A stretch of 64,000 bases of DNA. It comes from Lachnospiraceae bacterium. GTDB lineage: Bacteria > Bacillota > Clostridia > Lachnospirales > Lachnospiraceae. The stretch covers positions 62,001 to 126,000 of the forward strand of contig JAETRI010000007.1 in NCBI GenBank assembly GCA_021770245.1, given 5' to 3'. Both the position numbers and the translations under genes were made by a program. Positions within the stretch are counted from its first letter, which is position 1; each line of letters starts with the position of its first letter. The notes below the pieces were generated by a model. It was not told the origin of the DNA. It ran no database searches and was given only the letters and a program-made list of their open reading frames with translations. Positions 1 to 64,000 of the stretch are shown here, in pieces.

Positions 1-2
1 TG

Positions 3-665
3 GGCCCCACGCTGATGCTGACACTGACCGTATTGGTGCTGGCTATCCTGATCGGGGTCACCCTGGGGGTGCTGGCGGCCTGCAAGCCCTACTCTCTGTG
101 GGATACGCTGGCTTCGGGGCTTTCGTTCCTGGGATCCAGTATGCCGGGATTCTTCGTAGCGCTGATCCTGATCTACCTTTTCTCGGTTAAGCTGGGATGG
201 CTTCCCACGGGCGGTATGTATACCAACGCCAACACCCATTCCTTTGGGGATCTGCTGACCCATCTGATCCTTCCTACCGTATCCATGGCACTCGCTTCCG
301 CCGGGAACTATATCAGGCAGACCCGCAGCGCCATGCTGGAGGTGATGGGCGAGGAATATGTGAAGATGGCCCGGGCAAAAGGAATGCGGGAGCGGGTGGT
401 CCTCTATGTCCACGCACTGCGCAATGCCATGCTTCCCATCGTGACCTGCATCGGGATGTCGGTTCCCGGCCTGGTGGGAGGCGCCGTAATCATAGAGCAG
501 ATCTTCGGATGGCCCGGCATGGGAAGCCTGATGGTACTGTCCGTCAATTACCGGGATTATCCGGTGATTATGGGGATTACCATGTATATAACGGTGGCGG
601 TACTTCTCACAAACCTGATTATGGATCTGGTATATGCCATCCTGGATCCCCGGATCAGAGCCTGA
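3..665 (+). CDS. ABC transporter permease, DppB/OppB-like (5' truncated by window edge)
   Basis: Open frame from window start (GPTLMLTLTVL...); BPD_transp_1-like EYVKMARAKGMRERVVLYVHALRNAMLP motif. Confidence 0.9.
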   Translation, partial: GPTLMLTLTVLVLAILIGVTLGVLAACKPYSLWDTLASGLSFLGSSMPGFFVALILIYLFSVKLGWLPTGGMYTNANTHSFGDLLTHLILPTVSMALASAGNYIRQTRSAMLEVMGEEYVKMARAKGMRERVVLYVHALRNAMLPIVTCIGMSVPGLVGGAVIIEQIFGWPGMGSLMVLSVNYRDYPVIMGITMYITVAVLLTNLIMDLVYAILDPRIRA

Positions 666-680
666 CGCGGCATGGAGGTT

Positions 681-813
681 AGATTGAAAAATAAGCCCGA
701 TGGCTTATTTTTCAATCCCAATTTGTGCCGCAGGCGGCCCAAATTGAATCGCAGATGAGAAATCGCATTCGCAATTTCTCATCGCGCTGCCGCAAAGGAC
801 GCGGCATGGAGGT
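681..813 (+). repeat. Multi-hairpin repeat cassette (family 2) between dppB- and dppC-like genes
   Basis: gattgaaaaataagcc cgat ggcttatttttcaatc; caatttg..caaattg; gatgagaaat..atttctcatc; gccgc..gcggcatggagg. Confidence 0.93.
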
Positions 814-817
814 TATC

Positions 818-1693
818 ATGAAGACGGATAAAAACAACAGGACAAAAAATGTTTTTCTGAAAGATGCGGCGGGAAGGTTCCTCCGGCATAAGGTGGCCAT
901 GGTTTCCCTGTGTATCCTGGTGGTGGAGATCCTGGCGATCCTGCTGCTGCCTGCGATCATGGACCTGGATCCCTTCAGCTCCCATCCGGGCCAGTTTGCG
1001 GCCGCTCCCAGCGCAGAGTTTGTGTTCGGTACGGATGATGTGGGAAGGGATGTATTTTCCAGAATCGTTTACGGAGGCAGGGTTTCCCTTTCGGTGGGAT
1101 TTATCGCGGCGATCATCAGCGCCCTGATCGGGGTGCCGCTGGGGCTTCTGGCGGGCTTCTACGACGGCGTGGTGCGGGGGATCATTATGAGGCTGGTGGA
1201 TATCTTCATGTCCTTCCCGTCCCTGGTGATCCAGCTGGTCCTCGTTACGGTACTGGGAGCGTCTGCCAGATCCCTGATGCTGGTGCTGGGCTTCCTGGGC
1301 TGGACCGGTTATACAAGGCTGGTATACAGTAAGGTGCTTTCCGTAAAGGAAGAGGTCTATGTGGAGGCGGCCAAGTCCACGGGCGCCACGGACTTTACGC
1401 AGATGGTCAAGTACATCCTGCCCAATTCCATGGCGCCGGTATTCGTAACCTTCAGCTTTGCGGTGGCGGGCAACATCCTGGCGGAAAGCGGGCTTTCCTT
1501 CCTGGGGCTTGGGGTACAGCTTCCCACGCCTACCTGGGGAAATATGATCCGCGATGCCCAGACGCTTTCCACGCTGATGTACCGTCCCTGGATGTGGATT
1601 CCGGCCGGTATCGTCCTGGTGGTAACTGTTGTATGTATCAACTTCGTCGGAGACGGCCTGCGCGCAGCCCTGGATCCGAAGATTAAGATATGA
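818..1693 (+). CDS. ABC transporter permease, DppC/OppC-like
   Basis: EAAKSTGATDFTQMVKYILPNSMAPV EAA-loop; SD catggagg before ATG at 818; the ORF-track start at 725 lies in an upstream hairpin repeat. Confidence 0.9.
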   Translation: MKTDKNNRTKNVFLKDAAGRFLRHKVAMVSLCILVVEILAILLLPAIMDLDPFSSHPGQFAAAPSAEFVFGTDDVGRDVFSRIVYGGRVSLSVGFIAAIISALIGVPLGLLAGFYDGVVRGIIMRLVDIFMSFPSLVIQLVLVTVLGASARSLMLVLGFLGWTGYTRLVYSKVLSVKEEVYVEAAKSTGATDFTQMVKYILPNSMAPVFVTFSFAVAGNILAESGLSFLGLGVQLPTPTWGNMIRDAQTLSTLMYRPWMWIPAGIVLVVTVVCINFVGDGLRAALDPKIKI

Positions 1694-1710
1694 CGGAGGG
1701 AGGTATAGAC

Positions 1711-2712
1711 ATGGAAGATGCGGTATTGTTGAAGGTTGACCATCTCAAGACCTTCTTTCGGACCAAAACAGGCATCCTGCCGGCGGTAAACGGTGTGAGT
1801 TTCACCCTGAAAAGCGGGGAAATCCTGGGCGTGGTGGGGGAATCCGGCTGCGGAAAGAGCGTGATGAGCATGTCCATCCTGAAGCTGATCGAGAAATACG
1901 GCGGCAAGGTGCAGGAAGGAAGTTCCATAGAGCTGCAGGGAAAACAGATTCTGGATCTGCCGGAAAAGGTGATGTGCGATCTGCGCGGCAAGGAGATATC
2001 CATGATTTCCCAGGATCCCATGACCTCCTTAAATCCGGTTTTCACCGTGGAGTACCAGATGGTGGAGATGATCCGCAGACATACGGGCATGACCAAGAAG
2101 GAGGCCAGCGCCCATGCGCTTTCCTGGCTGAAACGGGTCGGGATCCCGGAGGCGGAAAAGAGGATGAAGGAATATCCCCATCAGCTTTCCGGCGGCATGT
2201 GCCAGCGCGTCATCATTGCCATGGCCCTGTCCTGTGATCCTAAGGTATTGATCGCGGACGAACCCACCACGGCGCTGGACGTGACCATCCAGGCACAGAT
2301 CCTGGATCTGCTGCGCAAGCTGCGGGACGATGTGAATGCGGCCATTATCCTGGTAACCCACGATATGGGGGTGGTGGCTGGCATGGCGGACAATATCATG
2401 GTTATGTATGCCGGACGGGCGGTGGAATACGGGACGAAGCATCAGATATTCAAGACGCCGAAGCATCCCTATACCCAGGGGCTTCTGGCCAGCGTCCCCC
2501 GTATGGACAAGCAGGAGAGCAAGCTATATGCCATACCGGGCAACGTGCCGAACCTGACGCAGAAGATAGAGGGCTGCATTTTCCGCGACCGCTGTACCAA
2601 GTGCGTGGAAAAATGCGCCAAGGAGGCGCCGCCGCAGTTTTTGATGGAGGACGGCGAAAGGGTACGCTGCTGGCTGTATGAGCAGGAGGCAAAGGAGATC
2701 TGCGATGAGTGA
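1711..2712 (+). CDS. Oligopeptide/dipeptide ABC transporter ATP-binding protein, DppD-like
   Basis: Walker A GESGCGKS, signature LSGGM, Walker [14 protein letters not shown]-terminal oligopeptide_HPY-like Cys motif. Confidence 0.92.
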
Positions 2713-3670
2713 TGAAAAAGTATTGCTGCAGGCGAACCACATAAAGAAATATTTTCAGGGCCGGGGTAAAAACGTGGTTAAGGCTGTGGACGACGTGAGC
2801 TTTACCCTGAAGAAGGGGGAGACGCTGGGGCTGGTGGGCGAATCGGGCTGCGGGAAGTCTACCCTGGGGCGTACCCTGCTGCGTCTGCTGGAGCCGACGG
2901 AGGGAGAGATCCTCTACAACGGGCAGGATCTTTCGAAGCTTTCCGTCAAAGAAATGCGCCTGATGCGTCAACATATGCAGATGGTATTTCAGAACCCGTA
3001 TTCTTCCCTGAATCCGCGTATGACGGTGTTGGAATCGGTGCGTGCGCCCCTGGATATTTTTCACATAGGCAGCAGCGACGAACGGTTTGAAAAATGCCGT
3101 GAGATGCTGAAATACGTGGGGTTTGAGGAGTATCAGATTTACCGCTATCCCCATGAGTTTTCCGGCGGGCAGAGGCAGCGTATCGTGATTGCCAGGGCGT
3201 TGATATCATCCCCGGACTTCATCGTATGCGACGAGCCGGTATCCGCGCTGGATGTGTCCGTCAGGGCGCAGGTGCTTAACCTGATGCGGGAAATCAACGA
3301 GCAAAGAGGCGTGGCTTATCTCTTCATTTCCCACGATCTGAGCGTGGTAAAACACGTAAGCGACCGGATCGCCGTCATGTATCTGGGAAATATGGTGGAG
3401 CTGGCCGAATGTGAGGAGCTGTACCGGAATCCGAAGCATCCCTACACACAGGCGCTGCTTTCCTCCATTCCGATTCCGGATCCGGACGTGAAGATTGAGC
3501 GGATTCCGCTGGAAGGGGATCTTCCCAGCCCCATGAATCCGCCGAGCGGCTGCCGCTTCCACACCCGCTGCAGATTCGCCACCGAACGGTGTAAAACCGA
3601 GCGGCCGGCATTTGGCTATGACGAAAACGGACATGGGGTGGCCTGCCATCTGTGTGAGCAGAAAGGTTGA
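2705..3670 (+). CDS. Oligopeptide/dipeptide ABC transporter ATP-binding protein, DppF-like
   Basis: [30 protein letters not shown]; overlaps the preceding gene. Confidence 0.92.
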
Positions 3671-3732
3671 AGGAAGAACGCTTTCAACCTCCCTGATTTA
3701 AGTGCGCGCTAAAGCGCGCAGACGGGAGCAAG
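3664..3732 (+). repeat. Single copy of the 67-bp hairpin-SD family (family 1)
   Basis: aggttgaaggaagaacgctttcaacctccctgatttaagtgcgcgctaaagcgcgcagacgggagcaagg. Confidence 0.92.
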
Positions 3733-3766
3733 GATAACGCGAATGAGAAGGGAGTGAAGGAAACGT

Positions 3767-5167
3767 ATGAATGACAGAGAACTGGGCGCTGCGGTGGAGC
3801 AGTGGGGAAGGCAGCACAGGGACGAACTGGTACGCGATATTATCCATATCGTGAACCAAAGGTCTGTCAGCTGTCCGGGAGAAGGCGGCTATGCCTTCGG
3901 TACGGACTGTAAGCTGTGTGCGGATGCCATGGAAGGACTGGGAAAACAGTATGGCTTTACAACCCAAAACGATGATTACTATACCTTGAGTATCCTGATG
4001 GAGGGAACGACCCAAAGGGAGATCGGTCTTTTGGGACATCTGGATGTGGTTCCGGAGGGGAACGGATGGCATTATGAACCCTATCAGGCAATCGAAAAGG
4101 ACGGGTTCGTCATCGGACGCGGCAGCAGCGATAACAAGGGAGCCGTCATCATGGCCCTGTATGTGATGCGCTGCTTAAAGGAGATGGGGATTGAGTTCTC
4201 CCACACCCTGCGGTTGATCTGCGGATTTAACGAAGAGGCGGGCATGAAAGACGTGGAGCACTATCTTACGGTGCATGAACCGCCGGAATATACCATCGTA
4301 ACTGACGGCGGCTGGGCAATGTGTATCGGGGAAAAGGGGATCCTGACCGCCAACCTGAACCAGCGGATCACTTCGGGGAACCTGGTGGCCATGGAAGGCG
4401 GCGTGGCTTCCAATTCGGTATCCGGGTCGGCTGTGGCGAAGCTCTCCGGCCTGGATACGGAGGCGGTGCGTAGGCTGGCGCAGGAGTGCCCGGAGGAGAT
4501 CACCGTATCCGAAGAAGAGGGCCTTACGAAAATCGTGGCCAAAGGAAAAGCGGCCCATGCGGCATTTCCGGAAGGCGGGGAGAGCGCGATCTATAAGCTG
4601 AACCGTTTCCTTACCCGCCATAACCTGGTGCGCGGGGACGCGGCGGACGCCGTACGGAATCTGGCAGAGTTATTTTTGGACGAATACGGGACCGGGCTGG
4701 GAATTGCCTTTGAGGACGATCTTTCCGGAAAGACCACGTGTGTGGGCGGGGTGATCTCCTATCGGAACGGTATCCTGACCCAGAATATCAACGTGCGCTA
4801 TGCCATCAGGCAGGAGAGCGAGGCGCTTCTTGCGAACCTGAAGGGCACCTGTGAGGCGAGAGGGATTTCCGTAGACGATCTGGACTACAGCGGCCCCAGA
4901 TATACGGATCCGGCCGCGCCCGTGACCAAAATGCTCCTGGATACCTGCCACGAGTTTCTGGGAGAGGAATACGAGCCCTATACGATGGGGGGCGGGACCC
5001 ACGCGAGAAAATTCCCCAACGCGCTGCCCTACGGCCCGGGAGGATTGAAGGTGGAAAATCCCTTCGGCAGTCCCCACGGCATCGACGAGGCGGTATGTAT
5101 CGACAGCCTGATACGCTCCATGGGGGTCTATGCGGTTGCTCTTGTGCGGCTGGATGCCATGCTTTAA
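3767..5167 (+). CDS. M20 family metallopeptidase (PepV-like dipeptidase)
   Basis: GHLDVVPEGNGWHYEP, GRGSSDNKG, CGFNEEAGMKD, GGGTHARKFPN motifs. Confidence 0.88.
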   Translation: MNDRELGAAVEQWGRQHRDELVRDIIHIVNQRSVSCPGEGGYAFGTDCKLCADAMEGLGKQYGFTTQNDDYYTLSILMEGTTQREIGLLGHLDVVPEGNGWHYEPYQAIEKDGFVIGRGSSDNKGAVIMALYVMRCLKEMGIEFSHTLRLICGFNEEAGMKDVEHYLTVHEPPEYTIVTDGGWAMCIGEKGILTANLNQRITSGNLVAMEGGVASNSVSGSAVAKLSGLDTEAVRRLAQECPEEITVSEEEGLTKIVAKGKAAHAAFPEGGESAIYKLNRFLTRHNLVRGDAADAVRNLAELFLDEYGTGLGIAFEDDLSGKTTCVGGVISYRNGILTQNINVRYAIRQESEALLANLKGTCEARGISVDDLDYSGPRYTDPAAPVTKMLLDTCHEFLGEEYEPYTMGGGTHARKFPNALPYGPGGLKVENPFGSPHGIDEAVCIDSLIRSMGVYAVALVRLDAML

Positions 5168-5336
5168 CGAAAATCCGCCGTAAAAATAGAGAAAATTCCC
5201 CGACCGGGGAGAGAGCCAGGGACACGGCCCTGCCGGCCTGGCACATCCGCTGCGCAGGATGAAAAACGCGCAGACAACAAAAATTTCGCACTCTAGCGTA
5301 AGGAGCGCGGGACTCAGGGAAAGGAAAGGTAGAGCT

Positions 5337-7031
5337 ATGAAAAACAGAATCGCAAAACTAGTTGCAGTCATGCTTGCTACGGCGATGATTGCAGGCTGCG
5401 GCGGCAGCGGAAACCAGAACACCTCCGGTGAACAGGCGGGGGGGGGTAATAGCGCCGAGACCGTAGAGCCGACAGCGGAAGAAAGCCAGGAACCTGCAGC
5501 CGATGCGGCGCAGCCCGAGGAAAACGGCGGGGAGAAAATCGTTACCCTGGCCAATACGGGAGCCTGGGAAGCACTGCATCCCTATTCTTCCAACAGGGAC
5601 ACCCATGTGGCATTCCTGTATCCGATCTATGAATCCTTTGTAACCATCACGGGCGAAGGAGAAATCCTTCCCAGACTGTTTGAGAGCTGGGAGCAGTCCG
5701 AAGACGGTTCGGTGTTGACCTGCAAGATGCGTCAGGATGCGGTGTGGTCGGACGGAGAACCGATTACCGCAAACGATGTGGCATTTACGCTGAAAACGGC
5801 TGCGGAACCTGCGCTTCCCATCGAAGGCGGCCGCCAGATCGTTGGTCTTTTTGTAGGTACCGATGATCTGGGCGTCCTGGTGGACGGTGAGGAATTCGGC
5901 GTAAAGGCAGTGGATGACTATACGGTGGAATTCACGTTTAAGGAAGATAAGAAATCCACCATTTTGAATGAGCTCTATTCGATGCGTTATACCTTCACTC
6001 TTCCGGAACACTGTCTGAAGGATATCCCGCTGGAAAGCCTTTTGACGGATCCCTTCTGGGAGAATCCGGTAACCTCCGGCGCGTTTACACTGGATAACAT
6101 CATCTCCGGGGAACGTATGGAATACGTGGCAAGGGACGACTATTATCTGGGAAGGCCTCAGATGGACCGTCTGATCATCCGTGTCATCCCTGCCAACAAC
6201 ATCCTTTCCGCCATGATGGCCGGTGAAGTGGACGGTACGGTATACGGCTCCCTGCTCTCCTACAGCGATTATGAGCTGGCAAAGCAGAATGACCAGCTGG
6301 AGACTTCGGAAGCCCCTGGTTTCGGAAATACCCATATTCTTCTGAACAACGGAAATCTTGACCAGAATGCCCGTCTTGCGATCGACTGCGCCATTAACAA
6401 AGAAAGTATTATTAATGACGTATTATATGGATATGCACGTCCTGCCATTAATGCAATCGTTCCCGAGAATCCCTACCGCAATGAAAATGTGGAAGGAAAC
6501 CCTTATGATCCGGAACTGGCCAAAGAATATTTGTCCAAATCCAGTCTGGATACCAGCAAGCCTTTGACCTTTATCATGGCATCCACCAATACCCTGGGAC
6601 AGAGCATCGCGGTCCTGGTGCAGCAGCAGCTGCAGGAGATCGGCCTGACCATGAACATTGAAACCTATGACTCTGCGACTGTCAGCTCCAAGCTGTTCGG
6701 CGGAGAATTCGACCTGGGCCTGATGTCTTCCGCTTCCAACCCGTTTGAGCCTTCGGAGAGCCGTTTCTATTTCCAGCTGGCGCCTAACGGATGGTGCTGC
6801 CTCACGGACGACAGCTGGATCAACCTTTACGACGAAGGTTTAAAGGGCCTGACTCTGGAAGAGAGAAAGCCCTATTACGATGAACTGCAGGAACGCCTGG
6901 TGGCAGAGGTTCCCATGATTTTCCTGTACCATGCGGATATGCTGTTCGTAAACAGCAAGAAGATCAGCGGCATGCCTTATGGGGACTTCTCCTTAAAAGG
7001 TTGGAGATACGAAGAGTGGACCGTACAGTAA
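5337..7031 (+). CDS. ABC transporter substrate-binding lipoprotein (SBP_bac_5 family)
   Basis: Signal peptide with lipobox (MIAGC); family-5 SBP features (LFESWEQSEDGSVLTCKMRQDAVWSDGEPITANDVAFTLK). Confidence 0.9.
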   Translation: MKNRIAKLVAVMLATAMIAGCGGSGNQNTSGEQAGGGNSAETVEPTAEESQEPAADAAQPEENGGEKIVTLANTGAWEALHPYSSNRDTHVAFLYPIYESFVTITGEGEILPRLFESWEQSEDGSVLTCKMRQDAVWSDGEPITANDVAFTLKTAAEPALPIEGGRQIVGLFVGTDDLGVLVDGEEFGVKAVDDYTVEFTFKEDKKSTILNELYSMRYTFTLPEHCLKDIPLESLLTDPFWENPVTSGAFTLDNIISGERMEYVARDDYYLGRPQMDRLIIRVIPANNILSAMMAGEVDGTVYGSLLSYSDYELAKQNDQLETSEAPGFGNTHILLNNGNLDQNARLAIDCAINKESIINDVLYGYARPAINAIVPENPYRNENVEGNPYDPELAKEYLSKSSLDTSKPLTFIMASTNTLGQSIAVLVQQQLQEIGLTMNIETYDSATVSSKLFGGEFDLGLMSSASNPFEPSESRFYFQLAPNGWCCLTDDSWINLYDEGLKGLTLEERKPYYDELQERLVAEVPMIFLYHADMLFVNSKKISGMPYGDFSLKGWRYEEWTVQ

Positions 7032-7040
7032 GAGGGTAAT

Positions 7041-7083
7041 TATTTCCGCCCCTTCGGCACATGGCGCCGGAGGGGCGGAAATA
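7041..7083. terminator. Strong stem-loop after the transporter operon, possible terminator
   Basis: tatttccgccccttcggc..gcgccggaggggcggaaata inverted repeat; no clear T-tract on the + strand. Confidence 0.45.
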
Positions 7084-7214
7084 AAAAAGGGGATTTTCGT
7101 CCCTGAGAATTCGTCCGGGGCACGAACTCCCGATTTTATCATATAACATGGGCGCAGCCCGCAGAATGCGGCTCCCGCTGTTTTATTGCCCCTGTGGGGC
7201 AGAATGGAGAGAAA

Positions 7215-8270
7215 ATGACGACAATGACAAAAATGGAACGCATGAAAGCTGTCCTGGCTGGGCAGCCGGTGGACAGGCCTCCCTTCATCGCCTGGGGCCC
7301 TCATCTGAACCTGGAGGATAAGCATGTGGGCGATTTTACCAAGGCGGTGATCGCCTATGAAGATCAGCATGATTTTGATATCCTTAAGGTCATGCAGAAC
7401 GGCCTTTATAATACGGAGGATTTCGGAGCGGTGATCGATGAGACGAAAGACAGCGACGACGCCTGCTTTAGGAAGACGAGGATTCCCGCGATCAAATGCC
7501 TGGAGGATCTGCGCGCTCTGACGAAAAAAGATGTACATGAAGGCGCGTTCGGCCGGGAAATGGAAATTATCAGAATTCTCTGCGATTACTACAAGGATAA
7601 AGTCCCGGTGCTTCCCACGGTTTTCGGGCCTTACCGGATGCTGGGACAGCTGATGGGGATGGGCGGAAAGGGCGGCATCCCTATGCTGGAGAGTGGCACG
7701 ATGATGGATTTTGCCAAGGCGCATGAAGAAGATTATCTGCATGTCATGGACGTGCTGACGGATCAGGTGATCGATTTGATGAACGGCTTTTTGGATGTGG
7801 GAGCGGCCGGCTTCTTCTACTGTCCGGGAGGCACCTATTCCATGGATCCTTCCACGGATGCGGATTACCTGAAATACATCCGTCCTTATGATGAAAAGGT
7901 TCTGGCTGCCGTGTATGACAGGTCCTTCTTTACCATGCTTCATATCTGCGGTATGGATGTGCAGCACATGGACTATATGCTGGATCTTCCCACCCATGCC
8001 ATCAACTGGGAAGATCAGTCCCCCTTCAATCCTTCCATTGAACAGGTGCGCGCGAAAACGGATAAGGTGCTGATGGGAGGGATCGACAGGAATGCGGACT
8101 TCTACGGCGGCAACCGTGACAAGGTGAAGTCGGTGATCAAGATGAAGACAAAGGAAGCCATCCGTCAGGGCGGCAGGAAGCTGGTGGTATCCGTCGGCTG
8201 CGAAAGCCCGAGAGAGATTACCCATCGTTTTGTGGTATGGCATGAGGTAATGGACGAACTGGCCGAATAA
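7215..8270 (+). CDS. Uroporphyrinogen decarboxylase (UroD) family protein
   Basis: UroD/MtaA-like fold features (MKAVLAGQPVDRPPFIAWG; LHICG; INWEDQ; LMGGIDR). Confidence 0.75.
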   Translation: MTTMTKMERMKAVLAGQPVDRPPFIAWGPHLNLEDKHVGDFTKAVIAYEDQHDFDILKVMQNGLYNTEDFGAVIDETKDSDDACFRKTRIPAIKCLEDLRALTKKDVHEGAFGREMEIIRILCDYYKDKVPVLPTVFGPYRMLGQLMGMGGKGGIPMLESGTMMDFAKAHEEDYLHVMDVLTDQVIDLMNGFLDVGAAGFFYCPGGTYSMDPSTDADYLKYIRPYDEKVLAAVYDRSFFTMLHICGMDVQHMDYMLDLPTHAINWEDQSPFNPSIEQVRAKTDKVLMGGIDRNADFYGGNRDKVKSVIKMKTKEAIRQGGRKLVVSVGCESPREITHRFVVWHEVMDELAE

Positions 8271-8334
8271 GCCAAAAAGGAATTTTCTGCCGGCATGCCC
8301 GCAAAGGCCTGCCGGCAGAAAGATGGAGGCAGAT

Positions 8335-9345
8335 ATGAGGAAAATAGCAGTAATCGGGGGGTTTGGAAACATTGGCCTGGGAGTCACGCGGGAGCTCCTG
8401 GCGCAGGGATATGATGTAACCGTGGTAACCCTTCCCATGGAGGGGGACAATCCGGTTCCGGGGACGAAGTGGATCCAGGCGGACCGGAAGGATGAAGAGG
8501 GCTTTCGGAATGCGCTGCAGGGCGGCGGCTATGAATATGTCATCGATTTCGCCTGCTTTACGCCGGAAGATGCCAAGATGGATTATGAGCTGTTCCCGGA
8601 CGTGAAGCATATGGTGGCGGTATCCACAGGCGCGGCCTATGGGGCGCTTGAGGGCTGTGAGATCCCCATCAGAGAATATATGAAACGCCGGCCTACCTGG
8701 GGATATGGGGTGACGAAAAAGGCGGCGGAAGACTTTTTCATGGAGAAGTTCATGAAGGAGGATTTTCCCATCACTATTTTCCGCCCTACCGTATCCTATG
8801 GAAGACAGGGCACGATCGTCAGACAGATCGGTATGGATAACAGCTGGATTGACCGTATCAGGAAGGGAAAACCCATTGTGACGGGTAATCCGTATATCCT
8901 GAGGAATTTCCTGTACGTGGATGACGCGCCCGGCGCTTTTGTCGGCGCCCTGAATCATGAATGGTGCAAAGGGCAGGCGTATAATTTGGGTGCATTAAGA
9001 TGTTATGACTGGGGGACCTATCACAGAACGATGATGGAAATCCTGGGAAGGGAAGTGGAGATGGTGGAGGTGCCGCTGAAAACGTTGCAGGCCAGCCCCC
9101 ATTTTGAAGTATCTCCCATGATTACCACCAATTTTATCTATAACGGATACTATGCAGGAGATAAAATTGCCAGGGATATTCCGGAATTCTGTCCGAAGAC
9201 GAGTTTGAAAGAGGGACTTACCAAAACGCTGGAATATCTGGAGGAACGTAATCTGATTCCTGACAGCGATACGTTAACCTGGGAAGATGAACTGATCGAG
9301 GCACAGAACCAGTCGATTCGATACCTTGACGGTTTAAAGAAATAG
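8335..9345 (+). CDS. NAD(P)-dependent epimerase/dehydratase (extended SDR)
   Basis: N-terminal Rossmann IAVIGGFGNIGLGV; YGVTKKAAE (YxxxK). Confidence 0.82.
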   Translation: MRKIAVIGGFGNIGLGVTRELLAQGYDVTVVTLPMEGDNPVPGTKWIQADRKDEEGFRNALQGGGYEYVIDFACFTPEDAKMDYELFPDVKHMVAVSTGAAYGALEGCEIPIREYMKRRPTWGYGVTKKAAEDFFMEKFMKEDFPITIFRPTVSYGRQGTIVRQIGMDNSWIDRIRKGKPIVTGNPYILRNFLYVDDAPGAFVGALNHEWCKGQAYNLGALRCYDWGTYHRTMMEILGREVEMVEVPLKTLQASPHFEVSPMITTNFIYNGYYAGDKIARDIPEFCPKTSLKEGLTKTLEYLEERNLIPDSDTLTWEDELIEAQNQSIRYLDGLKK

Positions 9346-9390
9346 ATGGCTGTCAAGGCGTGCCAAAGGCACGCAGAGAGGGGAGCGGAC

Positions 9391-10353
9391 ATGAAAGTAG
9401 GATCAATGACAGTACCGCTTCAGGGGATGCCGCTTGCGGATGCCCTGAAGTATTTAAAGGAAATCGGTGTGGAGGCGGTGGAGATCGGTACGGGAGGATT
9501 CCCAGGCAATCATCATTGTAACCCCAAAGAGCTGCTTTGTGATAAGCAGAAGCAGAAGGAATTCCTGGCGTTGTTTCAGGAAACGGGAATGGAACTGAAT
9601 GCATTCAGCTGCCACGGAAACCCGATCCACCCGAACCGGGAGGTGGCAGAGAAGGCCCATGAGGAATTTGTGGATACCTGCCGTCTGGCTGCACAACTGG
9701 GTGTGAAAAAGGTGATCACCTTTTCCGGCTGCGCGGGAGACTGCCCGGATTCCAAATATCCCAACTGGGTTACCTGCCCGTGGCCGGAAGATTTCCTGCA
9801 TATCCTGGATTACCAGTGGAATGAATGCCTGCTTCCTTACTGGGAAAAAACGGGAGCGCTGGCCAGGGAATGCGGTGTGAAGGTGGCATTCGAGATGCAT
9901 CCGGGATTCCAGGTCTATAATACCGCATCCATGCTGCGTTTCAGAAAAGAACTGGGGGATACCTTCGGCGCCAATTTCGATCCTTCCCATCTGATCTGGC
10001 AGGGAAACGATATCGTAGCCTCCATCCGGGAACTGAAAGGGGCGATCTACCATTTTCATGCGAAGGATACCAAGGTGGATGCTATCAACACCGCCCGTAA
10101 GGGTGTGCTGGATACCCTGCCTTATAGCGAAGAACTGCAGCGTTCCTGGCTCTTTAGGACCGTCGGTTACGGCCAGGGACAGGAGTTCTGGAAAGACGTG
10201 ATTTCGGCCCTGCGGATGACGGGTTATGACGATATCATCAGCATCGAACACGAAGACAGCCTGATGTCCGTGGAAGAGGGACTGAAAAAGGCTGTGGCCA
10301 TGGTACGCGACGTGATCATCAAGGAACAGCCGGCCGCCATGTGGTGGGCATAA
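9391..10353 (+). CDS. Sugar phosphate isomerase/epimerase (xylose isomerase-like TIM barrel)
   Basis: GVEAVEIGTGG, FEMHPGFQVYN, GANFDPSHLIWQG, ISIEHED. Confidence 0.85.
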   Translation: MKVGSMTVPLQGMPLADALKYLKEIGVEAVEIGTGGFPGNHHCNPKELLCDKQKQKEFLALFQETGMELNAFSCHGNPIHPNREVAEKAHEEFVDTCRLAAQLGVKKVITFSGCAGDCPDSKYPNWVTCPWPEDFLHILDYQWNECLLPYWEKTGALARECGVKVAFEMHPGFQVYNTASMLRFRKELGDTFGANFDPSHLIWQGNDIVASIRELKGAIYHFHAKDTKVDAINTARKGVLDTLPYSEELQRSWLFRTVGYGQGQEFWKDVISALRMTGYDDIISIEHEDSLMSVEEGLKKAVAMVRDVIIKEQPAAMWWA

Positions 10354-10390
10354 ACAAAAAAGGCCTGAATCGGGCGGATGGAGATTTAAA

Positions 10391-10456
10391 GATTGAAAAT
10401 TGACATCTTCGATCTTCCTGATTTGTATGCGCGCCGGGGCGCGCGGATGGGAGCAA
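10391..10456 (+). repeat. Family 1 hairpin-SD cassette between the two TIM-barrel genes
   Basis: gattgaaaattgacatcttcgatcttcctgatttgtatgcgcgccggggcgcgcggatgggagcaata-ATG. Confidence 0.9.
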
Positions 10457-10458
10457 TA

Positions 10459-11211
10459 ATGAAGATTGGATATGCGATGTATTCGGCACGGGATCTGACG
10501 ACCGACCCTGCCTCTATGAGAAAGGTTCTGAAGGCACTTTCGGAAATGGGATATGAAGGGGTTGAATTTTTTCTGTACAACGGTACGGATGCTTCGGAGC
10601 TGAGGGCCATGCTGGGGGAATATTCCCTTACGGCGATCGGAACCCATGTGCATAAGCCCCGCTGGGATGCGGATACACAGGGGGAAATCGCTTACGCACA
10701 GCAGGCGGGAATCCCGTATCTGGTGTACCCCTGGATAGAACCTGCCCTGCGGAATGAGACATTTTATCAAAGCCTTCCTAAAATACTGAAGGACCTGTCC
10801 GCATTATGTGAAGAAAAGGGTATTCATCTTCAATATCATAATCATGATTTTGAATTTGAAAAGCTGGCCGGGGAACCGGTATTGGACTATCTGATGGGCA
10901 GGGAGGATTCTTTCACCCTGGAACTGGATACCTTCTGGGCCCGGTATGCCGGAGCGGATGCCGTGGCTTACATGAAGAAATACGGCAGCAGGATCCCCAT
11001 GATTCATGTCAAGGATTATCTGGGAGAGAAGGATGGGGGAATGGCCTTTACGGCGATCGGCACCGGGAAGATGGACAATACGGAGGTGATCAGAGCGGCC
11101 AGGGAACAGGGAAAGGAATGGCTGATCGTGGAGCTGGATAACAGCCCGCTGGATCCTCTGGAGAGCGCACGGATCAGCATAGAGGCAATTCGGAGGATTC
11201 TGAGCCAATAA
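10459..11211 (+). CDS. Sugar phosphate isomerase/epimerase (xylose isomerase-like TIM barrel)
   Basis: GYEGVEFF, LQYHNHDFEFE, LELDTFWARYAG, MIHVKDY. Confidence 0.85.
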   Translation: MKIGYAMYSARDLTTDPASMRKVLKALSEMGYEGVEFFLYNGTDASELRAMLGEYSLTAIGTHVHKPRWDADTQGEIAYAQQAGIPYLVYPWIEPALRNETFYQSLPKILKDLSALCEEKGIHLQYHNHDFEFEKLAGEPVLDYLMGREDSFTLELDTFWARYAGADAVAYMKKYGSRIPMIHVKDYLGEKDGGMAFTAIGTGKMDNTEVIRAAREQGKEWLIVELDNSPLDPLESARISIEAIRRILSQ

Positions 11212-11467
11212 ACCATGCACCATGCCTGACGCGGCCGTCTTAAGGCCATGGCCGCTCAGCCCCGGATGCTTTCAGGACGGCAGCCGGGAACGGCATGCCC
11301 GCCGTCCTGAGGAGCCTCAGGCAGGTGGGCATCAAGAGAGGCCGGATACGCTTCCTTCTTAATCGTACCCGGCGGACATATGAAAAGAAGCAGATATGAT
11401 ATAGAAAGAAATGGCGCAGCCCCTGGACCGAAGGAGCCGCGTCATTTTTTGATGGATTAAAAACGGG

Positions 11468-11508
11468 GCCTTTGCGGCCGCAGGGCCATTCATGCGTTTA
11501 GCGTGGGT
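11468..11508. repeat. Remnant right arm of the large palindromic element
   Basis: gcggccgcagggccattcatgcgtttagcgtg matches the right end of copy 3. Confidence 0.75.
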
Positions 11509-11549
11509 ACAGGCCTTCCTTCCGGCTCCGTAAAGTTTGTATACAAACA

Positions 11550-11578
11550 TTGAAAACCATAGAGCTTTGTGATAGGAT
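11550..11578 (+). promoter_or_regulatory. Candidate sigma-A-type promoter upstream of ywlC (TTGAAA-17-TAGGAT)
   Basis: Sequence match only; a palindrome gtttgtatacaaac lies just upstream. Confidence 0.45.
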
Positions 11579-11668
11579 AAGGATTGAAAATCATGGAAGA
11601 GTGTGCTCCGGAAGCCCTGCGGGCGTCCCGGATGCCGAAAACGGAATGAAAAGGGCACGTAAAAGCGG

Positions 11669-12718
11669 ATGAAGACCCGATATGAAGTGATCGACGGCAG
11701 CAGCCGGGACGAAGAAAGGATAGGAAGGGCAGGGAAGATCCTGAAGGCAGGCGGATTGGTGGCCTTTCCCACGGAAACGGTTTACGGCCTGGGAGGGGAT
11801 GCGTTGAATCCGGCTTCGTCGCGGAAAATCTATGCCGCAAAGGGGAGGCCTTCGGACAACCCTCTGATCGTCCACATCTGCCGTTGGGAAGACATCCACA
11901 CCATTGCGGAGGACCTTCGGGGAACGGCAAAGCGGCTGGCGGATGCATTCTGGCCCGGGCCGCTGACGATGATCCTGCCGAAGAAGGAAATCGTTCCGCC
12001 GGAAACCACGGGCGGGCTTCCCACGGTGGCGGTGCGTTTCCCCTCTCATCCCGTGGCGCAGCGTCTGATCGAGGCCGCCGGGGGATATGTGGCGGCGCCC
12101 AGCGCCAATGCCTCGGGCAGGCCGAGCCCCACGACGGCCCGGTATGTGGCGGAGGACATGGACGGAAGAATCGATATGATCCTGGACGGAGGGGAAGTGG
12201 GAATCGGGCTGGAGTCCACGATCGTGGATCTGAGCGGCGAAGAACCGATGATCCTGCGGCCGGGTTATGTGACGCAGGAAATGCTGGAGCAGGTGCTGGA
12301 CGGCGTGCGCGTGGACGAAACCATCCTGAACGGGAAATCGCCCGAAAGGCCCAAGGCGCCCGGCATGAAATACCGGCATTACGCCCCCAGGGGGGAACTG
12401 TCGGTGGTGGAAGGGGATGCCTCCCGGGTGCGGGAGACGATCGTACGGATGTGCGCTGCGGCGGAGGCGGCGGGAAAGAAGACCGGCGTCATAGCCACGG
12501 ACGAATCGGCAGGAGCCTATCGGGCGGACAGCGTGAAAAGCGTGGGAAGCCGGGGGGATGAGGCGGCGATCGCCCACAGCCTGTACCGGATTCTGCGGGA
12601 ATTCGACGAGGAAGGGGTGGACGTGATCTATTCGGAAGCCTTTTCCAGCCGAGGGATGGGACAGGCGATTATGAACCGGCTTCTGAAGGCGGCGGGGCAT
12701 CATGTGATCGAGGTATAG
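11669..12718 (+). CDS. ywlC: L-threonylcarbamoyladenylate synthase (Sua5/YwlC/YrdC)
   Basis: GGLVAFPTETVYGLGGDAL, KGRPSDNPLIVHI, PSANASGRPSPT; C-terminal Sua5 domain KAPGMKYRHYAPRGEL. Confidence 0.93.
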   Translation: MKTRYEVIDGSSRDEERIGRAGKILKAGGLVAFPTETVYGLGGDALNPASSRKIYAAKGRPSDNPLIVHICRWEDIHTIAEDLRGTAKRLADAFWPGPLTMILPKKEIVPPETTGGLPTVAVRFPSHPVAQRLIEAAGGYVAAPSANASGRPSPTTARYVAEDMDGRIDMILDGGEVGIGLESTIVDLSGEEPMILRPGYVTQEMLEQVLDGVRVDETILNGKSPERPKAPGMKYRHYAPRGELSVVEGDASRVRETIVRMCAAAEAAGKKTGVIATDESAGAYRADSVKSVGSRGDEAAIAHSLYRILREFDEEGVDVIYSEAFSSRGMGQAIMNRLLKAAGHHVIEV

Positions 12719-12789
12719 GTTGAAAAATAAGCCCGATGGCTTATTTTTCAGCTGCCATTTGTGCCGTCTGCGGCGGCGGAACGGGAGGG
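12719..12789 (+). repeat. Partial family 2 cassette upstream of rpiB
   Basis: ggttgaaaaataagcccgatggcttatttttcagctgccatttgtgccgtctgcggcggcggaacgggaggg. Confidence 0.85.
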
Positions 12790-13230
12790 ATGATGAAAAT
12801 AGCGTTGGGAAGCGACCATGGCGGATATGAACTGAAACAGGAGGTGATCCGGTATCTGGATAAAAAAGGGATCGAATGGGAGGATTACGGATGCTGCAGC
12901 CGGGAATCCTGCGATTATCCCGAATTCGGAAGAGCGGCCGCCAAGGCGGTTGCTGCGGGGAAGTGCGATAGGGGAATCGTGATCTGTACCACGGGAATCG
13001 GGATTTCCATGGTGGCCAATAAGGTTCCGAAGATCCGGTGCGCGGTTTGCGCCGATACGGTGAGCGCCAGGCTCACCCGGGAGCATAACGATGCCAACAT
13101 GCTGGCCATGGGGGCCGGGATAATCGGGAAGAACCTGGCGCTTTCCATCGTGGAAACATTTCTTGATACCCCTTTTTCCAGAGAGGAAAAGCATGCACGC
13201 AGGATACGTGCCATCGAAGAGGAAGCTTAA
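12790..13230 (+). CDS. rpiB: Ribose 5-phosphate isomerase B
   Basis: [32 protein letters not shown]. Confidence 0.92.
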
Positions 13231-13261
13231 GGCAGGAGACCGCAAAAGGAGGGAAAGTACT

Positions 13262-13891
13262 ATGGCAAAGACAGTGATTATGGATCATCCGTTGATCCAG
13301 CACAAAATCGGTTACATCAGACGGATCGAAACGGGAACGAAGGACTTCCGCCAGACCATCGGGGAGATTGCGATGCTCATCTGCTACGAGGCGACGAGAA
13401 ACCTGCCTCTTACGGACGTGGAAATCACAACGCCCATCTGCAAGGCTACGGCGAAGGAGCTGAAGGGAAAGAAAATGGCGGTGGTCCCTATCCTCCGGGC
13501 CGGGATCGGCATGGTGGACGGGGTATTGGAGCTGATCCCTGCGGCTAAGGTGGGGCATATCGGCCTGTATCGGGATCCGCAGACCCTGGAGCCGGTAGAA
13601 TACTATTGCAAGCTGCCGGCCGACTGCGCGGAGCGGGAGGTCTTCGTGGTGGATCCCATGCTGGCCACCGGCGGCTCTTCCGTGGCGGCCATCCGGATGC
13701 TGAAGGAAAAGGGATGCAGGAAGATCCATTTCATGTGTATCATTGCGGCGCCGGAGGGGATTGCCAGGATGCAGAAAGAACACCCGGATGTGGATCTGTA
13801 TGTGGGGGCCCTGGACGAGAAGCTGAACGACCACGGCTATATCGTGCCCGGCCTGGGAGATGCGGGAGACCGGATTTTCGGGACAAAATAA
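13262..13891 (+). CDS. upp: Uracil phosphoribosyltransferase
   Basis: [25 protein letters not shown]. Confidence 0.96.
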
Positions 13892-14039
13892 AGGGAAGCG
13901 GGCCGCGGCTTTGCTGCAAAACGGCCTGTGATCGTTTGGCAATCGGGAATGGATGCCGGGTAACCCGGAAGCGTTGCCTTATGCAGGAAAATTCCCTCTG
14001 AATGGAGAGCCGCCTTAAGGCGGCAGAACGGCGGTTGGA

Positions 14040-14519
14040 ATGAAGAGAGAGGATTATATATCCTGGGACGAATATTTTATGGGGGTGGCCAAGCTGTCCG
14101 GCCTTCGGTCAAAGGATCCCAGCACCCAGGTAGGGGCATGCATTGTCAGCAGCGATAACAAGATCCTTTCCATGGGATATAACGGTTTCCCGATGGGATG
14201 CTCGGACGATGTTTTTCCCTGGGAAAAGACCGGAGAGGAAGAGGATACCAAATACCCTTACGTGACACACAGCGAGCTGAACGCCATCCTGAATTACCGG
14301 GGAGGAAGCCTGGCCGGGGCGCGCCTGTACGTGTCGCTGTTTCCCTGCAACGAATGCGCCAAGGCCATTATTCAAAGCGGCATCAAGGAGATCGTCTATG
14401 GATGCGACAAATATGCGCAGCAGATGTCCGTGCGCACGTCCAAAAGGATGCTGGATGCGGCGGGGGTGGCATACCGCAGATATGAACCGACGGGGCGCGT
14501 GGTGACGATGGAGCTGTAG
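14040..14519 (+). CDS. dCMP deaminase / cytidine-deoxycytidylate deaminase family (ComEB-like)
   Basis: HSELNAI, PCNECAKAI zinc motif; DPSTQVGACIV. Confidence 0.9.
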   Translation: MKREDYISWDEYFMGVAKLSGLRSKDPSTQVGACIVSSDNKILSMGYNGFPMGCSDDVFPWEKTGEEEDTKYPYVTHSELNAILNYRGGSLAGARLYVSLFPCNECAKAIIQSGIKEIVYGCDKYAQQMSVRTSKRMLDAAGVAYRRYEPTGRVVTMEL

Positions 14520-14656
14520 AAGCCCGCCGTGAAAACTTCGATTCCCCGTTCCGGGCCGGAGCGGGCAGGCAGGAACGAGCAGACGGGAAACCACATACGC
14601 GCTTTCCCGCCGCGCTGCCGCAAAGGACGCGGCATGGAGGTTAAAGGAGAAACCGG

Positions 14657-15817
14657 ATGAGGATGACGGTGTGGCGCAGGCTCATTGCCGTTTTGCTGGC
14701 TCTGGGAATGGTTACGGTTCCCCATATCAATATTGACGCTACTTCGGAGACCAGGAAGAAGCTGGAGGAGGCGAAGCAGCTACGGAATGCAACGGAAGAC
14801 CAAAAGGACCAGCGGGAAGAGAATATCGATAACATGGAGGCCGCTCAGACGGGCCTGCGCGGAGAACTGGCAAACCTGAACGAACAGCTCGCGGCGGTGA
14901 GCGAAAACCTGGAACGGATAGAGAACAACATCCTCGAAAAGAACGAGGAGATCCTAAAAACCCAGGAGGAGCTGCGGCAGGCCAGGGAGACGGAGGAGTG
15001 GCAGTATACCTGTCTGAAAAAAAGGATTCAGTATACCTATGAGAAAAGCGGCCACCTGTATCTGGAAGCGCTGTTTTCTTCCCTGTCCTTCGGCGACTTT
15101 CTGAATATGTCGGAATATTTTGAACAGCTGGCGGAGTACGACCAGGAGATGCTGGCCAGCTATAAAAAGGCCAGGCGGGATGTGGAAGAGGCGGAAGCCA
15201 GGCTGGAAGAAGAAAAAGCGGATCTGGAGGAGATGAAAGCGGACGCGGAGGCGGAACATGAAAAGTTCTCCGGCCTGATCGATCGGACGAAGGGAAACAT
15301 ATCCGCCTATTCCAACCAGATTGCCAGCGCGGAGGCGGAGGTGGATATTCTGGAGGCCCAGATCGCCGCCCAGAACGAGAATATCGCGGCGCTGCAGAAA
15401 CAGCTGGAGGAGGAAATCGCCAAATCGCGTCTGGCGGCCCAGTCCAGCTGGAGAGATATTTCGGAGGTTACTTTTACGGAGGACGACCGATATCTGCTGG
15501 CAAATCTGATTTACTGTGAAGCGGGCGGAGAGCCTTATGAAGGCCAGGTGGCGGTGGGGGCGGTCGTCATCAACCGCGTCCTCAGTTCGGTCTATCCCAA
15601 CAGCCTGTCCGGCGTGATCTATCAAAACCGCCAGTTCGAGCCGGTTTCCACGGGCCGTCTCGCTTTGGCCCTGGCAGAGAACCGGGCCACGGCCAGGTGC
15701 TACCAGGCGGCGGATGAGGCCATGAGCGGGGTGACGAACGTGGGGAACTGCGTGTATTTCAGGACGCCGATCCCGGGCCTGGAGGGGATCCGCATCGGAG
15801 GGCACGTCTTTTATTAA
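14657..15817 (+). CDS. Secreted cell wall hydrolase: signal peptide, long coiled coil, C-terminal SleB/CwlJ-type domain
   Basis: Signal peptide; coiled coil rich in E/K/A; LANLIYCEAGGEPYEGQVAVGAVVINRVLS Hydrolase_2 motif. Confidence 0.85.
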   Translation: MRMTVWRRLIAVLLALGMVTVPHINIDATSETRKKLEEAKQLRNATEDQKDQREENIDNMEAAQTGLRGELANLNEQLAAVSENLERIENNILEKNEEILKTQEELRQARETEEWQYTCLKKRIQYTYEKSGHLYLEALFSSLSFGDFLNMSEYFEQLAEYDQEMLASYKKARRDVEEAEARLEEEKADLEEMKADAEAEHEKFSGLIDRTKGNISAYSNQIASAEAEVDILEAQIAAQNENIAALQKQLEEEIAKSRLAAQSSWRDISEVTFTEDDRYLLANLIYCEAGGEPYEGQVAVGAVVINRVLSSVYPNSLSGVIYQNRQFEPVSTGRLALALAENRATARCYQAADEAMSGVTNVGNCVYFRTPIPGLEGIRIGGHVFY

Positions 15818-15905
15818 ATCCGGCGGCGCGAGGAAACATTTCCGCAATCCGGGCCGGGAAGCGCAGCCGCCTGGCCCGGCGGGGCCAGCCGAAGGCGATG
15901 GCCGT

Positions 15906-16442
15906 TCAGCCCCGGTTCTGCCGGGCCTGTCCGCAAAGCGCCTGCTGGGCGGAAGACAAAACGCCTGCCTGAAAACCGTCCATGGGGGCGGAAAGTTCCG
16001 CCAGCCTGCCGCCGTAGATCTGCGTTAAGAGATGATCCAGAGAGCGCAGGGCGGATCTCAGGAGCGCCTGGGAAAGCAGGCCCTGTTCCAGCGCATCGGA
16101 AATCTCGCTCAGATCCACCACCTTCACGAAGCCGTCCGGATAGATAATAACGTCGGCCAGCAGGTCGGTGGCGATGAGGGAATTGTCCTCCGGATTAAAA
16201 TCGCAGGAAATAATATCGCAGTAATGATAGAGGAGCCGTCCGTCCGGGGCGTAAAACCGGCTGATCTTATAGCCCCTTTTCAGATAATAACAGGAGAACC
16301 CGTGATCCAGATCCTTTCTGGGCCGAAGCGCCCTCCAGCCGGTCACCAGGATATCGGGATCGTGCCTGAGAATCACATCGTCCTTTAACAGGATACATTC
16401 ATCCGGAATCAGACGTCTACGATATAGAACGGGATCGCTCAT
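15906..16442 (-). CDS. DUF402 family protein
   Basis: MSDPVLYRRRLIPDECILLKDDVIL..., YCDIISCDFNPEDNSLIATDLLADVIIYPDG typical of DUF402. Confidence 0.7.
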   Translation of the reverse strand: MSDPVLYRRRLIPDECILLKDDVILRHDPDILVTGWRALRPRKDLDHGFSCYYLKRGYKISRFYAPDGRLLYHYCDIISCDFNPEDNSLIATDLLADVIIYPDGFVKVVDLSEISDALEQGLLSQALLRSALRSLDHLLTQIYGGRLAELSAPMDGFQAGVLSSAQQALCGQARQNRG

Positions 16443-16778
16443 AATGTGCTCCCTTCTGCGCGCCTCGGCGCACGCTTTGCCAGGGCGGGATCGCACCCTT
16501 TTTGGTTTCCTTTTGCAAATCCTCTTCCCGCATTTCCCGAACCGGAGAAACAAAAACGATCCCCATATCCGGCTTCTGTGTGTATTGCATTCAGTATAGG
16601 CTATAACCATCGTTTATTCAACCGTAAAATCGGCCTGTCCCCGAATTTTTTAACCGTGTCGGCGAAGGGGGCAGCGTGAAATCGAAGATTTCACGATCCT
16701 GATTTGCCTGCCCGCCAAAACGGGCGGCCCGAACTTATCCGTACAGAAAAAAGTACAAGGAAAGAACGATTGTTTCGG

Positions 16779-16807
16779 TAGACAAAAACCCGAAAACTGG
16801 TTATAAT
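16779..16807 (+). promoter_or_regulatory. Candidate promoter of the ATP synthase operon (TAGACA-17-TATAAT)
   Basis: Consensus -10 TATAAT at 16802 with 17-nt spacing from TAGACA. Confidence 0.55.
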
Positions 16808-16875
16808 CATAACTGGGCATTTTTTGCCGGAAAATAGACAGAAAGACTATATACCGTGAACGGAGGATAAGGCCG

Positions 16876-17133
16876 ATGAAACCGGACAAGAATGTATTCC
16901 GTTATCTGACGCTGATCTCACAGTTCGGCATCTATATGCTGGTCCCGATTTTCCTGTGCTCCTTTGCAGGGATTTTCCTGGACGAAAAGCTGGGGACATC
17001 CTTCTGGATGGTCCTTCTGTTCTTTGTCGGAGCCTTGGCAGGGTTCCGGAATATCTATGTATTGTCGTGTAAGCTGACCGGAAAGAAGGGAAATGGCCGC
17101 CGTTATGAAAAACCTTCTGGAAAAGATAAATGA
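16876..17133 (+). CDS. AtpZ/AtpI-family protein
   Basis: Two TM segments, FRYLTLISQFGIYMLVPIFLCSFAGIFLDEKLGTS; first gene of atp operon. Confidence 0.8.
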   Translation: MKPDKNVFRYLTLISQFGIYMLVPIFLCSFAGIFLDEKLGTSFWMVLLFFVGALAGFRNIYVLSCKLTGKKGNGRRYEKPSGKDK

Positions 17134-17524
17134 AACGGTGAAGGAAATGTGGGCCGGTATGTTCCTGTGGGGACTTGTCTGCCAGACGGTGCCGGTATGG
17201 TTTATAGAAGACAGGATGGGATACAGCCTGGGGCTCTGGATCGGCGTTGCGCTGGCCGGGGCTGCAGCTTATCATATGTGGTGGGCCCTGGATAAAGGGC
17301 TGGATGATGAAGGGACTGCGCAGGGGTATATCAGGAAACAGGGACTGATACGATATGGCGTGATCGTTGCGGCCTTTGGGATTCTGATGTTCACGGATGT
17401 GGCGGACCCCCTGGCCGCTTTCCTCGGTATCATGGGATTGAAGGCCGGGGCGTACTTACAGCCGTTCCTTCACAAAAGATTTCATCACGGAGAAAATGAA
17501 GCCAAGAAGGAGGTGAAACTATGA
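17093..17524 (+). CDS. ATP synthase subunit I (AtpI-like membrane protein)
   Basis: Four-TM small protein immediately before atpB. Confidence 0.65.
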   Translation: MAAVMKNLLEKINETVKEMWAGMFLWGLVCQTVPVWFIEDRMGYSLGLWIGVALAGAAAYHMWWALDKGLDDEGTAQGYIRKQGLIRYGVIVAAFGILMFTDVADPLAAFLGIMGLKAGAYLQPFLHKRFHHGENEAKKEVKL

Positions 17525-18240
17525 TGAATGGCATATTGCTGTCCGAAGGATCGGATGTGGATTTTATGATCCATGGGGTGTTTTCCTATGAATTTTTCGG
17601 ACAGAAGGTATGGATAACGACCACGCATGTGTGTCTGCTGATCGTCATGCTGGTGCTGATCGGTTTTGCGATTGCGGCTAACCGGGTGATGAAGCACGCT
17701 TCGGAGGTTCCCGGCACGTTCCAGAATATCGTGGAACTGGTGGTGGAGAAGCTGGACGGCATGATCCATGGCGTCATGGGAAAGAACGCGGCGAAATTTG
17801 CCAACTATATCGGCACGATTTTCATTTTTATCCTGATCAGCAATATTTCGGGCCTGTTTGGCTTAAGGCCGCCTACCGCGGACTACGGGGTGACGCTGCC
17901 TCTGGGTATTCTCACCTTTATCCTGATTCACTTTAACAAGTTCAAGTATCAGAAGGTGTCAGGCGTGATCAAGGGACTATGCGAGCCCTGGCCCATCTGG
18001 GCGCCGATCAACATCATCGGCGATGTGGCAGTGCCGATTTCCCTGTCGCTGCGTCTGTTCGCCAACGTGCTTTCGGGTACGGTGATGATGGCGCTGGTGT
18101 ACGGGCTGCTGAAATGGGTCGCGGTTTTCTGGCCGGCAGTGCTGCATGTTTATTTTGACCTTTTTTCAGGCGCGATCCAGACATACGTATTCTGTATGCT
18201 GACGATGACCTATATCTCGGATGCCATTGGCAGCGAGTAA
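17521..18240 (+). CDS. atpB: F0F1 ATP synthase subunit a
   Basis: SLSLRLFANVLSGTVMMAL, AIQTYVFCMLTMTYI. Confidence 0.95.
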   Translation: MMNGILLSEGSDVDFMIHGVFSYEFFGQKVWITTTHVCLLIVMLVLIGFAIAANRVMKHASEVPGTFQNIVELVVEKLDGMIHGVMGKNAAKFANYIGTIFIFILISNISGLFGLRPPTADYGVTLPLGILTFILIHFNKFKYQKVSGVIKGLCEPWPIWAPINIIGDVAVPISLSLRLFANVLSGTVMMALVYGLLKWVAVFWPAVLHVYFDLFSGAIQTYVFCMLTMTYISDAIGSE

Positions 18241-18627
<387 letters not shown>

Positions 18628-18674
18628 GGTTAAGCCTCGATCTGATACAAATTTTAAGAAAGGAGGCTTGAATC

Positions 18675-19238
18675 TTGACTATGAAATTAGCGTGGGCAGC
18701 TCTTTTGTCCGCAGATACGATGGCGCCCCGCCTGTTCGATCTGGATTTCCAGCTGCTGGCGGATTCGCTGCTTACGATCATCGCGGTCTTTGTCCTGTTT
18801 TTCGCGCTGTCCTATTTCCTTTTCAACCCGGCAAGGGAATTCCTGAAAAAGAGACAGGATAAGATCAGGGACGAACTGGATGAGGCGAAGGCCGGCCAGG
18901 AAGAAGCTGCCGCATTAAAGAAAGAGTACGAAGACAAGCTTGCGAATATCAATAAAGAAGCGGATGAGATCTTAAGCGCTGCCAGGAAGAAGGCTGCGGC
19001 GAACGAGACCCGGATCGTGGCGGATGCGAAGGGCGAAGCGGCCCGGATCATCTCCAGGGCAAAGGTGGAGGCGGAGCTTGAGAAGAAGAAGATGGCCGAC
19101 GATGTGAAGAAGGAAATGGTATCCTTAGCATCCGTGCTTGCCGGCAAGGTGGTGGGTACCTCCATCGATGCATCCATGCAGGACGGCCTGATTGACGAGA
19201 CTCTGAAGGAAATAGGTGATAGCACATGGCTAAGCTAG
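18675..19238 (+). CDS. atpF: F0F1 ATP synthase subunit b
   Basis: N-terminal TM, YFLFNPAREFLKKRQDKIRDELDEAK coiled coil; TTG start in track. Confidence 0.93.
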   Translation: MTMKLAWAALLSADTMAPRLFDLDFQLLADSLLTIIAVFVLFFALSYFLFNPAREFLKKRQDKIRDELDEAKAGQEEAAALKKEYEDKLANINKEADEILSAARKKAAANETRIVADAKGEAARIISRAKVEAELEKKKMADDVKKEMVSLASVLAGKVVGTSIDASMQDGLIDETLKEIGDSTWLS

Positions 19239-19771
19239 TCTCAGAAACGTATGGGGACGCGTTGTTTGGCCTGGGGCTGGAAAAAGGCCTGGTGGACAGC
19301 CTGATGGAAGAGATCGGAGAAATGCGGAAAATCCTTTCGGCTAATCCGGATTTTTCCAGATTGATGAACCATCCGGACATCGGCAGGGACGATAAGCTGG
19401 GGATCCTTTCCAAGGTGTTTGAGGGGAGGCTTTCCGACACGTTGTTCGGTTTTATCAGGGTCCTGGTCGTAAAAGGCCGTTACGGCGCGATCGACGATAT
19501 CTTTACTTATTATACGGACAGATATAAAGAATATCACAGGATCGGCGTGGCATATGTCACTTCCGCTGTGGATCTGACGCAGGGTCAGAAGGAAAAGATA
19601 GAGAAAAGGCTGCTTGAAACCACAGGCTTTGCCGGGATGGAAATGCATTTTTCCGTGGACGCAGGGCTGATCGGCGGACTGGTCATCAGGATCGGCGACA
19701 GGGTGGTGGACTCAAGCATCCGCTCCAGGCTGGACGGGCTGCAGCGGCAGCTCATGAAGGTTCAGTTATAA
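19226..19771 (+). CDS. atpH: F0F1 ATP synthase subunit delta
   Basis: OSCP-type; C-terminal DAGLIGGLVIRIGDRVVDSSIRSRLDGLQRQL. Confidence 0.95.
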   Translation: MAKLVSETYGDALFGLGLEKGLVDSLMEEIGEMRKILSANPDFSRLMNHPDIGRDDKLGILSKVFEGRLSDTLFGFIRVLVVKGRYGAIDDIFTYYTDRYKEYHRIGVAYVTSAVDLTQGQKEKIEKRLLETTGFAGMEMHFSVDAGLIGGLVIRIGDRVVDSSIRSRLDGLQRQLMKVQL

Positions 19772-19810
19772 ATGGGTGCACAAACGCGCCGACAGATTAA
19801 GGAAGGTTGA

Positions 19811-21322
<1,512 letters not shown>

Positions 21323-21340
21323 AAAGCAGGGTGAACAGAT

Positions 21341-23651
<2,311 letters not shown>

Positions 23652-23656
23652 GGGGT

Positions 23657-24067
23657 GTGCTTATGGCAGATGACAGGAATTTTACATTGAAGATCATCAC
23701 ACCGGAGCGCGTGTTCTACGAAGGAGCGGTGACCATGGTGGAATTCAATACCACGGAGGGGGAGATCGGCATCTACAAAGGCCATATCCCCATGACTGTC
23801 ATGATCAAGCCCGGCATCCTTACCATTACCGAAGAAGAGGGAAAGAAAGAAGCCGCTCTTCATGCCGGTTTTGTGGAAATCCTTCCTGAGAAGGTAACCG
23901 TGCTGGCTGAGGTGGTGGAATGGCCGGAGGAAATTGACGAAGACCGTGCAAAGGCCGCTCTGGAACGGGCGGAGGAGCGCATCAAGGCTCAGGAGGCGGA
24001 CACGGACATGGCGAGGGCAGAAACCGCGCTTGCCAGGGCCGTGGCGCGTATAGAGGTATTAAAATAA
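23657..24067 (+). CDS. atpC: F0F1 ATP synthase subunit epsilon
   Basis: FTLKIITPERVFYEG...GEIGIYKGHIPM; directly follows atpD. Confidence 0.95.
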   Translation: MLMADDRNFTLKIITPERVFYEGAVTMVEFNTTEGEIGIYKGHIPMTVMIKPGILTITEEEGKKEAALHAGFVEILPEKVTVLAEVVEWPEEIDEDRAKAALERAEERIKAQEADTDMARAETALARAVARIEVLK

Positions 24068-24403
24068 GGGATACCGCTTCGGGCGGATATCCCGATCCCG
24101 GTGGCAGCTGCCGGACGGGCGGAAAGACCGTCCGGCAGCCATACGGGGAATGAGGAGGGCGGAACCGTCGGGAAGAAGGGCGGCATTGCGAAGATAACGG
24201 AGGTGAATCGTTATTTTCGCAATGCTGCTCTAAAATTGCGGCGGTTCCGCTTTTATAACAGGCGCAGGGAGGATGCGGCCTGCGGCGGTATTTTGTCTGC
24301 GGCGGCAAAAACCGTTTGCGGCCTGCGGCGGTACTTTTGTCTGCGGCGGAAATCGTTTGGGATCCGTACTAAGAATTCCGCCCATGGCGGAGAGGGGGCA
24401 GCG

Positions 24404-25345
24404 ATGAAAAAAGAGATAGAGAAGATACTCGGCCAGGTGGGCAGGGTGATCATCGGCAAGGAAGAGGTAACGAAGAAACTGTTGGCCGCCATGCTGGCCG
24501 GCGGGCACGTGCTTCTGGAGGACGTACCGGGAACGGGGAAAACCAGGCTGGCCAGGACGCTGGCGGCATCCCTGGGAGTGGAATTCGGTCGGATCCAGTT
24601 TACGCCGGATATGCTTCCGGCGGATGTGACGGGACTCCACATCTATAATCGGGAGACGGGGCGTTTTGAATTGAAAAGAGGACCGGTGTTTACGAATATC
24701 CTTCTGGCAGACGAGATTAACCGGGCAACGCCCAGGACCCAGGCCGGTCTTTTGGAGTGTATGGAGGAGCGGCAGGTCACTATAGACGGGAACACGAGCG
24801 TGCTGGCGGAACCGTTTTTTGTGATAGCCACGCAGAATCCGGTGGAGACGGCGGGAACCTTCCCGCTGCCGGAAGCGCAGACGGACCGTTTCATGGTGAA
24901 ACTTTCCATGGGTATGCCCCAAAGAGAAGAAGAGATGCGGATCTTGGCCGCCTATAGCGAAGGGGATCCTCTGACGGAACTGAAGGCCGTCATGGACGGA
25001 GAAGAGGTGGTGCGTCTGAAAGAGGAGACGCGGCAGGTCTATGTCCATCCGTTGATGGCGGGATATCTGACGGATCTGGCGTCGGCCACCAGGAAACAGG
25101 AACGGGTGGTCATGGGGGTGAGCCCCCGGGGAACCCTGGCGCTGATGCGCTGCTGCAAAGCACTGGCCTGTATGGAAGGCAGGGATTATGTTACTCCTGA
25201 GGATGCGAAGCTGCTGGCTCCCTGCGTGCTGGCGCACCGGCTCGTCTTTTCCGCGGGAAGGAGCAGGCAGGAGGAGGCGGAGAAGATCATAGGGGAGATC
25301 CTGGAGAAAACGCCTGTTCCCGTGGAGGATTTCGGCAGAAGATAA
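24404..25345 (+). CDS. MoxR-family AAA+ ATPase
   Basis: LLEDVPGTGKTRLARTLA, LLADEINRATPRTQAGLLECMEE; internal start MKKEIEKILG preferred over the track start. Confidence 0.92.
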   Translation: MKKEIEKILGQVGRVIIGKEEVTKKLLAAMLAGGHVLLEDVPGTGKTRLARTLAASLGVEFGRIQFTPDMLPADVTGLHIYNRETGRFELKRGPVFTNILLADEINRATPRTQAGLLECMEERQVTIDGNTSVLAEPFFVIATQNPVETAGTFPLPEAQTDRFMVKLSMGMPQREEEMRILAAYSEGDPLTELKAVMDGEEVVRLKEETRQVYVHPLMAGYLTDLASATRKQERVVMGVSPRGTLALMRCCKALACMEGRDYVTPEDAKLLAPCVLAHRLVFSAGRSRQEEAEKIIGEILEKTPVPVEDFGRR

Positions 25346-25368
25346 ATCCGGGAAGGAGGGGAAGGGAG

Positions 25369-26502
25369 ATGTCCATTCTATGGCTGATCCTTGGGGCGGT
25401 GGCGCTTTACCTGCTTCAGGGGCAGATATACGGACGGTTTTGGGATAAGGGTCTGTGGGCGGGGCTGGAATTCGAGAAAAAAAGCGCGGTGGAAGGCGAA
25501 GAGTGCCATCTTTTGGAGCGTGTGGAGAATCGGAAGGCTCTTCCGCTTCCCATGGTCAAAGTGAAATTTCAGATGTCCAGGAACCTTGCTTTTACGGATG
25601 AAGGGGACAGCGCCGTAACGGACCAATATTACCGGAACGATATCCTTTCCCTGGGACCGAATCAGCGGATCATCAGGAAGATTCCTTTTCTCTGCCGGGC
25701 GAGGGGATATTACCGGATCCGGGGGCTGGATCTGGTGGGGACGGATCTGTTCCTTAGCAGGGAAATGGTGAGGGAGGCGGAGGGAGGAAGTACACTGTAT
25801 GTCTATCCCCGGCCTGCGGAAGGGGCGGAGCTCATGACGGCACTCCGGAAGCTGAACGGGGAGATCCTGGCCAGGAGGCATATGCTGGAGGATCCTTTCG
25901 AATATCGGGGAATCAGGGAATACGCTCCCTTTGACGAGATGAAAAGCATTAACTGGAAGGCGACGGCTCGGATGGACGACCTTATGGTGAATATGCGGGG
26001 GCATACTTCTCTGCAGTCCGTACACATCTACGTGAACCTGGAGGATTCCGGCGTCTGGCGCCGGAGGGAGCTGTCGGAGCTGTGTATCCGGATCGCGGCC
26101 AGGGCCGCGGAAGAACTGCTGGGGCAGGGGATCCGCACCGCCGTCTACTGCAACGGGAGGGATATCCTGAACGGAGAGCTCATGCGGATCCCGGCCGCTG
26201 CTGGGGAAGGACAGATGGAGGGGATTAACAGGAGTTTTGCCAGGCTGGACGCGGACCGGACGGTTCCCTTCGGAGAGGCTTTTGCCAAGGAACTGGAGAA
26301 TGAGGAAAGGGATACGGCGGTCCTGGTCGTCTCTGTGGAAAGGGGCAGCCGGTTCGTGGGGATTCTGGATCGTCTGGCAGGACGGGGCTGTGATTTCACC
26401 TGGTTCTGCCCTTTGCTTGCGGATATGGAAGCAGGCGTGGAGAATCCGGAAAGGCTTCGTTTCACCAGGCTGTGTGCGGAGGAAATGTTGGATGGGACAT
26501 AA
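25369..26502 (+). CDS. DUF58 domain-containing protein
   Basis: DPFEYRGIREYAPFDEMKSINWKATARMDDLMV is the DUF58 signature. Confidence 0.9.
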   Translation: MSILWLILGAVALYLLQGQIYGRFWDKGLWAGLEFEKKSAVEGEECHLLERVENRKALPLPMVKVKFQMSRNLAFTDEGDSAVTDQYYRNDILSLGPNQRIIRKIPFLCRARGYYRIRGLDLVGTDLFLSREMVREAEGGSTLYVYPRPAEGAELMTALRKLNGEILARRHMLEDPFEYRGIREYAPFDEMKSINWKATARMDDLMVNMRGHTSLQSVHIYVNLEDSGVWRRRELSELCIRIAARAAEELLGQGIRTAVYCNGRDILNGELMRIPAAAGEGQMEGINRSFARLDADRTVPFGEAFAKELENEERDTAVLVVSVERGSRFVGILDRLAGRGCDFTWFCPLLADMEAGVENPERLRFTRLCAEEMLDGT

Positions 26503-28009
26503 GCATTGGAAAACGGCAAAGGGGACGATGACGATCATTATGAATTTTATGGCGGTATTGTGTGCGCAGACCGCCGTATTCGTCGCCTTCGCCCATATGC
26601 AGGAGACTGCGTATCGAAGCAGCGTTCCGGTGCCGGGATTGTTCAGGCAGGTTTTGGTTGTGGCGGCTCCTTTTGCCTTCTGGCAGATCAGAGAGCGGAT
26701 CGACAGTCTGACCGTGTTTTTCGCCCTTCATTTCCTGACTGCCGCGGCGCTGCCCTTTTCTTTGGGGGAAAATACGGCACAAAGGGGCATTTTCTTCCTG
26801 TTTGTCGGCGGATATCTGGCAGAGTCCTTCTGTATCCGTTTCCGGAAGGAAGAGGATCTGCCGGTTCGGGAGGATTCCTCCGTGCGCAGGATAATAACCG
26901 GCCCGGCGGAAGAGGCGGAGAAAGACGGAGCTTCGGAAAAGGAAAAGCGGAAGGAGAAACCGGCTCTCCCTGAGGCGGCTACCGGGGCGGGCGCGGTGGT
27001 GCCGGCAGGGATGGCGGCGCTTTCCTTTCTGGCCTGTGCGGGAATGGGGGCGGATTGGGCCTGCAGCCGGATCTGGATACTGTCGCTGGCCTATATTCTC
27101 CTGTTTTTTGCCTCCTCTTATCTGCGGAACCTGGAGAGGTTCGTCCGTTTAAACCGGCCGAGCAACGCGCACATCCCCGTCCGGGAAATGCTGCTGCAGG
27201 GCGGTGGGATGACGGCGGGATTTGGCATAACCTCGGTCCTTCTGCTGGGAGTGGGGGTGAACGACGCGCTGACAGGGCCGCTGACGGAAGGGCTGAAGCG
27301 GGCGGGACTTTGGCTGCTGCGCTGTCTGGCCCGGGCGGTCACCTTTCTGATGAGCCTGTCGAAGGGAGGAGAGCGGATCAAGGCGGAGACTCCCATGCCT
27401 GCCGCGCCGATGCCGGGAATGGAGGAGATCGCGCCGACGCCGCTTTGGATGGTGATACTGGAAAAAATCTTTGCCCTGATTTTTCTGGCCGCTTTCGTCC
27501 TCCTTCTTCTGTGGACGCTTTACAGGACGGTTTTATGGGTGATCCGCAGATTCTATGAGAATACGGAAAGAGGTACGATAAAAACGGATGGAACGGTGGA
27601 GATCCGGGAGAAGCTCGTCAGGAAGAAAGGGGAGGGGATGCGTAAAAAAGGCCTTCCGTTCCTCGGAGGGAGCCCGGAGGAACGGATCCGGAAATGCTTT
27701 ATCAGGACGATCCGCCGTACGGGCCGTTTCCGTATCCCGGAAGGCGAAGCGGCGGGGCGGGCCTTCCCGGGCAGACGGGGACCGGGGATCCGGGAAGAAA
27801 GGGACAGGGCCTGGGAGAATTTTGCCCGGGGAAAAACGGCCAGGCAGCTGGGAGAGGCGTCGGGCCTTATGCACGAAGAGACGGCGCCCGCCTTTCTGGA
27901 GCTGGCTAAGCTGTATGAGAAGGCGCGTTACGGAAGAGCGTGTACCGGGGAAGACGCGAAAAGGGCCGCCCGGGCCGCCGCCGTACTGACGGCCTGCCTG
28001 CGGGAATAA
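26492..28009 (+). CDS. Multi-TM membrane protein of the MoxR-DUF58 cluster (C-terminal DUF4129-like)
   Basis: Several hydrophobic helices; position after DUF58; Arg-rich cytoplasmic C-terminal domain. Confidence 0.6.
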   Translation: MGHKHWKTAKGTMTIIMNFMAVLCAQTAVFVAFAHMQETAYRSSVPVPGLFRQVLVVAAPFAFWQIRERIDSLTVFFALHFLTAAALPFSLGENTAQRGIFFLFVGGYLAESFCIRFRKEEDLPVREDSSVRRIITGPAEEAEKDGASEKEKRKEKPALPEAATGAGAVVPAGMAALSFLACAGMGADWACSRIWILSLAYILLFFASSYLRNLERFVRLNRPSNAHIPVREMLLQGGGMTAGFGITSVLLLGVGVNDALTGPLTEGLKRAGLWLLRCLARAVTFLMSLSKGGERIKAETPMPAAPMPGMEEIAPTPLWMVILEKIFALIFLAAFVLLLLWTLYRTVLWVIRRFYENTERGTIKTDGTVEIREKLVRKKGEGMRKKGLPFLGGSPEERIRKCFIRTIRRTGRFRIPEGEAAGRAFPGRRGPGIREERDRAWENFARGKTARQLGEASGLMHEETAPAFLELAKLYEKARYGRACTGEDAKRAARAAAVLTACLRE

Positions 28010-28087
28010 ACCATCCGCCTTTTCCTGCATAGATTATAATAAAAACAACCGGCTGTGAAAATCGGCAGACAGCCGGGAAAGGGAAAC

Positions 28088-28729
28088 ATGGACGATATCA
28101 GAAAGGTACCGGACGCCCTGCTCCGGGGCGGAAACGGGAACCGGAAAGCGCCGGAATATACGAAAGGCAGCCAATGGAGACGCTGCCCCTGCGAAGGACC
28201 GAAACGGCCTCTGCCTTTTTATATGACTTATCCCATGCCCATGACATGGGAGGAAGAAGATGCTGCGGCGCGCGATCTGGACTATCTGCTTCAGATGTAT
28301 CCCATGAAGGCCCGGAAGTACCGGGAAAGGATCAGCGGGATCCTGGATACCATGGATTATGCGGGAAGCATGATCTATGACGAATACCCGGACCGCCTTG
28401 CACTCACGCGCCTGTCCGAGGATATTTGGAAAGAGATCAGGAAACAGGAAGAAGCCGAATGGGAAAAGGCGGACGGGGGAGGCGGTACGGAAAGCGAAGC
28501 GTACTGGGAACGGATCAGAGAGCTCCTGGAGATCCTGCTGTATTATGAGATCTATCGCAGGAGAAGAGGGACTCCGTCTATTCCGGACAGGAATCTCTGG
28601 AGAACGAGCCCGACGGATCCGGCCGCCTTTCGGCAGGGAAATCGGGAACAGGATCCGTACGGCATGTTTCCGGATTCCCGCAAAAGGGGAATGAGGGGGG
28701 AACGTTTTACACCCCCGTATCTGCCCTGA
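28088..28729 (+). CDS. Hypothetical protein
   Basis: Plausible start after ggga spacing; acidic/helical composition; TATAAT-like box upstream. Confidence 0.55.
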   Translation: MDDIRKVPDALLRGGNGNRKAPEYTKGSQWRRCPCEGPKRPLPFYMTYPMPMTWEEEDAAARDLDYLLQMYPMKARKYRERISGILDTMDYAGSMIYDEYPDRLALTRLSEDIWKEIRKQEEAEWEKADGGGGTESEAYWERIRELLEILLYYEIYRRRRGTPSIPDRNLWRTSPTDPAAFRQGNREQDPYGMFPDSRKRGMRGERFTPPYLP

Positions 28730-28883
28730 AAAAAACAGAAGAGAGTGATAAGACGACCCGCCGCGGACATGGGCGGAGGTGTGGATCAAAACCCGTTTCC
28801 CAAAGGCGGATTTTGATTCACACCGGTATCTGTTTCTTCCGACAATTTAATACGTGTATCATATACGCAGATGGGAGCAGGAT

Positions 28884-30035
28884 ATGGACGAGCTGTTAAA
28901 GCTGCTTGGGGAAAGTATGAATGACAGGTTATACCAGATGACGGCGGGAGGGCCGCGAAAGAAGGGCGGGGAGCTCAGGGTTCGGATCAGGCCGATCCTG
29001 CTGCGCGGCCGCCTGTCCTTTCAGATGGAGCGATTCTGCGGCAGCCAGGTTTTTCATCGGAATCTGACCGATCGGGAAGCGGTATCCGCCATGGCGGAGG
29101 TGATGGAGAGATTCCGCCAGCTGGACGTGGACACCACGGATTTCCATGCCACCGTGCTGATGAACAAAAAAGGGGAGGCGGTCATCAGAAAGCGGACGAA
29201 GGGAGAACCGGATCAGGTAAAGCGGCAGGTACCCGGGCATGACAGAAAAAAGAACTATATTCTGGAGGAGGGACAGCCGGTTCCTTTCCTGATCGATCTG
29301 GGGGTCCAGACGCCGGACGGAAAGATTGTGAGAAGCAGATACGATAAATTTCGCCAGGTCAACCGTTTTTTGGAATTTATTGCCGATATTGTGCCAATAC
29401 TTCCAGGAGGGCGGTGCATCAGGATCGTCGATTTCGGATGCGGGAAAAGCTATTTAACCTTTGCCATGTATTATTACCTGCACGTAAAGTGCGGCCTGGA
29501 TATCCGGGTAACCGGCCTTGATCTGAAAAAAGAGGTGATCATGCACTGCAGCGCCCTCGCGGAGAAATACGGATTTACGGGGCTGGATTTTCAACAAGGG
29601 GATATCGCGGGCTATGAGGGTGGAGATCAGGCGGACATGGTGGTAACGCTCCACGCCTGTGATACGGCCACGGATTATGCCCTGCACCGGGCGGTAGGCT
29701 GGGGCGCTAAAGTGATCCTTTCCGTTCCCTGCTGTCAGCATGAGATGAACGCTCAGATTGCCTGTAACGTGCTGCAGCCCGCACTGAAGTACGGACTGAT
29801 CCGGGAACGGATGTCGGCGCTTTTAACGGATGCGCTCCGGGCAAATCTGCTGGAGGAGGCCGGATATGAGGTGCAGGTACTGGAGTTTATCGATATGGAG
29901 CATACGCCTAAAAATATCCTCATCCGCGCAATAAAGAAGGAGAACGCCCGGCCGACGGATACCAAAGCCGCCGAGATGGCGGATTTCCTGCATGTGAACA
30001 CATGTCTGCAAAAACTGATGGCAGGAGTAGGTTGA
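28884..30035 (+). CDS. Class I SAM-dependent methyltransferase (Methyltransf_32-like)
   Basis: IRIVDFGCGKSYLTFAMYYYL; VTLHACDTATDYAL; hairpin-SD cagatgggag upstream. Confidence 0.85.
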   Translation: MDELLKLLGESMNDRLYQMTAGGPRKKGGELRVRIRPILLRGRLSFQMERFCGSQVFHRNLTDREAVSAMAEVMERFRQLDVDTTDFHATVLMNKKGEAVIRKRTKGEPDQVKRQVPGHDRKKNYILEEGQPVPFLIDLGVQTPDGKIVRSRYDKFRQVNRFLEFIADIVPILPGGRCIRIVDFGCGKSYLTFAMYYYLHVKCGLDIRVTGLDLKKEVIMHCSALAEKYGFTGLDFQQGDIAGYEGGDQADMVVTLHACDTATDYALHRAVGWGAKVILSVPCCQHEMNAQIACNVLQPALKYGLIRERMSALLTDALRANLLEEAGYEVQVLEFIDMEHTPKNILIRAIKKENARPTDTKAAEMADFLHVNTCLQKLMAGVG

Positions 30036-30135
30036 AAAATGACCTTCGGTCATTTTTCAACCGGGAATTTGTGCTGCCGCGCAGGACGCGGCATGGAGGA
30101 GGAGATTGCCCGCCGGGGCGGGCAGATGGGAGCCA
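30033..30135 (+). repeat. Chimeric cassette (family 2 stem then family 1-type hairpin-SD) upstream of the large exported protein
   Basis: ggttgaaaaatgaccttcggtcatttttcaacc...gcgcaggacgcggcatggagg...gcccgccggggcgggcagatgggagcc. Confidence 0.88.
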
Positions 30136-30138
30136 TTT

Positions 30139-32664
30139 ATGAAGAGGACATTGATCAGAAGCTGTGTGTTTGTGGCCACGTTCCTGTTGGCGCTGATACT
30201 CGACAGCATGCTGCTGAATAAGGGAAATACGGATATGACGGCAGAATTGAAGGATTCGGAGCTGCCGTTGGTTTTCATCGATGTAAGGGGACGGCAGGTG
30301 AACATGATGCAGGGGTTTCTCACCCGGATGGATGAGAAATACATGCATAAAGGCATCATATCCGTGGGTGAAAACCGCAGGCTTTCGATCAGTGTCAAAA
30401 CCTATGGGCGGTCGGTGAAAGGCCTGGATTTTGAGGTGCGCAGTATTGACGGGGAAAGACTGGTGGAGGATACGCCCATTGCGGCCTTTTCGGAGGGGGA
30501 TGTACTCCATGCGGATATCACGCTCAAGGATCTGATTGATCGGAATACGGAATATACTCTGACGTTCCGCCTGACTTTGGATGACGGAAGGGTGGCGTAT
30601 TATTATACCAGGATCATCCAGGCAGCCAACTACGGAATGGAAGAAAAACTGGACTTCGTGGCGGATTTCAGCGCGGCCACCTTCCGTGCGGACGGGCTGT
30701 CGGATCTGGGGCAGTACATGGAAACGAGCCGGGAAGGGGATAATACCACACTGAGCCATGTGACCATCAACAGCAGTTTAAAGCAGATCGGCTGGGGCGG
30801 ACTGGAGGTGGAGCGGGTGACGGAGCCTGTGTATACCATCCAGGACATCACGGAACAGACCGCGGCCATTACGGTGGAATATCTGGTCCGATATATGCGT
30901 TATGAGCGGGAAAACGAAGCGCGGGTGAAGGAAGTCTACCGGGTTCGTACCGGGGAAGAAAGGATGTTTCTGCTGGAGTACGACAGGACCATGAGCGAGA
31001 TCTTTACGGAGGAAGCCACATCCTTTGTGGACGATCGGATCATGCTGGGGATTCTGGATCCGGAGATTGGCCTGACGGAAAGCGATGGGGGAAAGGTTCT
31101 GGCCTTTTCCCAGGCGGGCGTGCTCTACAGCCTGAATATGATGGATTACAGGCTGGCGAGGCTCTTTTCCTTATATGGAGAGGAAACGACTGACGAACGC
31201 TCTCTGTACGGCGATCACGATTTTAAGATCCTGCAGGTGGATGAAACCGGAAATGTGGTTTTTATGGTATATGGGTATATCAGCCGGGGGCGCTGGGAGG
31301 GGTACTGCGGGGCCGTAGTATATTACTACAACGGCGCCACCAATACCATAGAAGAAATGGCGTTCCTTCCCAGCGCCAAGTCTCCGGAGCTGCTGGAGGC
31401 GGAAATGAACCAGCTGTGCTATATGAACGGGAAAAACGAGCTCTACGTTTTCTTAAACGACAGGATCAGCCGGATCCGCCTGGACGGACGCAGCGTGGAG
31501 GTGATCGCGGAGAACCTAAGCGGCGGAAACTGCCAGATTTCCGAAAGCAATCAGAATATCGTCTGGCAGAATGAGGACGGGGAAAGGGGAGGCGTCTCTC
31601 TGACGCTGATGAACCTAAACAGCGGAGAACAGACTACGATCGAGGCGGGAAGCGGTAATTACATTCTTCCGCTGGGCTTTATGGGAGAGGATCTGATCTA
31701 TGGCGTGGCCCGCAGAGAGGATGTGGTATCGGGGTATACGGGCCAAACGGTATTTCCCATGTACAGGATTCGGATTCAGGACGAGGGCGGAGAGATCCTG
31801 ATGACCTATGAAAAACCGGGTATCTATGTCACGGGATGCAGGATGAACGAAAACCAGATCATCCTCGACCGCGTGGAGAAGGACGAGACGGGCGGATATA
31901 CCGCCTGCGCGGCGGATCAGATCGTCAGCGGTGTGGAGGCCCAGCCCAAGAGCAACGTCGTGATAACAATGCCCACGGAAGATTATGAAAAGCTGACGGC
32001 AATACAGATGGGAAAAGGCCTTGACGGCAAGCGGATGAAATTCCTCACGCCCAGGGAGGTGCTGTACGAGGGAGACAGGGAAGTGCTCCTTCCGCCTTCC
32101 GGTGAGGAAGTGGAAAGCTACTATGTCTATGGGCTGGACGGAAAGGCCGCTATCGTTTTTTCACCCAGGGAGGCGATCGGGCTCGCCGATGATACGGCGG
32201 GAGTGGTGACCGGACGGGACGGCTCCTATGTCTGGAGAAGGGAACGGATCAACACGAAAAACCAGATCATGGCTATCGAAGCGGCTGCCGTGACGGAGGA
32301 AAGGGGCAGCCTGGCCGTCTGCCTGGATGAAATCCTGCGTTTCGAGGGAACCACCCAAAATACGCAGCAGCTGTTAAACCAGGGGAAGGCGGTAACAAGG
32401 ATTTTGGAAGAAAACCTGCACGAGGCCCGGATCCTCGACTTATCCGGCTGCAGCCTGGAGAGCGTGTTGTATTATCCCGACAGGGAGGCGCCGGTGCTGG
32501 CTCTTCTGGCAGACGGAAACGCGGTTCTTTTGACCGGCTTTAATGAAATGCAGGTGGTGGTGATGGATCCGCAGGCGGGCACTTTGGAGAAAATGGGAAT
32601 AAACGATGCCGCCGCCTGGTTCGAGGAAAACGGGAATCTGTTCATATCCTATGTCAGGAAATAG
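30139..32664 (+). CDS. Large membrane-anchored/exported protein of unknown function
   Basis: N-terminal TM (SCVFVATFLLALILDSML); long beta-rich, propeller-like region. Confidence 0.75.
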   Translation: MKRTLIRSCVFVATFLLALILDSMLLNKGNTDMTAELKDSELPLVFIDVRGRQVNMMQGFLTRMDEKYMHKGIISVGENRRLSISVKTYGRSVKGLDFEVRSIDGERLVEDTPIAAFSEGDVLHADITLKDLIDRNTEYTLTFRLTLDDGRVAYYYTRIIQAANYGMEEKLDFVADFSAATFRADGLSDLGQYMETSREGDNTTLSHVTINSSLKQIGWGGLEVERVTEPVYTIQDITEQTAAITVEYLVRYMRYERENEARVKEVYRVRTGEERMFLLEYDRTMSEIFTEEATSFVDDRIMLGILDPEIGLTESDGGKVLAFSQAGVLYSLNMMDYRLARLFSLYGEETTDERSLYGDHDFKILQVDETGNVVFMVYGYISRGRWEGYCGAVVYYYNGATNTIEEMAFLPSAKSPELLEAEMNQLCYMNGKNELYVFLNDRISRIRLDGRSVEVIAENLSGGNCQISESNQNIVWQNEDGERGGVSLTLMNLNSGEQTTIEAGSGNYILPLGFMGEDLIYGVARREDVVSGYTGQTVFPMYRIRIQDEGGEILMTYEKPGIYVTGCRMNENQIILDRVEKDETGGYTACAADQIVSGVEAQPKSNVVITMPTEDYEKLTAIQMGKGLDGKRMKFLTPREVLYEGDREVLLPPSGEEVESYYVYGLDGKAAIVFSPREAIGLADDTAGVVTGRDGSYVWRRERINTKNQIMAIEAAAVTEERGSLAVCLDEILRFEGTTQNTQQLLNQGKAVTRILEENLHEARILDLSGCSLESVLYYPDREAPVLALLADGNAVLLTGFNEMQVVVMDPQAGTLEKMGINDAAAWFEENGNLFISYVRK

Positions 32665-32790
32665 ACGGAAAAGAAGTCTGATGGCTTACTTCTGTCACAC
32701 CATTTGCGCCGCAGGCAGCCCAAATGGGATCACAGACGTGAAATCGCATACGCGATTTCGCGTTGCGGTGCCCAAAGGGCGCGGCATGAA
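32664..32790 (+). repeat. Degenerate orphan family 2 cassette
   Basis: agtctgatggcttacttct...gccgcaggcagcccaaatgggatcacagacgtgaaatcgcatacgcgatttcgcgttgcggtgcccaaagggcgcggcatg; no + strand gene follows. Confidence 0.75.
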
Positions 32791-32878
32791 AAGGTTAGAA
32801 TGAAACGCCCGCCGGTTCTGAGTGAAGGAGGGGCTGCAGGTATTGACCGGGAGAATCCATGCCGTTTCTGCCTGCAGC

Positions 32879-33448
32879 TCAGGAAGCCTGCGGGAACAGC
32901 CTGCCGCGGTATTTATCCAATGCGGACAGAAGGAGAAGACCCAGCACGCCGCAGGAAAGGATTTCCCCCAGGGTGACCGTGACAAAGGAAAACCAGAGCG
33001 GTTCGATGCCATAGACGTATTTAAGCACGAGAGGAACTACGACGGCGTTTGCGAGGATAGGGGGCAGGGGGGCCAGCCGTTTATGCGCGCGCAGCTTCCT
33101 CGTGCCGACGGCACCGATCAGGGTGGCAAGCGAGCCGAAGAGAATATCGGGCAGGGCGCAGCCGGTGAGCGTGTTGGCGATCAGGCATCCGACAAAGAGA
33201 CCGGGAACGCCTGCAACGGTAAAACAGGGAAGGACGGCCAGGGCTTCGGAGAAGCGGATCTGTACCGCATAGTTGGCCAGGCCGAAAGCATTGGCAAGGA
33301 AGGTGAGCACCACGTAAAGGGCGGCGATCATGGCAGCCTGGGTGATCAGATAGGTGTTCTTTTTCCGGCTTTTGCGGGAGAAAAAAGTGAGTACGGCAAG
33401 AAGGGCTGCCACCAGGGCCGCCAGGAACGTTAGATAGATGTTTTTCAT
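32879..33448 (-). CDS. queT: QueT-family ECF transporter S component
   Basis: ITQAAMIAALYVVLTFLANAFGLANYAVQIRFSEALAVLPCFTVAGVPGLFVGCLIAN characteristic of QueT. Confidence 0.92.
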   Translation of the reverse strand: MKNIYLTFLAALVAALLAVLTFFSRKSRKKNTYLITQAAMIAALYVVLTFLANAFGLANYAVQIRFSEALAVLPCFTVAGVPGLFVGCLIANTLTGCALPDILFGSLATLIGAVGTRKLRAHKRLAPLPPILANAVVVPLVLKYVYGIEPLWFSFVTVTLGEILSCGVLGLLLLSALDKYRGRLFPQAS

Positions 33449-33455
33449 GATATGT

Positions 33456-33500
33456 TCTCCTTTAGTTTTGTTTTACGTGAGGAAGGTTTCGAACTCACGT
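33456..33500 (-). ncRNA. Candidate preQ1-I riboswitch upstream of queT
   Basis: ACGTGAG-TTCGAAACCTTC-CTCACGT-AAAACAAAACTAAAGGAG: short stem, loop CCTT complementary to SD AAGG, A-rich tail as in preQ1-I aptamers. Confidence 0.75.
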
Positions 33501-33590
33501 GGGTAGAGTGCCGGGAAGCCTGTGAAGACTTCCCGGCATCTTAGTTTACCAAAAACGGAGAGAAAGTCAAGCGGGCCGCAGTCCGTTTAC

Positions 33591-33827
33591 AGGATAAAGG
33601 CATGAAAGGCCCTGCGGCCCCTGTGCCACCCCTGCCCGGCCCCACGGCGTGTGATGATCCATCGGGGACCCGCTCTCGCTCAGCCAAAAACGCAGCGGTA
33701 CTAAGCTCGCAAGGGGCGCGCTCGCTAAGTGCCGGCGTTTTTGGATGGTCCCCTCTGTGATCATCACACGCCGTGGGGCCGGGCAGGGGTGGCACAGGGG
33801 CCGCAGGGCCTTTCATGCCTTTGTCCT
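33591..33827. repeat. Large palindromic element copy 1 (237 bp)
   Basis: aggataaaggcatgaaaggccctgcgg...ccgcagggcctttcatgcctttgtcct near-perfect inverted repeat around a conserved core. Confidence 0.92.
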
Positions 33828-33860
33828 GAGTCCGTTTATAAGTTCTTAAGAAAAAAACCG

Positions 33861-33889
33861 TTGACAATACCGAAGAGAAGTGATAATGT
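33861..33889 (+). promoter_or_regulatory. hrcA promoter (TTGACA ... TGATAATGT)
   Basis: Consensus -35 and near-consensus -10 just upstream of CIRCE. Confidence 0.75.
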
Positions 33890-33903
33890 ATGTTCAGAAG
33901 GTG

Positions 33904-33930
33904 TTAGCACTCCGATGAGTTGAGTGCTAA
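33904..33930 (+). promoter_or_regulatory. CIRCE operator (TTAGCACTC-N9-GAGTGCTAA)
   Basis: Perfect match to CIRCE consensus upstream of hrcA. Confidence 0.98.
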
Positions 33931-33953
33931 CAGCCCGAAATGAGGTGAGGTGA

Positions 33954-34994
33954 ATGCAGAACAAACTGGATGAACGCAAGAAAAAAATCCTGCATGCCGT
34001 AATCCGCAACTATCTGGAGACAGGAGAGCCGGTGGGGAGCAGGACGATTTCCAAGTATACGGATCTGAATTTGAGTTCTGCGACCATCCGAAACGAGATG
34101 GCGGATCTGGAAGAGCTCGGCTACATCATCCAGCCTCATACATCTGCCGGGCGCATTCCCTCCGATATGGGCTATCGTCTGTATGTGGACAGCATGCTGG
34201 AAGAGAAGGATCGGGAAGTGGAGGAGCTAAAGGGTCTTCTCGTGGAGAAAGAGGACCGGATGGAACGGCTCCTGCAGCAGGTGGCGAAAGCGCTGGCAGT
34301 CAATACCAATTATGCGGCAATGATTTCTTCGCCGCTTTATCATGGGAATAAACTGAAATTCATCCAGCTCTCTAAGGTGGATGAACATCAGGTCCTGGCG
34401 GTCATAGTGGCCGAGGGGAATATGATCCGCAATACCATGCTCCATGTGGAGGAGGCACCGGATCAGGAAACGATATTGAAGCTGAACATTCTGCTGAACA
34501 CGCATTTGAACGGGAAGTCCCTGGATGAGATCAATCTGGGTATGATTGCAAATCTGAAGCAGCAGGCAGGGATTCACAGCGGAATGGTGGGCGAGATCAT
34601 CGATGCGGTGGCGGAGGCCATACGGGCCGATGAAGACCTGGAAATCTACACCAGCGGCACGAACAACATTTTGAAATATCCGGAGCTGGCGGATAAAGAA
34701 CGGGCGAGCGAACTGATCACTGCTTTTGAAGAAAAACAGGCATTAAACCAGATCGTACAGGAAACACTGGCTGATGAGAGCGGAACCGGAATCCAGGTGT
34801 ATATCGGCGAAGAAACCCCCTCTCAGACCATGAAAGACTGCAGCGTGGTGACGGCCACCTACGAACTGGGCGAAGGCATGAGGGGAACGGTGGGAATCAT
34901 CGGACCCAAGCGGATGGACTATGAAAAGGTTGTGGGAATATTGAAAAACCTGATGGCCCAGCTCGATACGCTTTATAAGAAAAGGGATCCTTAA
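33954..34994 (+). CDS. hrcA: Heat-inducible transcriptional repressor HrcA
   Basis: LNLSSATIRNEMADLEELGYIIQPHTSAGRIPSDMGYRLYVD; CIRCE upstream. Confidence 0.97.
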   Translation: MQNKLDERKKKILHAVIRNYLETGEPVGSRTISKYTDLNLSSATIRNEMADLEELGYIIQPHTSAGRIPSDMGYRLYVDSMLEEKDREVEELKGLLVEKEDRMERLLQQVAKALAVNTNYAAMISSPLYHGNKLKFIQLSKVDEHQVLAVIVAEGNMIRNTMLHVEEAPDQETILKLNILLNTHLNGKSLDEINLGMIANLKQQAGIHSGMVGEIIDAVAEAIRADEDLEIYTSGTNNILKYPELADKERASELITAFEEKQALNQIVQETLADESGTGIQVYIGEETPSQTMKDCSVVTATYELGEGMRGTVGIIGPKRMDYEKVVGILKNLMAQLDTLYKKRDP

Positions 34995-35118
34995 AACGGA
35001 TGGCCGGCCGGTCCGGCGGAATGAGAGGAAGATTGAAAATTAAAATTTTCAATCTTACGGATTTGGGCCTATTCCCGTTTTGGGAAGACCCAAAACGGGA
35101 AAGGCATGGGTATAAATT

Positions 35119-35778
35119 ATGGAGAATAAAAATCTGGAAGAGGAACGGGAGAATCCATCCGTAGAAGAGATGGAGGATACGGAGCAAAACGAGCCTGAAA
35201 AGCCGGAAGAGGAATCCGTCGGAGAAGAGACGCAGGAGGGCCCGGAGGAATCGGAGAATACCGAAGAGGAGGGCGGAGAAAGCGAAGAGAATCCCTCCAA
35301 GGAGGGTTTCTTTAAAAAGAAGAAAAAAGATAAAAAGGAAGAAGCCTTTAAGGCCAGGATTGATGAACTGGAAGACAGGGTAAAGCGGCAGATGGCCGAG
35401 TTCGAGAATTTCAGGAAACGCACCGACAGGGAAAAGGCAGCAATGTTTGAAACCGGAGCCAAAAGCGTGGTGGAAAAGATCCTTCCTGTGGTTGACAACT
35501 TTGAAAGAGGTTTGGCAGCCGTACCGGAGGGGGAGAAGGAAAGCGCTTTTGTGGAAGGGATGAACAAAGTATATAAACAGCTGATGACCGAGCTGGACAA
35601 TATGGGGGTAAAACCCATAGAGGCTGCAGGTAAGGAGTTTGATCCGAATTACCATAATGCGGTGATGCATGTGGAAGACGAGGAATACGGCGAGAATATC
35701 GTGGTAGAGGAACTCCAGAAGGGATATCTGTATCACGATGCCGTGGTCAGGCACAGCATGGTAAAGGTTGCGAACTAA
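35119..35778 (+). CDS. grpE: Nucleotide exchange factor GrpE
   Basis: FENFRKRTDREK; FDPNYHNAVMHVEDEEYGENIVVEELQKGYLYHDAVVRHSMVKVAN. Confidence 0.97.
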   Translation: MENKNLEEERENPSVEEMEDTEQNEPEKPEEESVGEETQEGPEESENTEEEGGESEENPSKEGFFKKKKKDKKEEAFKARIDELEDRVKRQMAEFENFRKRTDREKAAMFETGAKSVVEKILPVVDNFERGLAAVPEGEKESAFVEGMNKVYKQLMTELDNMGVKPIEAAGKEFDPNYHNAVMHVEDEEYGENIVVEELQKGYLYHDAVVRHSMVKVAN

Positions 35779-35846
35779 AGCTTAGGCTTTCGGGCCCGAG
35801 CGTGTAAGAATGCGTATAAGACGCGGATAACGCGTCTGAAAGATAG

Positions 35847-37748
<1,902 letters not shown>

Positions 37749-37793
37749 ACCGTTTTGAAACCATATACACCAGGGGGCACTGCAGTGTCCCCT

Positions 37794-37954
37794 AGTGTGC
37801 TGTCTGCATTATATTCCGTCAAATCTCCTTGTCTATTCGTCCATCTGCTGCGTTGGATTTTCTAGCCGCAGCCACCGCTGCGGCTAGAAAATCCGCCTTG
37901 CCGATGAACGAATATCCTGCGGAGTTTTGCCAGATATAATGCAGACAGCACACT
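37794..37954. repeat. 160-bp imperfect palindrome between dnaK and dnaJ
   Basis: AGTGTGCTGTCTGCATTATAT ... ATATAATGCAGACAGCACACT (21 bp) and inner GGATTTTCTAGCCGCAGC ... GCTGCGGCTAGAAAATCC (18 bp). Confidence 0.92.
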
Positions 37955-38019
37955 CGTGTTGCGTTCCCGGGGCCTGTTCCAGACGGAGAACGCATGGACG
38001 GCCGTTTTGGAGGATTGTT

Positions 38020-39198
38020 ATGGCAGAACAAAAAAGAGATTATTATGAGGTTCTCGGGGTTGACAAGAATGCGGATGATGCGGCCCTGAAGAAAGCATAT
38101 AGAGTCCTCGCAAAGAAATACCATCCTGATATGAATCCGGGTGATGCGGAGGCAGAAAAGAAATTTAAGGAAGCGTCGGAGGCCTATGCGGTTTTGAGCG
38201 ATCCGGAGAAGAGACGCCAGTATGACCAGTTCGGCCATGCCGCTTTTGACGGCGGCGCAGGCGGGAGCGGCTTCGGGGGCTTTGATTTCAGCAGCGCTGA
38301 TTTCGGCGATATTTTCGGCGATATTTTCGGTGACTTTTTCGGCGGCGGTTCCCGCCGGGGAGGGCGTTCCAGCAATGCGCCTATGAAAGGGGCGAATATC
38401 CGCACCAGTGTACGCGTGACTTTTGAGGAAGCTGTGTTCGGTACAACGAAGACGATTGAACTGAACACCAAAGAGGAGTGCAAAACCTGCCATGGAACCG
38501 GCGCGAAGCCGGGAACGGAGCCCACTACCTGCGGGAAGTGCGGCGGAAAGGGCCAGGTGGTTTTTACCCAGCAGTCCTTCTTCGGTACGGTGCGCAACGT
38601 ACAGACCTGTCCCGACTGCAACGGTACGGGAAAGGTGATCCGGGAAAAATGTTCGGACTGCCGGGGCAGCGGTTATGTGCCCATGAAGAAGCGGTTTGAA
38701 GTGGATATCCCGGCGGGAATCGACAACGGACAGTGCAAACGTCTTGCCGGCCAGGGAGAACCGGGCGTGAATGGGGGACCCAGAGGAGACGTGCTGGTGG
38801 AAGTCATTGTGGGGCGCCATCCCATTTTCCAGCGCCAGGATTACAACATATTCTCCACGGTGCCCATTTCCTTCCCGGTGGCGGCGCTGGGCGGAGAAGT
38901 GATGATCGACACGGTGGACGGTAAGGTGATCTACGATGTGAAGCCGGGAACCCAGACGGATACCAGGGTCCGGCTGAAGGGCAAGGGTGTGCCCAACCTG
39001 CGCAATAAAGAGGTGCGGGGCGATCATTATGTAACGCTGGTGGTACAAGTGCCCGACAGGCTTTCCGGAGAAGCGAAGGATCTGCTGCGCAGATTCGACG
39101 AGGTGTCGGGAGACAGCCTGAACGCGGCAAAGAAAGCCGGGCCGTCTCCGGAGGGGAAAGAGAAGGACGGGAAAAAGAAGAAGGGATTCTTTAAATAA
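38020..39198 (+). CDS. dnaJ: Chaperone DnaJ
   Basis: J domain with HPD, Gly/Phe region, four CxxCxGxG zinc motifs. Confidence 0.98.
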
Positions 39199-39392
39199 CG
39201 ATTTTGGGCTGACGGACGGGCATATCGGAAACGATATGCCCATATTTGTTTTCCGGCTTGAATCACAGGATTGACTATGTTAAACTGTCTGTAGCATTCG
39301 CATGAGAGCGCACGGAATGCATTTGACGCGCATTCGTTCGGGAATCGGACAGGTTTTGGGCGCCCGTCGAAACGGGCAGATGAGGAAAGAAA

Positions 39393-40379
39393 ATGAAATG
39401 GAAAAAATTCAGAATAAAGACGGTGACGCAGGCTGAGGATATTATCATCAGCGCATTGTATGATATCGGGCTGGAAGGCGCACAGATTGAAGATAAGGTG
39501 CCGCTTACGGCGGCGGAAAAGGAGCAGATGTTTGTGGATATCCTTCCGCAGGGCCCGGAGGATGACGGCATAGCCTATCTCAGCTTTTTCGTGGAGGAAG
39601 ACGATAACGGGAAGCTTTTGGTGCAGGATGAAGAGCTGGAGGAAGCCGCGCTGCTGGAACGGATCCGCGGAGGGCTGGAGGAGATACGGGCTTTTTGCGA
39701 GATCGGGGAAGGCAGTATTGCGGTGGACGAGACGGAGGATATCGATTGGATCAATAACTGGAAACAGTATTTTCATCAATTCTATATCGACGATCTTCTG
39801 GTGATCCCTTCCTGGGAGGAGGTGGCTCCAAAGGACCGGGGGAAGATGATCCTGCATATCGATCCGGGGACGGCCTTCGGGACGGGGATGCATGAGACGA
39901 CCCAGTTGTGTATCCGTCAGCTGAAGAAGTATGTGATGCCCGGATCGACGATCCTGGACGTGGGAACGGGAAGCGGTATCCTGGGAATCCTGGCCCTGAT
40001 GTTCGGCGCGAAGCGGGTGGTGGGAACGGATCTGGATCCCTGTGCCCTGGACGCGGTGCGGGATAATCTGGAGGCAAACGGTATAGAACCCAAAAAGTTT
40101 GAGATGCTGACGGGGAACCTCATCACGGAGAAGGAGATACAGGATCGGGTGGGATATGGATGTTATGATATCGTGACGGCCAATATCCTGGCGGAGGTGC
40201 TTGTGGAGCTTATTCCCGTGGTGACCGGCCAGATGAAGCCGGGCGGGATCCTGATCCTGTCGGGGATTATCGACGATAAGGAGAAAACGGTGGCCGAGGC
40301 GGTTGAGGCGGCCGGCCTGAGGCTGCTGGAAACCTGCCATCAGGGAGAATGGGTGGGCATGACGGCCCGGAAGGAATAG
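39393..40379 (+). CDS. prmA: Ribosomal protein L11 methyltransferase
   Basis: DPGTAFGTGMHETTQLCI; VLDVGTGSGILGI; follows dnaJ. Confidence 0.95.
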   Translation: MKWKKFRIKTVTQAEDIIISALYDIGLEGAQIEDKVPLTAAEKEQMFVDILPQGPEDDGIAYLSFFVEEDDNGKLLVQDEELEEAALLERIRGGLEEIRAFCEIGEGSIAVDETEDIDWINNWKQYFHQFYIDDLLVIPSWEEVAPKDRGKMILHIDPGTAFGTGMHETTQLCIRQLKKYVMPGSTILDVGTGSGILGILALMFGAKRVVGTDLDPCALDAVRDNLEANGIEPKKFEMLTGNLITEKEIQDRVGYGCYDIVTANILAEVLVELIPVVTGQMKPGGILILSGIIDDKEKTVAEAVEAAGLRLLETCHQGEWVGMTARKE

Positions 40380-40406
40380 GCGCCGGGGGCGCAGATGGGA
40401 GAGGGG

Positions 40407-41198
40407 ATGCATCAGTTCTTTGTGGAACCGGATCAGATTGAGGGAAAGAAGATCCGTATTGTGGGAAGCGATGTGAACCATATACGGAATGTCCTGCGCA
40501 TGAAGCCGGGGGAGGAAATCTCGGTGAGCAACGGGGTGGACGGAAGGGAATACCGCTGCGGGATCGACAGCATCGGGGAGAATGAGGTGTGTGCCACACT
40601 GCGCTTCGTCAAAGAAGACGGCCTGGAGCTGCCTTCCCGGATCTATCTGTTCCAGTGCCTTCCCAAGGGAGACAAAATGGAACTCGTCATCCAAAAGGCG
40701 GTGGAACTGGGGGCCTATGCGGTGATTCCCGTGGCCGCAAAACGCTGCGTGGTAAAGCTGGAGGGGCAGAAAGCGCAAAGCAGAGCCGCCAGATGGCGCC
40801 AGATCGCGGAAGCTGCGGCAAAACAGAGCAGGAGGAGAATCATGCCGCAGGTGATGGAGATATGCGGTATGAAGGAGGCGCTGGCATTGGCGGCGCCCCT
40901 GGATGTGAAGCTGTTCCCCTATGAGCTGGCCGGCGGAATGAAAAGGACGCGGGAGCTTGTGGGCCGCATCCGGCCGGGACAGTCAGTGGCCGTATTTATC
41001 GGGCCGGAGGGCGGTTTTGAGGACGGGGAGGTGAAAGAGGCATCCGAGGCCGGCTTTGTACCGATTACTCTGGGAAAGAGGATCCTGCGTACGGAAACCG
41101 CGGGCCTTACCGTGTTATCCTGGCTGATGTATCAGCTCGAACCGGAGGAGCGGGGCGATGCCGAAGGGAACGCAGAGGGTGTCCGAAACATACCATAA
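40407..41198 (+). CDS. rsmE: 16S rRNA (uracil1498-N3)-methyltransferase
   Basis: MHQFFVEPDQI, HIRNVLRMKPGEEI, VFIGPEGGFEDGEV, LGKRILRTETAGL; ATG at 40395 lies in the SD motif. Confidence 0.93.
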   Translation: MHQFFVEPDQIEGKKIRIVGSDVNHIRNVLRMKPGEEISVSNGVDGREYRCGIDSIGENEVCATLRFVKEDGLELPSRIYLFQCLPKGDKMELVIQKAVELGAYAVIPVAAKRCVVKLEGQKAQSRAARWRQIAEAAAKQSRRRIMPQVMEICGMKEALALAAPLDVKLFPYELAGGMKRTRELVGRIRPGQSVAVFIGPEGGFEDGEVKEASEAGFVPITLGKRILRTETAGLTVLSWLMYQLEPEERGDAEGNAEGVRNIP

Positions 41199-41291
41199 AT
41201 CAGGCGGATGTTCAATCGACGGCATGACCGGCGGTTGAGGATCCGTGCTTGCCATATCAGTCAATCTATTTACAGAAAGTTGGGATAAACA

Positions 41292-42452
41292 ATGGAATGC
41301 TATCTGGATAACTCGGCTACAACCAGGTGTTTTGACAGCGTTGCGCAGCTTGTGGACCGGGTGATGTGCCTGGATTACGGCAACCCGTCCAGCATGCATC
41401 GAAAGGGCGTTGAGGCTGAGCAGTATGTCCGCTATGCAAAAGATGTGATCGCAAAAATACTGAAGGTGGACGGAAAGGAGATTTTTTTCACCTCCGGAGG
41501 AACGGAATCGAATAATATGGCGCTGATCGGCTGCGGCTTTGCCAACTGCCGCAGCGGCCATCATCTGATCACCACGTCCATTGAGCACCCGGCCATCCTG
41601 CAGACCATGCGTTATCTGGAAGAACAGGGATTTGAGGTGACCTATCTGCCGGTGGATGAGTTTGGCAGAATCCGTCTGGAAGATCTGGAAGGAGCCCTGC
41701 GGCCGGATACCATCCTGGTATCCATCATGCACACCAATAATGAAATCGGTACCCTGGAGCCGGTCGCGGAGGCGGGGGCCCTGATACGGCGGATGAACCC
41801 GCAGACCCTGTTCCATGTGGATGCGGTGCAGGGTTTTGGGAAATGCCGGATCCTGCCCCGGAGGATGGGGATAGACCTGCTGTCGGTGAGCGCTCATAAG
41901 ATTCATGGACCGAAGGGCGTGGGATTTTTGTATGTGAATGAGAGGGTGAAAATCCACCCGATCCTTTTCGGCGGAGGGCAGCAGCGCGGCATGCGGTCCG
42001 GAACGGAAAACGTACCCGGGATTGCCGGGATGGCAAAGGCGGCAGAGGAAGTTTATGCCTCCCTGGAGGAGGATGTGAGCCGGATGTATGCGCTTAAGGA
42101 ACGGTTTCGAAACGGTCTGGGCGGACTGCCGGATGTGCGGTTTAACGGACCTGCTGGCCGGGAAGGCGCGCCTCACGTGATCAGCGTATCCTTCCGGGGA
42201 GTACGGAGCGAGGTGCTGCTGCATGCCCTGGAGGAGCGGGGAATCTACGTGTCGGCGGGAAGCGCATGCTCGTCTAACAAGCCGGATAAGGCAGGATCCA
42301 AGACCCTTCGGGCCATCGGTCTGGATAAGGAACTTCTGGGCTCCACGATCCGTTTCAGCCTTTCCGTATTTACGACGGAAGAAGAGATCGATTTTACCCT
42401 GCGGGCGTTGTACGACATTGTTCCCACGCTGCGCAGATATACGAGAAGATAG
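41292..42452 (+). CDS. Cysteine desulfurase (NifS/IscS-like)
   Basis: MECYLDNSATTRC; FHVDAVQGFGK; SVSAHKIHGPKGVGFLY; precedes thiI. Confidence 0.93.
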   Translation: MECYLDNSATTRCFDSVAQLVDRVMCLDYGNPSSMHRKGVEAEQYVRYAKDVIAKILKVDGKEIFFTSGGTESNNMALIGCGFANCRSGHHLITTSIEHPAILQTMRYLEEQGFEVTYLPVDEFGRIRLEDLEGALRPDTILVSIMHTNNEIGTLEPVAEAGALIRRMNPQTLFHVDAVQGFGKCRILPRRMGIDLLSVSAHKIHGPKGVGFLYVNERVKIHPILFGGGQQRGMRSGTENVPGIAGMAKAAEEVYASLEEDVSRMYALKERFRNGLGGLPDVRFNGPAGREGAPHVISVSFRGVRSEVLLHALEERGIYVSAGSACSSNKPDKAGSKTLRAIGLDKELLGSTIRFSLSVFTTEEEIDFTLRALYDIVPTLRRYTRR

Positions 42453-42520
42453 CAGGCGGTTTATGCCGCAGGCGGCCGGAATGCCGTGCCTGCGGCATAA
42501 TACGGCATGCAGATGGGAGC

Positions 42521-42788
42521 AAGGTTGAAAGAAAGTCGCTTTCAACCTCCCTGATTTGAGTACGCGCTTTAGTGCGCAAATGGGAGCAAGGTTGAAAGAA
42601 AGTCGCTTTCAACCTCCCTGATTTGAGTACGCGCTTTAGCGCGCAAATGGGAGCAAGGTTGAAAGAAAGTCGCTTTCAACCTCCCTGATTTGAGTGCGCG
42701 CTTTAGCGCGCAAATGGGAGCAAGGTTGAAAGAAAGTCGCTTTCAACCTCCCTGATTTGAGTGCGCGCTTTAGCGCGCAAATGGGAGC
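42521..42788 (+). repeat. Four tandem copies of a 67-bp two-hairpin unit ending in an SD-like ATGGGAGC, upstream of thiI
   Basis: Unit starts at 42521, 42588, 42655, 42722: aaggttgaaagaaagtcgctttcaacctccctgatttgagtgcgcgctttagcgcgcaaatgggagc. Confidence 0.97.
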
Positions 42789-42793
42789 CGGAG

Positions 42794-43987
42794 ATGAATG
42801 AGAAAGCTTTTTTGATTAAATATGCGGAAATCGGGGTAAAGGGAAGGAACCGGGGCGTGTTTGAGGATGCCCTTGTCCGCCAGATCCGCCATGGATTGAA
42901 GCGCTGCGAGGGAGAGTTTTTGGTACATCGTACCAGGGGAAGGATCTATGTGGACGTCGTTTCGGAAAGCTATGACTATGAAGAAACGGTGGACGCCCTG
43001 CAGGCGGTGTTCGGTATTTCCGCGATCTGTCCCATGAAACGGACGGAGGATGAGGGATTCGAGAAGCTCTGCCGGGATGTGGTGGATTATGTGGGAGAGG
43101 CCTGGGCGGACCGTAACATTACCTTTAAGGTGTATACCAGGAGGGCCAGAAAGGACTATCCCATGGAATCCATGGAGGTGAGCAGTGCGATCGGCGGCGT
43201 GCTGCTGGACGCGTATCCCGAGCTGCGGGTGGACGTGCACCGGCCGGAAAGGATGCTTCACATCGAGATCCGGGAAAAAATCTATCTTTATTCCACGGAG
43301 ATTCCCGGTCCGGGCGGCATGCCCGTGGGAACCAACGGCAAGGGGATGCTGCTTTTGTCGGGAGGGATCGATTCACCGGTGGCGGGCTGGATGATCGCCA
43401 AAAGGGGCGTGAAAATCGACGCGGTCTATTTTCATGCGCCTCCCTATACCAGCGACCGCGCAAAGCAGAAGGTGGTGGATCTGGCCAAAAGGGTGGCCAG
43501 GTACAGCGGGCCGGTATGGCTGCATGTGGTGAACTTTACGGATATACAGCTGTATATTTACGAGAAATGTCCGCATGAGGAATTGACGATCATTATGCGG
43601 CGTTATATGATGCGGATTGCGGAGGCAATCGCACAGGAGACGGAATGCCTGGGGCTGATTACCGGAGAGAGCATCGGCCAGGTCGCTTCCCAGACCATGC
43701 AGTCCCTGGCGGCCACGGACGACGCCTGCCTGATGCCCGTATACAGGCCCCTGATCGGTATGGACAAGCGGGAGATCATAGATCTGTCGGAGAAAATCGG
43801 TACCTATGAGACGTCGATCCTGCCCTATGAGGACTGCTGCACCATCTTCGTGGCAAAGCATCCTGTGACGAAGCCCAATCTGTCGGTGATCAAAAGACAT
43901 GAGCACAGCCTGGACGAAAAGATCGATGAATTGGTGAAAACCGCCCTGGAGACGCGTGAGCTGATCGTGGCGGATTATGAGAAATGA
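42794..43987 (+). CDS. thiI: tRNA 4-thiouridine synthase ThiI
   Basis: KYAEIGVKGRNRGVFE; LLSGGIDSPVAGWMIAKRGV; THUMP and PP-loop. Confidence 0.96.
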   Translation: MNEKAFLIKYAEIGVKGRNRGVFEDALVRQIRHGLKRCEGEFLVHRTRGRIYVDVVSESYDYEETVDALQAVFGISAICPMKRTEDEGFEKLCRDVVDYVGEAWADRNITFKVYTRRARKDYPMESMEVSSAIGGVLLDAYPELRVDVHRPERMLHIEIREKIYLYSTEIPGPGGMPVGTNGKGMLLLSGGIDSPVAGWMIAKRGVKIDAVYFHAPPYTSDRAKQKVVDLAKRVARYSGPVWLHVVNFTDIQLYIYEKCPHEELTIIMRRYMMRIAEAIAQETECLGLITGESIGQVASQTMQSLAATDDACLMPVYRPLIGMDKREIIDLSEKIGTYETSILPYEDCCTIFVAKHPVTKPNLSVIKRHEHSLDEKIDELVKTALETRELIVADYEK

Positions 43988-44223
43988 ACGAAGTACCGTT
44001 CGGAAACCGGCCTGCGGCAGGATGTATTTATTCTGCCGCATCCTGTAGGGCAGAGCGAAAAGCGTTCTGCGCTCATGGCAGGCAGATAAGATAAGGGAAA
44101 CAAAAAAGACAAGGCCCCGAAAAAGAGAGTCTTGCCCTTTTGCCTGTCGTTTGTTTATGTACGATCGAACTGACTGCTCGGAAACTGCCGCCTCCCGAAG
44201 GCCCGCAGCACAGCCTGTGGGAT

Positions 44224-44454
44224 TTAAACCATATAAGGCTTAAGGACTTCCAGAACCTCTTCGGAGTTGTCTTCCGCATGGATGTTCAGGTCGATGGGCT
44301 TGGATAAATCAAGGCTGAAGATTCCCATGATGGACTTGGCATCGATCACGTATCTGCCGGATACCAGGTCAAAATCATAATCAAATTTGGTAATATCATT
44401 CACGAATGACTTTACCTTATCGATGGAATTTAATGAAATCTTTACGGTTTTCAT
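44224..44454 (-). CDS. HPr-like protein lacking the catalytic His15
   Basis: VIDAKSIMGIFSLDLSKPI matches the HPr Ser46 region; no GxHARP motif. Confidence 0.85.
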   Translation of the reverse strand: MKTVKISLNSIDKVKSFVNDITKFDYDFDLVSGRYVIDAKSIMGIFSLDLSKPIDLNIHAEDNSEEVLEVLKPYMV

Positions 44455-44574
44455 TTTGTTTTACCTCCTTTAATTTGGACAGCCCCGGGCTGTCTGATAC
44501 CTTCCGATTTCATTTTATATGGAACGGGGGGTAAAAGTCAACTATCAAACATGACAAAAAAAGAGGGGAATACT

Positions 44575-45987
44575 ATGAAAAGTGTAGCATTACATAATTT
44601 GGGCTGTAAAGTGAATGCATACGAACTTGAGGTTATCGGTCAAAAGTTACAGGAAAAAGGATATATCATTGTACCATTTGAAGAAAAGGCGGACATTTAT
44701 ATCGTAAATACCTGTACCGTGACGAATATTGCGGACCGAAAGAGCCGTCAGATGCTCCATCGGGCGAAGAGACAAAATCCCGGTGCGGTGGTGGTGGCCG
44801 TGGGCTGCTACGTGCAGACCGGGAAGGAGGAAGCGCTTCTGGACACAAGCATCGATCTGGCCGTGGGAAACAACCGGAAGAAGGATCTCCCCGAGATTCT
44901 GTCCGCCTTTTTAAAGGAAAGGGAGGCGGGCGTGCGGGATATGTCCCCGGCCGGAAAAACGCTGCAGTACAGCAGCATCGTGGATATCGCCAGAGAGAAG
45001 GATTACGAGGAAATGGGCTTAACGGACTGCATGGAGCATACCAGGGCCTATATCAAGATCCAGGACGGCTGTAATCAATTCTGCTCCTACTGCATTATCC
45101 CCTATGTACGGGGGCGGGTAAGGAGCCGCAGGCGGGAGGATATCCTGGCGGAGGTCCGTTCGCTGGCCGCCCGGGGATACAAAGAGGTGGTGCTCACCGG
45201 GATCCATATCAGTTCCTACGGCATGGATTTCAAGAGCGGGCCGGAGGGGGATTATTTATCCGGGGAGAAGGGCGGGACGGCCCTTTTGAATCTGATTCGG
45301 GCCGTGGCGGAGGTGGACGGTATCCTCCGGATCCGCCTGGGTTCTTTGGAACCCCGGATCGTCACGGAGGGATTTGCCGCAGGCCTGTCGGAGATACCGA
45401 AGGTATGTCCCCATTTCCACTTATCCCTGCAGAGCGGCTGCGATGGCACGCTGAAAAGAATGAATAGGCACTATACGGCGGGGGAATACTCTGACCGGGT
45501 AGGAATTCTGAGAAAGGCTTTTTCCCGGCCGGCCGTCACGACGGATGTGATCGTGGGGTTCCCGGGGGAAACGCAGGAGGAGTTTCGGGAGACGGAACGT
45601 TTTTTGCGGAAAATGAATTTTTTTGAAATGCACGTGTTCAAGTATTCCGTCCGGGAAGGAACCGCAGCCGCGGCCATGCATGACCGGGTACCGGAGAGGA
45701 TAAAAAGCGAAAGAAGCGCCGCCCTCCTGGCCCTGGAAAGAGAGCAGTCGAAGGCATACCGGCAGGAGTACATAGGAAAAGAAATCAGGATCCTGACGGA
45801 GAATACCATGGAAAGGGAAGGCCTTTGCTACCGGGTGGGTCATACCGAGACCTACGTGAAGGCAGCGTTTCCCATAAGAGGAAAGGGTTCCGGAGCCGTA
45901 TATCCGCCGGATCCGGGAGAAAACCGATTGGAAACCGGGCGGGCGGCAGGCTTTCTGGAGGAAGATATCCTGCTTATGGATACCTGA
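44575..45987 (+). CDS. mtaB: tRNA t6A37 methylthiotransferase
   Basis: HNLGCKVNAYE; CNQFCSYCIIPYVRGRVRSR radical SAM; UPF0004 N-terminus. Confidence 0.94.
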   Translation: MKSVALHNLGCKVNAYELEVIGQKLQEKGYIIVPFEEKADIYIVNTCTVTNIADRKSRQMLHRAKRQNPGAVVVAVGCYVQTGKEEALLDTSIDLAVGNNRKKDLPEILSAFLKEREAGVRDMSPAGKTLQYSSIVDIAREKDYEEMGLTDCMEHTRAYIKIQDGCNQFCSYCIIPYVRGRVRSRRREDILAEVRSLAARGYKEVVLTGIHISSYGMDFKSGPEGDYLSGEKGGTALLNLIRAVAEVDGILRIRLGSLEPRIVTEGFAAGLSEIPKVCPHFHLSLQSGCDGTLKRMNRHYTAGEYSDRVGILRKAFSRPAVTTDVIVGFPGETQEEFRETERFLRKMNFFEMHVFKYSVREGTAAAAMHDRVPERIKSERSAALLALEREQSKAYRQEYIGKEIRILTENTMEREGLCYRVGHTETYVKAAFPIRGKGSGAVYPPDPGENRLETGRAAGFLEEDILLMDT

Positions 45988-45995
45988 TAAATGGA

Positions 45996-46024
45996 TTGAA
46001 ATTTTTGGGAAAGTAGAGTAAGAT
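45996..46024 (+). promoter_or_regulatory. Candidate promoter for ireB-ruvX (TTGAAA-17-TAAGAT)
   Basis: Spacing and hexamer match only. Confidence 0.45.
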
Positions 46025-46051
46025 AAAATACAACCAGTATTATGACAGCTT

Positions 46052-46360
46052 ATGTATCAGGCAGATGAGAGAATGGAGCAGCGTATGCAGAACCAGGATT
46101 TGGGGAACACACAGTATTTCCGCGTGGAAAAGGAACCGGAAACCGGCGTAAAGGTGATTCTTTCCGCCGTTTATGAAGCGTTGACCGAAAAGGGATATAA
46201 CCCGGTGGATCAGATCGTGGGTTATATCATGTCCGGGGATCCCACCTACATTACCAGCCACAAAAATGCCAGAGGAATGATCATGCGTGTGGAACGGGAC
46301 GAGCTGGTGGAAGAATTACTGAAGGAATACATTAGAAGGAACAGGTGGACGGGGAAATAA
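46052..46360 (+). CDS. ireB: IreB/DUF965 family regulatory phosphoprotein
   Basis: [35 protein letters not shown]. Confidence 0.93.
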
Positions 46361-46414
46361 CCGCCGGCCGGCAGGGGATAACGGTGCCGCTTCCGGCGGC
46401 GGAATGAGAGGGAA

Positions 46415-46879
46415 ATGCGTATCATGGGGCTGGATTTCGGTTCCAAGACGGTGGGGGTCGCCGTCAGCGATCCTTTATTAATTACTGCCCAGGGAATCGA
46501 AATAATCCGAAGAAAAGAAGAAAATAAACTGCGCCGTACGCTTGCCAGGATAGAGGAACTGATCCTGGAATATGAAGTGACGGAAATTGTATTGGGTCTC
46601 CCGCGGCATATGAACGCCACGGAAGGGGAGCGTGTGGCGCTGACCAGGGAATTCGGAGAGAAGCTGTCGCGGCGCACTGCCCTTCCGGTGACCTACTGGG
46701 ACGAGCGGCTGACGACGGTCTTAGCCGAAAGGACGATGATGGAAGCCGGGGTCCGCAGGGAGGAACGCAGGGAACATGTGGACCGCATTGCGGCTGTCCT
46801 GATCCTGCAGGGCTTCCTGGACTTTAGGAAGAATGCAAAAAACGGGACGGAAAGCGAGAAGAAAGCGTGGAAAGAATAG
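46415..46879 (+). CDS. ruvX: Holliday junction resolvase-like RuvX (YqgF)
   Basis: [34 protein letters not shown]. Confidence 0.95.
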
Positions 46880-47130
46880 AATTCAGCCTGGAGGGCGATT
46901 CGGAAAAAACAGAATTTTATGTGCTGGAACAGACAAAGCTTGGCGGCTTTGATTACATCCTCGTGACGGATGCCAAGGAAGACGAGGATGGGGAAGCCAT
47001 GATCCTGAAGGATATCTCCGATCCGGAGGATCCGGAGGCAATCTACGAAACCGTGGTGGACGAAACGGAACTGGAAGCGGTTTGCGCAATTTTCTCCGAT
47101 CTTCTGGACGATGTGGAATTGGAGCGGTAG
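46867..47130 (+). CDS. DUF1292 family protein
   Basis: Small acidic protein after ruv[24 protein letters not shown]. Confidence 0.85.
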
Positions 47131-47217
47131 GCTGTCTGAAAGGTACAAAAAAGAATAGAAAGGACAGGCCCCGACGGTGGAGGAAGGGGCTTCATGAAGA
47201 ATGCGGAGGTAATTTGA

Positions 47218-48894
47218 TTGAAGAAAGCAAAACAAGTGAATAACGGACCCGGACTGAAGATAATACCCATGGGAGGGTTGGAACAGATCGGCATGAATAT
47301 TACTGCCTTCGAGTATGAGGACAGTATTATTGTGGTTGACTGCGGTCTGTCTTTTCCCAATGACGACATGTTGGGAATCGATATGGTGATCCCGGATATC
47401 ACCTATTTAACGGATCATGTGGACAAGGTGAAGGGATTTGTGATCACCCACGGTCATGAGGATCATATCGGCGCTCTGCCCTATATCCTGAAACAGATGA
47501 ACGTCCCCGTGTATGCCACGAGGCTTACCATGGGTATCATTGAAAATAAACTGAAGGAACATAACCTCTTAAAGACGACGAAAAGGAAAGTCATTAAATT
47601 CGGCCAGTCCATCAACCTGGGCCAGTTTCGAATCGAATTCATCAAGACCAACCACAGCATCGTGGACGCCGCCGCCCTCGCCATCTATTCTCCGGCGGGA
47701 ACGGTGGTCCATACTGGGGACTTCAAGGTGGATTATACGCCGGTATTCGGGGATGCCATCGACCTGCAGCGGTTTGCGGAAATCGGGAAAAAGGGAGTGC
47801 TGGCGCTGATGTGCGATTCCACCAATGCGGAGCGTCCGGGTTTTTCTCCCTCCGAGCGTTCCCTCAGCAGGATTTTCGATACGATTTTCCATGAACATCC
47901 CAGTAAGCGGATTATCATCGCCACCTTTGCCTCCAATGTGGACAGGGTGCAGCAGATTATTAATTCTGCGTACAAATACAATCGAAAAGTGGTTGTTGAA
48001 GGGCGGAGCATGGTGAATATCATCGATACCGCCATGAATCTGGGCTGTCTGGATATTCCGGAAAACACGCTGATCAATATCGAACAGCTGAAAAACTATC
48101 CCGACGAGCGCACGGCCATTATCACTACGGGAAGCCAGGGAGAAAGCATGGCGGCGCTCAGCCGTATGGCGGGAAGCGTGCATAAGAAGGTTTCCATTAC
48201 GCCAAACGATGTGATTATTTTCTCTTCAAACCCCATTCCGGGCAATGAAAAAGCCGTGACGAAGGTGATTAACGAGCTTTCCATGAAAGGGGCGGAGGTG
48301 ATTTTCCAGGATGTCCACGTATCGGGGCATGCCTGCCAGGAGGAAATTAAGCTGATCTATACCCTGGTTCATCCCAAATATTCCGTGCCGATCCATGGGG
48401 AATTCAAGCATCGGAAGGCGCAGGCCCGCCTGGCTGCCGATCTGGGCATCCCGAAGGACAATATTTTCATGCTGAATTCGGGCGATGTGCTGGAGATAGA
48501 CAGCGAAAGCGCCCGGGTGACGGGCAAGGTACAGGTGGGATCCATCCTGGTGGACGGGCTCGGCGTGGGAGACGTGGGGAACGTGGTACTAAGGGACAGA
48601 CAGCACCTTGCCGAAGACGGGATTATGATCGTTGTGATGGGCCTGGATTCCGCCAGCGGGCAGCTGGTTTGCGGCCCGGATCTGGTTTCCAGGGGATTTG
48701 TCTATGTGAAGGAATCGGATGAATTGATGGAGGAAGCGGGCGAGCTGATGCGGGACGTGCTGGATAAGTGTATCGGAAGGGGCGGATGCGACTGGGGAAA
48801 GATCAAAACGTCGGTCAAGGATTCCCTCGGGGATTATATCTGGAAGAAAACGAAGCGCCGCCCGATGATCCTGCCGATTATCATGGACGTATAG
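47218..48894 (+). CDS. rnj: Ribonuclease J
   Basis: HGHEDHIGALPYIL; VHTGDFKVDYTPV; beta-CASP features; TTG start in track. Confidence 0.95.
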   Translation: MKKAKQVNNGPGLKIIPMGGLEQIGMNITAFEYEDSIIVVDCGLSFPNDDMLGIDMVIPDITYLTDHVDKVKGFVITHGHEDHIGALPYILKQMNVPVYATRLTMGIIENKLKEHNLLKTTKRKVIKFGQSINLGQFRIEFIKTNHSIVDAAALAIYSPAGTVVHTGDFKVDYTPVFGDAIDLQRFAEIGKKGVLALMCDSTNAERPGFSPSERSLSRIFDTIFHEHPSKRIIIATFASNVDRVQQIINSAYKYNRKVVVEGRSMVNIIDTAMNLGCLDIPENTLINIEQLKNYPDERTAIITTGSQGESMAALSRMAGSVHKKVSITPNDVIIFSSNPIPGNEKAVTKVINELSMKGAEVIFQDVHVSGHACQEEIKLIYTLVHPKYSVPIHGEFKHRKAQARLAADLGIPKDNIFMLNSGDVLEIDSESARVTGKVQVGSILVDGLGVGDVGNVVLRDRQHLAEDGIMIVVMGLDSASGQLVCGPDLVSRGFVYVKESDELMEEAGELMRDVLDKCIGRGGCDWGKIKTSVKDSLGDYIWKKTKRRPMILPIIMDV

Positions 48895-48992
48895 GAAAGC
48901 GGCGGAAGTATGGGTTTGGATCGGATAGCGGATCGGAAAGGGAGGAATCTCTTTGATTGGAATGCGTGCTTTGCACGCGGATAGGAGAAAGC

Positions 48993-49316
48993 GTGGAAGT
49001 ACAGGAGGCATTGGGTCAGCTGGTGGCGGCCATCAAGAATTCGGACATCTATCGGGAATATCGAAGACACAGTGAGAGAGTGGATCGTACCGAGGATCTG
49101 CGGGAGAAAATTAACGAATACCGTGCCCGTAATTTTGAATTGCAGAATACCTTCCATGCAGAGGATCTGCTCGATGCCATGGAGGAATTCGAAAGGCAGT
49201 ATGAAAAATTCAGGGAGGATCCGCTGGTGGAAGAATTCCTGAGCGCAGAGCTTGCATTTTGCCGTATGATGCAGGATATAGAGATTAAACTCGCGGAGGC
49301 AGTGGATTTTGAATAA
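48993..49316 (+). CDS. YlbF/YmcA family regulator
   Basis: GTG start VEVQEALGQLVAAIKNSDIYREYRRH; the track start at 48957 lies in the hairpin-SD element. Confidence 0.75.
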   Translation: MEVQEALGQLVAAIKNSDIYREYRRHSERVDRTEDLREKINEYRARNFELQNTFHAEDLLDAMEEFERQYEKFREDPLVEEFLSAELAFCRMMQDIEIKLAEAVDFE

Positions 49317-49355
49317 GGGACTTGCGAACGGTTTCCGGAAGGAGGGAGAGGAGCG

Positions 49356-49745
49356 ATGAAGAAGACAGAGGTTGCCGGAAATGCGGTTTATTCAGTGGTC
49401 AAGATCGTCGTTATTATCCTGGCGGTAATGTTTATCTACCGCCTGGCGACCATGGCCTATTCCTATGGAGAAAGGCTTTTCGGGGAACCTCCGATGACCA
49501 CCGGGCCCGGCATGGATATCGTGATCACCATAGAGGAAACGGACAGCGAAAGGGACGTGGCGGAAAAGGTTGTGGATGCGGGCCTGGCCCGGGATGTGAC
49601 GCTTTTCACCATTCAGGAAAAGCTGCTGGGTACGAAACAGGGTATCCAGCCCGGGACTTATACCCTGAATACCTCCCAGACACCGGAGGAGATCATACAG
49701 GCGATGAGCGCTCTCCCGGCCGGTGAGAAAGAGGAGGAAGAATAG
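49356..49745 (+). CDS. Small membrane protein with MltG/YceG-like extracellular segment
   Basis: N-terminal TM; KLLGTKQGIQPGTYTLNTSQTPEEIIQAM resembles the LysM-like part of MltG. Confidence 0.65.
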   Translation: MKKTEVAGNAVYSVVKIVVIILAVMFIYRLATMAYSYGERLFGEPPMTTGPGMDIVITIEETDSERDVAEKVVDAGLARDVTLFTIQEKLLGTKQGIQPGTYTLNTSQTPEEIIQAMSALPAGEKEEEE

Positions 49746-49789
49746 GCGGCCTGAAAATTTGCATGTGCGCCGGAGCGCACGGATGGGGT

Positions 49790-50458
49790 ATGGCTATGAA
49801 AACGGAAGAACGTCTGGCGGTATTCATCAATTCCCTGGATGGCGGAAACCCGGCATACCTGGAGGGATTGGAGAAAACGGCGAGGGACGGGGGCGTGCCG
49901 GTCATACGGAAGGAAACCCAGAGCCTGCTGCGGACACTGCTTGCGGCGGGAAGGCCGGGGCGTATCCTGGAGGTGGGAACGGCAACGGGTTTTTCCGCCC
50001 TTTGTATGAGCGAATATGCGCCGCCGGGCTGTGAGATCACGACGATAGAGAAGTATGAAAAGAGGATCCCCGCCGCAAAGGAAAATTTCAAAAGATTCGG
50101 GAAGGAGGGATGTATCACGCTTCTGGAAGGGGATGCGGCGGACATTCTTCCCGGCCTTGCGGGACCGTATGGTTTTATCTTTATGGATGCGGCCAAGGGA
50201 CAGTATCTGCATTTCCTGCCGGAGGTCTTCCGTCTCCTGGAACCCGGCGGCCTGCTGGTATCCGATAATGTGCTAAGAGGCGGAGACATCCTGGAATCCC
50301 GTTATGCGGTGACACGCAGGGACCGGACGATTCATGCCAGGATGCGGGAATACCTGTACGAGATCAAGCATCACCCTTTCCTGGTGACCGCTATCCTTCC
50401 CGTGGGAGACGGGGTGGCGGTGAGCGTGAAAAAAACGGACGGGAACGGCTGCGTATAG
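49790..50458 (+). CDS. O-methyltransferase (class I SAM, YrrM/CCoAOMT-like)
   Basis: ILEVGTATGFSALCMSE; FIFMDAAKGQYL. Confidence 0.9.
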   Translation: MAMKTEERLAVFINSLDGGNPAYLEGLEKTARDGGVPVIRKETQSLLRTLLAAGRPGRILEVGTATGFSALCMSEYAPPGCEITTIEKYEKRIPAAKENFKRFGKEGCITLLEGDAADILPGLAGPYGFIFMDAAKGQYLHFLPEVFRLLEPGGLLVSDNVLRGGDILESRYAVTRRDRTIHARMREYLYEIKHHPFLVTAILPVGDGVAVSVKKTDGNGCV

Positions 50459-50479
50459 GACGGCCGGGAAAACACAAGT

Positions 50480-50597
50480 TTGGAGGCAGTATCGCAAGCC
50501 CAGTTTGCGATAGGCAGGGATATAAATTTGAAACTGCGTTTCAAATTTTTTATTGGAGGCAGTATCGCAAGCTTAGCTTGCGATATGCAGGGGTATA
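50480..50597 (+). repeat. Two-copy hairpin-SD cassette upstream of the U32 peptidase (73-bp period)
   Basis: ttggaggcagtatcgcaagc....tgcgata.gcaggg.tataa at 50480 and 50553, separated by the hairpin aatttgaaactgcgtttcaaatt. Confidence 0.9.
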
Positions 50598-50600
50598 ATA

Positions 50601-51830
50601 ATGAGAAAAAAACCGGAACTGCTCATACCGGCCGGGAATCTGGAGGTGCTTAAAACTGCGGTGGTTTTCGGGGCGGATGCGGTCTATATAGGCGGAGAGG
50701 CCTTTAGCCTGCGGGCGAAGGCTAAAAATTTTTCAAAGGAAGATATGGAAGAAGGAATCCGTTTTGCCCACACGAACGGCGTGAAGGTATATGTGACGGC
50801 GAACATCCTGGCCCATAACGAGGATCTAAAGGAAGCGGAGCAATATTTTGAGGAGCTGAAGGCGATGGGGCCGGATGCCCTGATCATTTCGGATCCGGGC
50901 CTGTTTTTGATCGCCCGCCGGGTGTGGCCGGAGGCGGAGATCCATATCTCGACTCAGGCGAACAACACCAATTATATGACATACCGCTTCTGGTGGGAGC
51001 TCGGGGCAAAACGGGTGGTGTGCGCGCGGGAACTGACCCTGCGGGAAATCGGCGAAATCCGTTCCCGGATCCCGGAGGAAATGGAGATCGAAAGTTTTGT
51101 GCACGGAGCTATGTGCATTTCCTATTCCGGAAGATGCCTGCTGAGCAACTATTTTACGGGAAGGGACGCGAACCATGGGGAATGCACCCATCCCTGCCGA
51201 TGGAAATATGCGGTGATGGAAGAGAGCAGGCCCGGGGAATATCTGCCCGTATATGAAAACGAGAGAGGGACGTTCCTGTTTAACTCCGGGGATCTGTGCA
51301 TGGTCGGGCATATCCCGGAGCTGGTGGAAGCGGGGATTGACAGCTTTAAGATAGAAGGGCGCATGAAAACAGCCCTGTACGTGGCGGCAACGGCCAGGAC
51401 CTACCGCAGGGCCCTGGATGATTATTTTGAATCGGAAGAAAAATACCGGCAGGGCAGGGACAGATATATGGAAGAGGCCGCCCGGTGTACCCACAGGCGG
51501 TTTACGACGGGCTTCTACTTTGGGAAACCCTCCGAAGAAGCGCAGATCTACGATGAGAGTACCTACATGAACGAATACACCTATTTGGGCACGGTACATG
51601 ATGTGGACGGGGAAGGATTTGCCTGGATCGAACAGCGTAATAAATTCTGCCTGGGGGATCGGATCGAAATCATGAGGCCGGACGGAAACGATGAGGCCGT
51701 CAAGGTGGAAGGGATCTGGAACGCGGACGGGGAAGCGATGGAAAGCGCCCCCCATGCCAGACAGATTCTTCGCCTGCGGCTCTCCGGGCCTACTGAGGTG
51801 TATGATCTGCTGCGGGTGCGGCGGCTTTAG
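50601..51830 (+). CDS. U32 family peptidase
   Basis: KPELLIPAGNLEVLKTAVVFGADAVYIGG; ESFVHGAMCISYSGRCLLSNYFTGRDANHGECTHPCRW. Confidence 0.95.
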   Translation: MRKKPELLIPAGNLEVLKTAVVFGADAVYIGGEAFSLRAKAKNFSKEDMEEGIRFAHTNGVKVYVTANILAHNEDLKEAEQYFEELKAMGPDALIISDPGLFLIARRVWPEAEIHISTQANNTNYMTYRFWWELGAKRVVCARELTLREIGEIRSRIPEEMEIESFVHGAMCISYSGRCLLSNYFTGRDANHGECTHPCRWKYAVMEESRPGEYLPVYENERGTFLFNSGDLCMVGHIPELVEAGIDSFKIEGRMKTALYVAATARTYRRALDDYFESEEKYRQGRDRYMEEAARCTHRRFTTGFYFGKPSEEAQIYDESTYMNEYTYLGTVHDVDGEGFAWIEQRNKFCLGDRIEIMRPDGNDEAVKVEGIWNADGEAMESAPHARQILRLRLSGPTEVYDLLRVRRL

Positions 51831-51835
51831 AAGCC

Positions 51836-52070
51836 AGGATAAACGCATGAACAGCCCTGAGGCCCCTGCGCCACCCCTGCCCGTCCCCGCAGGGCATGAT
51901 GATCCATCGGGGACCCGCTTTCGCTCAGCCAAAAACGCAGCGGTACTAAGCTCGCAAGGGACGTGCTCGCTAAGTGCCGGCGTTTTTGGATGGTCCCCGA
52001 TGGATCACCACGTCCGGCGGGGCCTGCCAGGGGCTGCACAGAGGCCGCAGGGCCGTTCATGCGTTTAGCA
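51836..52070. repeat. Large palindromic element copy 2
   Basis: Shares the ~95-bp core (ccatcggggaccc...gcgtttttggatggtcccc) with copies 1 and 3; imperfect arms. Confidence 0.92.
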
Positions 52071-52111
52071 TGGCATATTCGTAACGGCACAGACGAGTCC
52101 GAGAGAACGCT

Positions 52112-53275
52112 TCAGGCACCCCGCAGCTCCGCAATCCCCAGGTTTCTGTTTTCCAAAGGCCGGATCCACAGATGCCCGTCCGCATCCGGCACATTCTGGC
52201 AGATCGGTACCCGGCCCTCCTGGTCCCTTCCCTTGAGTGTCTCGAAGGTTCCCGCCGATGCCTTTCCGTTCCATTCCTGTACGTTCCCGGCCCAGTCTAA
52301 GGTCATGATGTACATCCTGCCGTCGTAAAGCCCGTCCCGGAAATTTCCCATAATATTCTGAAAATATCTGTTTCCCTCCGCTATTTTCTCCTCAGCGATC
52401 TCAAATTGCTCGTGTCCTTCTCCATTCGGAAGGTTCGCGCTCCAGTTTCCGCGGTAACTGTGGCAGATCAGGGCGGAATCAGGCCTTGATGCTCCCTCTT
52501 GTCCGGAGACGGATGTACGGGCAGGCATGGGGTTGAGCAGCGTATTCACCCCGTCCGGAACGCTGCTGTCCTCATAATACATTCTCAGCCACATCCCTTC
52601 CCCTTCGCGCATACCCGCCTTCCAGCTTCCGTAATAATATTGGTCTCCCCCATATACCGCGATTCCCACACCGTCGGGCCGGTTCTGGACATCCCGTTCC
52701 CCATAATAATAAAAGTAACCCGGTTTATCCAGTGAGGCGGACATCTTTCTGTAATGCGCCAATCCGCTAAGATCCTGCACGGCCTCCACATTCTCCCTGG
52801 CCCAATAATCCATCATTTCGGCCAGCATTTCCACGTTGGTTTTCTTTACGATTTCTCCGGAAAGGCCGTTGGCGCTCACTCCGGCCGGGCTTTTGGGCGA
52901 ATCATTACCGGACACTCCCACCCCTTTCGCATCTGCTGCCGGGACGGTCTCCCCGTTCCCGCTCTTGGGCGTTTCGTCCTCTCCCGCCGTAATTTTGTTT
53001 TCGGACACGCTGTCCGCCGGCATCTCTCCAGTCACCTCAATGGTTTCCTGAACCTCCAGGGAAACGCGTTCTGCCTCCTGCCCTATTCCGTCGGCCTTCG
53101 GTTCCTCCGCAGGCTCCGTGGGGATGGATTCTTCGACCACGGCCAGATCCGCGGCCTGTGTCTCCTTCTTTTTCCGAACGGCGCTCACCGCACATAAAAT
53201 CAGCACTGCCGCAATAAAAATAAGCAGCGCAGCGATCGGTATGAGTTCCTTTTTTAATCTGTCTTTTTCCATCAC
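52112..53275 (-). CDS. Membrane-anchored MORN-repeat-like protein
   Basis: N-terminal TM; YYGSWKAGMREGEGMW, YRGNWSANLPNGEGH, IMGNFRDGLYDGRM. Confidence 0.75.
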   Translation of the reverse strand: MMEKDRLKKELIPIAALLIFIAAVLILCAVSAVRKKKETQAADLAVVEESIPTEPAEEPKADGIGQEAERVSLEVQETIEVTGEMPADSVSENKITAGEDETPKSGNGETVPAADAKGVGVSGNDSPKSPAGVSANGLSGEIVKKTNVEMLAEMMDYWARENVEAVQDLSGLAHYRKMSASLDKPGYFYYYGERDVQNRPDGVGIAVYGGDQYYYGSWKAGMREGEGMWLRMYYEDSSVPDGVNTLLNPMPARTSVSGQEGASRPDSALICHSYRGNWSANLPNGEGHEQFEIAEEKIAEGNRYFQNIMGNFRDGLYDGRMYIMTLDWAGNVQEWNGKASAGTFETLKGRDQEGRVPICQNVPDADGHLWIRPLENRNLGIAELRGA

Positions 53276-53281
53276 TCTGGC

Positions 53282-53345
53282 TCCCGTCTGCCCGCCTTAT
53301 CGGGCATTCCCATCAAGACCGTGAGGTTGAAAAACGGCTGAAAAG
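53282..53345 (-). promoter_or_regulatory. Hairpin-SD cassette upstream of the MORN gene
   Basis: Reverse strand: agattgaaaaatgtc...tttttcaacct...gcccgataaggcgggcagacgggagccagagtgATG. Confidence 0.75.
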
Positions 53346-53398
53346 ACATTTTTCAATCTGGTTCATCCTGCATACTGTACAGCGGCCTATCCCCACTT

Positions 53399-54247
53399 TC
53401 AGGGGTGTTTCCCCTCCCTGCTTCTCACATAAATCTCCGTCCAGGCTGGCAGAAATCCCGCTGCCAGAGCGGTATTCATGGAACGGATATGGGAAGAAGC
53501 CGTGGCATAGAAAGGGATTTTCCCCCTGCGCAGGATCTCTTCCGCCAGCAGCCGCACCAGCGCGGTGCCGAGCCCCTTTCCTTCCCATCTGCTCCTCACA
53601 TCCACGCCGATCTGCCACATATCCGGGCAGTCCGCGGCCGCACCGGCCATGGCCGCCGTCTCTCCGTCCGCCAAGGCCGCCACGGCCAGCTTTCCCGGCA
53701 TCTGCTCCGAACTGCACAAGGCATGCCGGAACGGCCAGGGATCCCGGATCTCCCATAGATCGCTTTCCTCATACCAGCGTACCGGGAAAAGCGGCTCCGT
53801 TTTCTCCCTTTGAGCCGCAGGCAGGAAATGCAGCCTGACGTCCGCGATCCGCTTTCCGTACCGCCGAAGCTGATCGTCCAGATCTCTCAGATCCTCAAAA
53901 CGGCCGAACCACTCCGGCCTTCCCTTCTCGGACAGATAGGCCTTAACGCACCAGTCATAGATCCTTTCATCCGCCATCATCCATACCCGCCCCATCCCGA
54001 ATATGGCACGGAAAAAGGGATCCGTTCCTTCATAGATTCTGGGGACTTTTCCCGTTTCCTCTTCCATGCGTTCCCGCACCAGACCGGCATAGGCCGCCTC
54101 CGTCCAAAATCCCTGCTTCGGCAGGAGAGGCGTCCTCCCGATCCGGACATTTTCTTTTTTACCGTTTCCGGCGGGAAGCGGCCTCAGGCAACAGTCCGCT
54201 TCAAACTGCTCCGCCGCCCTGTTCAGAATCTCTTCCTCGATCCGCAT
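53399..54247 (-). CDS. GNAT family N-acetyltransferase
   Basis: WQIGVDVRSRWEGKGLGTALVRLLAEEILRRGKIPFYATASSHIRSMNTALAAGF. Confidence 0.85.
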   Translation of the reverse strand: MRIEEEILNRAAEQFEADCCLRPLPAGNGKKENVRIGRTPLLPKQGFWTEAAYAGLVRERMEEETGKVPRIYEGTDPFFRAIFGMGRVWMMADERIYDWCVKAYLSEKGRPEWFGRFEDLRDLDDQLRRYGKRIADVRLHFLPAAQREKTEPLFPVRWYEESDLWEIRDPWPFRHALCSSEQMPGKLAVAALADGETAAMAGAAADCPDMWQIGVDVRSRWEGKGLGTALVRLLAEEILRRGKIPFYATASSHIRSMNTALAAGFLPAWTEIYVRSREGKHP

Positions 54248-54429
54248 ATTTCCTCAATATTCCGCCGCCGTAAGCGGCATCCGCACCTCGGGTCACCCGT
54301 ATCAGCCGCCCGCTTTCCCTTCCCAAAACAGAACCGGGCTAAAGACGATGAGCAATCGTCTCCTGCCCGGTCTTTCCTATCTCATTATAGGGGAAACGGG
54401 CCCGTTTTACAAGATTTATCTCTCTTTTC

Positions 54430-54642
54430 GTCAGGACAAACGCATGAATGGCCCTGCGGCCCCCCTGCCCTGCGGAGCGTGGTGATCCATCGGGGACCCG
54501 CTCTCGCTCAGCCAAAAACGCAGCGGTACTAAGCTCGCAAAGGGCGCGCTCGCTAAGTGCCGGCGTTTTTGGATGGTCCCCGATGGATCACCACGCTTCG
54601 CAGGGCAGGGGGCCGCAGGGCCATTCATGCGTTTAGCGTGAC
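54430..54642. repeat. Large palindromic element copy 3
   Basis: ggccctgcggcccccctgccctgcggagcgtggtgatcc...ggatcaccacgcttcgcagggcagggggccgcagggcc, perfect outer arms around the shared core. Confidence 0.93.
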
Positions 54643-54774
54643 AGGAGTCCATAAATGTGTTGTAAATAGCAAAAAGTTCTTTTATAATCAAATGTATCAC
54701 CGCAAAGATAAATTTATTATGCAAAATAAGAGAGCCGGCAGGCTTGAGAAAAATCAAAATTTATGGAGACGCCC

Positions 54775-55311
54775 ATGGAAAAAAGAATGGTTGTAAATGA
54801 AAAAGAGTATCAAATAATTCGGTTATTGGGAAAAGGGAAAGGCGGCTATTCCTACCTGGCAGACGACGGGATGAAAAAATACGTCTTGAAGCAGATCCAT
54901 CATGAACCCTGCGACTATTATCAGTTTGGGAATAAAATTGAGGCAGAGATAAACGACTATGAACGGCTAAAGGCAATCGGGATCCGGATTCCTGCCCTGC
55001 TCGATGTTGATGTGCAAAAGGAACGTATTTTGAAAGAATTTATTGACGGCGATACGATTTATGAACTGATTCTGCAGGATAAAATGAAATCCGCCTATGT
55101 TGACGAACTTCGCAGTATGTGTGTTTTATTATACGCTGCCCATACGAATATCGATTATTTCCCGACAAATTTTGTGGTACAGGACGAAAAACTATATTAT
55201 ATTGATTTTGAGTGCAACGACTACATGGACGAATGGAATTTTGAAAATTGGGGCATCCAATACTGGTCAAAAACGCCCGAATTCCTTCAATATGTGAAAG
55301 AACATTCCTGA
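54775..55311 (+). CDS. Protein kinase-like fold protein
   Basis: IIRLLGKGKGGYSYLA glycine-rich loop, KYVLKQI lysine, IDYFPTNFVV and YYIDFE catalytic/metal motifs. Confidence 0.75.
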   Translation: MEKRMVVNEKEYQIIRLLGKGKGGYSYLADDGMKKYVLKQIHHEPCDYYQFGNKIEAEINDYERLKAIGIRIPALLDVDVQKERILKEFIDGDTIYELILQDKMKSAYVDELRSMCVLLYAAHTNIDYFPTNFVVQDEKLYYIDFECNDYMDEWNFENWGIQYWSKTPEFLQYVKEHS

Positions 55312-55421
55312 TTCAAACGGCCTGAAACGCCTTTGCACAAAATAGATCATGACAGGTAACGGTTCAAACCCCCGCCCCCGGCGTCTGGGAGCCTGCGGGG
55401 TATTTGAACCGTATTGTCACA

Positions 55422-56303
55422 TCAACCTTCCTCCCGTTCCCCATGCCAGGCATCCAGCAGCTTATTCAGCAGCGCCAGAAGCTGCTGCTGTTCCTCCTCG
55501 TCCAGGGCCGTGAACATCCCCTGCATGCGGTCCTTATGCTGCCGTTTTAATGCTTTCATGGCCTCTTTCCCTTCATCGGTAATCGAGATATCTACGCCGC
55601 GCCTGTCCTGCTCGTTTTTCACGCGGACGATATACCCGGCATTTTCCAGCTTTCCCAGGATCTCGCTGAGGGAGCCCGGCTTCACGCCCAGTATGTCCTG
55701 AAGCCGCCGCTGGTTGATGAGGCCGCTTTCCGAAAGGATATAGAGAATGCGGAGCTGGCCCGCCCTGGGCAGGCCATTGTGATACAGATGATGGCCGCAT
55801 TCCCGCAGACGGGCGGCCAGCTGGCTTTCCGGCGTATCCGCTTCCAGGTTGTGCAGAAAGGCAGCGGCATCGTCCTGCCCGCCATGCCTGTGGTGAGGAT
55901 GGCCGCAGGGATGCGGCTCATGAGGATCCGGCCCATCGGGATGCCAATTTCCGCCGGCGTGTTCCCGGCGATGTTCACATGCAGGGAAGTCATCATGTTT
56001 TCCATGGCCTCTGTGTTCCCCGTGCTCTTCCAATGCTCCCCGGCCCCCGTGTCTTCCCCGGCCCGCAGGTTCTCCATGTTCCCTGTATCTCCAATCCTCT
56101 CCTCGGCCTCCCTGTTCTCCATATTCCCCATGGTCTCCCCGGCCCGCAGGTTCTCTGCGGCCTCCATGCCCTTCACGATCCTCGTAACTGCGCCTCGAAC
56201 GGTCCTCCAGGCCGAAATAGGATGCGCCGCGTCCGCAGCGCACCGTCTGCGCCGTACAATGATTGGGACAATGGGGGCAAGTGTTTTTATTCTCTTCTGC
56301 CAT
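55422..56303 (-). CDS. MarR-family regulator with Cys motif and Gly/His-rich low-complexity N-terminus
   Basis: C-terminal wHTH LRILYILSESGLINQRRLQDILGVKPGSLSEILGKLENAGYIVRVKNEQDRRGVDISITDEG; N-terminal CPHCPNHC. Confidence 0.85.
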   Translation of the reverse strand: MAEENKNTCPHCPNHCTAQTVRCGRGASYFGLEDRSRRSYEDREGHGGRREPAGRGDHGEYGEQGGRGEDWRYREHGEPAGRGRHGGRGALEEHGEHRGHGKHDDFPACEHRREHAGGNWHPDGPDPHEPHPCGHPHHRHGGQDDAAAFLHNLEADTPESQLAARLRECGHHLYHNGLPRAGQLRILYILSESGLINQRRLQDILGVKPGSLSEILGKLENAGYIVRVKNEQDRRGVDISITDEGKEAMKALKRQHKDRMQGMFTALDEEEQQQLLALLNKLLDAWHGEREEG

Positions 56304-56449
56304 ATGATTTCCTCCTTATTTCCTCAATTATTTCTGTACCTTACTATTTGCATTTTATACCTGGATTTTTCTTTTGTCAAGGTACCTAATATTATTTTTG
56401 AATGAATTTTTCACTCTCTTGTTGGAATTGCAAGATACGGAGGTAATAG

Positions 56450-56602
56450 ATTGAAAAATAAGCCCGATGGCTTATTTTTCAATCCTAATTTGTGCCGCAG
56501 GCGGCCCAAATCGAATCGCAGATGAGAAATCGCATCCGCGATTTCTCAGACATGAATCGAAGATTCATGTTGCGGTGCCGCAAAGGACGCGGCATGGAGG
56601 AT
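56450..56602 (+). repeat. Multi-hairpin repeat cassette (family 2)
   Basis: gattgaaaaataagcccgatggcttatttttcaatc...gccgcaaaggacgcggcatggagg; near-identical to 681-813 apart from an extra hairpin catgaatcgaagattcatg. Confidence 0.93.
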
Positions 56603-56693
56603 TATTGTGTATTGATATATCCGGAATATGAATTTGAATTTTGTACATAACTCTGTTTTAATTATGTGCAAAACAAGAAAGGAGGCGTTGAAG

Positions 56694-57047
56694 ATGCCAC
56701 AGATCAGGCCAATTACGGACCTACGGAACACCAATGAAATTTCCGAAATCTGTCATGCCAAAAAAGAGCCTGTGTTCATTACCAAAAACGGATATGGCGA
56801 TCTTGTTGTCATGAGCATGGAAACATATGAGTCCATGCCGGAAACCGCCAAAACAGATGCTGCAATCTTAGAAGCAGAAACCGAATATGCCCGGGACGGA
56901 ATATTTCATGATGCCAGAAGCGCATTTGATTCTTTAAGGAAAGGGGCCTATGCCGGCAAGGGCTATCGGCAGCTTTTCGTCGGAAATGATACGGTTATTT
57001 ACCGTATTGACGAAAAGCGCCGACAGGTTATCGTCATAACCGTCTGA
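56694..57047 (+). CDS. Phd/YefM-type antitoxin N-terminus joined to a RelE-like C-terminal remnant
   Basis: MPQIRPITDLRNTNEISEICHAKKEPVFITKNGYGDLVVMSMETYE (Phd/YefM) then GYRQLFVGNDTVIYRIDEKRRQVIVITV (RelE tail). Confidence 0.75.
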   Translation: MPQIRPITDLRNTNEISEICHAKKEPVFITKNGYGDLVVMSMETYESMPETAKTDAAILEAETEYARDGIFHDARSAFDSLRKGAYAGKGYRQLFVGNDTVIYRIDEKRRQVIVITV

Positions 57048-57118
57048 TACACTCCCAACCAGTTTTAACGCGCACGCGTTGTTTAACAGGGCCGTTCGTG
57101 CGCCGCCCCTTTTGCTCC

Positions 57119-58795
57119 CTATTCATAAGCGATCTTCAAAAGTTCCTCAGGCGTACTGATCCCCTTCTTCACCAGCTTGAGGGCGTTTTCTTTCAGTGTA
57201 TGCATCTGCTGGTGCTTTCTGGCGTACTCCACGATTTCCTCCGTGGAAGCGCGGTCGCTGATCATACGGCGCAGGGGAGCGTCCACGGCGATGATTTCGT
57301 GGATGGCGATGCGGCCCCTGTAGCCGGTATTGCTGCACTGGGCGCAGCCTCTTCCCCGGCGGATTTTCACCACGTCCTCTCCCAGAAGCCTGCGTTCCTC
57401 CGGGGTGGTATCCACCTCCTGGCTGCAGTTGGGACAGACCTTGCGCATCAGGCGCTGGGCCATGAGGCCCACCAGAGAGTTGGCGATGAGGTATTTCTCC
57501 ACGCCCATGTCCTCCAGACGCACGATGCTGGAAGCCGCGTCGTTGGTATGGAGCGTGCTGAGCACCACATGGCCCGTAATCGCCGCCCGGACGGAAATCT
57601 CCGCAGTCTCTCCGTCACGGGTCTCGCCCACCATGATGATGTCCGGGTCCTGACGCAGCAGGGCGCGCAGGCCGTTTTCAAAGGTCAGGCCGGCCACAGG
57701 GTTCACCTGGGTCTGGTTGATGCCCTTTACGTTTTTCTCCACCGGGTCTTCAATGGTGGAGATATTGAGCATCCGTTTGGAAAGGTATTCCAGGATCATG
57801 TAAAGGGTGGTGGATTTGCCGCTCCCTGTGGGCCCCGTGATATAGATGATCCCGTTGGGGCAGTTCAGCAGGGGAAGGAAATGCCGGTAGCTTTCGTCGT
57901 CCATACCGAACTGATCCGCATAGTCCAATTGGGCGGTGGAGGAAAGCAGGCGCAGTACGGCCTTCTCCCCGAACACGGTGGGCATCAGGGACACACGGAT
58001 ATTCACGGGTCCGCTCTCCGTCTTCACCCGGAAATGGCCGTCCTGGGGGATCCGCTTCTCCGCGATGTCCAGATTGGCCATGATCTTAATCCGGGCCACC
58101 AGGGGCTGATGGATGTTCCTCTGCAGGGATACATATTCCATGATCACCCCGTCGATACGCATACGCACCTTGGTTTCCCGGTCAAAGGGCTCGATATGGA
58201 TATCGCTGGCGTTGCTCTTGATGGCCCTTTCCACCAGGCTGTTGAGCAGGTGGATGATGGGCGCCTCCTCGTCCACATTGTCCAGCTCGGTGAGATCCAG
58301 ATCGCCCATGTCGTCGGATGCAAAGCCCTCATTGGCCTGGGTGGCCGCCTGTCTCGCCCCCACTTCCGCGAAATAATAGGAAATGGCCTGGCGCAGGGGT
58401 TTCTCCTCGCTAAGCAGGATCTGCAGATAGCAGCCCGTCTGCTGCCGTACTTCCTCCAGGGCAAAATAATTCAGGGGATCGTTCGTCACCAGCACCATGG
58501 TACGGTTTTTCACGCGAAGCGGCAGGAAAAGGTTCTTCTCGGCCAGTTCCTTGTCCACCATGGCCACTGCCTCCAGATCCACCTGCTGCTGGGACACGTC
58601 CACAATCTCCATTTCAAGCCTGCTGGCCAAAGCCTCCAGGACCTGCTGCTCGGTCACAAACTGCAGCTCGATCAGAATCTGTCCCACGCGCCTGTCCCTG
58701 TGCTCCTTTTGATAGGACAGGGCCTGCGCCAGCTGCGCTTCGTTCACATATCCTCTTTCTGTCAGTATTTCCCCGATTCTCAGATTCGCACTCAA
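57119..58795 (-). CDS. pilB: Type IV pilus assembly ATPase PilB/GspE
   Basis: GPTGSGKSTTLYMILE; ALLRQDPDIIMVGETRDGETAEISVRAAITGHVVLSTLHTNDA; CPNC zinc motif. Confidence 0.95.
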   Translation of the reverse strand: MSANLRIGEILTERGYVNEAQLAQALSYQKEHRDRRVGQILIELQFVTEQQVLEALASRLEMEIVDVSQQQVDLEAVAMVDKELAEKNLFLPLRVKNRTMVLVTNDPLNYFALEEVRQQTGCYLQILLSEEKPLRQAISYYFAEVGARQAATQANEGFASDDMGDLDLTELDNVDEEAPIIHLLNSLVERAIKSNASDIHIEPFDRETKVRMRIDGVIMEYVSLQRNIHQPLVARIKIMANLDIAEKRIPQDGHFRVKTESGPVNIRVSLMPTVFGEKAVLRLLSSTAQLDYADQFGMDDESYRHFLPLLNCPNGIIYITGPTGSGKSTTLYMILEYLSKRMLNISTIEDPVEKNVKGINQTQVNPVAGLTFENGLRALLRQDPDIIMVGETRDGETAEISVRAAITGHVVLSTLHTNDAASSIVRLEDMGVEKYLIANSLVGLMAQRLMRKVCPNCSQEVDTTPEERRLLGEDVVKIRRGRGCAQCSNTGYRGRIAIHEIIAVDAPLRRMISDRASTEEIVEYARKHQQMHTLKENALKLVKKGISTPEELLKIAYE

Positions 58796-58822
58796 AGCTT
58801 TCTCCTTCCGGCCGGACTCCGA

Positions 58823-59455
58823 TTACTCCACGACACTCTTATCAACCATATAGACCGCCAACAGGCACTCCACGTCAGGCTGTTCCACCACGTTCCAGTC
58901 CGCATCCAAATAGACCCTTTCATCCATCCGCAGGGAGCGTACCTGCACTGCCGGATAATTTTTCTCCACCTCGTCCAGGAACGCGAAAACCTTCGCCGCC
59001 TCTCCCCGTAAGGTCAGATTGCCATAGGCAGTGAGGATGTAGCGCTCCGACGGTATCCTGTCGCTCTCCGCCGTCACTCCGTACAGATAGGCTTCCGGTA
59101 TGGCGGGAACCGCTCCCTCAATGGACAAAGACACCGGGAAAAGCCCATGCTTCAGCGCCAGCCCGGTGAGCAGTTCGTCAATCTGGCGGTTTTCCATGGC
59201 CTCATAGTAGGGAGCGGAAGCTTCCTCCAGCGCTGCCCTGCGGGTTTCGATGGAACGTTCCAGCTGGGGAATGGAGTCCATCAGCGCGCTCATTTCCACC
59301 ACGGTGTCCTCCAGCATCTCCGCCTGGAGGACGTTCTCCTGGTAGCGCCCGATCCCCGGCATGATCAGCAGACGGACGAAGAGAAAAAGGATCAATGCGC
59401 TCAGGGAAATTTTCAGAAGCAAAATATCGCTTTGGGTCAATTCCAGTTTCATCAC
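58823..59455 (-). CDS. pilO: PilO-like pilus assembly protein
   Basis: N-terminal TM then coiled coil; position between PilB and PilM genes. Confidence 0.65.
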   Translation of the reverse strand: MMKLELTQSDILLLKISLSALILFLFVRLLIMPGIGRYQENVLQAEMLEDTVVEMSALMDSIPQLERSIETRRAALEEASAPYYEAMENRQIDELLTGLALKHGLFPVSLSIEGAVPAIPEAYLYGVTAESDRIPSERYILTAYGNLTLRGEAAKVFAFLDEVEKNYPAVQVRSLRMDERVYLDADWNVVEQPDVECLLAVYMVDKSVVE

Positions 59456-61005
59456 ACGTCTCCCTCCTCGTCCGCCGCGTCTTCCGCAAAACCGTCCGTC
59501 CCGGCCTCCGGCACGGAGCCGTCCCCGCCGCGGTCCTTTCCTTCTCCCGCATCTTCCGGCGTCTTTCCCTGCGCCTGCGCCTCTTCAGAGATCCGCCCTT
59601 CCATGGTACAGGAAACGGAAAGCGTATACCATTCGTCCTCAAAGTCATACCCCGAATAGTCCACCGTATGGAAAAGGTTGCTCTCCTGCAGCGCCAGAAT
59701 ATAGGCAGGCACATCTATGACTTCCCGGCTGCTGGCCTCAAAGGTCAGCACTCCCGTGGAAGCGTCATACCCGGTGACGGAGCAGCCGATCCTGCTTCCC
59801 CCGACGCTTTCAATCCGGCTCAGCACATCGCTGGACAGCTCCGGATAGACGGACAGGTTCTGGTCCGTCCGCTCCACTGCCGCAATCCCTCCCTCTATTT
59901 CTCCGAGCCGCTGCTGCAGCGAAAGCGCCTCCTGATACCTCTCCTGGGTGGCCGGAGAGTCGATCCACTCCTGTTTGGTACGGATCTTTCGGGCCGCCGC
60001 CGCATTCATCACCGCCACGACCCCGGTCACCGCCAGGCAGCCCGCCAGCACCGCCCCCGGAAGGATCAGGTGTTTCCAGGCTTTCCGGTCCCCCTGCTCC
60101 CTTTCGGCCCTTTCCCTCATCTCCCGGTACAGGTCAATCCGCTTCTCCCTTTTTCCCGCGCATACCAGGGCTCCCACACAGGCAGCCCAGTCGGCGGCCG
60201 TCTCTTGCTGCGGCATGGCGATCCGCCGATCCAGGGACAGGGGAGACGCCTTCAGATTCAAAGCCTCTATCCCCTCCAGGCTCACTTCAAAATCCTCCGC
60301 CGCACAGCCCGCAAAATACACCCAGGTAACGGGATTCTCCCTCTTTTCCCCGGAATAAAACTGCAGGATCCCGGAAATGCTCCTCACAATCTCCGTGCCG
60401 AAGTCCAGCGTACCCGGTTCGCTGAACAGACGGTTCCGCCCGGAATACAGATATCTCCCTCCCTGGCAGAGAATACTGGTCATACTCCCTTCTTCAAAGA
60501 AAAGGAAGATGGCGGTGGCATCCCGGCCTCCCTCCGTCTGTCCCAAAAGGCGCAGGTATCCTTCCATAGGGACCGTTATGCCTCCGACCGTGATCCCGGC
60601 CTCCCCGCACATCTTGAGAAAGCGTTCCAGCTGCCCTTCATCCGCGCCTCCCGCGCAGATATCCAGCCCGCTTTTTTTATCCGAATAAATGGGGGCAAAA
60701 TCCGCGGTTTCGTTCCGGAATCCGTCCGCCATCTCCTTTGACGCCATAGCCGCAAGCTGCCTGCCCTTTGCATAAGGCAGCTTCATCACCCTGGCCGAAC
60801 ACAAACCGGCCGGAAGCACCAGGCGGACGGGATTGGTTTTCCATTCCCCATTAAGCCCGGCCAGCGCCTGTCCCCAGCGGTCAAAGGAATCCCCCTGCCC
60901 CTGCAGGGAAACCTTTTCCACCCGGGTCAGCGCGGGAAATCTTCCCTCTCTGCCTGACGCCGCCAGGATGCAGTCCTCCCCAAATACGATGACACTCTGA
61001 CTCAT
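59452..61005 (-). CDS. Apparent PilM-PilN fusion protein of the type IV pilus system
   Basis: PilM-like actin fold N-terminus, then a TM helix and PilN-like domain in the same frame. Confidence 0.7.
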   Translation of the reverse strand: MSQSVIVFGEDCILAASGREGRFPALTRVEKVSLQGQGDSFDRWGQALAGLNGEWKTNPVRLVLPAGLCSARVMKLPYAKGRQLAAMASKEMADGFRNETADFAPIYSDKKSGLDICAGGADEGQLERFLKMCGEAGITVGGITVPMEGYLRLLGQTEGGRDATAIFLFFEEGSMTSILCQGGRYLYSGRNRLFSEPGTLDFGTEIVRSISGILQFYSGEKRENPVTWVYFAGCAAEDFEVSLEGIEALNLKASPLSLDRRIAMPQQETAADWAACVGALVCAGKREKRIDLYREMRERAEREQGDRKAWKHLILPGAVLAGCLAVTGVVAVMNAAAARKIRTKQEWIDSPATQERYQEALSLQQRLGEIEGGIAAVERTDQNLSVYPELSSDVLSRIESVGGSRIGCSVTGYDASTGVLTFEASSREVIDVPAYILALQESNLFHTVDYSGYDFEDEWYTLSVSCTMEGRISEEAQAQGKTPEDAGEGKDRGGDGSVPEAGTDGFAEDAADEEGDV

Positions 61006-61228
61006 TTTTCCTCGCATTCTGCCGCCTCCGGGCGGCTTTTTGTTTCCTAATCGAAAATGGCAGGACCGCCATTCTCTGTCTTCCATCCATACCTGCATCG
61101 CTTTTTGCAGGCGGTCCTTGGCCCGCATAACCGATCCTTCAGGCGCAGGTTATACGCAGCCTGTAAAAACATGGGGAAACCCGCTTTCCGAAAGCCGGTT
61201 CCGTCCACATCCCTTCCCGCAGCATCCT

Positions 61229-62425
61229 CTAAGCTGCTCCCTCTATAGCACTGTAGGACTCATAGACCGGCAGCATCACAGCCACAATAATAAAGCCTAC
61301 CAGAAACGCCATAATACAGATCAACACGGGTTCCAGCATGGTCACCAGCCGCTTGGTGGCGCTTTCCGCTTCCTCCTCCATGGTCAGCGCAATGGAGTCC
61401 AGCATGGCATCCAGACGTCCGCTCTCCTCCCCCACAAGGATGGAACTGGAAAGCTTGCGCAGAAAACCGTCCACCCCCCGCAGCGCCTGGGAAAGCGGGA
61501 TGCCGCTGCGCACCATGGTGATCACCTGATCAAACTGGCTGCGCACATAGACATTGCCCACGGTATCCCCTGCGGTCTGCAGCGCCGAAGCAATCGGCAT
61601 GCCGCTGGAATACAGGCTGCTCAGGGTCCTGGAAAAACGCGCCGTATAGATCACCTTATTCAGCTTACCCACCACGGGCATGTGTACCTTCATATAATCA
61701 ATGCCGTAACGCACCCTTGGGATTTTCAGCACAATCCGCAGGATCACAGCTAAGATTGCCACAACCAGCAGGGCAACGTACCACTGGTTCACCAGGAAAT
61801 CCGAAGCCCCCATCAGCATTTCCGTCACCGCAGGAAGGCTTTCCATTTCATTGAAAAGCTCCTCAAACTGAGGCAGGATAAAGGTCACAATCAAAATCAC
61901 CACCGCCACGCACAGCACCAGCAGCACTGCCGGATAGGTCATAGCCGAACGCACCTGCCCTTTCAGCCGGTTTTCCCTTTCATAATGCAAAGACAGCCGG
62001 TTCATCACCGCATCGATATTCCCGCTGCCCTCCCCGGAACGGACCATTCCCAGCATCAGCTGCGGGAAACAGTTTTTCTGCTCCATGGCCTCCGACAGGC
62101 TGACCCCCTTCTTCAATTCCGTCAAAAGATCCAGATAGAGCGCCCGCGTGGCAGCAGAAAGCCCCTCCTCATCCGCAATGATCTCCAGCCCCCGCACAAT
62201 GCTCACCCCGGAGGACAGCAGTGTGGAAAGCTCCCTGCAAAACTCGGAAAGCTGTTTTGACGAAAGCTTCCTGTGTTTCTTCACCGCGGACGCTTCCTTT
62301 GCTTCGATCAGAAACAGACCCTGTTCCTTCAGCTGCTGCGCCAAGACGCCCTCCCCGGCAGCTTCCATGGATCCCCGCCGGAGTTTTCCGTCCATCCCCT
62401 TTGCCGTATATCGGAAATTTGCCAT
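61229..62425 (-). CDS. pilC: Type IV pilus inner membrane platform protein PilC/GspF
   Basis: FRYTAKGMDGKLRRGSMEA; ELSTLLSSGVSIVRGLEII; two T2SSF repeats. Confidence 0.94.
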   Translation of the reverse strand: MANFRYTAKGMDGKLRRGSMEAAGEGVLAQQLKEQGLFLIEAKEASAVKKHRKLSSKQLSEFCRELSTLLSSGVSIVRGLEIIADEEGLSAATRALYLDLLTELKKGVSLSEAMEQKNCFPQLMLGMVRSGEGSGNIDAVMNRLSLHYERENRLKGQVRSAMTYPAVLLVLCVAVVILIVTFILPQFEELFNEMESLPAVTEMLMGASDFLVNQWYVALLVVAILAVILRIVLKIPRVRYGIDYMKVHMPVVGKLNKVIYTARFSRTLSSLYSSGMPIASALQTAGDTVGNVYVRSQFDQVITMVRSGIPLSQALRGVDGFLRKLSSSILVGEESGRLDAMLDSIALTMEEEAESATKRLVTMLEPVLICIMAFLVGFIIVAVMLPVYESYSAIEGAA

Positions 62426-62478
62426 CCGAAAACTCCTCTCCTGCGCGACAGTTCAGACCCGTCCGAACCGTTCCTCTC

Positions 62479-63279
62479 CTACAATAACGACAGATACCAC
62501 CCCACGGCCGCATCGCCCCAAAAAAGCGAGGCCGAAAGCCCCAGGGCCAGAAACGGCCCAAAAGCGATCTGCTCCTTCCGGGAAACCCGTCCCGCCGCCA
62601 GCATCCCGATGCAATAGATGCCCCCCAAAAGAAGCCCCACAAACATCGCAAAAACCACCGCCCGCCAGCCCAGCAGAAAGCCGCTCGCCGCCATCAGCTT
62701 GATATCCCCGCCGCCGAAAGCCCCGGATACCGCCAAGGCCAGAACGAACATGGGCACCGATACCGCCGCAGCCCCGATGAGCCTGTCTGCCAATCCGTGC
62801 TCCGGAAACAGCCACAACGCAGCGAGCCCCAGCAGGACGATCCCTATATGAAAACGGTCATAAATGACCCTTGTATCCCAATCAATCAAGGCAACCATGG
62901 CCAGGATCCCCAAATACAGGAAACCCCAAAGCCCTGCCGGAGAGATCACCCCCGATCCGGAAAGCCCTCCGCCCTGCTCCCGTCCGAAAAACCAACAGCA
63001 CCAGACAAAGGCAGCCCCTCCGGCCAATTCCATACCCAGATACCGCACCGGGATTTTCCCGCCGCAGCCCCGGCATTTCCCACCCTGCACCACATAACTG
63101 ATGCAGGGAATCAACTCCGCAGCCGTCAACACCCTCCCGCAGCCGGGACAATGGCTCCGGCCGCGCACCACGCTCTCCCCGATCGGGAGCCGGCACGCCA
63201 CCACTTGGAAAAAACTGAATATACTCGCTCCCATGGCAAACCGAAGCAGCCACAGCAAGCCGTTCAGCATAACGATCAT
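62479..63279 (-). CDS. pilD: Prepilin peptidase (PilD-like, A24 family)
   Basis: CPGCGRVLTAAELIPCISYV, CRGCGGKIPVRYLGMEL; FGGGDIKLMAASGFLLG catalytic motif. Confidence 0.94.
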   Translation of the reverse strand: MIVMLNGLLWLLRFAMGASIFSFFQVVACRLPIGESVVRGRSHCPGCGRVLTAAELIPCISYVVQGGKCRGCGGKIPVRYLGMELAGGAAFVWCCWFFGREQGGGLSGSGVISPAGLWGFLYLGILAMVALIDWDTRVIYDRFHIGIVLLGLAALWLFPEHGLADRLIGAAAVSVPMFVLALAVSGAFGGGDIKLMAASGFLLGWRAVVFAMFVGLLLGGIYCIGMLAAGRVSRKEQIAFGPFLALGLSASLFWGDAAVGWYLSLL

Positions 63280-63462
63280 ACTCAACCCTCTGCAGCCCAC
63301 AAGCAAAGCCTGCGGCACTGCCGCCATTAAGGAATTTGAAACACCGTTTCAAACTCGTTAACCCCTGCGGCCCGCAGACGCAGCCTGCAATCCTGCATCC
63401 ATCCAAAAACAAAAAAGCTCCAAACATCCCGCCGCCCTTGAAACAGGGGCACACACCCTGCA

Positions 63463-63987
63463 TCAATAAACGGCAGTGTACTCTGTCTGAATATAAGGTT
63501 CCTGATACGATACCACATAACGAAGCGGATCCTTACAATAACTCACGGTAAAGTCCCCCTCCCGATACAGGAAACGCAATACCTCATAACCGCTCTCATC
63601 CGTCTGCAGAACCCAAAAATCCCCAGGCACCTTACTGTCCACAAGCACCCTTCTCCAGACCTCCTCCGTGACCCCTCCCTCCCGGGAGGGATCACGGAAA
63701 GGCCGGCTTGCGGCATAACTCTCCGTCGCCGCCACCTGCAGCGCCAACCGCAGCGCTTTCGCATTCCCCAAAGCCACCTGCGCATCCGCCCGCCGCATAA
63801 TCGCCAGACTCCCCGGGATTGCGGCAGTTAGGACGGCAAGGATGAGGACGGTGACCGTAAGAATCTGGGTTAAACGCCTGTTTTTTAGTTCGCCTTTTAC
63901 CAAATTTTTATTGGAAAGTCCATATTTTAATAACATGTTTTCTTTACGGCGTAATCTTATATTTTTCATCAGTTGCATTGATGTCAT
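63463..63987 (-). CDS. Atypical pilin-like protein at the head of the pilus locus
   Basis: Single N-terminal TM then AQVALGNAKALRLALQVAATESY; no GFTLIE motif; start uncertain near the window edge. Confidence 0.5.
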   Translation of the reverse strand: MTSMQLMKNIRLRRKENMLLKYGLSNKNLVKGELKNRRLTQILTVTVLILAVLTAAIPGSLAIMRRADAQVALGNAKALRLALQVAATESYAASRPFRDPSREGGVTEEVWRRVLVDSKVPGDFWVLQTDESGYEVLRFLYREGDFTVSYCKDPLRYVVSYQEPYIQTEYTAVY

Positions 63988-64000
63988 ATTTGCATTTTAC

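Follow-up and report, generated by a model that had tools for sequence, protein, structure and literature searches.

The locus described here lies within a stretch of 64,000 nucleotides (the window, whose coordinates are used unless otherwise indicated) of a draft Lachnospiraceae genome, G000, the closest sister species of which is referred to as G011. The gene thiI is preceded there by a gene whose sequence suggests a cysteine desulfurase, and the leader between them contains a series of tandem hairpin units (Table 1). This array (42509-42788) was by far the top-scoring one of the window in Tandem Repeats Finder, with a period of 67, 4.2 copies, 98% matches, 0 indels and a score of 532. An earlier sequence-only reading had described here four tandem units with an exact period of 67 bp (42521-42788), each carrying its own Shine-Dalgarno (SD) sequence and with variants in the second stem, and a non-identical fifth hairpin with an SD ahead of them. 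All of these features are indeed present. Every unit ends in GGGAGC and the GGGAG of the last one (42783-42787), located 6 nt before the thiI ATG at 42794, is the SD of the gene; the variants of the second stem are those that had been listed, and the additional hairpin (42479-42520) ends in GCAGATGGGAGC. The folding of the thiI leader was better than that of 100 out of 100 dinucleotide shuffles (z -8.1).

Table 1. Location of thiI, its leader array and the other copies and cassettes in the window (CM, covariance model).
Feature	Position	Strand	Description	Basis
Full single unit	3651..3742	+	Before ORF at 3767; second GGGAG precedes ATG	CM 86.5 bits
Half unit	9355..9386	+	P2-type hairpin and GGGAGC, 4 nt to ATG	Sequence
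Full single unit	10377..10467	+	ATG at 10459	CM 67.5 bits
Half unit	16435..16512	-	GGGAGC before ATG; half unit likewise in G011	Sequence comparison, CM
Composite element	30029..30138	+	Behind SD GCAGGAG; G011 site empty	CM, G011 comparison
Related cassette of another sub-family	35017..35126	+	GGGTATAAATT-ATG, ORF at 35119; G011 leader differs	CM
Upstream gene	41292..42452	+	Putative cysteine desulfurase, NifS/IscS-like	ORF; identity by sequence
Unrelated hairpin cassette	42479..42520	+	SD-like end GCAGATGGGAGC, behind which the array begins	Sequence, inverted repeat
Unit 1	42521..42587	+	P1 GGTTGAAAG/CTTTCAACC, linker TCCCTGATTTG, P2 TACGCGC-TTTA-GTGCGCA, GGGAGC	
Unit 2	42588..42654	+	P2 TACGCGC-TTTA-GCGCGCA	
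Unit 3	42655..42721	+	P2 TGCGCGC-TTTA-GCGCGCA	
Unit 4	42722..42788	+	Same sequence as unit 3; GGGAG is the thiI SD	
thiI	42794..43987	+		ORF; Pfam ThiI (E=7.5e-66), THUMP, ThiI_fer
Half unit	48934..49001	+	End AGGAGAAAGC-GTG	CM 42.2 bits
Half unit	49726..49802	+	End GGATGGGGTATGGCT-ATG; G011 leader differs	CM 22.7 bits
Element	53267..53371	-	End GACGGGAGCCAGA-GTG, before 387-aa ORF	CM 36.8 bits

Structure of the repeat unit

The element is about 60-67 bp long and consists of a hairpin (P1), a conserved linker (CCTGATTTG), a second hairpin (P2) and a 3' end, AGATGGGAG, whose terminal GGGAGC is the SD of the next gene. In the aligned units AA precedes P1 and AGATGGGAG comes after P2. Among 70 diverse units the two hairpins covary, with 14 pairs changed on both sides, a value that none of 500 shuffles attained, and in slid controls the covariation was far below that of the P1/P2 pairs. 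The linker TCCCTGATTTG is conserved and unpaired in the structure model. Rfam 15 gave only two sub-threshold matches around the thiI array, with E up to 1, and no match at the gathering score was found in 20 loci with copies. The boundaries of the element are less sharp owing to the existence of half units and of several related sub-families. In G011 there are tandem units (L098 13753-13968, G011:C2) with a very different P1 (CGCGAAATC/GATTACGCG) and similar linker, P2 and SD, which suggests that P1 is exchangeable.

Copies in G000 and in other genomes

The thiI array belongs to a dispersed repeat family that is represented well over a hundred times in G000, before many unrelated genes. Using the 67-nt unit as a query against G000 we obtained 58 DNA matches on many contigs, and the copies occur as single units, as half units (P2 plus SD) and as arrays of two to four. 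With a covariance model at least 146 of the 150 candidates scored were matches; the real copy number is probably above 146, the total being a lower bound. The genome searches were carried out with rough E-values over draft genomes, one per species. Contigs of G000 were found to terminate inside arrays (C63/C91, C33/C177 and C32/C151), so that longer arrays may exist. Overlooked by the sequence-only reading, about ten more copies, complete or half, precede other genes of the window, and almost none are contained in the syntenic regions (80 kb and 60 kb) of two further species of the genus.

The position of the copies was assessed in G000 with a query that did not include any start codon, and taking as criterion the length of the ORF (at least 60 codons) rather than the annotation. 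In 39 of the 48 assessable arrays a start codon opening such an ORF comes next, located 5-6 nt after GGAG in 31 of these 39, and several of the exceptional arrays are followed by another hairpin cassette with a ribosome binding site (RBS). As a background, an ATG 5-6 nt on and opening such an ORF was found for 50 of the 687 GGGAG motifs of the same loci, element sites included. Further G000 copies, as well as copies in six other genera, end in ...CAGATGGGAG-(5-6 nt)-ATG, judged by a loose criterion and with a model that contained the flanks. Six other genomes were searched with a flank-blind model limited to the core (P1-linker-P2) and 50 copies were inspected, with a residual bias in that part of the seed sequences had been taken from the flank-containing model. 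The copies were before a start codon in 48 of these 50 cases; in 36 this was an ATG located 11-16 nt downstream of the core. The 3' flank was SD-like in 90% and the 5' flank in 66%, compared to 18% of the control windows (p=3e-13). With SD-like flanks at both sides and a start codon next, the element typically has an older SD in front of it and its own behind. The 20 downstream genes searched in G000 have no common pathway; they include dxr, uppS, cmk, ispH, coaD, proC, rpiB, argS and nagB, together with a TrkA-type gene, an aminotransferase, a sulfatase and a glycosyltransferase.

The repeat family is patchy across Lachnospiraceae. In a sample of 200 genomes of the family there were matches in 32, about nine of them with many, and in an order-wide sample only 4 of 146 genomes matched, G000 being one of the four. 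Inspection of the other three showed, in G262, an element of similar architecture preceding an ATG; the matches in the remaining two looked false. When GTDB r220 was scanned for a 20-base core, the carriers with a name were three uncultured Lachnospiraceae MAGs and one isolate, Lachnospiraceae bacterium 10-1. One scaffold of the latter (L277) has a stretch of N, either a gap or masked, inside an array, so that the repeats may break the assemblies of isolates too.

Other cassettes and palindromes were observed in these genomes. A second family of hairpin-RBS cassettes, GCCTGxCAGGC-GGCAGAATGAGAGGAAAG-ATG, is found at the SD position of other genes (L155, L151 and L152 in G011; L018:2740-2835 in G000), and the studied repeat is sometimes directly behind its AGAGGA. 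A third family has an GAAATCGCATACGCGATTTC hairpin, a TGCCGC/GCGGCA hairpin and the end AAAGGGNTAAA-ATG (L153 in G011; L007 and L036 in G000), and is found in tandem before argS in G011. The fourth type ends in GGGGTATAA-ATG or similar (35017-35126 in the window, L254 and L257); it is tandem in G209 and also appears in one genome from another family of the order. There are, in addition, long GC-rich intergenic palindromes at about 33560-33760 of the window and at about 1850-1950 of L020, the former missing from the collinear region of G011.

Filled sites, empty sites and arrays

The genome of G011 is collinear with the window (its ThiI is 94% identical) and allowed the comparison of sites with and without the element. 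We found four pairs of filled and empty sites. The composite element at 30029-30138 corresponds to an empty site in G011 that reads GCAGGAGTAACTTTATG, and conversely one element of G011 corresponds to an empty site in the window that reads AAAGGAGAACATATCATG (minus strand); in both pairs the insertion point is between the SD and the ATG. In the other two pairs it is G000 that has the element and G011 that lacks it. In one (C67:28385) the insertion lies on the 5' side of the SD and follows GGATGAT; in the other, before ispH (C22:19096), it is at the overlap of a stop and a start codon. A strict GGAG target is thus contradicted by two of the four empty sites, and no constant target-site duplication could be defined.

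Comparing by eye 18 loci between G000 and G011, roughly 11 had the family in both, the others being empty or having a different hairpin-RBS cassette. Where both species have orthologous arrays these can differ in unit number and in stem sequence, as in dxr (C47:7113) and C35:21186, supporting that the copy number of the arrays is variable between species. The median identity between units is 97% within arrays and 78% between arrays (p=1e-9), which indicates that the arrays grow in place.

These data also bear on two further explanations for the four units before thiI, both highly improbable. It could be that a single unit was falsely duplicated by the assembly, given that the genome is a draft and other arrays run into contig ends. 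However, the array is internal to a 144-kb contig that runs across it and not all of its units are the same, both facts speaking against an artefact (the copy number being that of a draft assembly), and comparable arrays are found in a species assembled independently. The sequence-only reading had proposed instead the tandem amplification of a leader, here taken as specific to thiI and multiplied through replication slippage. The 97-100% similarity of the units would fit this proposal, and the part of it concerning local amplification stands, as the identities within and between arrays indicate. The origin in thiI does not, since the identical type of unit is located before many other genes, both in G000 and in other genomes, and is missing from the thiI leaders of relatives: that of G011 has a different hairpin-RBS cassette and the other members of the genus have none. 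For the increase from one unit to four, slippage is still a plausible mechanism.

Origin of the repeat and relation to known elements

The repeat was observed to be dispersed, to lie before start codons, to have a conserved structure, to be present or absent at the same site in sister species, and to form arrays that are homogenised locally and differ in copy number. The best and simplest explanation, to which we give a probability of about 0.6, is a small non-autonomous interspersed element that occupies the gap between the SD and the start codon and regenerates the SD, the thiI array being a locally amplified copy. The element would enter this short gap in such a way that the old SD stays at its 5' edge and a new one is provided by its own 3' end, at 5-6 nt from the ATG. 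As a new SD is supplied the gene would still be translatable and the insertion tolerated, and since the end of a copy resembles the sequence at its own 5' edge, further copies could follow in register. The four thiI units would have arisen from one by local duplication. We infer that the repeat spread by non-autonomous transposition, and that the gap may be its target beyond being a place where insertions survive.

A different view would be that of a dedicated cis-regulatory RNA, either a translational switch or a protein-binding leader, in which the choice of partner by the CTCCC of the linker switches the gene and selection has spread the element. The strong covariation of P1 and P2, the conserved linker and the constancy, in different genera, of the distance to the start codon speak in favor of it. 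CTCCC has two potential partners, the SD that follows P2 and the SD-like sequence ahead of P1, and the pairing CTCCC-GGGAG, including its ATT/GAT extension, is possible in about 89% of cells. However, this helix has almost no compensatory changes, and the predicted accessibility of the SD in 31 native leaders does not differ from that of shuffled ones (mean 0.37 vs. 0.40). For the last SD of thiI the modelled accessibility was 0.98 throughout, from one to four units, and a dose effect of unit number is not predicted. Neither the compensation nor the change in accessibility that would characterize a translational riboswitch thus appeared in the models, and we do not claim an anti-SD switch. In addition, the downstream genes have nothing in common and the occupancy of orthologous genes is inconsistent between sister species. 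Altogether we consider the regulatory RNA unlikely.

Even less probable appears a single-strand element of the REP/BIME or IS200/IS605 type, cut at GGAG by a Y1 (HUH) transposase guided by the CTCC of the linker. The ends of IS200/IS605 elements have subterminal hairpins, a cleavage site and a complementary stretch beside the hairpin, and the subterminal hairpins, the GGAG at both edges and the complementary stretch of the repeat recall them by analogy. Y1 transposases were found in 6 of the 13 genomes searched within the genus. However, the Y1 transposase (PF01797), detected in control genomes, is absent from G000 and G011, precisely the two copy-richest genomes, by which it was discarded as the mobiliser. 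Besides, no transposase gene flanked by these elements was seen, and the repeat lacks the tag that is typical of REPs.

Returning to the non-autonomous element, it might represent a class of RBS-targeting mobile elements that enter the gap between SD and start codon and keep the gene translatable with their own SD. The native RBSs of many genes, probably more than 100 in one genome, would have been replaced by repeated insertion and duplication, and parallel sub-families in Lachnospiraceae would do likewise. We propose this wider statement tentatively, at slightly less than even odds. The usual view is that small interspersed repeats are tolerated in gaps poor in genes, in many cases downstream of a gene. 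The family described here resides in those few nucleotides of a bacterial gene that are most constrained, and provides its RBS. If the proposal is true, it would be a genomic parasite made harmless by bringing the very part that it would otherwise break, and the translation initiation regions of conserved genes such as dxr, uppS, ispH, coaD, cmk, argS and thiI would be exchangeable between sister gut species. The repeat also constitutes a family of natural RBS parts, the effect of which can be measured.

Several known families resemble this repeat. The BOX elements of Streptococcus pneumoniae are small interspersed palindromic repeats found near genes, with tandem boxB modules in variable number, predicted RNA structure and no transposase of their own (PMC3049150). 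All this is similar here, predicted RNA structure included, but BOX is enriched between genes that diverge or converge, while nearly all copies of our repeat are oriented with the gene and supply its SD, something not described for the BOX modules; these modules, in the order boxA-boxB(n)-boxC, are also described with another anatomy (PMC3049150). REP/BIME sequences, associated with RAYT transposases, are likewise short palindromes in high copy, some of them clustered, and patchy (PMC3733652). They are mostly downstream of coding regions and carry a GTAG or CGTC tag at one end of the palindrome (PMC3733652), whereas our copies have two hairpins and directly precede start codons, and the tag is absent from the aligned units. 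The TAACTGA repeats of Beggiatoaceae and others are tandem, located a few nucleotides upstream of the start codons of functionally unrelated genes and patchy among lineages, as is the present family, but they are heptamers with little SD character (PMC4679880) and not SD-bearing units of 60-67 bp with two hairpins.

Bacterial MITEs are small, structured, non-autonomous and found in high copy (PMC10969869). The repeat shares these traits, being high-copy and non-coding and showing insertion polymorphism between related genomes. A difference from MITEs is its fixed place between SD and start codon. It has two separate hairpins where one pair of terminal inverted repeats would span a MITE, and the GGAG at both edges could represent target and element end. 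No parent IS was found. In the available portions of their accounts, none of BOX, REP/BIME and TAACTGA repeats is described as carrying the SD of the next gene (PMC3049150, PMC3733652, PMC4679880), and the literature searched, outside of which are most subscription journals, contained analogous repeats and no earlier description of this one. We regard it as a small interspersed repeat that belongs to none of the BOX, REP/BIME and TAACTGA families.
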